Below, in pieces: positions 1 through 64,000 of a stretch of DNA of 64,000 nt. The notes under the pieces are model-generated. The model did no database searches and was not told the DNA's origin. It worked only from the letters and a program-made list of their open reading frames with translations. How positions within the stretch are numbered: position 1 is the first letter of the stretch; the number at the start of each line of letters is the position of its first letter. The position numbers were made by a program, and so were the translations under genes. The stretch is from an uncultured Opitutia bacterium (GTDB lineage: Bacteria > Verrucomicrobiota > Verrucomicrobiia > Opitutales > UBA953): positions 62,001 to 126,000 of the forward strand of contig CAIMFJ010000007.1 in NCBI GenBank assembly GCA_903840355.1, in the 5' to 3' direction.

Positions 1-1038
1 GGTAAGTCCGTCCAAGTTTTCGATAGTACGATTGTAGGCGTCGAGACCGACACCGGCTTGGTGGGCTTTGGCGAAGTGTGTCCGCTGGGGCCATTCTATT
101 TGCCAGCTTATGCCGATGGCGTTCGCGCCGGTCTTAAAGAAATCGCGCCGCATTTGCTCGGTTGGGATCCGCGTGAATTATCCAAATTAAATCACCGCAT
201 GGATGCGGCCTTGAAAGGTCACGCTTATGTTAAGTCCGGCATTGATATCGCTTGCTGGGATATTTTGGGACAAGCCACTGGAATGCCGGTGTGTGAGTTG
301 CTGGGCGGACGTTTCGGCGCCAAGGTTCGTTTGTATCGGGCGATTTCCCAGGAAGATCCTGCCGTGATGGCTCAGAAGGTGGCAGGCTATCGCGCGGAAG
401 GTTACACCCGCTTTCAATTAAAAGTCGGCGGAGATCCAGATACGGATATTCAGCGCATTCACGCGGTGCGAGCGATGTTAGCACCTTCCGATCGTTTGGT
501 GGCGGATGCGAATACGGGTTGGACGCAACATGAGGCCGTACGCGTGGTGCGCGCGGTCAAAGACGTGGATGTTTATATTGAGCAACCTTGTCTGACTTAC
601 GAAGAGTGCTTGGCGGTGCGTCGCCTCACGAATCACCCGTTTGTCTTGGACGAAAACGTGGATGGCATCGACATGCTTTTACGCGCCAAAGCGGATTTGG
701 CGATGGATGTGGTGAATTTGAAAATCAGTAAACTCGGTGGGCTGACGAAGACTCGCCAAGTTCGCGATCTCTGCGTGAGTATGGGTATTGCCATGACGCT
801 CGAGGATAGTTGGGGTGGTGACATCACTACGGCGGCGATTGCCCACTTAGCGCATAGCACCCCGGAAGAATACCGTTTCACGAGCACTGACTTTAATAGT
901 TACGTCACCGTCAGTAACGCCCAAGGTGCCCCGCAACGCGTTCATGGATTCATGGAAGCCAGCCAAGCACCCGGCCTGGGAATTAAGCCCAACTTCTCGG
1001 TGCTCGGCCCTCGCCTCGTTGACGTGTCCGCCCGTTAA
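1..1038 (+). CDS. Enolase-superfamily dehydratase/racemase, 5' partial
   Basis: The reading frame is open from base 1, so the true start lies upstream of the window; the TTG at 58 is not a credible start because the domain is already under way. The protein belongs to the mandelate racemase/muconate lactonising enzyme group. Visible landmarks in order are the catalytic-lysine strand (FQLKVGGD), then three metal-ligand positions in [14 protein letters not shown] and VLDENVDG, then the second lysine region NLKISKLGG and the C-terminal LEDSWGGD strand. The pattern resembles cis-3-hydroxy-L-proline dehydratases and related acid-sugar enzymes, which remove water or racemise next to a carboxylate. 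The exact substrate cannot be read from sequence. It ends 6 bases before the cytochrome gene, so the two are probably co-transcribed. Confidence 0.8.
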
Positions 1039-1044
1039 ACTCCG

Positions 1045-3705
1045 ATGCGCTTCTCTCGCCTCATCTCCCAAACTTTTAAGATTTTGAGTTGGGGTTGGCT
1101 GAGCCTGACGTTGGGGGCTGCGGAATTAGCAGATTATCATCTACTCGGTGATTTTAATTGTACGGCGTGTCACGCTGTGAATGCAGTCCAGTCGAGTTGG
1201 GTGAATCAACATCAGGCCCCTAATTTACAAGAAGTAAGCCAACGGTTGAATCCGCGATGGGTGCGAGATTTTTTGGCCGATCCGGCACACCCGCACGGCT
1301 GGAAGGTTGGTTTGGAAAGCCAAGGTACATTGGCTGAACAAGCGGAGGCCTTAACGCAGTACCTGTGGTCCAAGCATCCTCAAGAGTTTCGGTGGACGAG
1401 TCCAGATAAGGGGGCCATCCCGCGGGGTGAAAACCTTTATCATACGATTGGCTGTGTGGCCTGCCACGCTCCGCAACAAGGGGCTGCGTTGGGAATTCCT
1501 TCGGTGGCGTTGCCCAACTTAGCGGAAAAATGGAGTTTCGAGGGCTTGCGACGTTTCTTGCAAGACCCCTTGGCTACTCGGCCCAGCGGCCGAATGCCAG
1601 CGATGCACTTAGTCGGGAGTGAAGCTGCGGACTTGGCACATTATTTGCTTCGCGACGTCAAAGTCCCTGCTCACGTTGAGCTCGCGCTCTACCGTGGTCG
1701 GTTGCGCAGTTTAGAGGATCTCGACACCGCCGAAGTCGCCCGCTCCATGCCACTGGAAAGTTTAGCCATGCAGGGCCCGATGAAAGACCGAGGGGTTGCG
1801 TATCGACTCACGACGTGGGTGGAAATTAAGACTGCTGGGAATTACCAATTCTATTTACAGGCAGCGGGGGCGAGTCGCCTAAGCGTCGATGGCCATTGGA
1901 TCATGGGTGAGGGCAGTTGGCAGCGGGATAAAATTAACGATCACCGGGCCGTCGTGCTGACTGTGGGGAGGCATGAACTGAAAATAGACTACGCCTACCG
2001 AGGTAATAAGGACCCGCAAATGAGTCTGGAGTGGGAAGGTCCCGGACTGGTCCGCGGCCCGTTACCTTCGGGCTTGTTGAGCAGTGAGGCCACGCCAGTG
2101 ACCTTACCGCCAAGTTTTAAGTTTAATAAAGATTTAGTCGAGCAAGGTCGGCAGCTTTATCAGGAGCGGCAGTGCGAGCGTTGCCACCGCAAGGTCGACG
2201 CCGCTTCCGCGGCTCCGGCATTACAAACCTTGTCGGTCGACCGGGGCTGCTTAAGCCTGACGCCCTCGCCAGGGGCTTGGCTGTTTAAACTACAGCCCGC
2301 TGAACGTCGGGCTTTGCAGCAAGCAATCCAAGCCTTGCAGCAGCCTCAATTAGGTGAAGCCCCCGTGGCGCAAAAGTTACCTCAGGCTTTAATCGATTTT
2401 AACTGCTTGGCGTGTCACCAGCGCGATGGCTTAGGCGGGGTCGCTCCCGAACGGAATGGTTACTTTACTTCTAATGGAGATGACTTGGGTGATGAAGGCC
2501 GGTTGCCACCCAAGTTGAATGGAGTAGGTGATAAGTTACGTCCCGAGTGGCTCAAGCGGCTTTTGGATGAAGGCGCACCCGTACGTCCCTACCTCAACAC
2601 CCGCATGCCTCAATTTGGAGTGACCAATGTCGGTTCGTTGGCCACCTGGTTCGTGAGTTTGGATCGCCAGCCGCAGCCCTTGGTTCCCGTGACGGATAGT
2701 CATGAAGTACAACTCGATGCCGGGCGCCGCTTACTCGGCACGAACGGGTTATCCTGCATTGTTTGCCATCGTTATAATCGCCAGCCCGCTCACTCGATGC
2801 AGGTCTTGGATTTATTAACCGTCCCAGAACGTTTGAACGAAGATTGGTTCCGGCGTTTTCTAAAATCACCGGATAAATTTAATCCCGGTACGCGCATGCC
2901 GGCCCTTTGGCCGAATGGGCAAAGTTTACTTCAAGATTTATTGAAGGGTGACACCGCTCGGCAGCAGGCGGCGATTTGGACTTATTTAAGCGAAGGCCCG
3001 AAGGCGAAGTTCCCGGAAGGGCTAAGTCGCCAAAGCATGGAATTGGTCGTTGGGGGCGAGCCCGTGGTTTATCGCGGCAAGATGTGGGAAGCGAGTTTTC
3101 GTGGGTTGGCGATAGGGTTACCTGGGCAAATTAATTTGGCCTATGACACCGAGACCATGCGGTTAGCGTTGTTGTGGCACGAGCGCTTCCTGAACGTCGC
3201 CCCTCATTGGCAAAGTCAGGGCATGGGCCGGATTCGCCCTTTGGGTAAAGACGCGGTGATTAATCCTCCTGGGGTCGCTTTTGCCAAGTTAGCCGACCCC
3301 GCAGTTCCTTGGCCTACGGTGGAGAAGAATCCAGTGCAGGCTAAGTTTAAGGGGTACGCGTTGGATGACCAACAGCAGCCTACGCTGATGTACCATTTGA
3401 GTGAGGCCACGATGGCTTCGGAGGTGATCGAACGGAATTGGACTGAGCACGTTGGCAATCAAGTGATTCTCCATCGTGAAGTTAAATTAACCGAAGCGTG
3501 CCCAGCTGGGGTATGGTTCCGCCTCGCCGTCGGCAAAATCACGCCCCAAGCCGATCGGCATTCGTGGCGGTGGAATGACACTTTAACCTTGGAGCTACCC
3601 GAGCCCCTGGCGTCGTCAGTGCGCGTCCGCGGGGAGGGTGACCAAGCTGAACTCTTAATCCCGATGGCAGGGGTTAAACAATTACTCATCAACTATGCGT
3701 GGTAA
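1045..3705 (+). CDS. Secreted five-haem c-type cytochrome with PA14-like domain
   Basis: This 886-residue protein begins with a hydrophobic signal sequence (about residues 8-25) and is expected to be exported. Five CxxCH haem-attachment motifs are visible: CTACH (residues 39-43), CVACH, CERCH, CLACH and CIVCH. Between the second and third lies a beta-rich stretch around residues 245-335 (VEIKTAGNYQFYL, then LSVDGHWIM) that looks like a PA14 domain, a carbohydrate-binding fold. The C-terminal 220 residues have no motif I recognise. Multidomain cytochromes of this kind are common in Verrucomicrobiota and Planctomycetota, where they are thought to accept electrons from periplasmic oxidation of sugars or related compounds. 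The gene overlaps the next gene by 11 bases, which suggests linked translation with the propeller protein. Confidence 0.75.
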   Translation: MRFSRLISQTFKILSWGWLSLTLGAAELADYHLLGDFNCTACHAVNAVQSSWVNQHQAPNLQEVSQRLNPRWVRDFLADPAHPHGWKVGLESQGTLAEQAEALTQYLWSKHPQEFRWTSPDKGAIPRGENLYHTIGCVACHAPQQGAALGIPSVALPNLAEKWSFEGLRRFLQDPLATRPSGRMPAMHLVGSEAADLAHYLLRDVKVPAHVELALYRGRLRSLEDLDTAEVARSMPLESLAMQGPMKDRGVAYRLTTWVEIKTAGNYQFYLQAAGASRLSVDGHWIMGEGSWQRDKINDHRAVVLTVGRHELKIDYAYRGNKDPQMSLEWEGPGLVRGPLPSGLLSSEATPVTLPPSFKFNKDLVEQGRQLYQERQCERCHRKVDAASAAPALQTLSVDRGCLSLTPSPGAWLFKLQPAERRALQQAIQALQQPQLGEAPVAQKLPQALIDFNCLACHQRDGLGGVAPERNGYFTSNGDDLGDEGRLPPKLNGVGDKLRPEWLKRLLDEGAPVRPYLNTRMPQFGVTNVGSLATWFVSLDRQPQPLVPVTDSHEVQLDAGRRLLGTNGLSCIVCHRYNRQPAHSMQVLDLLTVPERLNEDWFRRFLKSPDKFNPGTRMPALWPNGQSLLQDLLKGDTARQQAAIWTYLSEGPKAKFPEGLSRQSMELVVGGEPVVYRGKMWEASFRGLAIGLPGQINLAYDTETMRLALLWHERFLNVAPHWQSQGMGRIRPLGKDAVINPPGVAFAKLADPAVPWPTVEKNPVQAKFKGYALDDQQQPTLMYHLSEATMASEVIERNWTEHVGNQVILHREVKLTEACPAGVWFRLAVGKITPQADRHSWRWNDTLTLELPEPLASSVRVRGEGDQAELLIPMAGVKQLLINYAW

Positions 3706-5221
3706 AAAACTCCTAACTGGTTTGATGATGTTGAGTGCCGTGCTCGGGCTGGCACAGACGAAGGCGAAGCCGAAGCAAAATCTGAATACGGATGATCTGC
3801 CCGATTTAGTGCCGAACGAGCGCGAAGCCCTCTATTATAAAATTACCGATATCCCACAGCCTGCAGATTCGGTGGCCGAAGCGGGTAGTATGGCCGTGAT
3901 GCCTGATGGACGTTTGGTGGTCGGGACGCGCCGTGGGGAGGTTTATTTCGCCACTGGGCACGATGCACCAATACCGCAACCTCAGTGGAAATTATTTGCC
4001 AAAGGACAGACCGAAATTTTTGGCATCGCCCCTAAGACCAATAACCAGATTTACATTGTACAACAAAGTGAAATCACGCGGTTGACGGATACGCGGGGGA
4101 CTGGCCGAGCTGATTTATTTGAATCGGTGAGTGCCCCTTGGGGATGGAGCGGCGAGCACGAGTATACCTTTGGCTCTTGTGGCTTTGATCGCGATGGGGC
4201 GATTTGGACCACGCACTGTTTAACAGGCAGTTACACCTCCGAGAATAAATTCCGAGGTTGGGCATTTCGCCACTTTGAAGATGGTCGTTCGGAACCCATG
4301 TGCAGTGGATTGCGCAGTCCTTCTGGGGTAGCGTTTAATCGCGATGGCGAAGCGTTTTATACGGAGAATCAAGGCCCGTGGAATGGAGCCTGTGCTTTAA
4401 AGCATTTAAAACCTAAGGGCTTTATGGGCCATCCGATTGGCAACGTGTGGTATCCCTTGGCGCCCAACATGGGGCCACGTCCGGCCGAGCCTACCAACAG
4501 CCAAGACTCGCGTTATTATTTAGATGCCGAGCGCATTCCCCAACTGGTCTTAGCGGCGGTGATTTTTCCCTATAAAAAAATGGGGCAGTGTGCGACGGCG
4601 ATCATGCCGGATAATTCTGCAGGCAAGTTTGGGCCTTTTAGCGGACAGCTCTTTGTCGCTGATTACACCCTAAGCATGGTCATGCGTGCCGATATGGAAA
4701 AGGTGAAGGGTGTCTATCAAGGAGCCTGTTTCCCGTTCCGGAGTGGGTTTAGCACGGGTATTATTGGCGGTACGTTAACGCCAAAGGGGCAAATCTTTGT
4801 CGGCGGCAGTAAGCGAGGTTGGCCCGTGCGAGGTTTGAAGGAGACGGCCTTGCAACGTCTAGAGTGGACCGGCGTCGTGCCGTTTGAAGTGCTGACGATG
4901 CACGTCACGCCCGATGGCTTTGAGCTCCACTTCACGCAACCAGTCGATGTGGCTAAGGCACAAGACGTCAAAGCCTACACCTTGGAGACTTACACGCACC
5001 ATTATCACAGTGCTTATGGTAGTCCCGAACTTGAGACTTTAGACCACGAGATTAAAGCTGCCACTGTGAGTGCGGATGGTCTAACGGTCCGATTGGTAGT
5101 GGATCATTTAGTGCGGGGTCACATCCACGAGCTTCATTTGCCTGGGGTGCGCAATCGGCAGGGTGAGCCGCTCTTGCATGACGCGGCCTACTACACGCTG
5201 AATCAAATTCCGAATCCCTAG
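3695..5221 (+). CDS. Exported beta-propeller protein, membrane-bound dehydrogenase-like
   Basis: The product has 508 residues with an N-terminal signal sequence (MRGKKLLTGLMMLSAVLGLA). Repeated blade-like segments of the type GSMAVMPDGRLVVGTRRGEVY, then GVAFNRDGEAFYTENQG and GTLTPKGQIFVGGSKRGWP, indicate a glucose/sorbosone-dehydrogenase-like propeller. The C-terminal 120 residues form a separate beta domain. No haem motif is present, so electron transfer would depend on a partner, and the overlapping upstream five-haem protein is the obvious one. The fold and pairing suggest oxidation of a sugar or alcohol in the periplasm, but cofactor and substrate are unknown. Catalytic activity is inferred from family resemblance only; some members of these propeller families may be binding proteins. 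Confidence 0.65.
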   Translation: MRGKKLLTGLMMLSAVLGLAQTKAKPKQNLNTDDLPDLVPNEREALYYKITDIPQPADSVAEAGSMAVMPDGRLVVGTRRGEVYFATGHDAPIPQPQWKLFAKGQTEIFGIAPKTNNQIYIVQQSEITRLTDTRGTGRADLFESVSAPWGWSGEHEYTFGSCGFDRDGAIWTTHCLTGSYTSENKFRGWAFRHFEDGRSEPMCSGLRSPSGVAFNRDGEAFYTENQGPWNGACALKHLKPKGFMGHPIGNVWYPLAPNMGPRPAEPTNSQDSRYYLDAERIPQLVLAAVIFPYKKMGQCATAIMPDNSAGKFGPFSGQLFVADYTLSMVMRADMEKVKGVYQGACFPFRSGFSTGIIGGTLTPKGQIFVGGSKRGWPVRGLKETALQRLEWTGVVPFEVLTMHVTPDGFELHFTQPVDVAKAQDVKAYTLETYTHHYHSAYGSPELETLDHEIKAATVSADGLTVRLVVDHLVRGHIHELHLPGVRNRQGEPLLHDAAYYTLNQIPNP

Positions 5222-5321
5222 ACGGACTGTTCAGAAAAAAGCATTTCGCGGAAAAATTATCAAACGCACTTTAAGTCGCCCGCTGGCTTGCGTGGCGGCG
5301 GTTTTATTTTTTGATAATCGC

Positions 5322-6050
5322 ATGCGACGAGCCGTTTGCTTGGTGAACGTTCCTCATGAAGGCCCAGCCCTGTTGGGTTCCCTGTTGGCTGAGCGCGGCT
5401 TTAAGGTGCAAGTCGTCGAGGTCTTTCGCGGTGAAAGGTGGCCAACTGATTTAAACGCGCAGGACTTGCTCGTTATCATGGGAGGCCCGATGGGAGTGTT
5501 AGACTTAGGCCGCCCGGAGTACCCTTGGTTGCAACCCGTCGTGCAGCTCATTCAACAACGCTTGGCTCAAGATGCTCCCTGTTTAGGGGTTTGTCTCGGT
5601 GCCCAACTCATGGCGCATGCCGCGGGGGCAAAGGTGGCCCCGATGGTCGACTCCGCCGGTCAACGGTTGCGTGAGGTCGGTTGGGGCCCGATGCAATTAC
5701 ACCTCGGTGCTGATCCCGTGCTGCGTGGTCTGCCTGCTACCTTGGAAGTTTTGCATTGGCACGGAGATGCCTGTGCTTTGCCTGCGGGCGCGGTCCTGTT
5801 AGCTTCGACCCCAGTTTGTCCGGTACAGATGTATCGGCTGCAACGTAGCTTTGGTTTGCAGTTTCACCCCGAAATTGATGGACCGACCGCCTGTGTGTGG
5901 GCCGAGGAGGATGCTGCCTTTGTGCAAGCGGCGAATGGTCCCGACGGCGTGCCGGTGTTAAAGGCCGCTTCGCCGGCGGCGGCGGAGCGAACCTACGCCA
6001 CGCGCCGTAAACTTTTGGAGCAAATCCTTGATGCCCAGTTAGCGCTTTAA
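5322..6050 (+). CDS. Class I glutamine amidotransferase (GMP synthase-like)
   Basis: I place the start at the ATG at 5322 (242 residues). A GTG at 5292 would add ten residues, but the amidotransferase fold begins directly after the ATG with RRAVCLVNVPHEGP. The triad is visible: the nucleophile cysteine in PCLGVCLGAQLMAHA, and the His and Glu in QFHPEID. A second conserved element, LHWHGD, is typical of stand-alone GMP-synthase-like amidotransferases such as YfeJ-type proteins. The family hydrolyses glutamine to pass ammonia to a partner, or acts on gamma-glutamyl substrates; nothing nearby identifies the acceptor. The gene overlaps the end of the convergent downstream gene by 12 bases. Confidence 0.8.
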   Translation: MRRAVCLVNVPHEGPALLGSLLAERGFKVQVVEVFRGERWPTDLNAQDLLVIMGGPMGVLDLGRPEYPWLQPVVQLIQQRLAQDAPCLGVCLGAQLMAHAAGAKVAPMVDSAGQRLREVGWGPMQLHLGADPVLRGLPATLEVLHWHGDACALPAGAVLLASTPVCPVQMYRLQRSFGLQFHPEIDGPTACVWAEEDAAFVQAANGPDGVPVLKAASPAAAERTYATRRKLLEQILDAQLAL

Positions 6051-7901
6051 GGCTTCAGCGAGCAGGGGTGACCACGGGTCTTGGCCGTTCACGCTTAGGA
6101 TTTGTTTTTCGCTGAACGGAGTCGCCCCATTGGCTTGGAGAACTTTATTATTAGTCAAATCCAGTTGGAGACTGAGTGGGTGGGTGGTGGGACCTACTTG
6201 GTAGTCGAGCGTTACGGCGGTCTCGCGTTTGATAGTCATCTTCGTATCCCCTAATTTTTTAAAATGATTATAAAATTCCCGGAAGGCTTCGGGCGTCGGG
6301 GTGAATTTCGTTTCGGTATATAAGGCGATGAGGCCTTTGCCGGGATGCGCTCCTACGCCATGTTCAATCGTGATGCGTGCCGCTTTGACCGCATCGCCAT
6401 CGCGAATGAGGCGAATGGGTAAAGAGGTTTCGGCGAGCCAATCGTGTTGGGCTTGGTCAATACGTACGGCCACGGTGACATTTCCCATCCGGATAAAAAA
6501 TGGAAGGTTAAGTTTCAGTTCACCGCTCTCAATTTTGGTGTCGTCATTCACGTAGACTTCGGCGGCGGAAGGGAAGACTAGGTGTGACCAAAGCCCTTTA
6601 AGCACCGGGAAGGGACGAAGGTGTTTGGGTTTCTCGGTGTCGTCGGCGGCTACCAGCATCACTTGATTTTGATATTGGACGGTGGCCAAGCTGGGCCGCA
6701 GGTGAAGCGCTTTGCTATGACCCCCGCTATCGGGCTCTTTGATAATGCCGTACGGGTCATTCCGGGATTCCATCGTGAAGTAGAGCATCGGGTCGCGGCG
6801 CGTGCCGGGGAATTGCACGGCGAAGACTTTGTCGTCGTAGGCCTTGCTGGTACCGCAGGTGCCGACGCAAAAATTTTCGGTAATCCAGTTGGTAGCAATT
6901 TCTGCGCTATTGGGAGACCAACGTTGAATCACTTCACGGGGGTAGGTTTCGCGGAGGGGGGAGGTCCAGGTCGTCGGAGGGGCGAAGACACGAGATTGTC
7001 CTTCAGCGGTTAAGGCTTCGGGGTTGAGCGACGGAATCCAACCAGCATTGCTCAAGTGTAGGTCCGTAGCTCCGATACCTAAGAGGAAATTATAATCTCG
7101 GCTATGTGAACCCCCGAGGCGTTTAGCCGGCTCGAACCAATTCATCACCACTTCGGTCCAGAATAGCTGCAGAAGCGTCTTACCCGCCTGCTGATCGGCG
7201 GGGTCCGTGGCGAGGCGTACCAACTGAATCGCACAGTCCATGTCCACCCCGGTGTAGGTCGTGCTGTTGTATTCGGTGATGCCGTTTTGCTTGGTCCAAG
7301 CAAACCACTCTTGCAGGTGGGTGCGGCCTTCCTGGGTCAGCGTCGGGTCCTTGAGGAATTGGCCCAGCAGAATTAAATTACAGCTCTTCATCAAAAAGAT
7401 GTTGGTGTAACTGGGTTTGACCGGCTGTTGGCGGCAGCCCTGCGCGGCATCAACCATCAGGGCGTGGAATGCTTGGGCGTTCTCCCCCGATAACTTGGAG
7501 CCATATTGCAGGCCCAGCACGAGGGCGTTTTGGCAGACAAATTCGACCGCATTACGATCATTGACTTCGCTTTGGCCGCGGTACCAACGAAAGTTGCCAA
7601 AGTTCTTATTTCCGGGGCGAAGTTCTTGTTGGGTGCGCAGCATTTGCAGGGCCTTGGCAATTTTAGCATCGGGTTCGCCTAATACTGCGGCTTCGAGGAT
7701 ATAACGCATTTCGGAGCGCGCGTCCAAGTGGTCGTCGGCCCGTACGATGGCGGCATACATCTTATCGAGGCTCTTTTGTTGTTCGGGAGTGGGGGCACTC
7801 TGAAGGCCGAGGGTACTGAGGAGCAGGGCACAGCCCAGCCAGTAGCGGGGGAAGAGCCGATGGAGGAGGGAGGACGACATTTTATTGTATAAATTCATCA
7901 T
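6039..7901 (-). CDS. Secreted helical protein of unknown function
   Basis: The product has 620 residues with an N-terminal signal sequence (hydrophobic stretch YWLGCALLLSTLGL, then a plausible cleavage after QSA). I do not recognise the family with confidence. Residues 40-350 are rich in regular amphipathic helices and aromatic residues (NFRWYRG, EYNSTTYTGVDMD, GGSHSRDYNF). This resembles the alpha/alpha-toroid of polysaccharide lyases and unsaturated glucuronyl hydrolases. The C-terminal part is beta-rich, again as in lyases of the heparinase type. This is a structural impression, not an assignment. The ATG at 7901 is preceded by AGAG; a further ATG at 7880 is possible. The gene is transcribed toward the amidotransferase gene and divergently from the GYF_2 gene. 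Confidence 0.5.
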   Translation of the reverse strand: MMNLYNKMSSSLLHRLFPRYWLGCALLLSTLGLQSAPTPEQQKSLDKMYAAIVRADDHLDARSEMRYILEAAVLGEPDAKIAKALQMLRTQQELRPGNKNFGNFRWYRGQSEVNDRNAVEFVCQNALVLGLQYGSKLSGENAQAFHALMVDAAQGCRQQPVKPSYTNIFLMKSCNLILLGQFLKDPTLTQEGRTHLQEWFAWTKQNGITEYNSTTYTGVDMDCAIQLVRLATDPADQQAGKTLLQLFWTEVVMNWFEPAKRLGGSHSRDYNFLLGIGATDLHLSNAGWIPSLNPEALTAEGQSRVFAPPTTWTSPLRETYPREVIQRWSPNSAEIATNWITENFCVGTCGTSKAYDDKVFAVQFPGTRRDPMLYFTMESRNDPYGIIKEPDSGGHSKALHLRPSLATVQYQNQVMLVAADDTEKPKHLRPFPVLKGLWSHLVFPSAAEVYVNDDTKIESGELKLNLPFFIRMGNVTVAVRIDQAQHDWLAETSLPIRLIRDGDAVKAARITIEHGVGAHPGKGLIALYTETKFTPTPEAFREFYNHFKKLGDTKMTIKRETAVTLDYQVGPTTHPLSLQLDLTNNKVLQANGATPFSEKQILSVNGQDPWSPLLAEALKR

Positions 7902-7949
7902 GATAATCTCTTTGCCAGTAGCGGGTGGTCTTCGTTAAGACCAAGGCGT

Positions 7950-9224
7950 ATGGCAGCCGACTCTTTACACATTGCCCGGGCAGGGCAAGAAATTGGCACT
8001 TATAACTTAACGCAGGTGACGGCCATGTTGGCGAACGGGCAGTTACTGCCGACCGATTTCTATTGGCGGCCGGGGATGGCGGATTGGAAGCCCCTCGCCA
8101 GTCTGACGCCTAGTTCGCGGCAGCTGCCATTTCCGCGGCCCACCATCGAGAAACCCAATTTGCTCGATACGATGTTAAGTCGGCAACATCGCACCGAGGG
8201 CTTAGCCCTCTTTTGGGACTTGTTGGCCTCGTCTCCCGCCGAGTGTATCGTCAGCGAAGCGGCCCTTCAAGAGATTGAAGCTAAAACAGGGGTTAACGTG
8301 CGGAGTCGTTGTCAGGATGAATTGAAGGCATGGTATAAGGCAGCGATTGCCGACTATCTGTCGGATCAACAGTTTACCCCGCAGGAGCGGATTAACTTGG
8401 ACAACTTAGCGCAGACGTTTGGTTTTAAAGCGGAGGACGTGCAGGCCTTGAATAAAGAAGGCTTTGGGTTTTATTTCCAAAGCGGTTTACAGACCGTGTT
8501 AAATCGTCAGGCCGCGCTGCCCGATAAGGTAAAGCAAATCCAAGCCCTCATGCACGATTTGCCCCTGGCTCCCTTGGACGCGGCTTCCATTCGTCAGGAT
8601 GTTCTAGGAGATTATTTTATGAATCAGTTGGAGCAGGGTGTGCAAAAAATTGGGGATGATGAAATCCTGAGTCCCGAAAAAGCCGCCCCAATCCATCGTT
8701 TTACCGAGGCTTTGGGTAGTAGTTTAGAAAGCTTTGGGCCTGACCTTGCCAAGCGGATGACCCGAGCTGAGTCAGCGTGGCAGTTGTATTGCGGTCCTTT
8801 AACTGAGGTTAGTTGCCCCTTGGAATTAGGACGGGAGAAGTGCTACTGGACCTGTCAGGTAGACTTAGTCGAAAATCGCCGCGTCATTGTCCGCCGTAAT
8901 TACGGGGGCTTTTCGGCGAGTACGAAATCCTTCTTTGGCGTGCGTTACCGCATGGGCAGTTTTGATGTCCAACGTATCACGGAAGATCAGATGACGAAAA
9001 TTGACCACGGCACAGCCGTTTTTACCGAGGGCCGCGTGCTCTTCAATGGTGCCTATAAGAACTTTAATTTCAAATACAGTAAAGTCGTCGACATTACCGA
9101 GTGGAATAACGGGATTCAAATCAGTCGAGACAGCGGGGGTGATGTTTACTTTATTTTCCCGGAGGGCTCCCACCAGGCCACCTTGCTGCTCCGACGGTTA
9201 GTGCACCAAGCTAAGGGAACTTAG
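7950..9224 (+). CDS. GYF_2-domain protein with C-terminal PH-like domain
   Basis: The first 55 residues match the bacterial GYF_2 pattern: an opening strand, GQEIGTYNLTQVTAML, then LLPTDFYWRPGMADWKPL. Residues 100-260 are helical and charged with no motif I can name. The last 120 residues have the alternating pattern of a bacterial PH-like domain (DHGTAVFTEGRVLFNG, then NFNFKYSKVVDITEW and GDVYFIFPEG). There is no signal peptide or membrane segment, so the protein is probably cytoplasmic or peripherally bound. GYF_2 domains are thought to bind proline-rich peptides. A second GYF_2 protein is encoded at 21075-21719. The stop overlaps the end of the convergent small gene by 4 bases. Confidence 0.6.
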   Translation: MAADSLHIARAGQEIGTYNLTQVTAMLANGQLLPTDFYWRPGMADWKPLASLTPSSRQLPFPRPTIEKPNLLDTMLSRQHRTEGLALFWDLLASSPAECIVSEAALQEIEAKTGVNVRSRCQDELKAWYKAAIADYLSDQQFTPQERINLDNLAQTFGFKAEDVQALNKEGFGFYFQSGLQTVLNRQAALPDKVKQIQALMHDLPLAPLDAASIRQDVLGDYFMNQLEQGVQKIGDDEILSPEKAAPIHRFTEALGSSLESFGPDLAKRMTRAESAWQLYCGPLTEVSCPLELGREKCYWTCQVDLVENRRVIVRRNYGGFSASTKSFFGVRYRMGSFDVQRITEDQMTKIDHGTAVFTEGRVLFNGAYKNFNFKYSKVVDITEWNNGIQISRDSGGDVYFIFPEGSHQATLLLRRLVHQAKGT

Positions 9225-9541
9225 CCGCCTTCGCTTTTGGGTAAATCGAGTGGACGCAGGTAGTGTTGCCCTTTGCCATTCGGCAGGACTAAAAACAAGC
9301 CGCACGCTTGCGTTTGGGCCAATGCAATCATGGCGGCCCATTGGTTTTGCGCGACGCCGGCGATGATGAGCATGGGCTCCTCGCCTTGAACTTCGATAGC
9401 CGTGCCTTTGTGTTCGATGGCGAGGTTGTGTTTTAGCCAGCGCCCGAGTTGTTTGGCCAACATACGGGTGTCGGATTTGCCTGGCTCAACTTTGGACTCA
9501 TCGATGATAGCCCATAAGGGGAGTGCGAAGGTGTGCTCCAT
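9221..9541 (-). CDS. Small conserved-looking protein, function unknown
   Basis: The product has 106 residues, is probably cytoplasmic and lacks a signal peptide or membrane segment. It alternates predicted strands and helices (FALPLWAIID, then RMLAKQLGRWLKHNLAI, then MLIIAGVAQNQWAAMIALA, then CGLFLVLPN), which suggests a compact alpha/beta fold. I do not recognise the family. It converges on the GYF_2/PH-like gene with a 4-base overlap of stop regions and is divergent from mgtA across a 181-base gap. Codon usage matches its neighbours and no overlapping frame is a better candidate, so it is probably a real gene. Confidence 0.5.
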   Translation of the reverse strand: MEHTFALPLWAIIDESKVEPGKSDTRMLAKQLGRWLKHNLAIEHKGTAIEVQGEEPMLIIAGVAQNQWAAMIALAQTQACGLFLVLPNGKGQHYLRPLDLPKSEGG

Positions 9542-9722
9542 GGCAGATGAGTGTTAAGAAAGAATTAACGAGGCGAGGCCGAAGCGACGAGTGGCCTAGT
9601 AAGTGTAGGTGCAAAAGATTCTTACCACATCGTTGCGAACTTGTCACTTGTTAAGGCGTTCAGGCTTCTTAGGGCTGGCATTATTATGAAGTGAAACTTA
9701 ATTTCGGGCTTTCGATTTCGTT

Positions 9723-12353
9723 ATGTCCGACAAAAAGCACGCTCCAGAAGATGCACATCGTACCGCCCAGTTATTGCGCGGCACGGAAGAAGAGGCCTTC
9801 GCAGCAGTGGGCAGCCGGCGCGAGGGTTTAACGGGGGAGGAAGCCGCCGCTCGGTTAGAGGAATTTGGCCCTAATTCTGTGAGCGCTCGTCGGCCCAATG
9901 CCATCATCGAGTTGCTCAAGAAATTTAAAGAACCCTTGGTCGTGCAGTTGATGGTAATTTGTATCCTCTCCTACATTTTTGAGGATGACCAAGCCCAGGC
10001 GATTGTGGAGGCCTCGCTCGTCGGTGGGATGATCATTGTTTCAGTTTTCTTATCTTTCTTTCAAGAGAGTCGGTCCGCCCAAGCGATTGCGAAGTTGCAA
10101 GCGATGGTGAAGACCACTTGCGATGTGTTGCGGGGTGGGGTGGAGGTTACGGTTCCCATTGATGAAGTAGTCCCCGGCGATGTGGTGATTTTAGCGGCTG
10201 GGTCGATTATCCCGGCGGATTGTCGCGTGATTCAGGCCAAAGACTTTTTCTTATCCCAATCTGCGTTAACGGGGGAGTCAATGCCGGTAGAACGTGTCGT
10301 CTTAGCGAAAGTTGACCAAGAATTAGCGGCGCAAGATTGTCCGAATGGTTGCTTGATGGGTAGTAACGTGCAAAGCGGTTCGGCCCGGGCCTTAGTGTTG
10401 TCGACGGGCTTACACACTCAGTTTGGGGCGCTCAGTGCCCGCTTGGTAGAGCGTAAAGACCTGACGGCGTTTGAACGTGGGACGCGGGATTTCGTTTGGT
10501 TGATGATTCGTTCAATGCTGATCATGACCACCATCACGTTTGGTCTGGATGCTTGGCGGACGCATAAGCCGATGGATGCGTTCCTCTTTGCATTGACGGT
10601 CGCCGTGGGCTTAACGCCCGAAATGCTGCCGATGATTTTGGCCGCTTGCCTTTCGAAAGGTGCACAGACTTTGGCACGCTTGAAGGTTGTGATGAAGCGC
10701 TTGGACGCGATTCAGAATCTGGGGGCGATGGATATCTTTTGTACCGATAAAACCGGGACGCTGACCCAAGATCACATTGTACTCCAACGTCACGTCGACG
10801 TCATTGGGCGCGAGTCCGAGGACGTTCTGCGTTACGCTTGGATGAATGCGTATTACCAAACTGGCTTACGCAACCTCTTAGACCGGGCGATTTTATCGCG
10901 GACGGATTTGGATGTCGAACGCAGCTGTCGCAAGGTCGATGAAATCCCCTTCGACTTCCAACGCCGCCGGATGTCGGTAGTCGTGGAGCACGAAGGTGAT
11001 CACCTGTTGATTTGTAAGGGGGCAGTGGAAGAAATTTTAGCTGTCTGTGAAAAGTACCAAGTGGATGACGAAATCCACACCATGATTCCGCTGATTAAGG
11101 ACGAAATCATGGAAGAGTATCGGGAGCTTTCTAAGCAAGGCTTTCGCGTGATTGCCTTGGCGTATCGCGAATTTGATCGCAGCAAGGAAGTCTTCGGTAC
11201 GGCCGATGAAAGCGGCCTAGTGTTGTTAGGCTATTTAGCCTTCTTTGACCCACCAAAGGAAACCGCGGCAAAAGCCATTGAAGGTTTGGCGGCGCGTGGG
11301 GTGCGGGCGAAGATTTTAACGGGCGACAATGAACTAGTGTCGCAAAAAGTCTGTGCCGACGTCGGGATGCCCGTGAAACGCGTGCTCACCGGGGCCCAAT
11401 TAGCGGCGATGGATAAGGCGACTTTTGATGCGGCTGTTTTAGAGGCGGACATCATGGCCCGGTTAACGCCGATGCAAAAGGAGCAGGTGATTCGCTCGCT
11501 GAAAGCCCAAGGACACACGGTGGGTTTCATGGGTGACGGGATTAATGACGTCTTGGCCTTGAAGGCCGCTGACGTGGGTATCTCCGTCGATACGGCGGTC
11601 GATGTGGCTAAAGAATCCGCCGATGCCGTGTTATTAGAAAAGTCGCTTTTGGTTTTGGTGGACGGGATTGATGAAGGCCGCCGCGTCTTCTGTAATATTG
11701 AAAAATACATCCGCATGGGGGCTTCGTCGAACTTTGGGAACATGCTCTCGGTTGTGGGTGCTTCGGCTCTCTTGCCGTTTGTGCCGTTAAGCCCGATCCT
11801 CGTTTTATTAACCAACTTCATTTACGACTTCTCGCAGACTGCGATTCCTTTCGACCGGGTGGAATCCGATTTGATTTCGAAACCCCGTCAGTGGGATATT
11901 TCGGGCATTCGCAGTTTCATGCTCTGGCTTGGTCCAGTCTCTTCGTTGTTTGACTACCTCACCTTCGGCTTAATGTGGTTTATCATTTGTCCCGCGGTGT
12001 GTGGTGGCAGCTGGTCGGCGCTTACCACGGATGAATTGCGGAATAAGTTTATTATCCTGTTCCATACCGGTTGGTTTATTGAGTCCATCGTGACCCAGAC
12101 CCTGGTGGTACACGTGATTCGTTCCGCCCGCATGCCCTTCATTGAAGCCCGCGCTTCGTGGCAGTTGTCCCTCACCACCGTCTGTGCGGTGGCCTTTGGC
12201 TGCTGGTTGACCTTCTCGCCTTGGGCCGGCCGTCTGGGACTCAATGGTAATGGCTTAGGCTCGACCTTCTGGACTGCCTTGTTAGTCATGACGATCTCTT
12301 ACATCGCCTTGGCTCACTATGTGGCTCGCCGCCGTTTACTTCGCCAACTCTAA
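9723..12353 (+). CDS. mgtA: Magnesium-translocating P-type ATPase
   Basis: At 876 residues it has the usual length for MgtA/MgtB (P-type class IIIB). The phosphorylation site is the aspartate in FCTDKTGTLT at residue 342. The actuator loop LTGESMPVE, the hinge GFMGDGINDVLALKAADVGISVDTA and the class-specific membrane segment VGLTPEMLPMI are all present. The enzyme imports Mg2+ across the inner membrane using ATP and is normally made when Mg2+ is scarce. The 181 bases upstream contain no recognisable Mg2+-sensing M-box, so regulation is not evident from the sequence. A PTS EIIA-like gene follows after 15 bases and is very probably co-transcribed. Assignment is secure; the choice between MgtA and MgtB names is conventional. 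Confidence 0.93.
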   Translation: MSDKKHAPEDAHRTAQLLRGTEEEAFAAVGSRREGLTGEEAAARLEEFGPNSVSARRPNAIIELLKKFKEPLVVQLMVICILSYIFEDDQAQAIVEASLVGGMIIVSVFLSFFQESRSAQAIAKLQAMVKTTCDVLRGGVEVTVPIDEVVPGDVVILAAGSIIPADCRVIQAKDFFLSQSALTGESMPVERVVLAKVDQELAAQDCPNGCLMGSNVQSGSARALVLSTGLHTQFGALSARLVERKDLTAFERGTRDFVWLMIRSMLIMTTITFGLDAWRTHKPMDAFLFALTVAVGLTPEMLPMILAACLSKGAQTLARLKVVMKRLDAIQNLGAMDIFCTDKTGTLTQDHIVLQRHVDVIGRESEDVLRYAWMNAYYQTGLRNLLDRAILSRTDLDVERSCRKVDEIPFDFQRRRMSVVVEHEGDHLLICKGAVEEILAVCEKYQVDDEIHTMIPLIKDEIMEEYRELSKQGFRVIALAYREFDRSKEVFGTADESGLVLLGYLAFFDPPKETAAKAIEGLAARGVRAKILTGDNELVSQKVCADVGMPVKRVLTGAQLAAMDKATFDAAVLEADIMARLTPMQKEQVIRSLKAQGHTVGFMGDGINDVLALKAADVGISVDTAVDVAKESADAVLLEKSLLVLVDGIDEGRRVFCNIEKYIRMGASSNFGNMLSVVGASALLPFVPLSPILVLLTNFIYDFSQTAIPFDRVESDLISKPRQWDISGIRSFMLWLGPVSSLFDYLTFGLMWFIICPAVCGGSWSALTTDELRNKFIILFHTGWFIESIVTQTLVVHVIRSARMPFIEARASWQLSLTTVCAVAFGCWLTFSPWAGRLGLNGNGLGSTFWTALLVMTISYIALAHYVARRRLLRQL

Positions 12354-12368
12354 TCCTTTTTCTAAACC

Positions 12369-12923
12369 ATGCGTATTTTGCTAGAAGCCCTGCAAGCTGG
12401 TCGCCTCTTTGAGCTCACCGAGACCTCAAAGCGCAGCACCTTCGAGTTCTTAGGCCGCGTGTTAGAAGCGATTCCCGAAATCCCGGATGATTCCGGCGTG
12501 GTGGAAGCCATGTTTGCCCGCGAACAACTGGGCAACACGGCCATTGCTCCTGGGGTGGCCTGTCCGCACGCCCGCGTCGAAGGTACGAGCGATAATATTT
12601 ATTGTGCCTTAGGTTGGTCGCAGCAGGGGATTGATTACGAAACGGGTGATAATAACCGCATTCACCTCGTGGTGGCTTATTGGATTCCTGATGGGCAACG
12701 CGTCGGTTTCCTTAAAGAAATGTCGGGGTTAGCGAAAGCCATTGTCGCTACTGGTGGGATTGAAACCCTAAAGAAGTGCGAAACCCTCGGCGAAGTCCGT
12801 CACGGCTTACTGGATTGGGTTACCGTCGCACTTAATGAGACGACCCCTGATGCGCGGGCACGCATGTTGCGCCTTTCGGCCAAGTCGGTCGAAGAGGGCA
12901 AGAAAGACACCCCCAACGGTTAA
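12369..12923 (+). CDS. PTS EIIA type-2 domain protein (PtsN-like)
   Basis: The 184-residue protein is a single EIIA domain of the fructose/nitrogen (type 2) class. The phosphorylatable histidine is His67 in GVACPHARV, and the surrounding pattern (REQLGNTAIAPGVACPHA) matches PtsN and EIIA-Fru. Its C-terminal 30 residues extend past the domain and are charged. No EIIB or EIIC gene lies nearby, so it is more likely a regulatory phosphoprotein than part of a sugar transporter. EI is encoded in this window at 29814, but HPr is not seen. Tight linkage to mgtA (15 bases) suggests it adjusts Mg2+ uptake according to PTS phosphorylation state; this is inference from context. Confidence 0.8.
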   Translation: MRILLEALQAGRLFELTETSKRSTFEFLGRVLEAIPEIPDDSGVVEAMFAREQLGNTAIAPGVACPHARVEGTSDNIYCALGWSQQGIDYETGDNNRIHLVVAYWIPDGQRVGFLKEMSGLAKAIVATGGIETLKKCETLGEVRHGLLDWVTVALNETTPDARARMLRLSAKSVEEGKKDTPNG

Positions 12924-12934
12924 GCCGTTTGGGG
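12911..12934. terminator. Hairpin at the convergent ends of the EIIA gene and purA
   Basis: CCCCAACGG pairs with CCGTTTGGGG around a 5-base loop, with one bulged T. The stem overlaps the EIIA stop codon. There is no clear U-run on either strand, so efficient intrinsic termination is uncertain. Confidence 0.4.
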
Positions 12935-12949
12935 CGAAGCTCTCGGAGT

Positions 12950-14497
12950 TTAGCCTAACTTAATTAATTCCGACGTCGCAGGGATGTCGGAAATAATTTG
13001 TTCGGGATCAGGGCCGACGCCGATGTAACGCAGGTTAGGCAGGGTGCCTAAGGTGTGGCCGTGCGAAGCGAGGCGGACAATCTCCTTCATGGTGAAGGCG
13101 ATGTAACGTTGGGCTTCGACGGGTAAGCCATGGAAAGAGCGCACTTGCGAGATGTCCTGTCTCCAGCCTGGTAGCGTGGCGTAAACGGGGCTCAGTTGGC
13201 GGCGTACGTGATCTTGGCGTGGGACGCTTTGATGGGTTTTGCCTGCTTGATCGCGGTAGCCCGTGCAAACTTGCAGGTCGCCACCTTGCCAAGGGCCATG
13301 GGGCGAGAGGGCGTCGAGTTTGTTGATGACTAAATCATCGTAGCCACCGTAGCGGAGGGTGTCTGCTTTTTCGACTAAGTCAGACCAGCCTACCATGCGT
13401 TGTCGTCCGGTGCTGGTGCCGAATTCTAATTTGGCTAACGCTTGTTGCAGCGGGTGCGACTCGGGCATCTTCGTCAGGAAGACGTGCGTGCCAACCTTGG
13501 TGTCATAGGCTTTGCAGCAACCTACGGTATGGATGGCTTGAACCGGAATGCCGGCGGATTGGAAAAATTCGGGCGTGTAGGTGTGCGACGCCGTGACGTT
13601 GGGGGCAAAGCCGGCACGCTTATCGAGCCAGAAGGCTTGGCCGAATTCGCCGATGATGCGACGGTCGGCAGCGAGATCTCCGAGGATGCGCTCACGGACA
13701 TCGCCGATGCAGTGGCGTAATTTTTGGCCGGCTTCCCAGTAATCGGCTAATACCGCAGCTTCGTTAAACGTGAAAGGCGTGGGGCCGGCGTAACGCGTGA
13801 AATCAAATTCTTGAGCCGAGAAGATACCTGCAGTAATCGCCCCTTGATTGGCCCGTAATTCTGCGTCCGTCAGCTTTTGGAAAAGCTGAGCCCATTTTTC
13901 CGGGGCTAAACGACACACGTGTTGCACGATGCTGGCGGCCCGGCGCAGGCGCGCTTCGAGGCCGATGGCGTAGTTTTCGCTCGTGGCGAGAAACTCGGCG
14001 TAGTGCGTTTGGAATTGGCCGACTTCATCGGCGTAAGCTGGCGTGATGCCGCGACCCGTAGAACCGCGGGGTTCGTGACCTAACACATTCACGCGATAAT
14101 CTTCCCAAGCTAAGTCGAGAATGCGGTGCGAGACATCGGACACCATGCAACGCTCGTCGATGAGCAAGCGAGAGAGGACGGGGAAGCCTTTTTGCTCCAC
14201 GGGCAGCGCTTCCCAAAGGGCTTTGCGTGGGTCGGCGACTACACCTGAGCCTAGTGCCAAACAGGCCACATCGTGTTCGGCGACGCCACCTGGCAAGAGA
14301 TTGAGTTTTAAGCCTGCGACCGTGTGGCCGGAATTCGCCCCGCCATTGACTTTCAGGACGGTGCCAACCACTTCGCGGCGGCCGGTGAGTTTTTGTAACT
14401 CGCGGACGATTTCGGGAATCAGTCGACCCTTACCTTCATCGCCCATGCTAACGCCAACATCGGCAATGAGGTTACTTTTAAAAGGCGTGAGTGCCAT
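12950..14497 (-). CDS. purA: Adenylosuccinate synthetase, divergent long form
   Basis: The enzyme condenses IMP and aspartate using GTP, the first committed step to AMP. Diagnostic elements are present in order. The P-loop is [11 protein letters not shown], with the catalytic aspartate at residue 20. It is followed by NGGANSGHT with the catalytic histidine at 58, then [11 protein letters not shown] for IMP binding, then [13 protein letters not shown] as the aspartate loop, then the terminal [12 protein letters not shown]. At 515 residues it is about 80 longer than the common enzyme, with extra sequence between the IMP loop and the central domain. The usual Gln-Trp before GDEGKGK is replaced by Ser-Met. 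All key catalytic residues remain, so activity is expected. It is convergent with the EIIA gene, and the TPR gene lies 57 bases upstream on the same strand. Confidence 0.88.
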
Positions 14498-14554
14498 GGA
14501 CAGGAAAGGAGGGCGGACAGGGGGAACTGTCCGCGTAAAGGGAGCAAAAGGTGA

Positions 14555-15958
14555 TTAGGCCGAGGGACCCTTTTGGCTCTCGTAGAAATCGTTGATCTTC
14601 TTGGAGACGTCGCGGAAGCCCGAGTCAGCCATGTAGATGATCTTATATTCATCCACGGCTTCTTTCATCTTACCGGACTTTTCATACGCATGACCCAATT
14701 CGTAGATGACGTCCTTCTTGAGGTCATTCATGAGTTGGATTTCGGCCTTAGCGACCGTCAATTGTTCCACTGCTAAGTCGAACTTGCCAGAGGCAATAAA
14801 GGCCTTGCCAATCGAAAAGAGGGCGGGCTGGCGGTACTTGGGATTACGCTGTGCGTATTGTAATTGTTGTACGGCCATGTCGACGCGACCGACTTCGAGG
14901 AGCAAGTTGCCGTACTCGTAGCGGAACGAATAGTCGTTGGGGTAGCGCGTGACCAAGTCGCCTGCCGTCTTGAGGCGGTAGTCCTTGAGTTCGGTTTCTT
15001 GCTTGGCGAGTTCGGCTTGAGCGGCCGTGTCTTGAGGGTTCGCCGCGATTTGGTCCTTTAAGCCCTTGATGACTTTTTCGAAACGCGTGACGACTAAGTC
15101 GTTTTCTTGGCGCTCCAAGGAAGAGTCCGCTTTGCCGAGGGTTGTTAAGCGACCGCGTTGTAACCAAGAGATAGCCGAGTCGAGATCGCCCGTGGCGACG
15201 AATTGGCGAACGATGTCGCGGTAGAGGTCCAAGCTGTCGGGCTGTTGGCTGATTTTCTCGGCCAAGATGGTGATTTGTTCTCCGGCCGTGGCAGCGTCGG
15301 TAACGGTACGAGCGGCCTGTTCGAGGCGCAGGGCTTCGTCCTTGTCTTTGAGCTTCGATTGGAAGTCGCCTTTATCTTCCCAGTTACCTTTGCGCATCGT
15401 CTTGCTGACGGAGGCTTTGCGGACGGCTTCTTGGAGGTCGCCGTTACCAGGGAAAACTTTCAAGCCCATGTCGGCAGCGGCGAGGGCTTGGTCGTATTCA
15501 TGACCCGCAATCCAAGCGTTGGCTAAATCGATGTAGTGTTGAACGTTCTTGGGGTCGTTGAGGGCCAGTTCTTCGTAGGCGAAGGCGGCTAACTCATAGA
15601 ATTCTAATTTAAGACCCGCGAGGGCAAGGGTGCGATTGGCGTTCGCGTCGGTGGGTTTCTTGGCCAAGGCGGCTTCGGCTTCGAGCACGGCGGCGACGGG
15701 GTCGGCTTCGACGGCCTTAGCGATTTTGCCGCTGGTGAGGGTGCCGACGATACCATCGAAAAGGCCCTTCTTGGTGCCGAGGACGGCTTTTTGGGCGCGG
15801 CGCAGGCAACGGCGGACCTCAATGCAACCCGGGTTGCGAGTGAGGATACCGGTCAGGATTTCAATCGCGTACTGGGGGTTAGTCTTGATTTGCTGTTCGG
15901 CGCTCGTGATCTGCTTTTGCAGGCGAGGATCGAGTTCAGTAAGGGCGACTTTTTTCAT
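14555..15958 (-). CDS. Tetratricopeptide-repeat protein
   Basis: I choose the ATG at 15958 (467 residues, MKKVALTELDPRLQ). The frame stays open to 16291, but that extension is proline-rich, unlike the rest, and overlaps the SET-domain gene. The protein consists of helical pairs with TPR signatures, for example NVQHYIDLANAWIAGHEYDQALAAADMGLKVFP and the C-terminal KKDVIYELGHAYEKSGKMKEAVDEY-type repeat. No signal peptide or membrane helix is visible, so a cytoplasmic scaffold role is likely. The middle (residues 190-330) is more charged and may be coiled coil. No specific partner is indicated by the neighbours purA and SET. Confidence 0.75.
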   Translation of the reverse strand: MKKVALTELDPRLQKQITSAEQQIKTNPQYAIEILTGILTRNPGCIEVRRCLRRAQKAVLGTKKGLFDGIVGTLTSGKIAKAVEADPVAAVLEAEAALAKKPTDANANRTLALAGLKLEFYELAAFAYEELALNDPKNVQHYIDLANAWIAGHEYDQALAAADMGLKVFPGNGDLQEAVRKASVSKTMRKGNWEDKGDFQSKLKDKDEALRLEQAARTVTDAATAGEQITILAEKISQQPDSLDLYRDIVRQFVATGDLDSAISWLQRGRLTTLGKADSSLERQENDLVVTRFEKVIKGLKDQIAANPQDTAAQAELAKQETELKDYRLKTAGDLVTRYPNDYSFRYEYGNLLLEVGRVDMAVQQLQYAQRNPKYRQPALFSIGKAFIASGKFDLAVEQLTVAKAEIQLMNDLKKDVIYELGHAYEKSGKMKEAVDEYKIIYMADSGFRDVSKKINDFYESQKGPSA

Positions 15959-16010
15959 GGGAGAGTGGTGGGGCTTGACCTGCGAAAAGTGACGACGACT
16001 TTGCTGGGGG

Positions 16011-16469
16011 TCAATCCCTTGGACGGGAAAAACGCAGGTGGCGGCGGAGGGCAGGTCGGAGGGGGGTGGCGATAATTCGCCCGACGCAGTCGGGGTGCCC
16101 GCAATTGCAGGGGTTAAATAGGCTTTCTGCCAAGGTAAAACCGTAGTCAAACGTGATTTCGGTGCCGGATGGAATCGCCGTTTTCGCCACGAGCCAGGCC
16201 TGATCTTCGGACTCGAAATAGACGAGTTCGGCATTGGGGTAGCAGGCGTGGTTGGCGGCGCGAGCAGGGTTGGTGGCCGCTTGACCGTCAATCCATAGCC
16301 CAGGTTTCACTTCCAAACTGTAGGTCTTGTTTTCGGTCGGGGTCGGCGGCGTAGTCGTACGTTCCCCTAAATAAGGGGCGATTTTCTCGTCAGCGGCGAA
16401 AGGACGTAAGGCAAAGAGACCTAGCCCGGCGATGGGCGACCGTCGCGACTCGACGTCCCCGGCGTTCAT
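16011..16469 (-). CDS. SET-domain protein lysine methyltransferase-like
   Basis: The start is the ATG at 16469, which overlaps the gpsA stop codon as ATGA; the longer frame to 16553 would run inside gpsA. The 152-residue protein is a minimal SET domain: an opening RRSPIAGLGLFALRPF, then the pseudoknot motif NHACYPNA (residues 73-80), then ITFDYGF (residues 105-111) and a post-SET zinc cluster with cysteines 121, 123 and 128. These elements bind S-adenosylmethionine and the target lysine. Bacterial SET proteins can methylate ribosomal or other proteins; the target here is unknown. It is the last gene of a panB-gpsA-SET operon with 4-base overlaps at both junctions. Confidence 0.85.
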   Translation of the reverse strand: MNAGDVESRRSPIAGLGLFALRPFAADEKIAPYLGERTTTPPTPTENKTYSLEVKPGLWIDGQAATNPARAANHACYPNAELVYFESEDQAWLVAKTAIPSGTEITFDYGFTLAESLFNPCNCGHPDCVGRIIATPLRPALRRHLRFSRPRD

Positions 16470-17467
16470 GCTTCCGCTTTTAAATCGCGGGTCATCAAGG
16501 CCGTGACCCCTGCTTGCGGGTCGAGACCTTGGTAGAGAATGGCATGCAGGCACTCCAAGATGGGCGTGGTGACGCCGCGTTGCTTGGCTAGTTTATAAAG
16601 CGTCTCGGTGGCGCGATGGCCTTCGACGGCTTCGCGTCGTGCCGCGAGTTCACCGAGTGCCTTCTTGGGGTTGAGAGCAATTTGTTCGCCGAGGGCTCGA
16701 TTACGACTCCAAGCCCCGTGAGCGGTGGCCATTAAATCGCCCACGCCGCTCAATCCTAAAAATGTTTCACTCCGTCCACCTAAGGCTTCGCCGAGGCGAA
16801 GCATTTCTTGCAGGGCACGAGAAAGGAAAGCCGCTTTCGCATTGGAACCCAGTTTCAAGCCATCGCAAAGTCCCGCTCCGAGGGCGTAGACGTTTTTTAA
16901 CGTACTGCCGATTTCGACGCCTGGGAGGTCGGTGGAGGTGTAGAGCCGGAGGCTGGGTCCGCTGATGGCGCTTTGCACTTCGCGCAAGGTGTCATCAGCT
17001 CGGGCGGCCGCGAGCACGAGGGCGGTGGGCAGGCCGCGGGCAACTTCTTCGGCGTTGCTAGGGCCGCTCAGCGTGGCGACTGGCAAGGAACCAAAAGCTT
17101 CGGCCATTAATTCCGTCGGACGTTTTAACGTGGTTTGATCGAGACCTTTACAGAGTGAAATCGCCACGCGCACCGAGGAGTTTTTAACGTGCGGGCCGAT
17201 TTGGGAGAGCAGGGCGGGTAGGCCTTTGGACGGACAGGCGAGGAAAAGAATATCGGCCTCCATCAACGCGGGCAGCGGCTCGAGTCCAATTTGCAACGAA
17301 GGGTCAAATTTAAAGCCCGGCAAGTAGTCGGTGTTTTCGCGCGCACTAGAAAGTGCGAGGGCTTGTTCCAAACGACGCGGCACGAGCGTGACTGTTTGCC
17401 CTTGTCGGCTCAGGTGTAAAGCCATTGCGGTGCCCCAAGCGCCCGCTCCAAAAATAACGCAATTCAT
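16466..17467 (-). CDS. gpsA: NAD(P)H-dependent glycerol-3-phosphate dehydrogenase
   Basis: The 333-residue protein begins with the dinucleotide-binding motif VIFGAGAWGTAMALHL and carries the family signatures ATLSGPSNAEEVARGLPT and GSTLKNVYALGAG, the latter holding the catalytic lysine. The region GLSGVGDLMATAHG-SRNRALG is also typical. GpsA reduces dihydroxyacetone phosphate to sn-glycerol 3-phosphate for phospholipid synthesis in the cytoplasm. The start overlaps the panB stop as ATGA and the gene's own stop overlaps the SET start, so the three genes are translationally linked. Length is normal and no key residue is missing. Confidence 0.93.
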   Translation of the reverse strand: MNCVIFGAGAWGTAMALHLSRQGQTVTLVPRRLEQALALSSARENTDYLPGFKFDPSLQIGLEPLPALMEADILFLACPSKGLPALLSQIGPHVKNSSVRVAISLCKGLDQTTLKRPTELMAEAFGSLPVATLSGPSNAEEVARGLPTALVLAAARADDTLREVQSAISGPSLRLYTSTDLPGVEIGSTLKNVYALGAGLCDGLKLGSNAKAAFLSRALQEMLRLGEALGGRSETFLGLSGVGDLMATAHGAWSRNRALGEQIALNPKKALGELAARREAVEGHRATETLYKLAKQRGVTTPILECLHAILYQGLDPQAGVTALMTRDLKAEA

Positions 17468-18234
17468 CGAGAAGTTTTAGGCGTGCGAACTTTTTTAGCC
17501 CAGCGTTGCAGGGCGGTCACGGCACTACGGTGAAGGTTGGCTTCGGGATGAGCGAAGGGCGGAGGGTTGGCGGTGAAGCCGAGTAAATCGTGAATCACGA
17601 GAATTTGCCCATCACAGTTTTGGCCTGAGCCGATGCCAATCGTCGGGATTTTTACTTGGCTCGTGATGGCCGACACTAACTTTTCGTCGACGCATTCTAG
17701 CACCATTGCAAAAGCGCCGGCGGCTTCAATGGCTCGGGCATCTTGTAGCACCATCGCTTGGTCTTCAGCGGTCAGTCCGCGGCGCCGGTAGCCTGTCGTG
17801 TGCACCCGTTGCGGGAGCATGCCCACGTGTCCCATGACAGGAATGCCCGCATCGACGAGTTTAGCGATAGTGGGGGCGAGGCGCGTGCCGCCTTCGATTT
17901 TAACCCCTTGGGCTCCGGCTTCTTGAAGAAAACGCCGACAGTAACCCAATACTTTAGAAAAAGAATCGTGGGCGAGGGCAAAGGGAAGGTCGCCGATCAC
18001 AACTGGATCGGGCTTCGCACGTACGACGGCCGCCGTGTGGTGGAGCATCATGTCGAGGGTCACGCCGACCGTGTCGGGCATACCCAAGACCGCATTGCCC
18101 ACGGAATCGCCTACGAGGATAAGGTCGGCACCCCCTTCGCTGGCAAGGCGGGCGGTAATGGCATCATAGGCCGTGAGGCAGACAATGGGCCGCACCCCTT
18201 TGAGGGCACGAATGGACCGGGTGGTGGTCTTCAC
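17464..18234 (-). CDS. panB: 3-methyl-2-oxobutanoate hydroxymethyltransferase
   Basis: PanB transfers a hydroxymethyl group from methylenetetrahydrofolate to alpha-ketoisovalerate, making ketopantoate for pantothenate and coenzyme A. The 256-residue protein shows the expected opening VCLTAYDAITARLASEGGADLILVGDS, the metal-ligand region VIGDLPF, the substrate loop GVKIEGG and VMGHVGMLPQ, and the C-terminal IGIGSGQNCDGQILVIHDLLG. Length is normal. It heads the panB-gpsA-SET operon and diverges from a small membrane-protein gene at 18299. No other pantothenate gene is in the window. Confidence 0.95.
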   Translation of the reverse strand: MKTTTRSIRALKGVRPIVCLTAYDAITARLASEGGADLILVGDSVGNAVLGMPDTVGVTLDMMLHHTAAVVRAKPDPVVIGDLPFALAHDSFSKVLGYCRRFLQEAGAQGVKIEGGTRLAPTIAKLVDAGIPVMGHVGMLPQRVHTTGYRRRGLTAEDQAMVLQDARAIEAAGAFAMVLECVDEKLVSAITSQVKIPTIGIGSGQNCDGQILVIHDLLGFTANPPPFAHPEANLHRSAVTALQRWAKKVRTPKTSR

Positions 18235-18298
18235 GGGGCGAAGTTATGGGTTGCGGAGTCGCTTGTAAAGCGTGGGGAAAGGGGTCAAGTTGGACGCC

Positions 18299-18568
18299 AT
18301 GTGGCGTTGGCTCAAAGATCGCTTCCGCAAAGTCGATTACCGGCCGAGCGGTTATAGTCATAAGGATTTAAGTCCCGAGACGAGTCTGCCCTTGTCTCAA
18401 CAAGTGAAACTATTGTTAATCCAGCGAGGTTCGATGGGTAGTCCCACGGACAAGCCCAGTTTTTGGTTTCGGCACCGCAAGTGGATTACGTTGGTGCTAG
18501 CCCTTTTGGTGGGCTGGCTCATCGCGGAAAGTATCTTGGCTTGGAATTTTTTTGAAGTCAGCAACTAG
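18299..18568 (+). CDS. Small single-pass membrane protein, unknown function
   Basis: I choose the ATG at 18299 (89 residues, MWRWLKDRFRKVDY); an in-frame start at 18272 would add nine residues. The N-terminal 60 residues are basic and hydrophilic. They are followed by one membrane helix (WITLVLALLVGWLIAESILA) and a short tail, so the protein is probably anchored by its C-terminus with the N-terminus in the cytoplasm. I recognise no family. It diverges from panB, and its stop codon touches the stop of the convergent gene at 18565. Confidence 0.5.
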   Translation: MWRWLKDRFRKVDYRPSGYSHKDLSPETSLPLSQQVKLLLIQRGSMGSPTDKPSFWFRHRKWITLVLALLVGWLIAESILAWNFFEVSN

Positions 18569-18894
18569 CTTGCTTGGCGGAGCTTTAACTTAAGCGGAAT
18601 AAATTTAATATGATCCGGCCACTGAACCTTTTGGTCGTGGTCGCGTAGCCAGTTTTGTCCCAACGTTTGCAACCATGCCAAACTGCAGTGGAGCGTGCGA
18701 CAATGTAGGATGAAGTGCCCCTCGTGGACGGACCAAGTCAGCCCTTGAATGCTTAAGGTCACAGGATCGACTTCACCCTGTAAGTTCAAGGTCAGGTTTA
18801 AATCTTCAGAGCTCAGGGTGCAGTGTGTCACCGTGCCTGCGCCGCCTAGTTTGCGAGTCAGGAAATCCGCGATGACTGTTTCAAGGGCGTTCAC
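18565..18894 (-). CDS. Small conserved-looking protein downstream of lpxI
   Basis: The product has 109 residues and is soluble by appearance, with alternating beta strands (LNLTLNLQGEVDPVTLSIQGLTWSVHEG region) and no signal peptide. I do not recognise it. Its ATG overlaps the lpxI stop codon by 4 bases, so it is almost certainly co-translated with lpxI. That linkage is the only hint that it relates to lipid A or envelope biogenesis. Confidence 0.5.
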   Translation of the reverse strand: MNALETVIADFLTRKLGGAGTVTHCTLSSEDLNLTLNLQGEVDPVTLSIQGLTWSVHEGHFILHCRTLHCSLAWLQTLGQNWLRDHDQKVQWPDHIKFIPLKLKLRQAS

Positions 18895-19745
18895 GAGGCC
18901 GAGAAGCCAAAGAGGTCGATGTCCAACTGTTTGGCGCGCTGGATTACGGCGGGCTTATCGATTAAAATGACTCCATCGACTTCGAGAGCTGCTTTTTGCA
19001 CGCCACCTTCGGCCATGCTTTCTAAGGTGCGTAAACCGAAGCAGGGTACATCGAAGCGGAAGTCTTGTTGATGCTTAGTGGCTTTAAAGAGCGCCATGCT
19101 TTTACCGCCCGTCGCCGCACAACGTTTTAGCATTTGGTCGGTGCCTTCAAAGGCTTCAACCGCGATGACGGTCCCTTTGGCGGTGACGACGGATTGGCCG
19201 ATATCGAGTCGGGCCATTTCGCGAGCCATGCGGATGCCGAACTGTAATGCTTCATCGTTAATCCCGCAGGACCAGCCCGTTAAACAACCTGGCGTAACCA
19301 AGTGGTCGTCGAGGAATACTCGGGCGTCTAGCATGTTGACGCCAATCTTTTCGATTTCGGCCGAGATGCCGCCGAAGATGGTTTCGGCATTCCGCTCTTT
19401 AAGACTCGCGAGCAAGGTGACCAATTTGAAATCGGGCACCATGCCCGAGAAAAGTTTTCGCGGGGTGACTTGGCCGGCCATGACCGCGCCCTTGGCCCCT
19501 AGGGCCGTGAGGGAGTCGAGCAGGGTTCCCAGTTTGCCGACGGGGACGCTGCGATGGTTTTTACTGTCAAAACGAGCGATCAGTGCGGGGTCAGTTTCGT
19601 CTTCAAAGGAAACCAGTTTCACGGGCACGCCGCGGGCGAGGGCTGATTCAGCGAGCAGAGCGGGGTAGCGTCCCTTGCCCGCGATGATGGCAATGGGGTC
19701 AGAAGCTTTGAACGATGAAGGCAAGAAGCGCGAAGCGGACGCCAT
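18891..19745 (-). CDS. lpxI: UDP-2,3-diacylglucosamine pyrophosphatase LpxI
   Basis: LpxI hydrolyses UDP-2,3-diacylglucosamine to lipid X and UMP in lipid A synthesis, replacing LpxH in some lineages. The 284-residue product matches the DUF1009/LpxI family: IAIIAGKGRYPALLAESA at the N-terminus, then the signature GAKGAVMAGQVTPRKLF, then IEKIGVNMLDARVFLDDHLVTPG, and the C-terminal catalytic region AVEAFEGTDQMLKR with its conserved acidic residue. It implies an outer membrane with lipid A. A small unknown gene is translationally coupled downstream, and nadD diverges upstream across about 80 bases. Confidence 0.9.
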   Translation of the reverse strand: MASASRFLPSSFKASDPIAIIAGKGRYPALLAESALARGVPVKLVSFEDETDPALIARFDSKNHRSVPVGKLGTLLDSLTALGAKGAVMAGQVTPRKLFSGMVPDFKLVTLLASLKERNAETIFGGISAEIEKIGVNMLDARVFLDDHLVTPGCLTGWSCGINDEALQFGIRMAREMARLDIGQSVVTAKGTVIAVEAFEGTDQMLKRCAATGGKSMALFKATKHQQDFRFDVPCFGLRTLESMAEGGVQKAALEVDGVILIDKPAVIQRAKQLDIDLFGFSAS

Positions 19746-19825
19746 GGGGGCATCGTTTCGATTGTTGGGCTTGGCTCAAGCCTGCTTTAGATTGCCAGTG
19801 AGGATAGTTTATCGGAGAGTGGGGC

Positions 19826-20416
19826 ATGCCAGCGTCGTTTGGTATTTTGGGCGGAACTTTTGACCCTCCTCATCTGGGACATGTGGCGGCGGCGGAAGCG
19901 GCGTGGCGTCAATTGGGCTTGGAGCAGGTGTGGGTGATTCCTGCAGGCTTGGCTCCGTTGCGTGAGGCCAGTCCCGTTATTCCCGTGGAGCATCGCTTAG
20001 CACTTTGTAAGCTGGCCTTTGCAGCATTGCCTTGGGCGGTGGTCGACACGCGAGAATTATATCGCCCGGGCCGCAGTTGGTCGGTCGATACCGCCCGAGA
20101 ATTGGCGGCTGAATTTCCGCAGGCCCGCCGCGTCTGGATTTTAGGGGCGGATCAATTGGCACGTTTGCCGCAGTGGCGCGAAGTGGAGGCATTGGGCCGT
20201 TTGGTCGAGTTTGCCGTCTTGGCTCGCGATGGACTCAGTGTGGAAGTCCCGGAGTCGATAAAACATTGTGTGCGTTTAACCGTCTTGCGGGCTCCGGAGG
20301 TCAAAGTCTCTTCGACTGACTTGCGTGCCGCGTTACGGCGGGGTGAATTAATCCGAAACGGCTTGCCCAGCGAGGTCGGTCGTTACATCGATGAGCATCA
20401 CCTTTATCGACTTTAA
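19826..20416 (+). CDS. nadD: Nicotinate-nucleotide adenylyltransferase
   Basis: NadD adenylates nicotinate mononucleotide in NAD synthesis. The 196-residue protein starts with the nucleotidyltransferase motif GILGGTFDPPHLGHVAAAEAA (GxFxPxHxGH class) and ends with the ISSTxLR-like element VSSTDLRAALRRG. The internal WILGADQLARLPQW matches the family GADxLxxLxxW signature. It is followed after 2 bases by rsfS, the common bacterial nadD-rsfS arrangement, which supports both assignments. Confidence 0.95.
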   Translation: MPASFGILGGTFDPPHLGHVAAAEAAWRQLGLEQVWVIPAGLAPLREASPVIPVEHRLALCKLAFAALPWAVVDTRELYRPGRSWSVDTARELAAEFPQARRVWILGADQLARLPQWREVEALGRLVEFAVLARDGLSVEVPESIKHCVRLTVLRAPEVKVSSTDLRAALRRGELIRNGLPSEVGRYIDEHHLYRL

Positions 20417-20418
20417 TT

Positions 20419-20934
20419 ATGTGCGCCTCCAAAAAACCAGCTCGTAAGCCTACCACCTCCAAGGGGCGCTCCGGTGATAAAAAGAAAGCCCCTCGTGCAG
20501 TTGTGCGTAAGCAGCCAGCCGTTTCGAAGGCCAAGGGTCGTTCGACCAAGCCAGTGGTGGCCGTCAAAGCCCCGGCGTTAAAGTTGCCAGCTTACTTAGT
20601 GGCGGCGGTCAAAGCTTTGGATGATAAGAAAGCGTTCGACATGCGCATCTTGCAGCTCGGCCAATTGTCCTCGATTGCCGACTTCCTGGTGGTTGCTTCG
20701 GGTACTTCGGAGCCTCACTTGCGCGCTTTACGGATTGAATTAGAAAAATCTTTAGGCGAAGCCGGTTCGCGTCCGCGCGGTTCGGAGTCTCAGAAGGAAA
20801 GCGGTTGGACGGTGGTTGATGCCGTGGATGTGATCTTTCACCTTTTCCGCGAAGATGTACGTCGCAGCTACGCCATCGAGTCGCTGTGGAAAGATGGTTT
20901 GGATGTGCCCGTCGGCGAAGTTTTAAAGGCCTAA
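20419..20934 (+). CDS. rsfS: Ribosomal silencing factor RsfS with basic N-terminal tail
   Basis: RsfS (Iojap/YbeB family) binds uL14 on the 50S subunit and blocks subunit joining when nutrients are low. Residues about 57-170 match the family: KKAFDMRILQLGQLSSIADFLVVASGTSEPHLRAL, then GWTVVDAVDVIFHLFRED and the end YAIESLWKDG. Residues 1-50 are an additional lysine-, arginine- and alanine-rich tail not found in the compact E. coli protein; it may contact rRNA. The gene starts 2 bases after nadD and is followed by the tRNA on the opposite strand. Confidence 0.93.
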   Translation: MCASKKPARKPTTSKGRSGDKKKAPRAVVRKQPAVSKAKGRSTKPVVAVKAPALKLPAYLVAAVKALDDKKAFDMRILQLGQLSSIADFLVVASGTSEPHLRALRIELEKSLGEAGSRPRGSESQKESGWTVVDAVDVIFHLFREDVRRSYAIESLWKDGLDVPVGEVLKA

Positions 20935-20956
20935 GCGGGCGGTGGAAAGCACCCGA

Positions 20957-21033
20957 TGGTGGTAGCGGGCAGAATTGAACTGCCGACCTAGGGCTTATGA
21001 GTCCCTCGCTCTAACCAACTGAGCTACGCTACC
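20957..21033 (-). tRNA. tRNA-Met (CAT), 3' CCA encoded
   Basis: The minus strand folds into a cloverleaf of 77 bases. The acceptor is GGTAGCG/CGCTACC, the D arm GCTC/GAGC, the anticodon loop CTCATAA (anticodon CAT), the T arm GGCAG/CTGCC with loop TTCAATT, and the discriminator A is followed by encoded CCA. The first acceptor pair G-C argues against initiator tRNA, so elongator methionine is most likely; tRNA-Ile2 with lysidine-modified CAT cannot be excluded. The last pair of the anticodon stem is an A-G mismatch. Confidence 0.92.
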
Positions 21034-21074
21034 AAAATCGAGTTCGGGGAGTCCATTAAACTGCCGTCCCTTCG

Positions 21075-21719
21075 TCAAGCCGATTGAGGTAGGGTCTTTG
21101 AATGGGTCATAAACCAAAAGAAAACTACCCAGATGGTAATCCCAAGGGAAGCTAGGAAGTAGACGAGCTTTTCCTGCCCTTGGCGAATTTCTGTCAGGCC
21201 CGCATCATCGAGGAGTTTGCCTAATTTACGCACGAAATAAATCGGCAACAAGCCGCCTACCAACGTGGTAAAGCAAAGCAGTACGAACTGGGAGAGCGGT
21301 GGGGTTTCTGGGATAAAGGTCGTCCACTCATGAAGCTTCACCCAAAGCCATACCAAGAGGGCGAGCACGGGTGGCATGAGGAAAGTGGCGCCACACCAAA
21401 AATAACCTTGGAGCACAAAACGCTCGAGGGCTTCGGCGTTGGCGTTGCGCGGCTCTTTGTTTCCTGCGGTGAGGTTGGTGTTATTACTCGCCCCTGGAGG
21501 AGGTGGTGGGTTGTCCGAGGTGTAGCCTGCATGAACTGGCGAGGGGTTGATGCCGGTCGCGCGGAAGTAATCGCGCAGCGTTTGCCAGCGACCTTCGACT
21601 TCAATGTTGTGTAGCAAACTGATTTCGCCTGCCTGCAACATTTCGCTGATGCGGCTGAGCGAGTACGGGCCTGAGACCGAGCCTTTCCAGCGTAAACGGT
21701 ATTGAGAGGTTTGGCTCAT
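21075..21719 (-). CDS. GYF_2-domain membrane protein, last gene of GTPase operon
   Basis: The 214-residue protein opens with a GYF_2-like domain (residues 6-52: YRLRWKGSVSGPYSLSRI, then GRWQTLRDYF). A proline- and asparagine-rich linker (residues 58-90, including PPPPPG) follows. Three membrane helices then appear at about 106-130, 144-163 and 185-206. GYF-type domains bind proline-rich sequences, so the domain may recognise its own linker or the proline-rich linker after the membrane helix of the GAP1-N2-like protein encoded two genes upstream (APAPAPTPVVVKIPTPPP). The gene starts 3 bases after the coiled-coil gene stop, so it belongs to the operon. Function is unknown; a membrane adaptor role is inference. 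Confidence 0.6.
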   Translation of the reverse strand: MSQTSQYRLRWKGSVSGPYSLSRISEMLQAGEISLLHNIEVEGRWQTLRDYFRATGINPSPVHAGYTSDNPPPPPGASNNTNLTAGNKEPRNANAEALERFVLQGYFWCGATFLMPPVLALLVWLWVKLHEWTTFIPETPPLSQFVLLCFTTLVGGLLPIYFVRKLGKLLDDAGLTEIRQGQEKLVYFLASLGITIWVVFFWFMTHSKTLPQSA

Positions 21720-21722
21720 GTT

Positions 21723-24671
21723 TTACAGGTCGCGACCTTGCAGGAGCGATTCCCAGCCGCCTTCAGGGGGAATGAGATTAGTAGGCACGGTGGCGGCTTT
21801 GACCGCCTCCTCGACTGAGCCAGGGTAGCGCAGTAAGGGCGTGAAGGGGGCGGCTTCTGCCACGCGGGTGGGCGTGCCATCGAGACCGATGCGGAAGAGC
21901 ACCGTGGCGCGGCCTTCGGTGTCGAGTCCGTAGAGCGTCGTGTTGAGTACTTTGTCGCGGAGGTTGGGTTTGCCGTTTTGGCCGACCATGCCGGCGAAGA
22001 TCAATTTATGGGAACGCAGGGTGACGAAGACGCTACGCCAGAAGCGAGCTTCATCGGCGTAGTTTGTGGCGGTGTTGCGATTGAGGTAACTCTTCAGTTC
22101 GCCCTGAATGTCCGCCCATTTATCTTTGAAGAGAAAATCGTAGCCCCCCATGGAGTTTTGTGTGATGCGACGCAATTCCTCAGCGTCGCGTTGGGCCGAG
22201 GGTGAGTAGATGATGCCCGAGATTTCGGGGCGCAAACTCGCCACCTTGAAGAGTTCTTGTAAGTGGTAGGCGCGGATTTCGAGGTTAGGGGAGGGGTTAC
22301 GACGAACCCGATCGAGCGTGCGTAAGATGGGCTCATTGAGCTTGCCGGTTTTGACATCGTAGAAACGCCCGAATTGACGCAGGTATTCCATTTCGGGAAT
22401 CAAGACGCCTTCTTGCAGGTCTTCGCCCGACTTGGCGCCGTTGGTAAATTCCCGACGACTCCAAGTGCTTTCCAAGACAATCCCTTCGCGGGTTAATTCT
22501 TTGCCTTTCAGGACGTATTCGAGGCCGTCGGTGATGACGTGCTTATCCAGCGTGATTTCACCTACAATGTAAGCAGAGCGGGTGATGGTGACCCCTTGGT
22601 TGGAGTATTGGCGCACGTTGAATTTGCGCAACGAGCGGGCCACGGCGTCATCGGAAAGTTGGCGTAGGATTTTACTTTCACCTTCGAGTAAAGTCTCCGG
22701 GGTGAAGTTGGCATTCAGGTCAAGGGAAGTTGTGGCATCCCACATCGCACCGACGCGAGGGGCCAAGATTGCACGTGGGAGTTTAGCTAAGGTCTCGGCC
22801 TTTTCTAAAATAATGCCGGCACGTTTCGATAATTCAGACTTCTCGTTCGAACTCGCTTTGGCGTTCAGAAGGGCATCGAGGTAGGATTTTAAATCCGCCG
22901 CGTCCGTGAGGGTTTTCAAGGAAGTGGCTACTTTGCGTTCATCGCGTAAGCGTTCTTCGGCCCGGTCTACTTCGGCGTCGGCGGCATCGAGATCTTTAAT
23001 GCCTGCCTTGCGGAGGTTAGAGAGCAGTTGACGCAAGTGATCCACGGCCTCGACCGCTTGCACAGGGTTGGTTACATTTTCTTCATCACCGAGAGATTTT
23101 TTAAGACTCGCCCGGTCCTCCGTGAGTTCGGCTTGGGCCTGTTCGCTGATGCGTTCGCACGTGGCTTTGAGGGCACTGGGGTCGGCGAGTATGGCCTCAA
23201 GGCGTTTCTGGGCGGCGGCTCCGACCTTTTCGATTTCTTCTAAGTAAGCGTTCACGCGCGGAGCGGTGACAGCGAAGTTATTGAGCGAGACGCCTTCGTG
23301 GCGGCGGGTTTCAAGGTAGATGGCTTCCGCGCGGAGTTTTTGTTCGATCGCTTCTTGTTTGCTAATGGTATCGCGGAGTTTCTTTTCCTCTTCTACCATG
23401 CTGGGTTCACTCGCGAGGGTGGGGTTTTTACTCTTATACTCTTCGAGTGCCTTGAGCGCTTCAGCGTTACGCCAAGCACTCGCTAATTCGTGGGCTGACA
23501 CGAAGCGTTCTTCAGCTTCGTTGGTTAATTTATTTTTATAATGCCACCAGCCGAAGCCGGCGAGAACGCAGAGGAGCCCGATGACCCATGCGGTGACTAA
23601 CACGGAGTAGCGTTGGCTAAGGCGGGTCCGGGTGATTTGGCTTAGGGAGCGAGCCTCCTTTAGCATGCCTTCGGGCAAACGATCTTCAAAGGGGGTGGCC
23701 CGTTCAATCCACTGTTTTAAACGAGCGATGAGAATGGCAGGCGATTTAAGTTTAGCGGATTCTTGGCGCAGTTTATTCCATTCATCAATCAGCGCTTGGG
23801 TATTAGAGCGTAGCGTTGCTTCCTTTTCCGCTTCGGCGGCTAATTCTCCGGCCCAGGCCTCTAGGTCGCTCAGTTGTTGATTTAAGTCGGCAGGCAGGGT
23901 GACTTGGTGGTCTCGTTCGAGAGCCCGGGCACGGCCGATGAAGCTCGCACTCGCTTCCCAGTGTTGACCACTCCGAGCTTCTTGGGCTTCGGCGATGTGC
24001 TGTCGAATTTGTTCGAGGGCTTTAGCGCGCAACCAAGTCTGCCGTTTGCCGAGGGCTTCGTTCCAGCGCTCATCTTCCGTGAGAGTATTGGCACCGAAAC
24101 GCTCCATGCGATCCATGAGGTGCACGGCTTCTTCGGGCTGATTCGCCACGAAGAGTTGATTCACTTTGCCTAAGGACTCGCGTAAAAACTTAGCCGACAG
24201 TCGGGTCAGTTCTGCCCGGGCATTAGGGTCGTCGGGGTTGATGCGAACAATGGAACGCAAAACGGACAGTGCACGATCTTCATCGCGCGTACGAATGGCA
24301 TCACGGTAATCGCGATAGAGCGGGTGATTTTCGCCGATGGCTTTACCGTAGAGACCCTCGACGGCGATGACATGTTGACTGTCGAGGGGAAGTCCAGGAG
24401 GGAGGCCACGTTCGCGGCAAAGGGCGTTCCAGCGTTCCGATTCTGCGAAACTCAGGTGGGCGCAAAGCCCGAGCAGGTCGGGGTCAGATTCGGCGACTTC
24501 AAAGGCGGCATGGTCGTTGCCACTGCGAATGAGGGCGACGCATTGTTCGAGCCGTTCGCGCGTGCGAAGGCAAAGAGCGGCGTATTCGCTGGCGAGGGAG
24601 CGAGCCTCTAGGTCCGGGGTATTGAGGTCGAGTTGGCCGCGGATACGCGCGATGAGTCGTTCAATCTGCAT
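21723..24671 (-). CDS. Large coiled-coil membrane protein of GTPase operon
   Basis: I choose the ATG at 24671 (982 residues, MQIERLIARIRGQ), 5 bases after the preceding stop; a frame opening at 24740 would overlap that gene. Residues 1-340 are helical and TPR-like (for example EDRALSVLRSIVRINPDDPNARAEL). One membrane helix is at about 355-377 (SVLVTAWVIGLLCVLAGFGWW). Residues 380-660 are long charged helices consistent with coiled coil. The C-terminal 300 residues form a mixed domain without a motif I know. The topology is probably cytoplasmic N-terminal helices and an extracytoplasmic coiled coil and C-terminal domain. I do not recognise a named family; the context links it to the GTPase and GAP1-N2-like proteins. 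Confidence 0.6.
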   Translation of the reverse strand: MQIERLIARIRGQLDLNTPDLEARSLASEYAALCLRTRERLEQCVALIRSGNDHAAFEVAESDPDLLGLCAHLSFAESERWNALCRERGLPPGLPLDSQHVIAVEGLYGKAIGENHPLYRDYRDAIRTRDEDRALSVLRSIVRINPDDPNARAELTRLSAKFLRESLGKVNQLFVANQPEEAVHLMDRMERFGANTLTEDERWNEALGKRQTWLRAKALEQIRQHIAEAQEARSGQHWEASASFIGRARALERDHQVTLPADLNQQLSDLEAWAGELAAEAEKEATLRSNTQALIDEWNKLRQESAKLKSPAILIARLKQWIERATPFEDRLPEGMLKEARSLSQITRTRLSQRYSVLVTAWVIGLLCVLAGFGWWHYKNKLTNEAEERFVSAHELASAWRNAEALKALEEYKSKNPTLASEPSMVEEEKKLRDTISKQEAIEQKLRAEAIYLETRRHEGVSLNNFAVTAPRVNAYLEEIEKVGAAAQKRLEAILADPSALKATCERISEQAQAELTEDRASLKKSLGDEENVTNPVQAVEAVDHLRQLLSNLRKAGIKDLDAADAEVDRAEERLRDERKVATSLKTLTDAADLKSYLDALLNAKASSNEKSELSKRAGIILEKAETLAKLPRAILAPRVGAMWDATTSLDLNANFTPETLLEGESKILRQLSDDAVARSLRKFNVRQYSNQGVTITRSAYIVGEITLDKHVITDGLEYVLKGKELTREGIVLESTWSRREFTNGAKSGEDLQEGVLIPEMEYLRQFGRFYDVKTGKLNEPILRTLDRVRRNPSPNLEIRAYHLQELFKVASLRPEISGIIYSPSAQRDAEELRRITQNSMGGYDFLFKDKWADIQGELKSYLNRNTATNYADEARFWRSVFVTLRSHKLIFAGMVGQNGKPNLRDKVLNTTLYGLDTEGRATVLFRIGLDGTPTRVAEAAPFTPLLRYPGSVEEAVKAATVPTNLIPPEGGWESLLQGRDL

Positions 24672-24676
24672 GGGTA

Positions 24677-26821
24677 TTAGCGAAACTCTAAAAGGCTGAG
24701 GATGACATCCCCTTTGGGGTCGACCGTTTGGAGGCTCCAAGGTGCGCCTGCTTTAACGTTATCGCCAGCTGTGAGGGCTTCCCGGCGGGCCATGATAATG
24801 CTATTCGAAGGCGTGCCGGGGCCGAATTTGCGTTCCAGACGGATGATGTCGGTTTCGAGTACCGAACGGGTGGCACGGATTGAAGGTAAGTCGCGATCGG
24901 GGAACTCGTGACCTTCGGGGTAGAGTCCGGGGATGGCGTTGACGATGATGAAGCAGTTCACGACTGGTTCGGCCCAGGGGGCGGCATGGACGACACCCGT
25001 GGAACTCTCGCATTGCAGTGCACCGAGCGTGAGGTTGAGCGGTTTAAGATTTTTCAGGTCAGCAAGCAGGGCGATGGCAAAGCGTTCGCCTGACGCCAGT
25101 TGAATTTCTAAAAGACGATTACTGGTTTTTAACTGCGTGGCCGTGTTGTCTTTGAAGTTGAGGGCAATCGAGCTATTGCGCGTCCCTACGCCAATGACGA
25201 TGGCAGGGAGACGCCCTGGCTCAGGGAAACTTTCAATCCAGTTGGATTGGGCACCGCGCCGAATTTCGCCGCGAATAAAGGGCGTAGCCGTGTCACGTTG
25301 ATGAAAAGACGTTAGGTTTAATAAACGCAACCGCGCATCGATAGATTTGGCCGAAGTAGCGCCCGTGGATTGGATGTATTGATTTAACCGTTCCGCCGCG
25401 TTGGGGTTTAGTTTGAATTCAGCGGACGAAGGTGACGAAGCACCCATATCGGCGGTGACCCATTCACCGATGAGAACGAGGGTGGGGCGAAGGTCGAGGG
25501 AGGCGACCAGTTGGGCGCGATCGGTGATCTCGGTGAGACGTTTCCAGCCTTCATCTTGGGTTACACCGAGTTTTTCGCCGACGCTGATAGCTTCTAGCGC
25601 TTCCTTGGCGATTTCTTGGGCAATTTTAGGGTCGGCCGTAGCTCCAGGGATTTCGAGTCGGGCTAGCAATTGTTGGGCCGTGGCGGCGGCGTATTTAGAT
25701 TTAATCCGCGGCAGGTGTTGGTCGCTGTATTTACGCGAGAACTCTGGGGAAATTTGGCAGGTTTGCATCCATAACTTTGCCGCCATCACATAATCATCAC
25801 GCGCAAGGTAGCTCGCTACATCGTTCAAGGCACGATTCGCTCGAATGATTTCATCGGCTTTCGCGGTGTCGATCGGAGGAGGCGTTGGAATCTTAACCAC
25901 GACCGGTGTCGGTGCGGGGGCGGGGGCGTGGAAATAGCGCCATCCTAACCAACTAGCGAGAGCCACGAAGAACAGGGTGAGACTGATCGTGAGGGCGTAA
26001 TTCGATTTAGCCTCGCGGGGTGCCGGTGCGTCAGAATTTTTTTCGACGTTCGTTCGCTTGGGGGCTGCCGTGTTATTGCTGCTCGTGACGCCCATTGCTG
26101 CTTGGCGGGCAAAATCTCCGCTGGGAGCGGGCAGGTTGGCGGCTTGGGAAAAATCGATTTCGACCCGACCGCTTACGGGACCAATCGACCACGCAAAACT
26201 TTCGGCCCCCGTGATCGTAGCATCCGTGGTGAACGTTGCTGACCAAGCGGCCTTCGTTAGCAAGGCGGCCGATTCCGCAAAGAGTCGCAGCACTTGGGCT
26301 GTTTCTGGAGCATGCGTCAGCGTGACCGTTCGCGCACTCGAGTTTTCTACTAACCAAGCCGCTTTCGAGCCGGTGCCCGTCAGTTCGCGCCAAGCCATCG
26401 CAGGGATGAGCGGGGTGGGCGGGGCGAGGGGCAAGGGTTTATCTTCGCCTTCGAGCCAAGTAGGCGTTTCGGACCATTCATCACGCCAGCCTTTCCAGCG
26501 CAGGGCGAAGGAAGCAGACGGGGGGAGGACCATCGCCTCTTCTTGCGTGAACGCTAAGTGATGGGCTAAGCGATTGTCGCGTTGCGTGTAGTCGAGTCCG
26601 CGAGCGACGAAGCGTGAGAGCACATACCAGGTTTTGCCTGAGGCTTCGAGGGTGCGGAACGTGAAGGTCTCACCCGTGGGTTGATGGTGAGGGGTGCCGA
26701 TGGCTTCGAGGAGTTGAGCCAAGCGATCGGGCATCGCGCGATGACGTGCCACCGTGCAAAAGCCCGAGCGGCCAGCGACGAGGCCTTGGGGGGCGGAGGT
26801 GAAAATTAATTGCAGCGGCAT
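24677..26821 (-). CDS. GAP1-N2-like GTPase-associated membrane protein
   Basis: The N-terminal 230 residues match what I remember of the GAP1-N2 (GTPase-associated protein 1, N-terminal type 2) domain: the opening IFTSAPQGLVAGRSGFCTVARH, then WYVLSRFVARGLDYTQRDNRLAHHLAF. A low-complexity stretch (about 240-272) leads to one membrane helix at 275-296, followed by a proline-rich linker (APAPAPTPVVVKIPTPPP) and a large helical then beta domain (residues 315-714). GAP1 proteins are known from comparative genomics as partners of TRAFAC-like GTPases, and such a GTPase is encoded immediately upstream, 20 bases away. Whether the protein stimulates GTP hydrolysis is unproven. The family call rests on pattern memory and should be tested by a profile search. 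Confidence 0.7.
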   Translation of the reverse strand: MPLQLIFTSAPQGLVAGRSGFCTVARHRAMPDRLAQLLEAIGTPHHQPTGETFTFRTLEASGKTWYVLSRFVARGLDYTQRDNRLAHHLAFTQEEAMVLPPSASFALRWKGWRDEWSETPTWLEGEDKPLPLAPPTPLIPAMAWRELTGTGSKAAWLVENSSARTVTLTHAPETAQVLRLFAESAALLTKAAWSATFTTDATITGAESFAWSIGPVSGRVEIDFSQAANLPAPSGDFARQAAMGVTSSNNTAAPKRTNVEKNSDAPAPREAKSNYALTISLTLFFVALASWLGWRYFHAPAPAPTPVVVKIPTPPPIDTAKADEIIRANRALNDVASYLARDDYVMAAKLWMQTCQISPEFSRKYSDQHLPRIKSKYAAATAQQLLARLEIPGATADPKIAQEIAKEALEAISVGEKLGVTQDEGWKRLTEITDRAQLVASLDLRPTLVLIGEWVTADMGASSPSSAEFKLNPNAAERLNQYIQSTGATSAKSIDARLRLLNLTSFHQRDTATPFIRGEIRRGAQSNWIESFPEPGRLPAIVIGVGTRNSSIALNFKDNTATQLKTSNRLLEIQLASGERFAIALLADLKNLKPLNLTLGALQCESSTGVVHAAPWAEPVVNCFIIVNAIPGLYPEGHEFPDRDLPSIRATRSVLETDIIRLERKFGPGTPSNSIIMARREALTAGDNVKAGAPWSLQTVDPKGDVILSLLEFR

Positions 26822-26841
26822 GAAAAGGGTGTCGTTAAAAA

Positions 26842-28560
26842 TTACTTACAGGGAAAAAGTTCCGGCGACGAGAGGTGCAGAATCCAGTAGACGGGTTCTT
26901 CCACGTGGGCCGGCGCCAGTCGTTGCGGGTCGGGAGCAATACGGCCTTTGTTGGCACCGCTTTGAATCATCACGGGCGTGTGTCCAAAGGACGTCACGGC
27001 AAAGTAGCAGATTTGACTAGCCAGGCTTTCGGCGGCGGCGACTAAGCCGGGGCAGAGGTTGACTAAGACCGTGCGTACGCGATCGGAGTTGCGTTGGATG
27101 GCGGCGAGGTCGAGTTTGCCGTCGCTCAGGATTGACTCGAGTGGCGAGGGGAGAAGTCCTGACCAAGTATCGCATTTGCCCACGACGAAGGCCAGTGGCG
27201 TGGCGATGCGTTCTTCGCGCGACAAGCCCATGACGCGTTTGATGCGCGTTTCCATTTCCGCGAGGATGCTGTCTTGTTGGTCAATTCGACCCTTCAAGGA
27301 CAGTTGGGGGTCTTCGACGCCGATGAGTTTAGATTTAAAGCGGGTGTTAGCGGTGGGGTCGAAGAGGAAGATTAAACCCGCTGAGTTGGCCACATGCATC
27401 GCTCCGGGCGAGTCGTGAATATCAATGCCAGGTTCGAAGTGTTCTCCGGCGTTGTCGTAAAGAATGATTGAAGTCTCGCGGCGGGGTTGGTCCGCTCGGC
27501 TGAGCGAGTAGATGAACGGACGCGGCAGCGAAACCATGCGACCTAAACGAGGCAGCTTTTCATACGTGGCTCCTTCCAAAGCAGTTTTGCCCAGCAAGGC
27601 GTCCTCGGGGGTCATTGCCGAGAACAACGTGTTGCGCATTTGATTGAGCAAGATGTTGCCGCTGGGGTCGCCGTCTTTGAAGGCGACGTTAAAGTTTTCG
27701 GGAAGCTTTTCCTGCAGCTCGTGGGTGAGGACCGCTAAGTAGTAAGACTTGCCTGAGCTCGGGGCGCCGATGAGCGACATGATGCGGTGCGGCATGTCGA
27801 GAAAGCCCGGGGGTAATTGGCGGCGGCAGTGCGGGCAGGCGATATCGGTGCAAGCCAAGCCCATCGGATCGAGGGCCAGCCCTTGATCATTGAAGCGGGT
27901 GGGGTGGAAGCGCAGGCGGGCATCGGAGCCGAGTACGGGATCGCCGCGTAAATCTTCATGCACGGCGATACTCAGGGCATCGCCCGCATCAAAACGCGTC
28001 CAGCAAACTGGGCAAAGGTGAGCGCCGCGATTTTGTTCGGCGGCGAGTATGGCGGTGTTAGGCCGCGGACTCACTTCGGTATGCGTGGTGAATAAAGGAG
28101 CCACTTGGCTGAGCGTGAAACCCACTTCCAGTCCTTGAGGTGTGCAAGCGAGCGTGTTGGGAGCGCGGCCCAACTCACGAGCTTTGTCGAGTAGTTGTTC
28201 GGGAGCGAATTCCCCTAAAAGATCTCCGGTGGCTGCGTCGAAGAGGGCCCACGTCTTAGGCTGGATAGCCGGCAGGCTTTCGTTGCCAGAATTTGAGCAG
28301 ACGCAGAGCAAGGTCTCGTCGAACTGCAAGGTAGCCATCTCGCGCAACGTCACCCCTTTGCGCAGCGGGGCACCGTTGAACAGAACCAGTTGGGCGTGAA
28401 GGGGGGTGAAAACCAGCCCATGGTCCGTTTGGCTGATTTCTAGGTAGGGTTTAGGGCTCCCCAGGGGGAGAAGGGTCGGAAACCGGTCGGTGGAGCCCTG
28501 AACGCCGTCAAGGCAGTTAACCCACTGTAGGGTAGGGCTTTTCTTATTCAACGTGAGCAT
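26842..28560 (-). CDS. Zinc-ribbon TRAFAC-like GTPase, first gene of operon
   Basis: The 572-residue protein carries a GTPase domain from about residue 258. The P-loop is GAPSSGKS (265-272), the DxxG-type switch II is YDNAGE (368-373) and the base-recognition motif is GKCD (461-464), a variant of NKxD. Upstream of it sits a split zinc ribbon with cysteines 183/186 and 242/245. The first 90 residues are beta-rich and loosely FHA-like (LVLFNGAPLRKGVTL). No membrane helix is present. The layout fits the GTPases that accompany GAP1 proteins in bacterial multi-gene systems, related to the so-called double-GTPase families, though only one GTPase domain is seen here. It heads an operon of four genes and has a recognisable promoter at 28604-28633. 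Confidence 0.75.
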   Translation of the reverse strand: MLTLNKKSPTLQWVNCLDGVQGSTDRFPTLLPLGSPKPYLEISQTDHGLVFTPLHAQLVLFNGAPLRKGVTLREMATLQFDETLLCVCSNSGNESLPAIQPKTWALFDAATGDLLGEFAPEQLLDKARELGRAPNTLACTPQGLEVGFTLSQVAPLFTTHTEVSPRPNTAILAAEQNRGAHLCPVCWTRFDAGDALSIAVHEDLRGDPVLGSDARLRFHPTRFNDQGLALDPMGLACTDIACPHCRRQLPPGFLDMPHRIMSLIGAPSSGKSYYLAVLTHELQEKLPENFNVAFKDGDPSGNILLNQMRNTLFSAMTPEDALLGKTALEGATYEKLPRLGRMVSLPRPFIYSLSRADQPRRETSIILYDNAGEHFEPGIDIHDSPGAMHVANSAGLIFLFDPTANTRFKSKLIGVEDPQLSLKGRIDQQDSILAEMETRIKRVMGLSREERIATPLAFVVGKCDTWSGLLPSPLESILSDGKLDLAAIQRNSDRVRTVLVNLCPGLVAAAESLASQICYFAVTSFGHTPVMIQSGANKGRIAPDPQRLAPAHVEEPVYWILHLSSPELFPCK

Positions 28561-28599
28561 GGTTTCCGAAAAGGGAGGGGGAGGGGTAAAAGAGAACAG

Positions 28600-28627
28600 T
28601 TGAATTCTATTGATATGTCAGTAGCAT
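28600..28627 (+). promoter_or_regulatory. Possible promoter of ECF sigma gene
   Basis: TTGAAT (28600-28605) and TAGCAT (28622-28627) are spaced by 16 bases, 4 of 6 matches each. The same bases carry the minus-strand promoter. An ECF-type AAC...GTC pair (GAACAG with GTC 17 bases later) also lies here and could be an autoregulated promoter. Both are weak readings. Confidence 0.3.
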
Positions 28628-28633
28628 TGTCAG
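28604..28633 (-). promoter_or_regulatory. Promoter of GTPase operon
   Basis: On the minus strand CTGACA (28633-28628) and TAGAAT (28609-28604) are separated by 18 bases; each matches the housekeeping consensus at 5 of 6 positions. Transcription would start about 35 bases before the GTPase ATG. It overlaps a plus-strand promoter candidate for the sigma gene. Confidence 0.5.
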
Positions 28634-28663
28634 TTAATTCCCCGTCAAAATCCACCCCTAACT

Positions 28664-29254
28664 ATGGAAACTGAAGCCGACCAGATTGCCCTGGACCGAG
28701 CCCGTAAAGGGGACTTGTCGGCTTATAACGAGTTGGTGCTGCGTTATCAGGGTCGGATTTTTGCTAAGGTATTCTCCCTGTTGCGTAACCGTCAGGACGC
28801 CGAGGAAATCACGCAAGACACCTTCATCCGGGCCCACCGTGTTTTAGCTTCCTTCCGCGGAACGGCGACTTTTTCGACCTGGATTCACCAAATTGGCACG
28901 AATTTAGCCCGTAATCGTTACTGGTACTGGCGTCGCCGGAAGCGCGATCAATCCATGTCACTCGACGCTGACCTCGGCGAAGATCCTGGTTCTACCCTGC
29001 ATGATATCCTCTCGGATGGCAATCAGGGGCCTGGTCACGAGGCGCAGCATAACGAATTTGTGAAGAAAGTGGCCGAGTGCATGGAACAATTGAAGCCCGA
29101 GCATGCTCGTATTCTTACCATGCGCAACGTGCGTAACATGTCCTACGAAGAAATCGCTGAAGAGCTAGGGCTGTCGATTGGTACGGTGAAAAGCCGCATT
29201 AACCGGGCTCGGGAGGCCTTGCGTGACTTGATGGGAGAGGAGTTCCGCGAATGA
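28664..29254 (+). CDS. ECF RNA polymerase sigma factor
   Basis: The 196-residue protein has the two-domain ECF layout. Region 2 covers about residues 10-80 (YNELVLRYQGRIFAKVFSLLRN, then AEEITQDTFIRAHRVL, then FSTWIHQIGTNLARNRY) and region 4 covers 135-190 (LTMRNVRNMSYEEIAEELGLSIGTVKSRINRAREAL). It directs polymerase to its own promoter set, often in response to envelope stress. The next gene overlaps its stop by 4 bases and looks like an anti-sigma factor. It diverges from the GTPase operon across 103 bases, which raises the possibility that it controls that operon. It is of the RpoE/SigW type but I cannot assign a subgroup. Confidence 0.92.
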   Translation: METEADQIALDRARKGDLSAYNELVLRYQGRIFAKVFSLLRNRQDAEEITQDTFIRAHRVLASFRGTATFSTWIHQIGTNLARNRYWYWRRRKRDQSMSLDADLGEDPGSTLHDILSDGNQGPGHEAQHNEFVKKVAECMEQLKPEHARILTMRNVRNMSYEEIAEELGLSIGTVKSRINRAREALRDLMGEEFRE

Positions 29255-29760
29255 GTAATTCCGAATTCGAGATGCTCGTCGTGAGTTACTTGGATGGCAC
29301 GGCCACCAAGGACCAAGTGATTCGTTTGCGTAATGCGATTAAGTCCTCGGAGGACATGCAGCGTCGCTTTCATGCTCGGGTACGTTTGTACCAAGCCCAA
29401 GTCGCCTTTTTAAGTCAGCGCCAAGAGAAGTCCCCTTCGTGGGTTATGGCATGCTTAAGTCGTTTCGCCCAACGTTTTGGCCGCCCCCTAGCTCACCTTT
29501 GTCTTTTAGCCTTAGTCTTTGTGGAGTTACGGGTGAGCATTCCTGCGGAGTATTCTGGTTGGCTTTTCTACGTGGAAGATATCGTCGAAGAGCAAGAAAC
29601 CAACTTCGAGGACATGCCCGTGAAGTTCATGATTTCAGAGGTCGTTAACAGTGAATTGGACCTACCCACGAACGACATGCCCGATGCGATGGGGATGCCT
29701 AATGTGGTGATGCCTGAGGTGGTTTCGCCTGTGGATGAAACCCTCGTTAACGAGGCTTAA
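29251..29760 (+). CDS. Probable anti-sigma membrane protein
   Basis: The 169-residue protein starts at the ATGA overlap with the sigma gene. Its N-terminal 55 residues (FEMLVVSYLDGTATKDQVIRLRNAIKSSEDMQRRF) resemble the helical start of FecR/anti-sigma regulators in PVC and Bacteroidetes genomes, which lack the zinc-binding HxxxCxxC motif. One membrane segment is at about 80-98 (PLAHLCLLALVFVELRVSI). The remaining 70 residues are acidic and methionine- and proline-rich, and would lie outside the cytoplasm. The protein is shorter than FecR and lacks its periplasmic signalling domain. Its role as the sigma partner is inferred from position and architecture. Confidence 0.6.
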   Translation: MSNSEFEMLVVSYLDGTATKDQVIRLRNAIKSSEDMQRRFHARVRLYQAQVAFLSQRQEKSPSWVMACLSRFAQRFGRPLAHLCLLALVFVELRVSIPAEYSGWLFYVEDIVEEQETNFEDMPVKFMISEVVNSELDLPTNDMPDAMGMPNVVMPEVVSPVDETLVNEA

Positions 29761-29813
29761 GTTCTTAATCCTGCCTTGCACTCTGCGGTTAGCTGGCACC
29801 ATTTTAACATTGG

Positions 29814-31562
29814 ATGCAGGCAGACCCACATAAGCCCGAAGTCAGGCTCCAAGGTACGGCCGCCGCTCCCGGTGTGGCCCAAGGGCTCGTGTACCTGCTT
29901 TCCCAAGGGATGGAGATTGTGGCCTGCCAAAAGGTCGCCGATCTCGATGCCGAATTACGGCGGTTTGAAGCGGCCTTAGTCGCGACGCGTAAAGAAATTT
30001 CAGCGTTGCGGGATGATGTTAGCAAAAAGTTGAACGCTTCTGAAGCGACCATTTTTGATGCACATTTATTGGTCTTAGAAGATGTGGCGTTGATTGATGA
30101 TGTGACGCGTGAGGTACGGAAAACCAGCTTCAATGTAGAGTTCTGTTTCCAGGAAGTGGCACAACGTTACGTGCAGATTTTTGAAAAAATGGAGGATACG
30201 TTCCTCCGGGAACGAGCGGCGGATATTCGCGATGTGACGAGTCGGGTGTTGCAACAATTACTTGGCACCCAGCCCGAGCGTCTGGGGCAGGCCGCCCAAC
30301 AACACATCGTGGTGGCACGCGATTTAACGCCCACCGAGACCGCAGGTTTGCACGACGATGGGATTTTGGCTTTTGTCACCGAAGACGGTGGACGCACGAG
30401 TCACTCCGCCATCATGGCCCGCTCGCTGGGTATTCCCGCCGTGGTGGGCGTGCAAGGTTTACTCGAAGTCGCGTACGACGACAGCATGATGTTGGTCGAT
30501 GGGGAAACGGGTTTGGTGATTATTAACCCCTCGAAGGAAACGTTGGAGAGTTATCGTGCGAAGGAGCAAGCCATCCGCACGCGTCGCGATCGGGTGATGC
30601 AAGAAATCGCCTTGCCCGATGTGCTTTCGGATGGAGGCAGTTTTGCCCTTTTAGCCAATATTGGCAGCCCTTCAGAGATGGCCGATGCCCTGCATTATTG
30701 TGCCCATGGCGTGGGGCTTTATCGTACCGAAAATTTATATTTACGCTTGGATGCTTGGCCGTCGGAGGCCGAGCAATATGAAGAATATGCCGAAGCAGTG
30801 CGTCAGGCTAAAGGCCGCACGGTGACGTTCCGTACTTTAGATTTAGGCGGCGACAAACGTTTGGGTGAATTAGCCGCCGAGGCGAATCCGTTCATGGGCT
30901 TTCGGGCTATCCGCTTATGCTTAGAACACCCAGAGATTTTTCGTCCGCAGATTCGCGCTTTAGTGAGGGCGGCAACGCTGGGTCCGATTGCGGTGATGTT
31001 CCCGATGATTTCGGGCGTGGAAGAGATGCGTCAGGCCAAAACTTTTTTCCGCCAAGTGGAGAGCGAGTTGAAGGCGGAGAAAGTCTTGCCCGCGCACCCT
31101 ATTAAGTTGGGAGCGATGATTGAAATCCCTGCCGCCGTTTCGATTGCGAATGCCTTGGCAAAGGAGTGCGACTTTTTCAGCGTCGGTACGAATGATTTAG
31201 TCCAATACCTCTTAGCGGTCGATCGGGGCAACCCGCGTGTGGCGGCGTTGTATGATCCTTGCCACCCGGCGGTGATTCATTCGTTGATCCAGATTTTTGG
31301 GGCCGCGGCGCAAAATCGCATTCCTGCGGCTGTGTGCGGTGAATTAGCTGGCGACCCCGTGTGGGCACCGTTGTTAATTGGCCTCGGGGCCTACGAGTTG
31401 AGTATGTCACCCTCGGCTTTACCCGAAGTACGCTTTGTGCTGCGCCATTCTTCAACCGAAGATTTAGAAGCCCTCTGTGCCCGCGTCGTGGCGGGCGGCG
31501 ATCCGTCCTTGACGCGTCGCTTGCTCCAAGAATTTGCTGCGAGTAAACTTAAATCACGCTAA
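29814..31562 (+). CDS. ptsI: PTS enzyme I (PEP-protein phosphotransferase)
   Basis: Enzyme I takes phosphate from PEP and passes it to HPr. At 582 residues it is full length. The phosphorylated histidine is His197 in GGRTSHSAIMARSLGIPAVVG, the PEP-binding barrel carries FFSVGTNDLVQYLLAVDRGN, and the catalytic cysteine is in PAAVCGELAGDP. No HPr or sugar EII gene adjoins it; only the EIIA-like gene at 12369 in this window could be a downstream acceptor. This suggests a regulatory PTS rather than sugar transport, although HPr may lie elsewhere. The hisC start codon overlaps the ptsI stop (TAATG), so the two are translated together. Confidence 0.93.
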   Translation: MQADPHKPEVRLQGTAAAPGVAQGLVYLLSQGMEIVACQKVADLDAELRRFEAALVATRKEISALRDDVSKKLNASEATIFDAHLLVLEDVALIDDVTREVRKTSFNVEFCFQEVAQRYVQIFEKMEDTFLRERAADIRDVTSRVLQQLLGTQPERLGQAAQQHIVVARDLTPTETAGLHDDGILAFVTEDGGRTSHSAIMARSLGIPAVVGVQGLLEVAYDDSMMLVDGETGLVIINPSKETLESYRAKEQAIRTRRDRVMQEIALPDVLSDGGSFALLANIGSPSEMADALHYCAHGVGLYRTENLYLRLDAWPSEAEQYEEYAEAVRQAKGRTVTFRTLDLGGDKRLGELAAEANPFMGFRAIRLCLEHPEIFRPQIRALVRAATLGPIAVMFPMISGVEEMRQAKTFFRQVESELKAEKVLPAHPIKLGAMIEIPAAVSIANALAKECDFFSVGTNDLVQYLLAVDRGNPRVAALYDPCHPAVIHSLIQIFGAAAQNRIPAAVCGELAGDPVWAPLLIGLGAYELSMSPSALPEVRFVLRHSSTEDLEALCARVVAGGDPSLTRRLLQEFAASKLKSR

Positions 31563-32656
31563 TGCCTGCTTCGTCTCCTTTGCCTAATCCCTTGATTGCG
31601 GCGATGTCCGCTTACGCGCCAGGTGAACAGCCTCAGGGGGAAGGTTGGGTGAAACTGAATACCAACGAAAACCCTTATCCGCCCAGTGCCCAAGTGGTGC
31701 AGGCGTTGCAAGAAGCGGTGGGGGTGAAGTCGGCTAATTTCCGTTTATACCCCTCGCCGGATTCAGCTCCCGTGCGTGAGGCGGTATCGCATTTGCATGG
31801 CTTGCCTGCGTCGCAAGTGGTGGTGGGTAATGGCTCGGATGATATTTTGAATTTATTGATTCGGGCTTATGCTGGACCGGGTAGGGCGGTGGGCATGCTC
31901 GATCCGAGTTACTCGCTTTACACTGTATTAGCCGCGGCACAAGGTGCTCCCTTGGTTAAAGTCCCTTTGCAGGCCGATGGGAGTTGGTCGGCCGAAGCGA
32001 TTGCCCAGAGTGGTGCGACGGTTTTCTTTTTAACGAATCCTAATGCTCCGTTGGGCTTTGTTTTTGCTGCCTCTCAGGTGGCGCTTTTAGCCGAGCGGTT
32101 TGCGGGCTTATTGGTGGTCGATGAGGCCTATGCTGATTTTGCGGGTGTGGATTGCGTCGCGTTGGTGAAGAGTCACCCCAATGTTGTGGTTACACGGACG
32201 CTCTCGAAGGCTTATGCCTTGGCTGGCTTACGCGTCGGTTACGCACTTTGTCCGGTCGGTGTGGCGGAAATTTTACACCGCGTGCGCGATAGTTATAATT
32301 TAGACCGTTTGGCCCAAGTAGCCGCCGTAGCCGCTTTGCAGGATAAAACTTGGCTCAAGGTGACGGTAGGCAAAGTTTGCGCCACGCGGTCCCTGGTTGG
32401 GCAACGACTGCAATCCTTGGGTTGGAAGGTTAATCCTGCGGCAGGTAATTTTATTTTTGCCGAGCCCCGTTCGCGGACGCGTGAGCCGTCCTTGGCCACC
32501 GCGGCGGACGCGTTTGAGTTTTTGCGTGCCCGCAAAATTCTCGTGCGTCGTTTTCCGCATCACCCGCTGACTGCCACCGGCTTACGGATTAGCGTGGGCA
32601 CCGAGGCGGAAATGCAGGCTTTTTTAGCGGCGGCGGAGGCTTGGTCGCAAGGGTGA
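31562..32656 (+). CDS. hisC: Histidinol-phosphate aminotransferase
   Basis: HisC is a PLP-dependent class I/II aminotransferase that converts imidazole-acetol phosphate to histidinol phosphate. The 364-residue protein shows LNTNENPYPPS near the start, the FFLTNPNAPLGF motif (NPNxPxG), VVDEAYADF with the PLP-contacting aspartate, and the Schiff-base lysine at residue 216 in RTLSKAYALAGLRVGY. It is translationally coupled to ptsI and followed by hisB after 37 bases, giving a compact hisC-hisB-hisH block. Members of this family can also act on aromatic substrates, but the neighbouring his genes make histidine synthesis the likely role. Confidence 0.92.
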   Translation: MPASSPLPNPLIAAMSAYAPGEQPQGEGWVKLNTNENPYPPSAQVVQALQEAVGVKSANFRLYPSPDSAPVREAVSHLHGLPASQVVVGNGSDDILNLLIRAYAGPGRAVGMLDPSYSLYTVLAAAQGAPLVKVPLQADGSWSAEAIAQSGATVFFLTNPNAPLGFVFAASQVALLAERFAGLLVVDEAYADFAGVDCVALVKSHPNVVVTRTLSKAYALAGLRVGYALCPVGVAEILHRVRDSYNLDRLAQVAAVAALQDKTWLKVTVGKVCATRSLVGQRLQSLGWKVNPAAGNFIFAEPRSRTREPSLATAADAFEFLRARKILVRRFPHHPLTATGLRISVGTEAEMQAFLAAAEAWSQG

Positions 32657-32693
32657 GGTTGACAAAAGGCGGTCTCCCGAGGATTGCTAAAGC

Positions 32694-33296
32694 ATGACTG
32701 CAGGAGTGCGCCAAGCCAACCTTCGCCGCGATACGGCAGAGACTAAAATCACGTTGAGCGTGAATTTAGACGGCACCGGGCTGGCCGAGGTGAATACGGG
32801 GATTCCATTCTTCGACCACATGCTGGTCCTGTTGGCCCGCCATGCGATGCTTGATCTCAAGGTCACGGCCCAGGGTGACACCGACGTTGACTATCACCAC
32901 ACCGTCGAGGATGTAGGCATTGTTTTAGGCCAAGCGATTAAAGAAGCTTTGGGCGATAAGGCGGGCATTCGCCGTTATGGTTTTTTCATTTTGCCGATGG
33001 ACGAGACCTTGGCGCGTTGCGTGATTGATTTGAGCAACCGTCCTTTGATGGTTTATCAAGTGGCCGTCACCAATTACATGGTGAAGGATTTTAACATCGC
33101 CCTCGTGCGTGAGTTTTTCCAAGGCCTAGCGAATGCGCTGGGCTGTAATTTACACCTCAAGTTGGAGTATGGCGAAGAGCCGCACCACGTGGCCGAAGCC
33201 CTTTTCAAGGTCTTTGCGCGGGCCTTGCGCGTCTCGCTCGAAATCGATCCCCGTCAAGGCGGTCGGGTTCCCAGCACTAAAGGTACGCTTGCTTAA
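32694..33296 (+). CDS. hisB: Imidazoleglycerol-phosphate dehydratase
   Basis: HisB dehydrates imidazole glycerol phosphate in histidine synthesis using a dinuclear manganese site. The 200-residue monofunctional form is seen. The two metal-binding repeats are [17 protein letters not shown] with [16 protein letters not shown], and [20 protein letters not shown]. The start region [19 protein letters not shown] is also characteristic. There is no phosphatase domain such as occurs in the E. coli bifunctional protein. It lies between hisC and hisH on the same strand. Confidence 0.96.
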
Positions 33297-33299
33297 ACC

Positions 33300-33944
33300 G
33301 TGAGTGTTTCTGTTGCAGGCCGTCGACCGCGCGTTGCCGTGATTGATTACGGCATGGGTAATTTGCGGAGCGTTACTCGGGCGCTTGAAGCGGTTGGGGC
33401 AGAAGCTTTCTTGGCAGATACCACCGCCAAGGCTGCGACGGCTGAGGCGGTCGTCTTCCCTGGCCAAGGGGCGATTGCGGACTGCATGGATTGCCTCAAG
33501 AGCACTCAGTTTGACGCTTTCCTGAAGGAGTGGATTGCGGCTGATCGACCCTTTCTCGGAATCTGCCTAGGCCTTCAGGCGTTGTTTGAACGTTCGGAGG
33601 AGGGCAATCGCCAAGGTCTGGGCATTTTTCCGGGGGTGGTTTCCCGGTTTCCTTCGCAGCCAGGCCTACGCATTCCCCACATGGGCTGGAACGAGGCCAC
33701 TTTTAAGCCCGGTAGCCCGCTTTTGACGGGGCTAAGGGGGGAGGGGGAGCCCTTTTACTTTGTCCATAGTTACCGGGTGGTTTCCACGGACCCTACCTTA
33801 GTCTGGTGTGAGACCGATTATGCCGGTCGTTTTGTGAGTGGGGTGCGCCGGGGACGGGTTTATGCGACCCAGTTCCACCCTGAGAAAAGTCAGGTCAAAG
33901 GCTTGCAACTCTACCGCAATTTCCTGACTTTGACGGACCGCTGA
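33300..33944 (+). CDS. hisH: Imidazole glycerol phosphate synthase, glutaminase subunit
   Basis: HisH supplies ammonia from glutamine to HisF. The GTG at 33300, 3 bases after the hisB stop, is the best start: the fold begins at [14 protein letters not shown]. The nucleophile cysteine is in [14 protein letters not shown] and the His/Glu pair in [10 protein letters not shown]. The 214-residue length is typical. HisF and the remaining his genes are not in the window, so the pathway is split across loci in this genome. A gap of 30 bases separates it from gltA. Confidence 0.95.
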
Positions 33945-33974
33945 GGTATTTTTTACCTTGGTACCCCTTTTGCC

Positions 33975-35276
33975 ATGACCCTCAAGAGCGCAACACTTAA
34001 ACTGGACGCGAAAGAAATCGTCCTCCCCATCGTCGTCGGCACCGAAAACGAATTAGGCGTCGATGTCCGTAAACTCCGCGATGAAACGGGCTACATCACG
34101 TTTGATGATGGCTATGCCAACACCGGCGCTTGCGAGTCGAAGGTGACGTTTATCGACGGCGAGAAGGGGATTCTGCGTTACCGCGGTTACAGCATCGAAG
34201 AATTGGCCGAGAAATCGACCTTCATCGAAACGGCTTACCTCTTGATCTACGGCGAGCTCCCCACGGCAGCTCAATTAACGACTTTCAAGGCCCGCATCTT
34301 AGATAATTCGCAAATCCACGAAGGCTTGCGCATCGCCCTCAGCGGCTTCCCTGGTAACGCCCACCCGATGGCGGTCTTGTCGGCCACATTGAATACGCTG
34401 GGGTGCTATTACCCTGAGCTCGGCACCAATGAGCGTGCCCATGACATTGCGAAGTTCGACGAAACGGCAGCGGTGTTGATTTCGAAGGTTCGTACGTTAG
34501 CGGCCCTCGCACACCGTTCGAAGGAAGGGGAGCCTCCCGTTTACCCCAAGCCCGGTTTGGATTACTGCTCCAACTTCTTACACTTGTTGTTCTCGCAGCC
34601 CAATGCTGATTACGCCGTGCATCCTGAAATCGCCCGGGCGCTGGATTTAATTTTAATCCTACATGCTGACCACGAGCAGAACTGCTCCACCTCCACGGTG
34701 CGGATGGTCGCTTCCGGTGGTGCCAACTTATTCCCCTCGGTTTCCGCCGGGGTGTGTGCGTTGTGGGGTCCCTTGCACGGCGGTGCTAATCAGGCCGTGA
34801 TTGAAATGCTTCAAGAGATTCATGCTTCGGGCGACGACGGTTCGCGCTTCATCGCTGATGCCAAGGATAAGACCAAGAACGTCCGCTTGATGGGCTTTGG
34901 GCACCGTGTGTATAAGAACTACGATCCACGTGCGAAGATCATCAAAGCACAGTGTGATAAGGTTCTTAAAGTCTTAGGCATTAATGACCCCTTGTTGGCG
35001 ATTGCGATGCGCTTAGAAGACGCCGCTTTGAATGATCCTTATTTCAAGCAGCGCAATTTGTACCCCAATGTCGATTTCTACTCGGGGATTATTTTGAAAG
35101 CGATTGGGATTCCGACGGAAATGTTCACGGTGATTTTTGCCATCGGCCGGATGCCAGGTTGGATTTCGCACTGGAAGGAAATTGCCGAAACGCCGAAGCA
35201 AAAGATCCATCGCCCACGTCAGATTTATACGGGCTCGACCGAGCGTAAATACGTAGGGATTGCACAGCGTGGCTGA
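33975..35276 (+). CDS. gltA: Citrate synthase, type II (hexameric form)
   Basis: Citrate synthase joins oxaloacetate and acetyl-CoA at the entry to the TCA cycle. The 433-residue protein matches the long GltA type. The first 60 residues form the extra N-terminal domain, followed by [16 protein letters not shown]. The catalytic histidines lie in [33 protein letters not shown] and [15 protein letters not shown], and the catalytic aspartate in NVDFYSGI. Its position between histidine and glycosyltransferase genes is not functionally obvious. The next gene starts inside its last codons. Confidence 0.97.
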
Positions 35277-35958
35277 GACTTCCCAAGCCTTACCAGCGGG
35301 CGTACGGATTGCGGTTGTGTTACCTGCTTTCCGTGAAGCCGCGCATATCGCCGATGTCATCAAGGGCTGTCAGCAATACTTGCCCGATGTTTTAGTCGTG
35401 GATGATTGTTCGCCCGATGAGACCTCAGCTCGTGCCACTGAAGCGGGAGCTCGCGTGGTACGTCACGAGGTGAATCGAGGCAAAGGTGCAGCGTTGAAGA
35501 CTGCGTTTGCGACCCTCAAACAAGCGGGTTTCACGCATGCCATTACGTTAGATGCCGATGGCCAGCATGACCCCAAGTGCATTCCCGCTTTCGCGGCCGC
35601 ACTCTCCCAGCCCGGTGTCGAATTAGTTCTGGGCAATCGTTTTCAAGATTCGCGCGGTATGCCCCTCGTGCGGCGCCTCGTGAACAGTTGGATGTCGTGG
35701 CTGATTAGCCGGATTTGTCGCTGCCCCATTCCCGATTCGCAGTGTGGCTATCGAGGGGCGCGCTTAGAGAACCCTTGGTTATTAAACGCCAAGGCTGATC
35801 ACTTTGAGTATGAGTCGGAAGTCTTAGTGTTGACGGCGCGTGCAGGTGGCAAAATTACCAGCGTACCCGTGCCGACTAAGTATGGCGATGAACGTAGCAA
35901 GATTCGCCCGTGGCAGGATACGCTGCGTTTCTTCCGCTTGCTCTGGCGCCTTCGTTAA
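35269..35958 (+). CDS. Family 2 glycosyltransferase (DPM1/polyprenyl-phosphate type)
   Basis: I choose the GTG at 35269 (229 residues), overlapping the gltA stop by 8 bases; a TTG at 35260 is the alternative. The GT-A signatures are [42 protein letters not shown] and the metal-binding DADGQHDP. There are no C-terminal membrane helices, so it is a soluble or peripheral transferase. This subgroup usually makes polyprenyl-phosphate sugars. A GT39-like integral membrane transferase, which uses such donors, is encoded just downstream on the other strand, so the two may act in sequence. Substrate is unknown. Confidence 0.85.
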
Positions 35959-36052
35959 GATCTTGGGAGCGGGGTATTCCCGCTATTTTCGTCGTCATTC
36001 CTGGAACATCCCTGGGGATGTGACGGGGATGTCTATGCTAGCTCAGCTAAAC

Positions 36053-37816
36053 TTACGGGGCCTTGGCGGCCGAAACGCGGAAGACGGCGCGACCTGGGCT
36101 ATCGCCCGTTTCACCAAGCAATTCGCATTGGCCTTTGACGGAGGAGGTCGCCGATTCGTTGAGTAATTCGAAGTCCCGTTTTTCGCCGATGCAGAGAATC
36201 GAGCCCTGTTGTTTTACATAATCACCCAACTCCTTCTCAATCGTCAGTTGGCGGAGCGCGTGGTAAGAATAGAACGGGTAGAACGGACGGAAATTACCAC
36301 CAGGGTTAGGTCCGGCAGGTTTTTGTTCAGGTACGAAAATCGCTTCGGGCTTTTCGTGTAAGTAGAAATTAGCGGCTCGACCGAGGAAGCTGCAGGTCAC
36401 GATTTTTTCTTGGGGGCGTCGGACTTTGGCGACCACGGTGCAGATGGCTCGACTCCCGACGGTGCCGTCGAGTCGATCGGCAATCCAGAAGAAGGCCGTG
36501 AACACTAAGACAATGCTGAAGACTGGGGCCGTGATTGCCCAACCAAGGCTGCGATTAAACAGGGCCCACAAGCCTGCTAGCGTTAACGGAATCCCGAGGG
36601 CCAGTAATTGAGGGTAGAACGGTTGCGAGTGGGGGTGGTAAACGGGTAGGTACCAAATCAGGGCGATGCCTTGAATGAGGGTCACTAACCCCACGGCCCA
36701 GCGTTCGAAGGGACCAAACCCTTCGGTTAACCAACGCTCTAAGGTGCGCCCCGCCAAGAGGGCCACCGGCACCGTTAAAAAGAAAATATAACTCGGTAGT
36801 TTGCTCTGCGCGATGGTCATGAACACGTAGCTCGGGACGAGCCAGCAGACCACCATTGTGAAGCCCAAGTGCGTGCGGAAAGTGGCGCGGAATTTAGCCG
36901 CCGTTTCCCACAGCGCTGCAAACACGAGCGGAATCCAGGGCAGCGAGCCGCCTATGAGCATTTCAAGGTAGTAGTACCAAGTGTTATTCCCTTGGTGTTC
37001 CGCATGGAAGAAACGATCCCAGTTTTCGTGGATGAAGAAGGAGTCCCAGTAGTAGCCCCAACCCGTAGCCGTCGAAGTAGGACCAGATTGGTGTAAGCAG
37101 AACATCGCCAAGTACCAAGGAGCGGCGATCAGGAACCACAGCGGAAGGCAGACTGCTAAGCGTTTTAGGGTCCAAGGCGATTTTTTACCCGTTAGCCCTT
37201 GGTACATCAGGCCGGCCATGAACACAAAGGCCAAGCCTTGGGGGCCTTTGGTGAGCATGGAAAGCGCGGAAGCGACGGTGAGGGCTAGCAACCAGCGCAG
37301 TGGGCGTTCCTCGTCATGGAATGCTCGCCAGAGGAAGTACATGCTCGCCGAAATAAAAAGCGTGTGGGAAAGGTCCGTGAGCATCAGGCGCGACATGACC
37401 ACGAACAGCCCGCCTGAGGCCAAGACCACGGCCGCTAAGAAGCCTGCGAGTGGGGTGAGTAATCGGCGGCCAATATACCAAGTCAGGAAAACCACCAAGC
37501 TGGCGGCCAAGGCTCCCGGGATGCGGGCACCCAATTCATTGTCACCAAAGACCACCTGCGAGACGCAGGTCTCCCAATAAAAAAGAATCGGCTTTTCAAA
37601 CTGAGGTTCGCCAAAGACTCGCGGCGTTACCCAATCGCCCGATTGCACCATCTCCCGGCTCGTTAGGGCGTAGAAGGGTTCATCGGGGTCAATCAACCCA
37701 AGGGTGCCTAAGCGCCACCAAAACAGGAGGAAGACGAGGACGACTAAGAAGATGGCTTGGAAGCGGGTCGAGTGGAGCCACGCTGGCAAGGGGGAGGACG
37801 TCTTAGAGTCGGTCAT
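36053..37816 (-). CDS. GT39/ArnT-like membrane glycosyltransferase
   Basis: The 587-residue protein has about twelve membrane helices and the PMT_2/ArnT layout. An acidic loop after the first helix, GLIDPDEPFYALTSREMV, holds the catalytic aspartate/glutamate pair, and the following EPQFEKPILFYW region is typical. The C-terminal 130 residues are a soluble domain probably facing the periplasm. Enzymes of this group transfer a sugar from a polyprenyl-phosphate donor to lipid A, protein or another polymer in the periplasm. The target is unknown here. It lies 2 bases from the stop side of the PIG-L deacetylase gene and is transcribed with it. Confidence 0.82.
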   Translation of the reverse strand: MTDSKTSSPLPAWLHSTRFQAIFLVVLVFLLFWWRLGTLGLIDPDEPFYALTSREMVQSGDWVTPRVFGEPQFEKPILFYWETCVSQVVFGDNELGARIPGALAASLVVFLTWYIGRRLLTPLAGFLAAVVLASGGLFVVMSRLMLTDLSHTLFISASMYFLWRAFHDEERPLRWLLALTVASALSMLTKGPQGLAFVFMAGLMYQGLTGKKSPWTLKRLAVCLPLWFLIAAPWYLAMFCLHQSGPTSTATGWGYYWDSFFIHENWDRFFHAEHQGNNTWYYYLEMLIGGSLPWIPLVFAALWETAAKFRATFRTHLGFTMVVCWLVPSYVFMTIAQSKLPSYIFFLTVPVALLAGRTLERWLTEGFGPFERWAVGLVTLIQGIALIWYLPVYHPHSQPFYPQLLALGIPLTLAGLWALFNRSLGWAITAPVFSIVLVFTAFFWIADRLDGTVGSRAICTVVAKVRRPQEKIVTCSFLGRAANFYLHEKPEAIFVPEQKPAGPNPGGNFRPFYPFYSYHALRQLTIEKELGDYVKQQGSILCIGEKRDFELLNESATSSVKGQCELLGETGDSPGRAVFRVSAAKAP

Positions 37817-37818
37817 GA

Positions 37819-38541
37819 TTAACTGATTTGGACAAGGGTGTAGCGTTCGAGGGGGCTGGCAAATTTGCTAAAACGTCCGGCGCTGAGGGCCATTTGGGTT
37901 TCATGGCATTGGATGGCCGCCAGTTTTTGAGATTGCTCGTGGGACGAGAGGGTTAAGGCGTCGGAGGCGACGTGCCTCCGGAGCATTTTTTGCGACCAAG
38001 GCCGATGGATACAATAAGAATAAACGAGGCAGTGCAGGCCGATTTGGCGGATGGCATCGAGACCGTATTCATGGGTCGCTTGGTGGTCGGGGTGGCGGTC
38101 AATCTCCGAGGGTACGACCACGATTTGGGGCTGCCATTCGCGAAAAACTTTTTCGATTGCAGGCTTAGGACCTGGCATTTGGGCTTCCCAGAGGGCGAGG
38201 ATGCCTGCGTCAGGGAGTCCGAGCGATTCCGAGGTGGCTTGGCCTTGGCTTAAAAGGGCGAGGGCTTTTTGGCCTTCGAGTCGCCGGCGGGCCCCCCATC
38301 GGGCGCGTTCGGGGGCGTCGATAAACCAGCGACGTTCCACGAAGCGTTGGGGCCAAGGGTTGTTGTCACCATCGGTTACAAAAACCACATGCACTTGGGC
38401 ACCTCGGGAGGTGGCTATTTGGATCAGTCCACCCGTGCCTAAGGATTCATCGTCGGGGTGGGGAGCTAGGATGGCGATACGCGTCTCGGCGTTGATCTCA
38501 TCGAGAAGTCGTACGGGTGGTGACTCGCTGTTAGCCTCCAT
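37819..38541 (-). CDS. PIG-L/LmbE family deacetylase
   Basis: The 240-residue protein carries the zinc-binding motif APHPDDESLGTGG (His28, Asp30 or Asp31) and the third ligand region DRHPDHQATHEYG. These enzymes remove acetyl groups from GlcNAc-containing molecules such as GlcNAc-phospholipids, or mycothiol/bacillithiol precursors. The gene is upstream of and probably co-transcribed with the GT39-like transferase (2-base gap), which suggests a shared role in modifying a surface glycan. The substrate is not identifiable. Confidence 0.85.
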   Translation of the reverse strand: MEANSESPPVRLLDEINAETRIAILAPHPDDESLGTGGLIQIATSRGAQVHVVFVTDGDNNPWPQRFVERRWFIDAPERARWGARRRLEGQKALALLSQGQATSESLGLPDAGILALWEAQMPGPKPAIEKVFREWQPQIVVVPSEIDRHPDHQATHEYGLDAIRQIGLHCLVYSYCIHRPWSQKMLRRHVASDALTLSSHEQSQKLAAIQCHETQMALSAGRFSKFASPLERYTLVQIS

Positions 38542-38608
38542 CTAGCTTTGTCGATGAAGGCGAGGGCTCGGTTAATCAAGCGGTTAAAACATCCGCGGGT
38601 AAAAGGGG

Positions 38609-38638
38609 GGAGGGCTAAGCGTTTCCGCTTAGCCCTCC
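38609..38638 (-). terminator. Intrinsic terminator of RNase P RNA
   Basis: A perfect 13-base-pair stem (GGAGGGCTAAGCG with its complement) around a 4-base loop lies 7 bases beyond the 3' end of the RNA. On the minus strand it is followed by CCCCTTTTA, giving a short U-run. It also separates the RNA from the deacetylase gene. Confidence 0.8.
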
Positions 38639-38645
38639 GTTGGGT

Positions 38646-39008
38646 GTCATACACTGTAAGCCGGATTCTGTCCGAGGCGGCTTGCGCCGTTCCTGTGCGC
38701 ATCCATTTCTCTGTCCTTGCGGACCCGCCTTGCGGCGGTGCGACAACCCGGGACCTTGGTGGGCACCTCGAATGGTCCCTGTTCGTCTTGCACCGGATTG
38801 GGTTTACCGTGCCCCCGCGGTCGCCCTTGGGGCGGTGGGCTCTTACCCCACCTTTTCATCCTTACCGTTTCCTTGCGGTCGCGGCGGTTTATTTTCTGTG
38901 GCACTTTCCGTCACGACTAACGTCGTGCCCCGACTTGCGGCGGGAATCCTGCCCTGTGGTGTCCGGACTTTCCTCGCGGATTGCTCCGTGCGGATGCGCG
39001 TGTATGAC
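38646..39008 (-). ncRNA. rnpB: RNase P RNA (type A)
   Basis: On the minus strand the conserved core elements appear in order: GAGGAAAGTCCGGACACCACAGGG near the 5' end shortened here to GAGGAAAGTCCGG, then GACGGAAAGTGCCACAGAAA-type sequence, then GGTAAACCC, and finally ACAGAATCCGGCTTAC. The ends are set by helix P1, GTCATACAC at the 5' end pairing with GTGTATGAC at the 3' end, which gives 363 bases. It is the catalytic subunit that matures tRNA 5' ends. An intrinsic terminator follows immediately. Confidence 0.96.
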
Positions 39009-39146
39009 TGTCTAAGGATTATCGTGGAAACGGGCCTAAAGGGAAGCGTAAAAGGGTGGTTTTCTGACGGTTCAGGTCTGGGGCTGAGGTTTCCGGCTTG
39101 GAAACGGCCACGTGGGTTATTTTGTTTTAGGAACTACCCCCTCCTT

Positions 39147-39785
39147 ATGCGTTCCTGGATTTTAAGTTTAACCTTGGGCTTGGCTTCCGTGTTGGCGGCC
39201 GAAGAACCGAAGGTCACCAAAGTAGCCTGTATCGGTGATAGCATCACTCAAGGTTCCGGCACCAAGGGTGGCATGTCTTACCCGAATCAGTTACAGAAAC
39301 TTTTGGGGGAGAAGTATAAGGTCGGTAATTTTGGAGTCAGCGGCCGGACTTTGTTAAAGAAAGGCGACTTCCCTTATTGGAAAGAAAAGGCTTACCAGAA
39401 CGCTCTGAAAATGGAGCCCGATGTTGTGGTCATCATGCTCGGCACCAACGATACTAAGCCCCAAAATTGGAAATTCGAGTCGGAGTTCAGCGATGATTAC
39501 AAAGAGCTCGTGAAATCATTTCAGGCGTTGAGCTCGAAGCCCAAAGTATGGGTGTGTTTGCCCGTGCCGGTGCCTGGCAAGGGTAACTACGGCATCAACG
39601 AAGAGAATGTGCAGAAAGAAATCCCGCGCATTGAGGCGTTGGCCAAAGAACTCGGTTGCGGCATCATCGACATGCACGCTGCCTTAGATAAGCACCCAGA
39701 ATTTTTACCTGATCGCGTTCACCCCAATAATGACGGCGCTGGCGAGATGGCGAAGGCCGCCGCGAAAGCGATTACGGGGCAGTAA
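39147..39785 (+). CDS. Exported SGNH-family hydrolase
   Basis: The start is the ATG at 39147 (212 residues). The open frame extends upstream through the complement of RNase P RNA, which cannot be coding. A signal peptide is visible (SWILSLTLGLASVLAAEE). The SGNH motifs are block I IGDSITQG with the nucleophile serine, block III MLGTNDTKP and block V DRVHPNNDG with the catalytic Asp and His. Such enzymes are esterases or sialate/carbohydrate acetylesterases, and in Verrucomicrobiota often act on polysaccharide side groups. Substrate is unknown. It converges on the helicase gene with a 4-base gap. Confidence 0.88.
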   Translation: MRSWILSLTLGLASVLAAEEPKVTKVACIGDSITQGSGTKGGMSYPNQLQKLLGEKYKVGNFGVSGRTLLKKGDFPYWKEKAYQNALKMEPDVVVIMLGTNDTKPQNWKFESEFSDDYKELVKSFQALSSKPKVWVCLPVPVPGKGNYGINEENVQKEIPRIEALAKELGCGIIDMHAALDKHPEFLPDRVHPNNDGAGEMAKAAAKAITGQ

Positions 39786-39789
39786 GTTT

Positions 39790-42156
39790 TTAGGCGAACG
39801 GTTGCGGTTTCGCCCCGATTTGCACCAGCACGGTCCACGCCGCTCGGCGTAATTGTTGCCAGCGTTCCCACGGGTGCGTGGGTCCGTGGGCAATGAGTTG
39901 CAGGGTGCTCCGCCATTCTAACAGGGCCCGCTCCAAATCGCCCGCTCCTGGGCCACGACCTTCTACTTCGGCCGGAGGTAGTTTGTGGTGCAAGGCAAAG
40001 GCCCGCATCACTTCGGCACAACCTTCGCCAAAGCCGATGGGGAGACCTTCGCGTAAGTAGCCTTCGGCGGTTAAAGATTTATAAGTTAAGCGGCAGCAGG
40101 CACCGAGGCGACTCGAGTTGCGAGCCGAGGCCGCCACACGTTCGCCCGCCCGCAATTCCGCGAGGTCCCAAGCCAGGGCTTCCGCGTCATAGCTTAAGTC
40201 TTCGAGCGCGGCGGCAATGGCTAAGCCTTCGCCATGCTGAAAGAAGGAAGCGATTTCACCGCGCTGGGTGGGTTTAGCGGCTCCATCAATCAGTCCCAGT
40301 TTGCGCCACAATCGCCCCGCCCGGGCGGTGTGCAGGGTGCCGCCGCCGAGTACTTCGGCCAAATTAATATCCTGTTTTTCGATTTCGCGCCACTCGGGGT
40401 TGATGAGCGGGAATTGATCCGCATCTGGCCAGACGCGAATATTGGCGCGGGAGTAATCCAGTTGGACTTGTAGCGTGTCACGTTGGATAAAAATTTCGCC
40501 AAACGCTTCGCCGCCATGCGTCAGTTCAGGCAAGAGCGGGAGGATTTCTTTTTCCAGTTGTTCGAGGGTCCACCGCAGGGAGCGTGACTGATATTTTTTA
40601 TAGGATTTTAAAGCCTTGCGTAGCCACTCGGCGGGGGTGAGGTGGTCGTGTGTTTTATCGGTCGGGAAATGTGCCAGCGGGATGGTGCGTCCGTAGCGGA
40701 GGCTGCCATCGGGCAGGTTTAATTTGCACGGCGTACCGAAGGGCAGGGAGCGGAGGGAGTCTGGTTTAGTGAGCGCTGGGTACCAGGTGTCTTTAACGCG
40801 GTAGAGGGCTTTAGTTAGCGGTACCATCAGCGTGGGCCGTTCGCGTTGCCAGAGGCCGCGGTGCCCTTTGATTTCGCGGATGAGGCGGCGGGCTCCGGGG
40901 TTCACGCTCACGGTGGGGTCCTCGAGTTCATCGAGGGTTTGCAGGGCTAAGTCTGGGGGCTCCCGGGTGAAGAGGTGTTGCGCTAATTGCTCGGCCGCCT
41001 GTCGGGGCTGAGCCGATTTTCTCATTAGAAATAAGAAGGCCGGCCAATCCAGCCCTTCCGAACGCCGCAGTTGCAATGGCTTAGCTTCGCCTAACCGCGG
41101 GCTATCGCCCGTCCACAAGGCATACCCTCGTTCATCGAGCCCGCGGCGTCCCGCCCGCCCAAACATTTGTAGGAGTTCATCGGGCCGCACTTCGCGTTCG
41201 GTGTGGTCCGTTGCATAACGTCGGTCAGTGACGAGTACGGAGCGAAGGGAGAAGTTGATGCCGGAGGAAAGGCCCGTGGTGGCGACGACGACTTTGAGGC
41301 GACCTTCTTTGGCCCAAGGTTCGATGAGTTCGGTGCGCTGCTCAAAGGTGAGGCCGCTGTGGTGTAGGCCGACGCCTTGGCGGAGTAGGCGGTATAAATC
41401 TTCGCCCGCAATTTTACGTTGGGAGGCACTCAGGTTGGGTCCTTGTCCGAGTGGGAAGCTTTGTGCTAAGTCGCGGGCGATTTGTTCGGCCGCCCGGCGG
41501 CGGGGAGCGAAGACGAGGATGGGACCGAGATCGGCTAAGATCGCACGGATGATGGCCCGTGTTAGGGGTCCTTTGGTGCCCGCGGGTTCGCGGGTGTTCA
41601 AGGCATCGAGCGCAATTTCTTCAAGCGGGATAGGGCGGTGATGTTCTTGGATGAGGGTGACCTTTCGACCGCGTCCGCGCAGCCACTCGGCGACGGCTTG
41701 GGGGTTGGAGACGCTGCCGCTGAGTAGCAGCAATTGGGTTTCAGCTGGGGCCAAGGCGAGCACGGTCTCGTAGGCCGGCCCCCGGCGGTCATCGGCAATC
41801 ATCTGATATTCATCGACGACGAGTAACTCAGGGTGGCGCCCCTCGAGGAAACGGAGGCGTTGGGTTTCCAGGGTGGCCACGACGACCGAGGCGCCAAGGT
41901 TTTCGGAAATATCCCCCGTGGCGATGCCGACATCCCAGCCTTGGGCGAGCCATTCCGCCCTTTTATCATTAGCCAAGGCACGGGTTGGAACGGTGTAGAC
42001 CGCTTGGCCGCGGTGGCCGTTTTTGACGAACAATTCAAACACGTGCGTCTTGCCGGCGCCCGTGGGGGCTTGTAGCACCACGTCTTCGCCGCGGGTGAGG
42101 GCGCGCAGGGCCTCTTGTTGCCAAAGATCGGGGATGAAGAGGTGGGCGTCCGACAT
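39790..42156 (-). CDS. Ski2-like DEAD/DEAH-box helicase
   Basis: The 788-residue protein is a superfamily 2 helicase. Motif I is APTGAGKT, Ia is VPTRALANDK, motif II is VVDEYQMIADDRRG (DEYQ instead of DExH), motif III is SGS in LLSGSVSN instead of SAT, and motif VI is QMFGRAGRRGLDERG. The acidic DxxRG sequence after motif II and the position of motif VI place it with Ski2/Mtr4-like RNA helicases rather than RecQ or DEAD proteins. The C-terminal 350 residues probably form the winged-helix and ratchet region. An RNA-processing role is plausible but not shown. The gene diverges from ppc. Confidence 0.85.
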   Translation of the reverse strand: MSDAHLFIPDLWQQEALRALTRGEDVVLQAPTGAGKTHVFELFVKNGHRGQAVYTVPTRALANDKRAEWLAQGWDVGIATGDISENLGASVVVATLETQRLRFLEGRHPELLVVDEYQMIADDRRGPAYETVLALAPAETQLLLLSGSVSNPQAVAEWLRGRGRKVTLIQEHHRPIPLEEIALDALNTREPAGTKGPLTRAIIRAILADLGPILVFAPRRRAAEQIARDLAQSFPLGQGPNLSASQRKIAGEDLYRLLRQGVGLHHSGLTFEQRTELIEPWAKEGRLKVVVATTGLSSGINFSLRSVLVTDRRYATDHTEREVRPDELLQMFGRAGRRGLDERGYALWTGDSPRLGEAKPLQLRRSEGLDWPAFLFLMRKSAQPRQAAEQLAQHLFTREPPDLALQTLDELEDPTVSVNPGARRLIREIKGHRGLWQRERPTLMVPLTKALYRVKDTWYPALTKPDSLRSLPFGTPCKLNLPDGSLRYGRTIPLAHFPTDKTHDHLTPAEWLRKALKSYKKYQSRSLRWTLEQLEKEILPLLPELTHGGEAFGEIFIQRDTLQVQLDYSRANIRVWPDADQFPLINPEWREIEKQDINLAEVLGGGTLHTARAGRLWRKLGLIDGAAKPTQRGEIASFFQHGEGLAIAAALEDLSYDAEALAWDLAELRAGERVAASARNSSRLGACCRLTYKSLTAEGYLREGLPIGFGEGCAEVMRAFALHHKLPPAEVEGRGPGAGDLERALLEWRSTLQLIAHGPTHPWERWQQLRRAAWTVLVQIGAKPQPFA

Positions 42157-42251
42157 GGCGAGTTTCCAGCAAAAGATTTATCGGCTGAAACGCAAGTCGC
42201 AGGGGTTTGCGGTTGCGGCTTTTCGTTGCCTCGTGCTACGACTGTCGTCGC

Positions 42252-44999
42252 ATGGCTATCAGTAACGATCTCGCTCGCGGCTTACGGAAAGTCGATAAAG
42301 ACCTCGACTTCATGATGCGCTGTTTTGTCGAAGTTCTCGAGCAGCTTGGCCATAAAGATTTAGCGGGCACGTTGCCCTGGATGGGGAAGCGCAAGTTGCG
42401 CGGCGTGCAGCTTTTTTCTTACCGCGGCGTGCAGGCCTATTCGATTGCCTTCCAGTTGTTGAACATGGTGGAAGAAAACGCCTCGGCGCAGTCGAAGCGT
42501 CTGCGTGAAGATAAAAACGGTTTAGCTTCGGAGCCTGGTTCTTGGGGGCGGGCCTTGAAGTCCTTGCACGAAGAAGGTTTGACGGATAAACAAGTTGCCA
42601 AGCGCTTGGCGCGCATCCGTATCGACCCAGTTTTAACCGCGCACCCGACCGAAGCGAAGCGGGCGACGGTTTTAGAAATTCACCGCGAAATTTACAAACT
42701 GCTTGTCCGGCGCGAGAACAACATGTGGACCGTGGCGGAGCAACAAGCCATCCGCGAGGAAATTACGGTGGCCTTGGAGCGCCTTTGGCGCACCGGTGAA
42801 ATTTACCAACAGAAGCCCGATGTGCAGTCGGAACTGCGGAATATTATTTATTTCTTGTCGAAGGTTTTCCCCGACGCGGTGATCAGCATGGACTTGCGTT
42901 TGCGCCAAGCCTGGCAGGCCGAAGGGTTTGCCCCTGAGCGCATTGACTCCCCTGATGCTTTGCCGCAGATTGCCTTTGGTACTTGGGTGGGTGGGGACCG
43001 TGATGGCCATCCGTTGGTGACGGCGGAAGTGACGACCCGTGCGTTAAACCTATTCCGCTCGACGGCGATTAATATTTTACATGAACGCTTAGACACCTTG
43101 GGCCAACGACTCTCCTTGGGCGACCATTTGCAAGAGCCTCCCGCGGTCTTCATTCGCCAAGTTGAAAAGCATGCCGCCGCGCATGGCGAAGCAGGTCAAT
43201 TAGCCTTGAGCCGCAATGTCGGCGAAACCTGGCGTCAGTATATCAACTTAGTCCGACTGCGTTTGCCTTCGCCCGACCGCGAGGTGGAACCTAATCAACA
43301 CAAGACGCCCGAGGGCGTGGTAGCTGATTTATTATTCTTACGGGAAACCTTGCTTGAAGTCGGTGCCAGCCGCATTGCCCGGGCGGAACTTGATCCCTTG
43401 ATTCGTTTCTTGCGGGTCTTTGGTTTCCACATGGCGTGTTTAGATATTCGCCAAAACAGTGCCTTCCACGACAAGGCCATCAGTCAACTCATGGCGGCGG
43501 CTGGGGCCTCGGAAACGAATTACCCGCAGTGGGATGAGGCTCGTCGCTTAGGCTTCTTGGATTCGGAACTCCGCTCGACCCGTCCGTTTATTCGGGAAAA
43601 GGCCAGCATTGGTCCAGAAGCCGATGCCGTCCTGAGCTGCTACCGCGCCTTGGTCGTGCACATTCATCATTTCGGTTCGACGGGCTTGGGGTCGTTGATT
43701 GTCAGCATGACCCGTTCGGTCTCGGATTTGCTTTCGGTTTACTTGTTGGCGCGTGAGGCAGGTTTAACCGCTGGCGGTTCGGATAGTCCGTATTGCTTGC
43801 TGCCCGTAGTGCCGTTGTTTGAAACCATTGCAGACTTGGAGCGGAGTACGAGCATCTTGGATGCTTTTCTCTCGCACCCCGTGACGCGTCGCACCTTGGA
43901 AGCGCGTCGCGATGCGGGCGTGACGGACGGTTTAGTGCAGCAGGTCATGATTGGTTATTCCGATTCCAATAAGGATGGTGGTATCTTGGCGTCGTTGTGG
44001 AACCTTTATCGCGCCCAGCAGAACTTGGTTGCGGTGGGCGCGAAGCATGGTGTCCGCATCGTCTTCTTCCATGGTCGAGGTGGTACGATTTCACGCGGAG
44101 CCGGGCCAACGCACCGTTTCATCAACGCCCTACCTCAAGGCACGATTAACGGCGAGATGCGCGTGACGGAGCAGGGTGAAAGCATTTCGCAAAAGTACGC
44201 GAACCATATCACCGCCGTGCATAATCTGGAACTCCTAACGGCTGGGACCACGCAAAATACTTTGTTACAAGAGGTGGTGGTTCGCAACGAAGTCCCACAA
44301 GCCAAGGTGATGGATCGCTTAGCCGAGTTTTCGCGCGAGGCCTATCAAGCACTCATCCATACGCCTCGTTTCATTGAATTTTTCCGTCAGGCTACACCGA
44401 TTGACGTCATCGAAGCCAGTCGCATTGGATCGCGTCCTTCGCGTCGGACGGGGGCCGCTTCGTTGGAAGATTTACGCGCCATCCCTTGGGTGTTTGCTTG
44501 GAGCCAATCACGTTTCTACCTTTCGGGTTGGTATGGCGTGGGGTCCGCCTTGGCACGCTTGAAAGAAGAAGACCCGAAGGGCTTTGAGTTGATTCGGAAG
44601 CTTTACGACGAGTGGGCACCGCTGCGCTATATGCTCAAGAACGCTTCGACGAGTGTCATGGCCGCTAACCGTAGTATGATGCGCTTATACGGTAATTTAG
44701 TGACCGATCGTAAGTTGCGCAATGCCTTCCTGAAGCGGATTTTAGATGAGCATTCTCTAACGCGAAAGATGTTGGATGAACTCTCCGATTCGAAGTTGAC
44801 CGAAGGTCGTCCGCGTTTGCGCAAGGTCATCACGCTTCGGGAGTCCGCCATTGATTTATTGCATGAACAACAAGTAGCCTTGCTCAAGGATTGGCGCAAG
44901 AAAGTGGCCGATGGGGAACGCAAAGAAGCGGATGCTTTATTGCCGCAGATGTTGCTTTCCCTCAACGCCATCGCTGCTGGTCTGCAAGCGACCGGCTAA
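42252..44999 (+). CDS. ppc: Phosphoenolpyruvate carboxylase
   Basis: The ATG at 42252 gives 915 residues; an upstream TTG-type start at 42207 adds an unlikely sequence. PEP carboxylase fixes bicarbonate onto PEP to form oxaloacetate and replenish the TCA cycle. The catalytic histidine lies in VLTAHPTEAKRAT, the second in FFHGRGGTISRGAGP, and the lysine loop is GYSDSNKDGG. All are conserved. The C-terminal tetrapeptide is QATG, where nearly all PEP carboxylases end in NTG. The gene diverges from the helicase gene over about 95 bases and is followed by a convergent gene 3 bases beyond its stop. Confidence 0.96.
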   Translation: MAISNDLARGLRKVDKDLDFMMRCFVEVLEQLGHKDLAGTLPWMGKRKLRGVQLFSYRGVQAYSIAFQLLNMVEENASAQSKRLREDKNGLASEPGSWGRALKSLHEEGLTDKQVAKRLARIRIDPVLTAHPTEAKRATVLEIHREIYKLLVRRENNMWTVAEQQAIREEITVALERLWRTGEIYQQKPDVQSELRNIIYFLSKVFPDAVISMDLRLRQAWQAEGFAPERIDSPDALPQIAFGTWVGGDRDGHPLVTAEVTTRALNLFRSTAINILHERLDTLGQRLSLGDHLQEPPAVFIRQVEKHAAAHGEAGQLALSRNVGETWRQYINLVRLRLPSPDREVEPNQHKTPEGVVADLLFLRETLLEVGASRIARAELDPLIRFLRVFGFHMACLDIRQNSAFHDKAISQLMAAAGASETNYPQWDEARRLGFLDSELRSTRPFIREKASIGPEADAVLSCYRALVVHIHHFGSTGLGSLIVSMTRSVSDLLSVYLLAREAGLTAGGSDSPYCLLPVVPLFETIADLERSTSILDAFLSHPVTRRTLEARRDAGVTDGLVQQVMIGYSDSNKDGGILASLWNLYRAQQNLVAVGAKHGVRIVFFHGRGGTISRGAGPTHRFINALPQGTINGEMRVTEQGESISQKYANHITAVHNLELLTAGTTQNTLLQEVVVRNEVPQAKVMDRLAEFSREAYQALIHTPRFIEFFRQATPIDVIEASRIGSRPSRRTGAASLEDLRAIPWVFAWSQSRFYLSGWYGVGSALARLKEEDPKGFELIRKLYDEWAPLRYMLKNASTSVMAANRSMMRLYGNLVTDRKLRNAFLKRILDEHSLTRKMLDELSDSKLTEGRPRLRKVITLRESAIDLLHEQQVALLKDWRKKVADGERKEADALLPQMLLSLNAIAAGLQATG

Positions 45000-45002
45000 C
45001 GC

Positions 45003-46241
45003 TTAGCGTGCGGGCAGGTTATCGGAGGCGGGGATTTCGCGTCGCAGCATTTTGCCGATTTGTTCACTGAGCCATAAATAATGGTCGGTGGGCACATCGC
45101 TTAAATCCACGAACGGACTGGCCCCCTCGGGTCGTCGGCCCCCACATTTCATAATCGCCGTACCTTCATCGATTTCGTCGAACATAGCGATGTAAAGGGC
45201 ATCTGCTCCTGCTTTCTGGGCTTCGATTGCTTGGCGCCAGAAGAATTGTCCACCCAAGCGAGGGATTTGATTGGGGGCGGAGTTTTGGCCGCGGAGGGCT
45301 TGTAAGTTATGCCAACTAAAGCCTGGGAAAATCACGGGTAGGTAGGCTTTCTTTGCTTGAGTGCACCATCCCAAATCGGGCTTCCAGACGCGTTCCGCTA
45401 GGATGTCTTGAGCGGCTTCTGGCTTGCCGATACGCCCCACGGTCCACGGGCTAATGATGTCAGCCATGCGTATGATATTCAGCAATCCGGGGTCGGTGAT
45501 GGCATCATTCTTTTGCGTGCGCCAATAGGTTGGCACGCCCACCATGACTGAGGCTGCAGTCTTTTTTAAGGTTTGGAGTAGTTGTGTCCACTCTGTCAGT
45601 GCGGCGGGGCGGTCGTTGAAGCCCAAGCCCCACGTCACGACCAAGGGTTGGCCATGGAATTTCTGGATGCACGATTCTTGGGCCCAACCCTGGCGGAGGA
45701 GGGTTTGCCAGTCTTCGCTCACCACGGTGAACGCTTCGGGTTTTAAACCCGAGAGGTCGTACATCACGGTTAACGTCACCCCTTCGGCCTTGGCCGCGGC
45801 AAGGCAGTTTTGCAGGACGACATCCATCGACTTTTTTTGGCGGGGAGAATTTAAGCCGACGGCGAAACGTTGGAGGAAGGCACCATGAATGCCGTAGGCT
45901 TTCATCCATTGAAAGTGACGTCGCACCGTAAGCGGGTTGACGCTACTAAACAGTGGAGCCGTTTCCCCATTGCTGAATTTAAACGGTGAAGGGTAGAGTT
46001 CTGACGGCGTGAATTCTGCGAGGTCAGGCCAGAGATCAAAAGCGCATGCACCAGGTGCAAATTTCTTGCCCGGTCCAAAGTGAGTCCAGCCCAGTCCAGA
46101 GTCATCGCCTTCGGCCCGAAACCAACCTTGATAGCCACAGAAGACTTGCCCACTTAGTTCCGCTAGCGGAGTTTCGGTAGCAGGCAAACGACCTGCGATT
46201 CCTGCGATTAAACTCAGGAGGAAGGTAAGTCGACGCATCAC
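45003..46241 (-). CDS. Exported glycoside hydrolase family 71/99-like protein
   Basis: The 412-residue protein has a signal peptide (LTFLLSLIAGIAGRLPA) and the pattern of xylosidase/arabinosidase-like proteins related to GH71 and GH99. Key segments are GQVFCGYQGWF at the start, HFQWMKAYGIHGAFLQRF, VMYDLSGL, HGQPLVVTWGLGF and the diagnostic ALYIAMFDEIDEGTAIMK near the end. GH99 enzymes cleave alpha-mannosides and GH71 enzymes alpha-1,3-glucan; the precise activity is not certain. It would act outside the cytoplasm on a polysaccharide. The next gene downstream in transcription is ppc in the opposite direction; the small membrane protein gene lies 13 bases upstream. Confidence 0.75.
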   Translation of the reverse strand: MMRRLTFLLSLIAGIAGRLPATETPLAELSGQVFCGYQGWFRAEGDDSGLGWTHFGPGKKFAPGACAFDLWPDLAEFTPSELYPSPFKFSNGETAPLFSSVNPLTVRRHFQWMKAYGIHGAFLQRFAVGLNSPRQKKSMDVVLQNCLAAAKAEGVTLTVMYDLSGLKPEAFTVVSEDWQTLLRQGWAQESCIQKFHGQPLVVTWGLGFNDRPAALTEWTQLLQTLKKTAASVMVGVPTYWRTQKNDAITDPGLLNIIRMADIISPWTVGRIGKPEAAQDILAERVWKPDLGWCTQAKKAYLPVIFPGFSWHNLQALRGQNSAPNQIPRLGGQFFWRQAIEAQKAGADALYIAMFDEIDEGTAIMKCGGRRPEGASPFVDLSDVPTDHYLWLSEQIGKMLRREIPASDNLPAR

Positions 46242-46254
46242 CTTCTAACCTGCT

Positions 46255-46722
46255 CTAAAAATTCCAGAGGTCGGTCAAAAACTTCGTCGCTAGACGTGCT
46301 AGCAGGACGATGTTCCAGAAGATCAATTGCAGCCCGAGAGACGGGCCAAAATTCATGTTCAAAACTTGGGCCGAGGCGCTGGTGACTAGCAGGATGACGG
46401 TCGCGGCGCAGAGCGAAATCATTAAGGTTTGCACGGATTTTGGCACGAAAGCCGAGAGGCTGGTGTCCGCCATGGCGATGGCTCCAAAGGTGAGGAGCAG
46501 GGAGATTAAACCGACTAGTCCGATGCCGAGAAGGGAACTATCTTTACCGAAAAAGTGTTTGGCGGCGAGTCGACCGAGTAAGGGCACGTAGATGACAATC
46601 ATCACCAAGGCTAACCAGAAGCCCATCTCACCGTACTTTTGTCCCAGAATTTTTTCGGCGTATTCAACGGAAACACCATCGAAGGTCAGGGCAGGAAGTT
46701 TGATGGGCGAGACGCTCAGCAT
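46255..46722 (-). CDS. Small polytopic membrane protein, unknown function
   Basis: The 155-residue product has four hydrophobic segments (about 33-55, 65-87, 98-118 and 128-150) and short loops, so it is an integral inner-membrane protein. I recognise no family. It sits between the GH71/99-like and transglutaminase-like genes on the same strand, 13 and 39 bases away, and is probably co-transcribed with them. Confidence 0.5.
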   Translation of the reverse strand: MLSVSPIKLPALTFDGVSVEYAEKILGQKYGEMGFWLALVMIVIYVPLLGRLAAKHFFGKDSSLLGIGLVGLISLLLTFGAIAMADTSLSAFVPKSVQTLMISLCAATVILLVTSASAQVLNMNFGPSLGLQLIFWNIVLLARLATKFLTDLWNF

Positions 46723-46761
46723 ACCTTAAGGATTTAGGCCAAATCGAAGATTTGTCCACGA

Positions 46762-48036
46762 TTAAGGCAGCTGTAGCTCGACGACGATTTCTTTGCCACC
46801 TTCGGGGGCCAGTGTTTTGCTTGTTGCACCGCATTGCAGCGTCACGTTGCCGGCGTGGAGCGGTACCATGAAGGATGCGATATCATTGAGGTCTTTGGCT
46901 TCGCCTTGAGTCCAAATTTTCACGGTGGGACGGCCCATTTGTTGGGCCTGGACTTCAGTGGCGATACGATGCCCACCTTGGTATACGCGAACCGAAATCA
47001 GGCATTGGTCGCTCGCGATGGTTTGACGTGGTCCGCCGACGAGGCGCAGGTAGGCCTCGGTACGATTAATCCCATAAACCTCTTTGGAGTTTAGGTTCCA
47101 AACCAAGGGGAAGGCCAGGGCGGTGGGTTGCCAAGACGAGGCGTAAATCCAGGTCGCTGGTTGGGCAGGATTAGCGTGAGCCACTCGTTCCATGAACCAA
47201 GCATGGTCCCAGCCCTGAGCATCAGGGTTGTATTCCGTCACCCGCCAACCGCGGTCCCATAATGCCAGGGATGCAGGCGAGGTTGGGCTATTCACGCCTG
47301 AAGAATCATCTGCCCCCAGCCACACTTCGACCCAGTTGTGGTTGCCATGGATGGTCGCCCACGTGGGTACGCCAGCGATACGAGCGGGAATACCGACGGA
47401 GCGCAGGGCGTCGCAGAGTAAAATCGAGAGACCCGAGCAAGAAGCCATCCCTTGTTGCATCGAATCCAAGGGGCTTTGATTGGGGGCACGGCGTTGCGTG
47501 TTATAACGTACCCCGAGGTTTTTTTCGATGGCTTGGTTAAGCAAGCGGGCCGCGGCCTCGCGGGTTGGGGCGTCTTTGACCATGGCCCCGAAACGTGGCG
47601 TGAAGTCCGCTCGCCACGCGTCGCGAGGTTCGTCGAGGCAGGCGTAGGGTAAGACGTCATTCAGAAACAGGGGCCAAGGCACCGCGGCGGCCCAGGCGTG
47701 TGCATGGCGAGCTTGCAAGGCGAGCGTGATGTTTTCTTGTAGAAAAGCGGGCGTTACGCGGGCGTGATCGCGGGGTGGTAAGTAGCGCAGCAGGAAGGTC
47801 GCACAGGCTTTGATTTCTGGATCGGGATTTTGTAAGAGCGGTTGCCAGGCTGGATTCGTGGCGAGGGAAGCGAACCAAGCGAGCGCGGCGCGATCGGTGG
47901 TCGGGTCCGCCGTCGGGGCGCCCAAGACGATGGCTTCATCGGGAATTGGGCAGGTTGGAGGTGTCACTGCGGGCGCAGCCCAAGCGACGAGGGTGACCGA
48001 AAAGAGGCAGAGCCAATAACGCAGCACGCAAGGCAA
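46762..48036 (-). CDS. Exported transglutaminase-like protein
   Basis: The 424-residue protein has an N-terminal signal peptide (YWLCLFSVTLVAWAAPA) and a central transglutaminase-like fold. The nucleophile cysteine lies in QGMASCSGLSILLCDALRSVGIPAR, the histidine in IHGNHNWVEVW and the probable aspartate in EYNPDAQGW. The last 110 residues form a beta domain. These cysteine-protease-like enzymes act on peptides or amides in the periplasm, but many members have no known substrate. The preceding gene on this strand is the inositol-phosphatase-like gene, 33 bases away. Confidence 0.78.
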   Translation of the reverse strand: MPCVLRYWLCLFSVTLVAWAAPAVTPPTCPIPDEAIVLGAPTADPTTDRAALAWFASLATNPAWQPLLQNPDPEIKACATFLLRYLPPRDHARVTPAFLQENITLALQARHAHAWAAAVPWPLFLNDVLPYACLDEPRDAWRADFTPRFGAMVKDAPTREAAARLLNQAIEKNLGVRYNTQRRAPNQSPLDSMQQGMASCSGLSILLCDALRSVGIPARIAGVPTWATIHGNHNWVEVWLGADDSSGVNSPTSPASLALWDRGWRVTEYNPDAQGWDHAWFMERVAHANPAQPATWIYASSWQPTALAFPLVWNLNSKEVYGINRTEAYLRLVGGPRQTIASDQCLISVRVYQGGHRIATEVQAQQMGRPTVKIWTQGEAKDLNDIASFMVPLHAGNVTLQCGATSKTLAPEGGKEIVVELQLP

Positions 48037-48069
48037 TCTAGGCCTTAAAGCCCTGAGCGCAAAGGGTAT

Positions 48070-48819
48070 TTAAACCGTCCATGCCTCACGTCCAGAGGCC
48101 CAAAGGTCGTAATTTAAGGGCTTTTTTCCCGAAGGCACCATCCGGTAAAACCCACCAGCGGCTTGGATGAGGGCCAGTCCGGCGGCCACATCCCAGAGGT
48201 TTGTCCCCGCTTCGTAATAACTATCGGCGACCCCTTCGCTCACGTAAGCAAGTGCTAAGGCGGCGGAGCCAATCATGCGAATTTTCTTATATTGCCCGAC
48301 CTGTTGATGGAAGCGTTGCATCGCCTCGGGCGACTTATCGGCGGCGGCGGGGAAACCGGTCATCAAGCAGGCATCGCCGATGCGATCGACCCAAGCTGGC
48401 GTGTATTTTTGGCCGTTGATGTAGAGCCCTTGGCCGGGCATGCCGAAATAAGTTTTATCGGTATTAAAATTATAAATCACGCCGAGGGCTGGCTTCGACC
48501 CGTGCATCAAGCCTAAGGAAACGCAGGTTGAGGGCTGACGTCGCAGGTAGTTGTAGGTGCCGTCGAGAGGGTCGACTACCCAGTAGAGCTCTTGGCTATC
48601 AAAGAGGGAGGCATCTCCGCCAAGTTCTTCGCCGATGATGGGCAGACCAGAGGCTTGGAGTTTTTCGCGCACTAACGTTTCCGAGTCGATGTCGGCCTGC
48701 ATTTTCACGTCATCGGCCGTTTCGGCATTCACTTTGCGCGAGGCCCCTTGCAAGAGGAGTTGCCCTGCAGCCCAGGCGGTCTCGATGGCTAGAGTTTGAA
48801 GGTGGGCGGGAAGATTCAC
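48070..48819 (-). CDS. Inositol-monophosphatase-family phosphatase
   Basis: The 249-residue protein carries the magnesium-binding motifs of the family: GEELGGD, then WVVDPLDGTYNYLRR (DPxDGT) and LWDVAAGLALIQAAGG (WDxAAG). Members hydrolyse inositol phosphate, histidinol phosphate, PAP/PAPS or fructose bisphosphate. Because his genes are present at 31562-33944, histidinol-phosphatase activity is a reasonable possibility, but the linkage is 15 kb and the family cannot be split reliably by motif alone. It is probably the first gene of the minus-strand set running down to 45003. Confidence 0.85.
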   Translation of the reverse strand: MNLPAHLQTLAIETAWAAGQLLLQGASRKVNAETADDVKMQADIDSETLVREKLQASGLPIIGEELGGDASLFDSQELYWVVDPLDGTYNYLRRQPSTCVSLGLMHGSKPALGVIYNFNTDKTYFGMPGQGLYINGQKYTPAWVDRIGDACLMTGFPAAADKSPEAMQRFHQQVGQYKKIRMIGSAALALAYVSEGVADSYYEAGTNLWDVAAGLALIQAAGGFYRMVPSGKKPLNYDLWASGREAWTV

Positions 48820-48864
48820 GGACGCAGGTTAAGTTATTTTCCGGTCGTTCGGCTACTTATAATT

Positions 48865-49182
48865 TTAGCAGCAAGAAGGTCGCTTAGTCGCCAAGGGTGG
48901 GGCAGCGAGGTCGACAAGTTGGGCGAGTTTGGGTGGGAGGGCGGTACGCCGATAATGTGCCCACCGCCCAGCTTTGCGTGAGGTGACGAGGCTACATTTT
49001 CTCAGCATGGCGAGGTGACGTGATACCGTGGGCTGGTTTCTTTTTACAAACGCTTGCAAGTCGCAGACGCAAACCTCGTCGCGCCCGATCCGGCTCAGCA
49101 ATTGAAGTCGAGTTGGGTCGGAAAGGCCGAGGCAAACTAACGATACACTAGGAGTGGGTCGTGCAGTCTTGACTCGTGGCAT
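48865..49182 (-). CDS. arsR: ArsR-family arsenic-responsive repressor
   Basis: The start is the ATG at 49182 (105 residues); the longer frame to 49338 runs across the divergent promoter and gene. The winged-helix signature is clear: GLSDPTRLQLLSRI, then CVCDLQAFVKRNQPTVSRHLAMLRKCSLVTSRKAGRWAHYRR. The CVC pair in the DNA-recognition helix region is the arsenite-binding site of classic ArsR proteins, and two more cysteines end the protein (PSCC). In the absence of arsenite it represses the divergent genes by binding the palindrome at 49197-49212. Arsenite binding is inferred from the cysteines. Confidence 0.9.
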   Translation of the reverse strand: MPRVKTARPTPSVSLVCLGLSDPTRLQLLSRIGRDEVCVCDLQAFVKRNQPTVSRHLAMLRKCSLVTSRKAGRWAHYRRTALPPKLAQLVDLAAPPLATKRPSCC

Positions 49183-49196
49183 GCCTTGATTGATAT

Positions 49197-49212
49197 ATAT
49201 GCTTAAGCGTAT
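49197..49212. promoter_or_regulatory. Candidate ArsR operator
   Basis: The 16-base imperfect palindrome ATATGCTTAAGCGTAT has 7 of 8 matching half-site positions and a perfect core GCTTAAGC. It lies between arsR and the divergent DUF6428-like gene and overlaps the latter's start, so bound ArsR would block both directions. Confidence 0.55.
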
Positions 49213-49684
49213 GCAATCTTTTAAACCTATTCCGACTTCATTTGAGGTCTTTAAGAGAACTTTACGGCAACATGCCAACCTAGGGTTGCGCTTTCGTTTG
49301 CCAACTGGAGGCTTAACTCCGCTGCACGTGCATTTCACGGAAGTTGCCCGGCATGAAAAGCGCTTTGTCGATTGTGGAGGCGTGCTGCGGACCGAGGTGA
49401 CGGCCCGAATTCAGTTATGGTGTGCAGATGATACGGAGCATCGTGTTGGCACGAACAAAGCTTTCCAAATTTTAGAGCGTGGAGCTGATCTGATTGATAC
49501 AAAAGATTTGCCTTTAGAAGTAGAATACAACTTCCCACTTCTTACGATTTTTTCGGTTTTAGGTAGTGTGGTTGAAGGGCAGGAGCTCATCTTTTTGCTG
49601 GGAGCTAAAATGACGGATTGTTTAGCTCCCGATATTTGTTTGCCCTCGACGAGCAATTGTAAGCCCGGGAGTGGCTGTTGCTAA
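49211..49684 (+). CDS. DUF6428-like arsenic-locus protein
   Basis: The 157-residue protein starts at the ATG at 49211 (alternative ATG at 49199). Its first part ([18 protein letters not shown], then [31 protein letters not shown]) matches what I recall of DUF6428 proteins that accompany arsR in PVC and Bacteroidetes genomes. The end is cysteine-rich ([20 protein letters not shown]), with four cysteines in the last 19 residues, suggesting thiolate binding of a metalloid. It is the first gene of the divergent arsenic operon and is 7 bases from arsC. The role is unproven; an arsenic-binding chaperone is one idea. Confidence 0.65.
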
Positions 49685-49691
49685 TTTTACT

Positions 49692-50138
49692 ATGAAAAAA
49701 CCCTTAATCCTGATTCTGTGTACGGGGAATTCCTGTCGCAGTCACCTGGCCGAGGCGATACTGCGTCGCGCCGTCGGTGACTTGGCCGAGGTTGCCAGTG
49801 CAGGCTCGAAGCCCGCAGGTTATGTACACCCGGTGGCTTTAGAAGTTTTGAAAGAAATTGGCCTCGATGCTTCACACCACCGTTCCAAGCATCTTGCTGA
49901 ATTCCTGAATAGTCAGGTTGATACCGTGATTACCGTTTGTGGTAATGCAGATCAAGTTTGCCCAGCTTTCCCAGGGCAAATGAATCGTCATCACTGGGGC
50001 TTCTCTGACCCTGCCCATGCGACGGGTACTCCAGAGGAAATTCGTCAACAGTTCCGAAAGGTTCGCGATGAAATCCGGCTGGTGTTTGAAGCCTATGCCG
50101 CGGGGTTGAAAGAGGGGCGTGCCCTTGCAAGTCTATGA
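49692..50138 (+). CDS. arsC: Arsenate reductase, thioredoxin-coupled type
   Basis: ArsC reduces arsenate to arsenite. The 148-residue protein is of the low-molecular-weight phosphatase fold. The P-loop is CTGNSCR with the nucleophile Cys10 and Arg16. Two further cysteines at 83 and 90 ([11 protein letters not shown]) occupy the positions of the Staphylococcus resolving cysteines, so thioredoxin is the likely reductant. The start is the ATG at 49692; an earlier GTG-type start inside the upstream gene is not needed. Its stop overlaps the aquaporin start (ATGA), so the product arsenite may be channelled to export by that protein. Confidence 0.95.
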
Positions 50139-50785
50139 GTCCGATGCCTAAGTGGTGGGCTGAAGGGGTCGGTACGGCGCTTTTGCTGATGGCAGTGACG
50201 GCCTCTGGCGTTATGGGCGAAGCCTTGGCAGGAGGTAATGCGGCCGTCGTCTTGCTCGCTAACAGTTTAGTCACTGGCGCCGCGCTCTATGTCATCCTTT
50301 CACTTTTGGGGCCGATCTCTGGGGCTCATTTGAACCCCCTTGTCTCGTTGATGGCCTGGTTTACCAAGGCCCTCACCACTCGGGAGTTCTTTGCTTATGT
50401 GATTGCCCAGTTGCTCGGCGCCATCGCTGGAGTCTGGCTGACGCACCTCATGTTCCGTTTGCCATTATGCCAATGGTCGACCAAGCCTCGAGCCGAGCCC
50501 GCTCTTTGGTTGAGTGAGCTAATCGCCACCGTAATTTTGCTCTCGCTGATTCGATTGGCCTCGCAGCGTCAGGACCCCAAGACCCCGGTCTACCTCGCTT
50601 GCACGGTCTTTGTGGGCTATTGGGCGACCTCTTCGACCTTCTTCGTCAATCCTGCTGCAACCCTCGCCCGGTCATTGACGAATACCTTTGTGGGCATTCG
50701 GCCTATCGACATCGCCCCCTTTATCGCGGCCCAATGCTTGGCCCTAATTTTGGTTTTAATCGTCGGTAAACGCTGGCGTCGGTAG
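50135..50785 (+). CDS. Aquaporin-family (MIP) channel, likely arsenite exit route
   Basis: The 216-residue protein has six membrane helices and two half-helix motifs. The first is NPL (residues 67-69, AHLNPLVSL) instead of NPA and the second is NPA (172-174, [12 protein letters not shown]). Translational coupling to arsC (4-base overlap) resembles the AqpS arrangement of Sinorhizobium, where an aquaglyceroporin replaces the ArsB pump and lets arsenite leave down its gradient. No ArsB or Acr3 pump is visible in the window. Function in arsenite export is inference from context. An intrinsic terminator follows after 10 bases. Confidence 0.85.
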
Positions 50786-50794
50786 GCACAAAAA

Positions 50795-50815
50795 AGCCCC
50801 GCTAGGTGCGGGGCT
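50795..50815 (-). terminator. Intrinsic terminator at gltD/aquaporin junction
   Basis: An 8-base-pair stem, AGCCCCGC with its complement, around the loop TAGGT. It is preceded on the plus strand by AAAAAA, which becomes a U-run for minus-strand transcripts from gltD. In the plus direction GTCTT follows, so it may act both ways. Confidence 0.8.
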
Positions 50816-50836
50816 GTCTTGGGGTGGTACTTCTGA

Positions 50837-52321
50837 TTAAGGAAGTTCCGTAGAGCCCATCAGGAAACGATCGCACTCGCGGGCAGCACCACGACCTTCG
50901 TTGAAGGCCCAGACCACGAGGGATTGACCACGACGGCAGTCGCCAGCGGCAAAGACGCCGGGCAAGTTGGTCGTGTACTTCTCGTGTTCTGCTTTGATGT
51001 TCGTGCGGGCGTCGCGTTCGACGTTCAAGGAATCAAGCAAGGGCTGTTCAGGTCCGAGGAAGCCCATCGCCAACAAGACGAGTTGGGCAGGACGCACCTT
51101 CTCCGTGCCAGGAACGTTTTGAGGGAGGAATTGCCCCTTGTCGTTCTTGGTCCATTGGACTTCGACCGTGTGGACGGCCTTCACGTGGCCTTGCTCGTCG
51201 ACTTCAATCTTCGTGGCCGTCGTCAAGTAGACGCGAGGGTCAGAACCAAACTTTGCCGCAGCTTCTTCTTGGCCGTAGTCGACCTTGTAAGTCTTGGGCC
51301 ATTCGGGCCAGGGGTTGTCCTTGGCACGCGTGGTCGGAGCCTTGGGCATGATTTCGATTTGTTGTACCGACTTGCAACCATGGCGCAGGGAAGTGCCCAC
51401 GCAGTCCGTACCCGTGTCACCGCCACCGATGATGATTACGTCCTTATCCTTTGCGTTGATGAAGTTATCGGTCGGCTTGCCATCGAGGAGGCTCTTCGTG
51501 TTGGCATGGAGGAACTCCATGGCGAAGTGCACGCCCTTGGCTTCGCGGCCTGCAACGGTGAGGTCGCGAGGCTTGGTCGCACCGGTGCAAATCACCACGG
51601 CGTCGAAGTCCTTGCGGAGCTTTTCGACAGGGAGGTCTTTGCCCACGTTGACGCCACACTTAAAGGTGACACCTTCGTTTTTCAGTAAATCAATCCGGCG
51701 CAACACGACCTCTTGCTTGTCGAGTTTCATGTTGGGGATGCCGTACATCAAGAGACCACCTGGACGATCGGCGCGTTCAAACACCGTGACGTTGTGGCCA
51801 GCGTAGTTCAATTGGGCGGCGGCGCTGAGGCCGGCGGGACCGGAGCCGATGACGGCGACCTTCTTGCCCGTGCGTTTGGCAGGAGGGCGGGGGAGCACCC
51901 AGCCATTTTCCCAGCCCTTGTCGACGATTGAGACTTCGATGTTCTTAATCGTGACGGCAGGACGATTCATGCCGAGTACGCAGGAGCCTTCGCAAGGAGC
52001 GGGGCAGACGCGACCAGTGAATTCAGGGAAGTTATTCGTCTTATGCAGACGCTCTAACGCTTCGCGCCAGAGGCCACGGTAGACTAAATCATTCCACTCG
52101 GGGATGAGGTTGTTGATTGGGCAACCACTTGCCATCCCGCTGATGAGCTTACCCGTGTGACAGAAGGGGACGCCGCAATCCATGCAACGCGCGCCTTGGG
52201 TCCGGAGTTTCTCGTCGGAATGGTGGTGGTGAATTTCTTTCCAATCCTTGATACGCGTGAGCGCATCGCGGTCAGAAGGGAGTTCCCGTGGAAACTCGAT
52301 GAAGCCAGTTGGTTTTCCCAT
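50837..52321 (-). CDS. gltD: Glutamate synthase (NADPH) small subunit
   Basis: GltD supplies electrons from NADPH via FAD and iron-sulfur clusters to GltB. The 494-residue protein has the N-terminal cysteine-rich region ([16 protein letters not shown] and [12 protein letters not shown]), the FAD-binding [17 protein letters not shown], the NADPH-binding [15 protein letters not shown] and the C-terminal [18 protein letters not shown]. Length is normal. It lies 35 bases downstream of gltB on the same strand, and the operon ends at the terminator at 50795. Confidence 0.96.
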
Positions 52322-52356
52322 GAGGTGCGAAAATAAAAGGTGAGGTTGAGGTTGGA

Positions 52357-55300
52357 TTAACCGCCGCCGACGCGAGCTTCGTCGCGGGCATTGATTTCAA
52401 AGGCTTCTTGGAGGGCGGCATCGCCGCTGAGGCCCTTGGCTTGGGCGGTAGCGATGGCTTGCAAGACGCGTTTGTAGTCCTTGGGCATGACCTTGACGAA
52501 CTTCGGCAGGGTTGCGTCCCAGTTATTTAAAACACTCTTCGCCTTTTCGCTACCCGTGAGGTCAGCGTGACGTTGAATCAAATCGCGCAATTCAGCGGCA
52601 TCGGCAGCGTCAGGCTTTTCCAAGCCCACCATCTGCTTGTTACAACGTACCGCGAAATCGTTCTTCTCGTCCAAGATGTAAGCCACACCACCGCTCATAC
52701 CGGCCGCGAAGTTGCGACCCGTAGAACCTAAGATGACGACCTTACCGCCGGTCATGTACTCGCAACCGTGATCGCCTACGCCTTCGACGACGGCCGTCAC
52801 GCCCGAGTTGCGGACGCCAAAGCGCTCGCCCGCGACGCCACGGAAGAAGGCTTCGCCAGAGGTGGCACCGTAGAGCGCCACGTTGCCCAGGATGATATTG
52901 TCTTCGGCTTTGAAAGTAGCCTTGGCGTCAGGGTAGATGACGATGCGACCGCCCGAGAGGCCTTTGCCGACGTAGTCGTTGGCATCGCCTTCGAGTTGAA
53001 TTGTCACGCCCTTCGGAATGAAGGCACCGAGGCTTTGGCCTGCGCTACCTTTGAACTTCAATTGAACGGTGTCATCAGGCAGGCCGTGCCAATGCTTCTT
53101 GGTGATTTCGTTGCCTAAGATCGTGCCGACCACGCGGTGCGTGTTGCGGATAGGCAATTCGACGCGTACAGGCTTGCCGTGTTGGATTGCAGGCTGGCAC
53201 TTCTCGAGGAGAACGGAGAGGTCGAGACCCTTTTCTAAACCGTGGTCTTGGACTTCGGTGCAGTAGCGACCGACGACTTCCTTGCCCATGTCAGGCGAGT
53301 AGAGGAGCTTGGAAAGATCCACGCCCTTCGCCTTCCAGTGGTCGACCGCGTGACGTGCTTCAAGGACGTCCGTACGACCAACCATTTCGTTGAGCGTGCG
53401 GAAGCCGAGGCTGGCCATGATTTCGCGGACTTCTTGAGCGATGAAGCGCATGAAGTTAACCGTGTCATTGGGGTCGCCTTGGAAGTTCTTACGCAATTCA
53501 GGATCTTGCGTGGCCACACCGACAGGGCAGGTGTTCAAGTGACAAACGCGCATCATGATACAACCGAGCGTCACGAGCGGAGCCGTGGCGAAGCCGAATT
53601 CTTCAGCGCCGAGGAGGGCAGCAATGACGACGTCGCGACCGGTCTTTAACTGACCGTCGGTTTCGACTGCGATGCGGGAGCGAAGCTTGTTAAGAACGAG
53701 GGTTTGGTGGGTTTCGGCGAGACCGAGTTCCCAAGGCAAACCAGCGTGCTTGATGGAGGTTTGAGGCGAAGCGCCTGTGCCACCATCGAAGCCGGAGATG
53801 AGTACTACATCGGCGTGGGCTTTAGCCACCCCAGTAGCGATGGTACCTACGCCCACTTCCGAAACCAATTTCACGCTGATACGAGCGGCGCGATTGGCGT
53901 TCTTTAAGTCGTGGATTAACTCCGACAAATCTTCGATCGAGTAGATGTCGTGGTGAGGAGGAGGCGAGATGAGGCCGACGCCCGTGGTCGAGTGACGTAC
54001 CTTGGCGATCCAAGGGTAGACTTTGCCACCAGGCAGCTGACCACCTTCACCGGGCTTAGCGCCCTGAGCCATCTTGATTTGGATTTCGCGCGATTGGGTT
54101 AGGTAGAGACTCGTGACGCCGAAACGACCCGAGGCTACTTGTTTAATCGCAGAATTCTTGGAGTCACCGCGGTCATTGGTCCAAGTGTAGCGTTCGGGGT
54201 CTTCGCCGCCTTCGCCCGTGTTGGACTTACCACCGATGCGGTTCATCGCGATGGCCAAACTTTCGTGAGCTTCCTTGGAAATCGAACCATAGCTCATGGC
54301 ACCCGTCTTGAAGCGCTTGAGAATGTTTTCGACTGGTTCAACTTCTTCGACAGGAATCGCTTTCTGGGCCTTAAATTGCAACAAGCCACGCAACGTGAAG
54401 ATTTGCTGCATTTGGTTGTTCACCAAGCCCGTGTAAGTCTTGAAAGCCTCGTAATTGCTGGTCCGCACGGCCTTTTGGAGCGTGTGGATGACTTGGGGAC
54501 TGAAGAGGTGAGCTTCCCCTTCGTTGCGCCATTGGTAATCGCCGCCGACTTGCAAGGTAGCGGCCGTTTCCACGCGATCGGTGTAAGCCAAGCGGTGGCG
54601 GGCGAGGGTTTCTTCGGCGATAGCGATGAGGTCCGCACCTTCGATGCGCGTGGCCGTGCCGGTGAAGTATTTATGCACCAACTTTTCTTGCAGACCCACG
54701 GCTTCAAAGATTTGGGCGCCGAGGTAGCTTTGGATTGTGGAGATACCAATCTTCGAGGCCACCTTAACGATGCCCTTGGTGGCGGCTTTGACGTAATTCT
54801 TGCAAGCCGTGTAGTGGTCGACGCCAACGAGCAGACCTTGACGAATCATATCGTCGAGGGTTTCGAAGGCCAAGTAGGGGTTGATGCCCGCACAGCCGTA
54901 ACCGATGAGGGTACAGAAGTGGTGGACTTCGCGAGGTTCACCCGACTCGAGGATGAGGCCTACTTTGGTGCGCTTACCTTCGCGAATTAAGTAGTGGTGC
55001 AAGCCGGCGACAGCGAGCAGCGGAGGAATGGCCGCGCGATTACGGTCTACGCCACGGTCGGAAAGGATGATCAAGTTGATACCCGCATCGATATGCAGGC
55101 TCGCTTGACGGCATACTTCGTCGAGAGCGGCTTCTAAGCCCTTGGCGCCAGACTTAGCGTCAAAGAGGGTTGGAATCGTGACGGAGCGGAATTGGCCCTG
55201 AGCTACGTGACGCAGTTTAGCCAATTCTTCATTGGTTAAAATCGGAGTTTGTAACTCGATGAGGTGCGCACTGGAAGGGGTGGGGTCGAGTAAGTTGCGC

Positions 55301-56949
55301 TCGGGCCCGATGGTCGTCACGGACGACGTCACGATCTCTTCACGGATACAATCGATGGGAGGATTGGTGACTTGAGCGAAGAGCTGCTTGAAGTAATCGT
55401 AGAGCAACTTCGACTTGTTCGAAAGGACAGCGAGCGGGATGTCGGTGCCCATGGAGCCCATGGCTTCGACGCCATCTTTCGCCATGGGGACTAACAATTT
55501 GCGGAGGTCTTCGAAGGTGTAACCGAAGGCCAATTGACGTTGTAACGTCGTGCTATGGTCAGGACCTGGGACGTTGGGCGCATCGGCGATGTCGGCCAAT
55601 TTAATCAGGTTCTTATTTAACCATTCGCGGTAAGGCTTTTGGGCCGCGATTTGTTGTTTGATTTCTTCGTCGGCGACAATGCGACCTTCTTGCATGTTCA
55701 CGAGGAACATCCGGCCCGGTTGCAAGCGGCCCTTGGCAGCGATGTTAGCGGGGTCGATTTGGAGCACGCCGGCTTCGGAACCCATGATGACGTAGTCATC
55801 TTTGGTGACGTAGTAGCGCGAAGGACGGAGACCGTTACGGTCGAGGGTAGCGCCAATCATCGTGCCATCGGTGAAGACCACCGAGGCGGGGCCATCCCAA
55901 GGTTCCATCAAGCAGGATTGGTATTCGTAGAAAGCCTTCTTTTCAGGGCTCATCGACTCATTGCCATTCCAAGGCTCGGGAATCATCATCATCATCGCCT
56001 CGGGCAAGGAGCGGCCGCCCATGACGAGCAATTCGAGCACGTTGTCGAACATCGCCGAGTCGGAACCATTGGGGTTCACGACGGGGATGACTTTATTAAT
56101 ATCCTTACCAAAGAGGGGGCTTTCGAGCAACGGCTCGCGAGCCTTCATCCAGTTCACATTACCCCGCAGGGTGTTAATTTCACCGTTGTGGGCGATGTAG
56201 TGGTAGGGGTGGGCACGTTCCCAGCTGGGGAAGGTGTTGGTCGAGAAGCGCGAGTGCACCAAAGCCAACGCCGTGTCCATGGAAGGATCGGCGAGGTCAG
56301 GGAAGTAGGGGCCCACTTGCTCGGGCATTAACATCCCCTTATAAATAAGCGTCCGGCACGAAATCGAGCAGGCGTAGTAGTAGGTATCCTTGCCCGAGGC
56401 GCGGATTTGGTAGTGAGCTTGCTTGCTCACGATGAACAGTTTGCGTTCGAAGTCTTGATCGGTGGCGCAGGAGGCGGGGCGACCGAGAATCACTTGGCGA
56501 ACACAGGGTTCGCTCTTCACGGCGGTTTGACCCAAGCTCTTGTTAATCGTGGGGACCGTGCGCCAGCCTAGGACCGTGAGGCCTTCAGCTTGGGCGAGTT
56601 GCGTGAAAGTCTTTTCGCTTTCGGCGCGCACTTTCTCGTCGGGCGAGAAGTAGAGCATGCCCACGCCGTAGTGGCCAGGCTGGGGCAGGGCTTGAATGCC
56701 GATGCTCTTAGCAACTTTGGTGAAAAATCCATGTGGCAACTGGATGAGGATGCCGGCGCCATCGCCAGTATTCGTCTCGCAGCCACAGGCACCCCGGTGA
56801 TCGAGGTTAATCAAAATCGTCAGGGCCTGCTGGATGATATCGTGGGATCGTTTCCCTTTCATTTGGCAAACGAAGCCTACGCCACAGGCATCGTGTTCAA
56901 ATTGAGGGTCGTAGAGACCTTGTTTTTCAGGGAGTCCAGTTTGGCTCAT
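52357..56949 (-). CDS. gltB: Glutamate synthase (NADPH) large subunit
   Basis: GltB transfers the glutamine amide to 2-oxoglutarate. I choose the ATG at 56949 (1530 residues); the six extra residues from 56967 are unlikely. Cys22 in EHDACGVGF becomes the N-terminal nucleophile after a 21-residue propeptide is removed. The class II amidotransferase domain spans to about residue 430, then the central domain, then the FMN-binding synthase domain ([13 protein letters not shown] and [14 protein letters not shown]). The 3Fe-4S cysteines are in [15 protein letters not shown]. The beta-helix GXGXG domain follows ([18 protein letters not shown]). All landmarks are intact. A promoter candidate lies at 57034-57064. 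Confidence 0.97.
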
Positions 56950-57279
56950 TCTTTTTAGTTGGTGCAAAAGTGGTCGAAGTTGACGTTTTTAGGTGTACTA
57001 GCCTTGGCGACTTGAACAGTCGCAAGACCATTAAATCTAGTGGGCAATAATTCCCCTCTGTCAAAGGCAACTTTTCGATTATAAAACGGAAAATTGGGCG
57101 GGGGGAGGTCGCTGCCGAGACGTCCGCAAAGTGGTGGGCTCAGTTTGCCCAATTTTGCTATATTTTATGTAAAAAAACCGTCAGAGGTCATTTGCGGTCC
57201 TAATGGTCACCCCAGGGCGGCTTAATTCGGTCTCTCCCTTGACTTTAGGCGGTATCGCCCCGACTACCTTCGGTGAGAC
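56950..57279. other. Divergent intergenic region between gltB and HEAT/methyltransferase gene
   Basis: 330 bases with no credible coding frame (only one 65-residue shadow ORF on the minus strand). It contains A/T-rich segments (TATAAAA near 57080, GCTATATTTTATG near 57157) and must hold promoters for both genes. I see no riboswitch or large hairpin. Nitrogen-dependent control of gltB would act here, but no NtrC-type site is evident. Confidence 0.6.
57034..57064 (-). promoter_or_regulatory. Possible promoter of gltBD
   Basis: On the minus strand a perfect TTGACA (57064-57059) is followed after 19 bases by TAGATT (57039-57034). The spacing is 2 bases longer than ideal. A perfect TATAAT also lies at 57083-57078 but lacks a good -35 element, so the true start is uncertain. 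Confidence 0.35.
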
Positions 57280-58812
57280 ATGAAAGCCGACAAGGACCTT
57301 TACCGTGAGTTACGTGAATTGCCCGCCCTAGAGCTTTGGCAGGTCCACGTCCCACGGTTTGACCAATTAAGCCCTAAGGAGCGCGGGCAACAGGTCGCCT
57401 TGGTGCGGGCGGTGGGGGTCGTCTTTGCCGATTCCCGTAATCCCGAGATGAAGGCGGCGGTGAAGCAATGGATGAAAGGGCTGCTCCAAGATCCCAACGA
57501 GAAGATTCGTCGGTATGCGGCCGCCGCGATTCCGAAGTTGGGGGGCGATGCGGAAGCGGAGAAGCAGTTATTAAACTTATTAAAAGACCCTCAGAGTGAG
57601 CGGGAGAAGAAGCAAGCCGCCTCGGCTTTAGAGAAAATCGGGGGGCAGGAGACTTTACAGGCCGTCCAAAAAATGGGCGAGAAGTTGGTTTCGGAGCAAA
57701 AGGTGCGGGCGAGCGTCGCCCGACAAGAGGGTCCCAGTTCGATTAAGGTCGATGCACCCATTCCCAAAATCCCGGGTTTAAAAATCCACCTCCGTTGTCG
57801 CACGGGTTTGGAGTCCATTGTCGCTGATGAAGTGCGAGAAGGGGAGTCGCGCCAGGGTAAGTTCCGCGTCTTGGAATTGCGGGCGGCTTGCGTCGTCGTC
57901 GAACCTTTGGCATCTTTTACCTTAGCGGAGTTATACCGCTACCGTTGCTTTGATACCGCGAGTTTTGTCTTGGGAGCTATTTTGCAACCCACGGCAGCCA
58001 CGGCGATTGGCGAGTTAGCCAAGATGATTGCGTCGCCGTTGACGGAGAAGTTGGTGCAAAGTCTAACCGAAGGGGCCTGGCGTTATCGCCTTAGCTTCCT
58101 CTCGGAGGGGAATCACGAAGCAGCGGTTGCTCAAGTCACCGAAGCGGCGTTCGCGCTGAATCCTCGGCTCTTAAATGATGCTCGGCAGTCGCCGTGGTCG
58201 GTGGATGTTTTCTTTAATAAAGACCGCGGTGCCGTGGAGTTACGCCCGCGCCTTAATCCCAATCCACGTCTGTATTACCGCACGCAAGCGGTGAAAGCTG
58301 CTTCGCACCCGCCGTTGGCGGCCTGTTTGGCTCGGGTAGCGGGGAAGCTCGCCAATGAAGTAGTCTGGGATCCGTTCTGTGGCTCCGGGTTGGAGCTCAT
58401 CGAGGCCGCCTTATTTGGCAAAGTCGGGCAAGTGATTGGCACCGACATTGATCCTGCAGCGGTGGCGATGGCGCAGGCAAACTTTCAAGCAGCCCAACTG
58501 ACTTCCACCACGGGCAGTTTTCATGCGGCTGATTTCCGCGAGTATGCGAAGTTCCCTGAACTCGCTCGCGGTCGGGTCTCGTTGGTGATTTCCAATCCCC
58601 CGTTAGGTCGCAAGGTGCGCGTCCCGAATATGCATGGAATGTTTGCGGACCTCTTTAAAGCGGCGTCGGACGTGCTCCGTCCTGGGGGTCGACTAGTCTT
58701 TATTAACCCTCTGCGTTTAGAATCCACGGATCCTAGTTTGCGGCGGGAGTTGCGTCGGTCGGTGGATTTAGGTGGGTATGAATGTCGGTTGGAAATTTAC
58801 CGTAAGTATTAA
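57280..58812 (+). CDS. HEAT-repeat/THUMP-like/RNA methyltransferase fusion
   Basis: The 510-residue protein has an N-terminal section (1-140) of HEAT-like helical repeats (NEKIRRYAAAAIPKLGG, then REKKQAASALEKIGGQETLQAV). From about 165 there is a THUMP-like domain beginning IHLRCRTGLESIVADEV. From about 335 follows a class I methyltransferase of the RlmL/Trm14 type, with motif I VVWDPFCGSGLELIEAAL, IGTDIDPAAVAMAQANF and the catalytic motif SNPPLG (NPPL instead of NPPY). The reaction is probably SAM-dependent methylation of guanine N2 in rRNA or tRNA. The HEAT addition is not part of the usual family and may bind a protein partner. It is not coupled to another gene. Confidence 0.8.
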   Translation: MKADKDLYRELRELPALELWQVHVPRFDQLSPKERGQQVALVRAVGVVFADSRNPEMKAAVKQWMKGLLQDPNEKIRRYAAAAIPKLGGDAEAEKQLLNLLKDPQSEREKKQAASALEKIGGQETLQAVQKMGEKLVSEQKVRASVARQEGPSSIKVDAPIPKIPGLKIHLRCRTGLESIVADEVREGESRQGKFRVLELRAACVVVEPLASFTLAELYRYRCFDTASFVLGAILQPTAATAIGELAKMIASPLTEKLVQSLTEGAWRYRLSFLSEGNHEAAVAQVTEAAFALNPRLLNDARQSPWSVDVFFNKDRGAVELRPRLNPNPRLYYRTQAVKAASHPPLAACLARVAGKLANEVVWDPFCGSGLELIEAALFGKVGQVIGTDIDPAAVAMAQANFQAAQLTSTTGSFHAADFREYAKFPELARGRVSLVISNPPLGRKVRVPNMHGMFADLFKAASDVLRPGGRLVFINPLRLESTDPSLRRELRRSVDLGGYECRLEIYRKY

Positions 58813-58818
58813 ACGGAT

Positions 58819-58855
58819 ACACCCACCCGAAGAAATCAATTCTTCGGGTGGGTGT
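58819..58855. terminator. Long hairpin between convergent methyltransferase gene and ssrA
   Basis: A perfect 16-base-pair stem, ACACCCACCCGAAGAA with its complement, around a 5-base loop. It lies 6 bases after the methyltransferase stop and 6 bases past the 3' CCA of tmRNA. U-runs are weak on both sides, so it may protect or define the ends as much as terminate. Confidence 0.65.
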
Positions 58856-58861
58856 CAGAAA

Positions 58862-59229
58862 TGGTGGAGGTGGTGGGAGTCGAACCCACGTCTTCCGGCC
58901 CTTACGTCGTAACTTCTACATGCTTAGCTTTTTGATTAATCTCGGCCGCGTTTGGGCAAGAGCACCCGCACGACCTATCTGCCTTCTCGCTTACCCCGGA
59001 GATAGCAACTAGAGGAGGGGATCGCCCACGTTAACCAAGCTGAACCAGGGCTGTAGGCGTACCCTGGGGCTTGTCGCAGTAATTAGGCTGCGAGAGCGAG
59101 AACGTTGTCGTTCTCGAACGTAATGGTGTTTTTAGCAGTTATATGCTGCCAATGGGATTTAAGAGGTCACTGACTACCCTCTGCATGCCGTCGCGATATC
59201 TTGGCTGGAATCGAATCCGGAACACCCCC
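58862..59229 (-). ncRNA. ssrA: Transfer-messenger RNA
   Basis: On the minus strand the 5' end GGGGGTGTTCCGGATTCGA and the 3' end GGGTTCGACTCCCACC, followed by the acceptor and encoded CCA, form the tRNA-like domain. Acceptor strands GGGGGTG and CACCTCC pair with one G-T wobble. Length is 368 bases, a standard one-piece molecule. An internal reading frame encodes the proteolysis tag (see separate entry). The RNA rescues ribosomes stalled on broken messages together with SmpB. A hairpin (59239-59262) just upstream of the mature 5' end would be part of a precursor. Confidence 0.96.
59083..59136 (-). other. tmRNA tag-peptide reading frame
   Basis: Reading from GCT at 59136 to the TAA at 59085-59083 gives AKNTITFENDNVLALAA. 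The C-terminal LALAA fits recognition by ClpXP-type proteases. The alternative resume codons nearby would give out-of-frame or stop-containing tags, so this frame is well supported; the exact first codon is inferred. Confidence 0.85.
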
Positions 59230-59376
59230 GAAATGATAAGTCGGTCATTTACGGGTCCGACTGAGAAGGAACACCCTTAAACTTGCTCAATGAGGCGGGG
59301 AAGTCAAGGGGGTGGGTGAGATAAAGATAGTTTAATCTCCACTCTTTTGACCGAAGAAGGTAGGTTGCGAGGGTCC

Positions 59377-60339
59377 ATGAACATCTTCACTGCCGACTTA
59401 GCCCTCGCGATGACTCGCCTGGCTGGCCTGATTTTCTTGGGGTGGTTCATGGCCCGCCAAGGTTGGTTGGGGGCATCGGCACGGCAGCCGTTGATGCGCT
59501 TGGTGATTTGGGTCTTCTTTCCAGCGATGATTTTCAATCGGGTTTGTGGCAACCCGCTGATTCACTCGGGGACGACTGCCCTCCTTTATTTAGGCGTAGG
59601 CTTTGGGATGATCTTTGCGGGGTTTATGGTCGGCCGTCTGGTGGGTAAATTGCTCGGACTGCCAGAGGGAAGTTTGCAACGCACGTTCACGTTCGCGATG
59701 GGGATTAATAACTTTGGTTACCTCGGTATTCCCGTGACCGCAGCCCTTTTCAGTCATGAAGTCGTGGGGGTGTTGTTGGTGCATAATGTAGGCGTTGAAG
59801 CGGCGATTTGGACGGTGGGGGTGGCGTTCTTATCGGGCAAGAAGGGGTGGAAGGGGGTGTCGAATTTAACCCAACCGATGCCCGTGGCCCTCTTGATCGC
59901 GTTGGCTCTGAATTTTACGGGCTTGGATAGCACCGCTCCCGTTGCCTTCTTGGCACAGTTCTGTTACGCCATCGGTGAGTGTGCTATTCCCGTCGGCACA
60001 ATGCTCACCGGTATTTATTTATATGAAACCTTGCACGGCTTTAAACTCATCGCAGAGCCTAAAATCTCTGCGGGTATTGTTTTAGTGCGCTGGATGATCA
60101 TGCCCTGTCTTTTACTTTTGGTGGCGCAGTATGCCATTCACGATGAGGCTTTGCGCAAGGTGATGTTGGTTCAGGCAGCCATGCCGGCGGGTATCTTTAC
60201 GTTCCTGATTGTTGAAATGTTCCATGGTCAGGTTTTGGTTCCCTTACGTTCTGCGGTCCTCACCATGATTTTCTGCCCCGTGGTCACCCCGCTGTGGCTT
60301 TATTGGGGGGCACGTTGGTTAGGCATGTCGGCCTCTTAA
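59377..60339 (+). CDS. AEC-family membrane transporter
   Basis: I choose the ATG at 59377 (320 residues); a TTG at 59347 would add ten polar residues. The protein has about ten membrane helices and the auxin-efflux-carrier (Mem_trans) pattern, including MRLVIWVFFPAMIFNRVCG near the start and the central FAMGINNFGYLGIPVTAALF with the conserved N-x-G-x-x-G/P element. The C-terminal VQAAMPAGIFTFLIVEM is also typical. Bacterial members export or import organic acids such as malate or malonate; the substrate here is not predictable. It stands alone between tmRNA and the lipoprotein operon. Confidence 0.85.
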   Translation: MNIFTADLALAMTRLAGLIFLGWFMARQGWLGASARQPLMRLVIWVFFPAMIFNRVCGNPLIHSGTTALLYLGVGFGMIFAGFMVGRLVGKLLGLPEGSLQRTFTFAMGINNFGYLGIPVTAALFSHEVVGVLLVHNVGVEAAIWTVGVAFLSGKKGWKGVSNLTQPMPVALLIALALNFTGLDSTAPVAFLAQFCYAIGECAIPVGTMLTGIYLYETLHGFKLIAEPKISAGIVLVRWMIMPCLLLLVAQYAIHDEALRKVMLVQAAMPAGIFTFLIVEMFHGQVLVPLRSAVLTMIFCPVVTPLWLYWGARWLGMSAS

Positions 60340-60417
60340 TGAATTTTTGATAAGGCTCAGGTACATCTGATTCTTTACACCGTAAAATCGTTGGTCATCT
60401 TAAGAGCTTCGTCTGCC

Positions 60418-61803
60418 GTGCGTTGCCTTCTGTTCATCTCCGCCCTTTTCCTGAGTGCTTGTGCCTCTTACATGGAGAAAGAGGTGCGAGTTAAAACGGC
60501 GAATGAAGAGGGGGATTATGAGATGGTCGCTCGGGTCGCCGCGGCGTCGGCCGAGAGTTCCTCGCACGATGCGTTGATTTGGAAATTAGAGGAAGGGTTA
60601 GCGTTACGCTCCGAGGGTAAGTTAGCCGAGAGTGCCAAAGTGTTTGAAGACGTGGAGAGTCGTTTCCGTGAAGAAGAAAATAAGCCAGGCTTTTCTGCCA
60701 CCCAGACGACCGCCTCGCTATTAGTGAATGATTACTCGGCCGATTATCCGGTTAAGCCCTATGACCGAATTTACGCTTCGACTTACCAAGCCCTCAATTG
60801 GCTCGAATTGGGTAGTATTGCTTCTGCCCGGGTTTCCGTGAATCGCCTAAGGTTTGTAGAGGAAACCTTTGGTTCTAGTCAGGTTTATTTGCCTCCGAAA
60901 AAAGATGGTAAGTACGACGTTGATAAAGCAGTTAAGAATGAACGTACGCAGGACGGTCTGCGTCGTATTTCTGAAGATCTAACCCCCCTGAGCGAAGAGG
61001 GGACATACGATGATGCTTTGAGTCACTGGTTGCAGGGGATGTTTTACTTACGCTTGGGCGTCGATGGTGCGGATTTAGAAAAAGCCCGGAAAGAATTTAC
61101 AGCGGCGCAAAAGTTGAATCCATCGTGCAAAGTTTTTGCCCAAGAATTGAAGGACGTTGAAGCAACTTTGGCGGGCAAGTCTAAGTCGACCCGCGTGGTT
61201 TATATTCTGGAAGAAACCGGACTCTCACCGGTTTGGCGCGAGCAGCGGATTGACATCCCGCTCTTCGTCGTGGGTGGGCAAGTCCCGTTCGTTTCGGTCG
61301 CTTTACCAGCGATTAAGGCGAACTCGAGTGGTTATAATTTGGGCGTAAAATTGGAAGGACAGCCCGTGAATCTCGAACTCGCTTCTCGTCCTGAGTCCCT
61401 AATCGCGAAGCATTTTCAGGCTGCCTTGCCTGGTATCCAAGCCAAGGCCTTTACGTCTGCTGCCGTGAAAGCCACGGCGAGTTACCTGATTAATAAAGCC
61501 AGCCAAGATAGCGCTAATCGTCAGAATTCAGGCTCTGGAGCGGCACTTTTATCAGTCTTAACTCAGGTGGGTACTTCCGTTTACACCATCGCCACAACCC
61601 ATGCCGACCTCCGGAATTGGACCGGCTTGCCCGCGCGCTTTTGGCTGGCTCGCGTCGAAGCCTCAGCAGGGCAGGTGCTGACCATTGCGGGTCATCCCGA
61701 AAGTAAGTTGACCCTCCCAGACGGGCAGGTTTTGCTTGTGACCGTTAAATCTGCGGGAGAAAATAAGCCTATTAAAATCCGCACCACCATTCTCGTTCCA
61801 TGA
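60418..61803 (+). CDS. COG3014-like outer-membrane lipoprotein
   Basis: The start is uncertain: GTG at 60418 (461 residues, MRCLLFISALFLSACAS) gives a clean lipoprotein signal with lipobox LSAC, while a TTG at 60391 adds nine residues. The mature protein is largely helical in its first 250 residues (TPR-like, for example YQALNWLELGSIASARVSVNRL) and beta-rich afterward. It resembles the COG3014 lipoproteins found beside YcfL and LpoB in several Gram-negative genomes. The next gene overlaps its stop by 4 bases. A role with the peptidoglycan synthase activator LpoB is inferred from this arrangement. Confidence 0.65.
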   Translation: MRCLLFISALFLSACASYMEKEVRVKTANEEGDYEMVARVAAASAESSSHDALIWKLEEGLALRSEGKLAESAKVFEDVESRFREEENKPGFSATQTTASLLVNDYSADYPVKPYDRIYASTYQALNWLELGSIASARVSVNRLRFVEETFGSSQVYLPPKKDGKYDVDKAVKNERTQDGLRRISEDLTPLSEEGTYDDALSHWLQGMFYLRLGVDGADLEKARKEFTAAQKLNPSCKVFAQELKDVEATLAGKSKSTRVVYILEETGLSPVWREQRIDIPLFVVGGQVPFVSVALPAIKANSSGYNLGVKLEGQPVNLELASRPESLIAKHFQAALPGIQAKAFTSAAVKATASYLINKASQDSANRQNSGSGAALLSVLTQVGTSVYTIATTHADLRNWTGLPARFWLARVEASAGQVLTIAGHPESKLTLPDGQVLLVTVKSAGENKPIKIRTTILVP

Positions 61804-62237
61804 AAACTAAACTCTCTCTTCTGGCGCTCGTTTTTGCCTTGTCGTCTTGCACGACAATCATCGAAACCGGCAATAAAATTGAAAAGACTCTTTCTCCGCC
61901 TGACGCGGTGAACTACGTGACCACGAAGCCTGATGGTGGTTTTACGCCCCAGATTAACGATCAACGCTTTGGCGACAAAATTCAAATGCTCGCAGTCCGT
62001 AAGTCCAAATTGGCTTCGGGCTGCATGCAGGTGCAATTTGATTTACGCAACGGTTCGTACTTAGGCCAAACCGTCAACGTGAGCTTTGAATGGCTCGGTG
62101 CTGATGGTTCGATCACTGAACGCCAAGGGAATTGGATGACCACTCCTTTGGAGCCTGGCGCCCTCACGACCATCACCGCCGTGGCCTTAAAGCCTGAATC
62201 CACGGAATGCCGCCTCCGCGTCCTCGCTTCCCGCTAA
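61800..62237 (+). CDS. YcfL-like (DUF1425) lipoprotein
   Basis: The 145-residue protein has a lipoprotein signal (LSLLALVFALSSCTT, lipobox LSSC) and a beta-sandwich body, with MLAVRKSKLASGCMQVQFDLRN and QTVNVSFEWLGADG typical of YcfL/DUF1425. In E. coli ycfL adjoins lpoB, and the same order is found here, which supports both calls. It is translationally coupled to the COG3014-like gene (ATGA overlap) and separated from lpoB by 10 bases. Its biochemical function is not known. Confidence 0.75.
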   Translation: MKTKLSLLALVFALSSCTTIIETGNKIEKTLSPPDAVNYVTTKPDGGFTPQINDQRFGDKIQMLAVRKSKLASGCMQVQFDLRNGSYLGQTVNVSFEWLGADGSITERQGNWMTTPLEPGALTTITAVALKPESTECRLRVLASR

Positions 62238-62247
62238 TTACTTCTCT

Positions 62248-62793
62248 ATGAAAAACACGTTCACTGCTCTTGCTCTTGCTGCCATTCTCGTGGGTTGCGA
62301 TACGCCTGCGACCTACAAGGACGCCGATGGTCGCCAATTGGTCGTCAGCCTTGATAAGGTTGATATCCAAGATTTCGCCACCGCGGGTTCGACGATGTTG
62401 CAGTCGATGGTCACGTCGCCTGCCTTTAACCGTGCGGGTGCGAACCCGGTGCTTCAAGTGGGCCAAATCACCAATGATACGGGCACGAATTTCGACACGA
62501 GCATGTTGCTGGTGAAGATTACCTCGCCTCTCGTGAATGCCGGTCGCGTTCGCTTGCTGGAGAGCGACCCCGTTGCTACGGCAGCCCGCAATAACACGCC
62601 TGGAGCCAGCGTGCCCGTGGCAGACTTCGTGCTTAAGGGTAAGATTTTAGAAGACCGCGCCAAGTCGGGTTCCACGAAGCAATCTTCGTTCGTCTTCCAA
62701 TTAACCTTGGTTGAAGTGAAGACCAGCCTCGCCGTCTGGCAGCAAGAGAAGATTGTGACTAAGCAAGGCACGATGAACTCAATCGGTTTCTGA
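62248..62793 (+). CDS. lpoB: LpoB-like penicillin-binding-protein activator
   Basis: The 181-residue lipoprotein has the signal ALALAAILVGCD (lipobox LVGC). Its body matches LpoB: VDIQDFATAGSTMLQSMVTSPAFN, then PVLQVGQITNDTGTNFDTSMLLVKI, and VADFVLKGKILEDRA, followed by QLTLVEVKTSLAVWQQEKIVTKQG. In E. coli LpoB sits in the outer membrane and stimulates the glycosyltransferase activity of PBP1B. The unstructured N-terminal linker of E. coli LpoB is largely absent here, so the reach across the periplasm would be short. No PBP gene is in the window. Confidence 0.82.
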   Translation: MKNTFTALALAAILVGCDTPATYKDADGRQLVVSLDKVDIQDFATAGSTMLQSMVTSPAFNRAGANPVLQVGQITNDTGTNFDTSMLLVKITSPLVNAGRVRLLESDPVATAARNNTPGASVPVADFVLKGKILEDRAKSGSTKQSSFVFQLTLVEVKTSLAVWQQEKIVTKQGTMNSIGF

Positions 62794-62824
62794 TATACCC
62801 TCGCCAGTCTAACGGTTTTAACCC

Positions 62825-62850
62825 AACCTGCATTTTAACGAATGCAGGTT
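62825..62850 (+). terminator. Intrinsic terminator of lipoprotein operon, overlapping next start codon
   Basis: A perfect 10-base-pair stem AACCTGCATT/AATGCAGGTT with a 6-base loop is followed by GATTTTTT. The ATG of the FAD oxidoreductase gene (62842-62844) lies within the right arm and the U-run codes for its fifth and sixth residues. Confidence 0.8.
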
Positions 62851-63888
62851 GATTTTTTAATCGTGGGACAAGGACTCGCAGGCACGCTGTTGGCTCAAGC
62901 CTGTCGTACCCGAGGAGCTCGGGTGGTCGTAGTGGATAATCGGTGGCGTTCCGCTGCCTCACAAGTAGCCGCGGGCTTGATGACTCCGCTCACGGGCAAG
63001 CGGTTTACCCTGACGCCCGATTACCCACGTTTGTTTCAAAAAGCCCAAGCTGCGTTTTCTAACTTGGGAGTCTTTCAGCTGCAGGACGTTTACCGTCTAT
63101 TTGTCGATGCCGAGCAACGTCAGCGGGCCCAGCGACGCATGACGGAGCCTGACTGTCAGCCTTTCTTGGCTGCTTGGGGTGAGCCAGGCTACCAGCAGGC
63201 TCGCGGGCTCACGGATCAATGGGGTGGGGTGATGTTGCGGGGGGCTTGGGTGCAGTTGCCCAAATTCTTAGCCGAAGCCCGGGCTCAACTCTTAGCGGCA
63301 GACGCGCTGGTTGAGGACGATTTTTCAGTGGAGCAAATGACGTTGGAGAACGGTGCGGTGAGTTGGCGCGGTCTCCGGGCTCGGGGGATTGTGTTCTGTG
63401 ATGGCTACCAGTCTGCGCAGCGTGGCCCGTTTAAATATTTACCTTGGCAGCCCGCCAAAGGTGAAGCCCTCGACGTGATTGCTGATTTTCCCCAGCCACC
63501 TTTCATTCTTAATCGCGATGGCTGGGCTTTGCCGCTCGGTGGTCAACGTTGGCGCACGGGTACCAATTGGGCTTGGAATGAACTCAATGAAATCCCCACC
63601 GAGGTGCAGCGGGAGAAGTTATTGGGACGTTTCCGTGGTTTCTTTGGCAGCGCCGGGAAGGTTGAAGTCACGGCCCACGTCGCCGGCGTTCGACCCTGTA
63701 CGGCCGATAATCACCCGTTCCTGGGCACGCACCCTCAGCACTCGCCCGTGCATTTATTCAATGGCTTAGGCCCACGTGGAACCGTCTGGGCACCCGCTTT
63801 AGCGGAGCAGATGGCGGAGTATTTATTAAAACAGCAGCCGCTAGATGCCGCCTTGGACTTGCAGCGCTTTAACGCGACTTCTTTTTAG
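62842..63888 (+). CDS. FAD-dependent oxidoreductase (D-amino-acid-oxidase fold)
   Basis: The 348-residue protein begins with the FAD-binding motif FLIVGQGLAGTLLAQACRTRG and has the C-terminal GVRPCTADNHPFLGTHP and LFNGLGPRGTVWAPALAEQ elements of DAO-type oxidoreductases. The start must be the ATG at 62842, because a stop codon (62836-62838) is directly upstream in frame and later starts would cut the FAD motif. These enzymes oxidise amines or amino acids; the substrate is unknown. The start codon is inside the terminator hairpin of the preceding operon. Its stop region overlaps the convergent aroQ gene by 20 bases. Confidence 0.8.
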   Translation: MQVDFLIVGQGLAGTLLAQACRTRGARVVVVDNRWRSAASQVAAGLMTPLTGKRFTLTPDYPRLFQKAQAAFSNLGVFQLQDVYRLFVDAEQRQRAQRRMTEPDCQPFLAAWGEPGYQQARGLTDQWGGVMLRGAWVQLPKFLAEARAQLLAADALVEDDFSVEQMTLENGAVSWRGLRARGIVFCDGYQSAQRGPFKYLPWQPAKGEALDVIADFPQPPFILNRDGWALPLGGQRWRTGTNWAWNELNEIPTEVQREKLLGRFRGFFGSAGKVEVTAHVAGVRPCTADNHPFLGTHPQHSPVHLFNGLGPRGTVWAPALAEQMAEYLLKQQPLDAALDLQRFNATSF

Positions 63889-64000
63889 CCGGCTTTTTGC
63901 TGGGCTTGGCGGGCTGAAAGCGGCTCACCAAATAGTCAACGGCCAGCAGGTAGCCCGAGAACCCTAAACCCGTGATGACGCCCTCGCAGGCCGAAGCGGT
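63869..64000 (-). CDS. aroQ: Type II 3-dehydroquinate dehydratase, C-terminal fragment
   Basis: The minus-strand frame runs from the window end to a TAA at 63871-63869, giving the last 43 residues. ACEGVITGLGFSGYLLAVDYL matches the C-terminal strand and helix of AroQ (usual form GVIxGxGxxSYxLAL), which makes 3-dehydroshikimate in aromatic amino acid synthesis. A lysine-, proline- and serine-rich tail of 15 residues (PAKPSKKPAKKKSR) follows, which is not usual for the family. The 5' part lies outside the window. Confidence 0.65.
   Translation of the reverse strand, partial: TASACEGVITGLGFSGYLLAVDYLVSRFQPAKPSKKPAKKKSR

Follow-up and report, generated by a model that had tools for sequence, protein, structure and literature searches.

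A conserved, probable DO-GTPase/GAP1-N2 operon of Opitutae and its relatives with a MotA/ExbB-type channel

DO-GTPase/GAP1 systems have so far been proposed as biological-conflict systems from genomics alone, and the proposal applies to the class as a whole (Kaur 2020, PMC7159879). A GYF-domain membrane partner of a GAP1-N2 system has been reported for planctomycetes (PMC7159879). The operon described here lies in a window of 64,000 nucleotides from an uncultured Opitutia bacterium (assembly GCA_903840355.1, contig CAIMFJ010000007.1, positions 62,001 to 126,000); judged by its sequence, it is most probably a DO-GTPase/GAP1-N2 system in the sense of Kaur 2020 (PMC7159879). The quartet appears to be a cut-down version of a larger gene set found in relatives. 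Two points are new beyond the first-pass annotation of this DNA: the link of the set to MotA/ExbB-type channels, and its motor-less, near-core form in the window's family.

The operon and its products

Four co-directional genes lie on the minus strand, separated by 20, 5 and 3 bases; the coordinates bear out the operon as first described. The right edge given to it at that time, 28633, precedes the GTPase ATG by 73 bases and falls within the divergent intergenic region. The features of the locus are:

26842..28560, minus strand: P0001, DO-GTPase-like protein of 572 aa with an N-terminal beta domain, a split zinc ribbon and a G domain
28285..28536, minus strand: beta-rich N-terminal domain of P0001, residues 9-92, FHA-like by predicted fold
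27826..28014, minus strand: split zinc ribbon CPVC...CPHC of P0001, residues 183-245; all 20 orthologues keep Cys 183, 186, 242 and 245
27745..27768, minus strand: P-loop GAPSSGKS of P0001, residues 265-272, in all orthologues of the family alignment (n=20)
24677..26821, minus strand: P0002, GAP1-N2 protein of 714 aa with one transmembrane (TM) helix
26453..26812, minus strand: GAP1-N2 domain of P0002, residues 4-123, by Pfam match coordinates
25934..25996, minus strand: TM helix of P0002, about residues 276-296, by alignment position and charge bias; the Pro-rich linker after it is presumed periplasmic
21723..24671, minus strand: P0003 (P3), helical one-TM protein of 982 aa counted from the ATG
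23532..23600, minus strand: TM helix of P0003, about residues 358-380, by charge pattern
21075..21719, minus strand: P0004, 214 aa, with a GYF_2-like N-terminus and three TM helices
28561..28663, no strand: divergent intergenic region of 103 bases between the GTPase gene and the ECF sigma gene, from the intergenic alignment
28664..29254, plus strand: ECF sigma factor gene (Sigma70_r2 and r4_2 matches), divergent neighbour of the operon and possible regulator
29251..29760, plus strand: one-TM protein gene 3' of the sigma gene, anti-sigma-like by position

P0001 contains the motifs G265APSSGKS272, DNAGE (369-373) and GKCD (461-464). These and the zinc-ribbon cysteines are invariant in 20 orthologues bar two positions: one P-loop serine is often alanine, and the cysteine of GKCD is serine in some. 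D369-N-A-G-E373, which includes the conserved glutamate of the Walker B motif, is invariant in the family alignment; across the phylum, most relatives have DNAGE or a close form and nearly all have the P-loop. All elements of the GTPase originally recognised, split zinc ribbon included, are present and near-invariant. A fold search matched the G domains of atlastin, GBP and G-alpha (E about 5e-5).

Two further assignments within P0001 were rejected. The N-terminus matches the FHA domain of Ki67 in Foldseek (probability 1.00, TM-score 0.60 on the target, E 1.9e-3), but profile comparison with the true FHA domains of relatives gave no confirmation. A GYF-like second subdomain at residues 97-165 is unsupported, with an hhalign probability of only 14%.

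P0002 matches PF20013 (GAP1-N2) with 61.2 bits (1.4e-16; cut-off 24), as do 19/19 of its orthologues, and a simple hydropathy scan finds one TM helix; its earlier description as a GAP1-N2-like protein with a single membrane helix is confirmed. Profile searches had been suggested as a check on the assignment of the pair. In addition to the significant PF20013 match, the homologous GTPase of locus L118 passes the PF19993 (DO-GTPase2) cut-off of 27 with 27.4 bits; P0001 itself scores 23.8 bits, below that cut-off. GAP1-M (PF20014) has no match in the window's genome or among P0002 orthologues; it matches L118 with 40 bits. Over 19 sequences, K+R around the P0002 TM helix is 3.1 on the N-terminal side and 1.9 on the C-terminal side.

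Confidence in the structure models is modest (pLDDT 61.8 and 70.3). The AF2 model of P0003 has helices at residues 2-359 and 387-646, a beta domain at 681-752 and further beta structure at 911-940; a fold search gave no match at E < 0.001, just a helical-repeat likeness. Its TM helix is seen by hydropathy scan in most relatives and also in the charge pattern; K+R is 6.9 before it and 3.2 after it, which places the N-terminus inside. For P0004, the scan finds three TM helices, starting near residues 109, 145 and 185. The membrane helix counts first given thus stand: three in P0004 by scan, and one in P0003 by way of most relatives and charge.

The status of P0004 as a GYF_2 protein is mixed. 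Pfam makes no GYF call on P0004 itself, but homologues match GYF_2, weakly in L079 (3.6e-4) and L158 (1.6e-3); the P0004 orthologues were aligned with local MAFFT. Fusions of a GYF domain with a PrsW-type protease adjoin the set in L079 and L101, and the GYF match of the L101 fusion is strong (3.8e-11). In Bacillus, PrsW cleaves an anti-sigma factor.

The GYF domain of P0004 is N-terminal and, by charge bias, should be cytoplasmic. The Pro-rich linker APAPAPTPVVVKIPTPPP of P0002, which was put forward in the first-pass annotation as its ligand, lies C-terminal to the TM helix that comes after the GAP1-N2 domain, and should therefore be periplasmic. Contact is unlikely, since the two would lie on opposite faces of the membrane; the linker is also poorly conserved. 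A PPG[YF] motif at residues 250-253 of the GTPase is invariant in the family alignment and also occurs in L075, L076, L087 and L088. GYF binding to this motif is a lead only, because just 4/73 survey GTPases carry it.

Conservation of the set and its surroundings

Among 29 contigs from Opitutae, the quartet has the same gene order in every contig that is long enough, P0003 orthologues included; this rules out a chance array. The GTPase profile matches 67/79 genomes of the window's family, where the operon is single-copy and near-core and keeps one constant position, flanked by rsfS and the ECF sigma gene. All four proteins are under purifying selection, presumed periplasmic parts included (dN/dS 0.035-0.23).

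Outside the family, the quartet occurs in L079, L083, L087 and L088. A phylum survey on six-frame stop-to-stop translations found the core trio order GTPase-GAP1-P3 in 60/61 loci. Gene order thus holds in other families and in a second order within the class, while the trio keeps it across the phylum. The suggestion that the four-gene set is undescribed needs one correction: a GYF partner was already published for the planctomycete system (PMC7159879).

The sigma gene lies divergently next to the operon in those Opitutae contigs that extend far enough and in L075, mostly with 82-96% identity, and in L083 with 47% identity; of the wider survey loci, L075 and L083 alone showed it adjacent to the GTPase gene. 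The one-TM protein gene that follows is conserved alongside it (35-56% identity) and has no Pfam match. Alignment of the intergenic region between the GTPase and sigma genes shows a conserved core, CTGACAT...TTCAAC; a search by eye for an ECF promoter motif established none in this region.

A channel module in relatives

In many relatives, the set is followed by a MotA/ExbB-family channel gene and by genes for two one-TM proteins, each with a conserved Asp close to its TM helix. The adjoining channel genes of L079, L087 and L106 match MotA_ExbB (PF01618) with 38.6-46 bits (individual scores 38.6, 39.7 and 46; cut-off 22.9). In the two partners, D18 is invariant and D15 nearly so, both at TM starts. 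They have no ExbD or MotB match, and coiled coil is all that Pfam and PDB family comparisons give for them; the label "ExbD/MotB-like" is therefore given for position, size and the TM-proximal Asp alone. When profiles of the GTPase, the GAP1 protein, the channel and its partners were compared with the PDB, nothing useful emerged apart from coiled coil.

The channel subfamily is set apart by score: 36 matches have at least 366 bits and the next has 230. It occurs almost only in genomes with GAP1-N2 (32/34 host genomes; hypergeometric P 1e-24) and next to P3/GYF genes. In 29/36 cases the contig also carries GAP1-N2 no more than 11 kb away; of the remaining seven, five follow P3 and GYF genes and two are at contig edges. 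The window's genome has five MotA_ExbB genes, of which 0/5 belong to the subfamily; the D2 partner was not found there either, its profile giving just a coiled-coil stretch. The channel is present on both sides of the deepest split of the unrooted tree; it may have been gained several times.

In one clade, a single group in the tree, the genes after the trio encode a PilM-like protein (PF11104 at 28.1 bits against a cut-off of 27) and two one-TM proteins whose layout resembles that of PilO and PilP. The link between the MotA/ExbB-type channel subfamily and the GAP1-N2 sets is not mentioned in the main text of PMC7159879 or in the searchable papers, a body of literature that leaves out most subscription papers.

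Proposed role and comparison with known systems

On balance, the operon's products probably form a complex of the DO-GTPase/GAP1-N2 class in the inner membrane that spans the envelope and is switched by GTP, with a role in envelope maintenance or stress response and not in conflict. Soluble P0001 would bind two cytosolic domains, GAP1-N2 of P0002 and the helical one of P0003. P0002 and P0003 would cross the membrane once each and pass the nucleotide state into large periplasmic domains, and P0004 would contribute a GYF-type adaptor in the cytosol, anchored by its three helices. The inner-membrane complex envisaged in the first-pass annotation is probable. In many relatives, clustering of the core with the channel and two one-TM proteins suggests that an ion-driven motor is probably gated or recruited by the GTPase. 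The window's lineage would have lost this module and kept switch and scaffold; loss is presumed over repeated gain. We infer the physical complex, its topology and the motor activity of these systems, as well as an envelope function, the last from topology, neighbours and the sigma gene.

A broader proposal is about as likely as not: Verrucomicrobiota would have an undescribed trans-envelope machine whose dedicated MotA/ExbB-type ion-driven motor, with two different one-TM partners, is controlled by a DO-GTPase together with a GAP1-N2 protein and a bitopic scaffold of ~1000 residues, and the window operon would be its motor-less derivative, near-core in its family. If true, the near-core fixed locus and the motor-wired relatives would move part of the DO-GTPase/GAP1 class towards envelope mechanics. 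MotA/ExbB motors would also gain a GTPase-controlled member, and the GTPase dependence of the gene set is directly testable.

A conflict system, whose complex would detect an invader and set off an effector at the membrane, is quite improbable. Apart from the class-level proposal, it is favoured by weak matches of relatives' channel genes to PADLOC ZorA profiles (best 2.3e-8, 30.9 bits); however, these scores span just the MotA/ExbB core and would fit any member of the superfamily. The four window proteins have no significant PADLOC match and no effector domain; as noted at first, no nuclease or toxin domain is seen in the quartet. A single-copy, near-core locus fixed among housekeeping genes, with purifying selection on every protein, also argues against conflict, and the role once considered is unsupported in this lineage. 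Continuation of the set with ion-channel motor genes in relatives, and their absence from the window's lineage, points to envelope upkeep rather than virus defence.

Two other readings are unlikely, to a similar degree. The set might be a GTP-dependent assembly or secretion platform like PilM-PilN-PilO of type IV pili, the channel being one interchangeable module. This would fit the clade with the PilM-like protein, but the motor module is commoner in the sample, the PilO/PilP likeness is by layout alone and no pilus genes lie beside the window operon. Alternatively, the products might form a one-way signalling device, which reports envelope state to the divergent sigma factor without mechanical work. 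Retention of the sigma gene and its one-TM follower in the family and in L083, the conserved intergenic core and the GYF-PrsW fusions are consistent with such a device; the restriction of the sigma neighbour to L075 and L083 in the wider survey, and an intergenic region in which no recognised promoter motif was shown, are not.

With the GAP1-N2 systems of Kaur 2020 (PMC7159879), the window shares a GAP1-N2 gene downstream of a zinc-ribbon GTPase with a Walker B Glu, a TM segment in the GAP1 protein and a GYF membrane partner. It differs by a constant third part, the ~1000-residue one-TM helical protein. No FNIII-repeat component was recognised by Pfam in the four window proteins, and P0002 has no GAP1-M match. 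The main text of that paper is silent on the MotA/ExbB-type channel and the pair of one-TM partners found in the window's relatives.

Likeness to Zorya is confined to relatives, which share a MotA/ExbB-type membrane part beside cytosolic NTPase genes. The window's four proteins have no significant ZorA match (PADLOC), Zorya effector genes are absent, the weak ZorA scores of relatives cover the shared core, and the window's family shows no defence-island setting. PilM-PilN-PilO is approached by the one clade in which PilM-like and one-TM proteins follow the trio; the window operon is without them, and the trio proteins show no match to PilM/N/O.

Compared with the ExbB-ExbD, TolQ-TolR, MotA-MotB and ZorA-ZorB motors, the window lacks such genes. 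The channel of its relatives matches MotA_ExbB above cut-off and is adjoined by two one-pass proteins with a TM-proximal Asp, as in those motors. It differs from them in forming a separate subfamily without a PDB profile match, in having two different one-TM partners and in being tied to the GTPase, GAP1 and P3.

The four-gene run and its products

The minus-strand operon claimed in the first-pass annotation is present, with intergenic gaps of 20, 5 and 3 bases. The genes and their neighbours are:

28560-26842, minus strand: P0001, DO-GTPase-like zinc-ribbon GTPase (572 aa), first of the run
26821-24677, minus strand: P0002, GAP1-N2 protein with one transmembrane helix (TM; 714 aa), second
24671-21723, minus strand: P0003 (P3), helical one-TM protein (982 aa), third
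21719-21075, minus strand: P0004 (P4), GYF-like three-TM protein (214 aa), fourth
28561-29760: divergent ECF sigma gene, its one-TM follower and the intergenic core

P0002 is a GAP1-N2 protein, as had been proposed (Pfam 61.2 bits against a cut-off of 24); the Pfam DO-GTPase2 match on P0001 is 23.8 bits, below the cut-off of 27. P0003 and P0004 have no Pfam match over cut-off, and PADLOC and NCBIfam scans of the four proteins gave no match of weight. P0001 carries the P-loop, DNAGE and GKCD ascribed to it, and four zinc-ribbon cysteines. These motifs are invariant in 20 orthologues, save one P-loop Ser and the GKCD Cys (Ser in some). In its structure model (pLDDT 61.8), the fold matches the G domains of atlastin, GBP and G-alpha, and the predicted N-terminal fold matches the Ki67 FHA domain. 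The AF2 model of P0003 (pLDDT 70.3, pTM 0.36) has helices on the cytosolic side, then a TM zone, then a periplasmic portion that passes from helical to beta; a fold search with it returned no significant match.

The GYF-like part of P0004 is N-terminal to the first TM and the TM2-TM3 loop contains five K/R; the GYF part should therefore be cytosolic. In P0002, the linker is C-terminal to the TM, which follows the GAP1-N2 domain. Charge bias around this TM is modest (K+R 3.1 against 1.9); as partner of a soluble GTPase, the GAP1-N2 domain should lie inside. The suggested binding of the P0002 linker by the GYF domain is thus unlikely, because the GYF domain is predicted to be cytosolic and the linker lies beyond the TM that follows an inside GAP1-N2 domain. 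Residues 249-253 of P0001 (27802-27816), which lie after the zinc ribbon and ahead of the P-loop, read LPPG[YF] throughout the family alignment; the motif is GYF-ligand-like, yet rare among relatives.

Conservation and genomic site

A P0001 search returned 29 Opitutae contigs, and every one of sufficient length has the same four-gene order. Identities to P0001, P0002, P0003 and P0004 are about 67-74, 50-60, 48-58 and 39-54%. In the examined Opitutae contigs that extend far enough, the locus is flanked by rsfS/nadD on one side and, on the other, by the divergent ECF sigma gene and the one-TM protein that follows it. L075 also has the sigma gene beside the set, as does L083, there at 47% identity. 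Across the family the sigma gene is mostly 82-96% identical and the intergenic core next to it is conserved; its one-TM follower evolves fast.

Over four close pairs, the dN/dS ranges are GTPase 0.048-0.064, GAP1 0.072-0.155, P3 0.035-0.086 and P4 0.132-0.232; in GAP1 and P3 the periplasmic regions do not exceed about 0.11. The locus does not resemble a variable conflict locus.

The GTPase profile matches 67 of the 79 genomes of the window's family, a count that includes four matches in one genus, g2, to N-terminal stretches only. By our own reading of the match table, which takes only genomes with a completeness of 90% or more, the GTPase is present in 26 of the 28 family genomes outside g2, and none of the eight in g2 has it in full. 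The P0001 N-domain is solitary in one g2 locus (L072, 6592-7062), and a shortened GAP1-N2 protein stands by itself on another contig (L071, 6912-8381). The system looks dismantled in g2. In L029 (1-876) the GTPase match is broken into several pieces, probably by frameshifts from assembly error.

Phylum-wide, GAP1-N2 occurs in 71 of 388 sampled genomes. The loci, some of them chosen on account of other matches and some truncated at a contig end, were searched with profiles grown from the window's family; by script count, 76 have a strong GAP1 match and 61 have GTPase, GAP1 and P3 together (the trio). In 60 of these 61 the trio is co-directional, with the GTPase first, GAP1 second and P3 third. 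Beyond the family, the complete quartet, with the GYF protein, is found in L079 and L083, which come from other families of its order, and in L087/L088, from a different order of its class.

Channel and other modules in relatives

Genes adjoining the set match MotA_ExbB in L079 (39.7 bits) and L087 (38.6 bits), as does a gene in L106 (46 bits); the three form one subfamily, A4. A phylum search with A4 gave 36 matches of at least 366 bits, the next being at 230 bits. They lie in 34 genomes, 32 with GAP1-N2 (hypergeometric P 1e-24; the genomes are related, and this P overstates their independence). Of the 36 matches, 29 share a contig with a GAP1-N2 match and lie less than 11 kb from it; in G002, G132, G329, G338 and G386, P3 and GYF genes directly precede the channel gene, and in G247 and G344 the match is at a contig edge. 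A second MotA/ExbB-related group (A4 matches up to 230 bits, open frames of about 440-570 aa) occurs in genomes mostly without GAP1-N2.

Two one-TM proteins follow the channel gene: A6, with FQDI ahead of its TM, and A5, with LLDTMCN, each motif holding a conserved Asp. No Pfam or PDB family names them, so they are termed ExbD/MotB-like by layout only.

The window's genome has five MotA_ExbB genes, none in A4, with local, weak similarity to the L079/L087 channels. Against this genome, the A4 profile found nothing at 1e-10 and the D2 partner profile a coiled-coil stretch only. A quick GTPase tree (75 rows) requires four changes to account for the channel-bearing rows, which fall to either side of the deepest split; L079, L136, L087 and L088 lie in the half that holds the window. 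Subject to the placing of the root, the simplest reading is loss of the channel module in the window's family.

One clade has a second module after the trio, made up of a PilM-like protein and two one-TM proteins. The PilM-like protein is seen in L110, L118, L124, L126, L137, L138 and L140, and the one-TM proteins have a PilO/PilP-like layout where the contig extends that far. GYF_2 fused to a PrsW-type intramembrane protease adjoins the set in L079 (11577-12800) and L101 (330-1721).

Relation to known systems

A literature search that took in few subscription papers returned no paper linking such GTPases to MotA/ExbB-type motors, and the main text of Kaur 2020 (PMC7159879) mentions none of MotA, ExbB, TolQ or ExbD. 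To our knowledge, the putative motor module of the relatives, the channel gene with its two one-TM proteins, is not described for the DO-GTPase/GAP1-N2 class. Kaur 2020 defines this class, planctomycete GYF partners included; the operon is real and conserved, and is a variant form of this known class.
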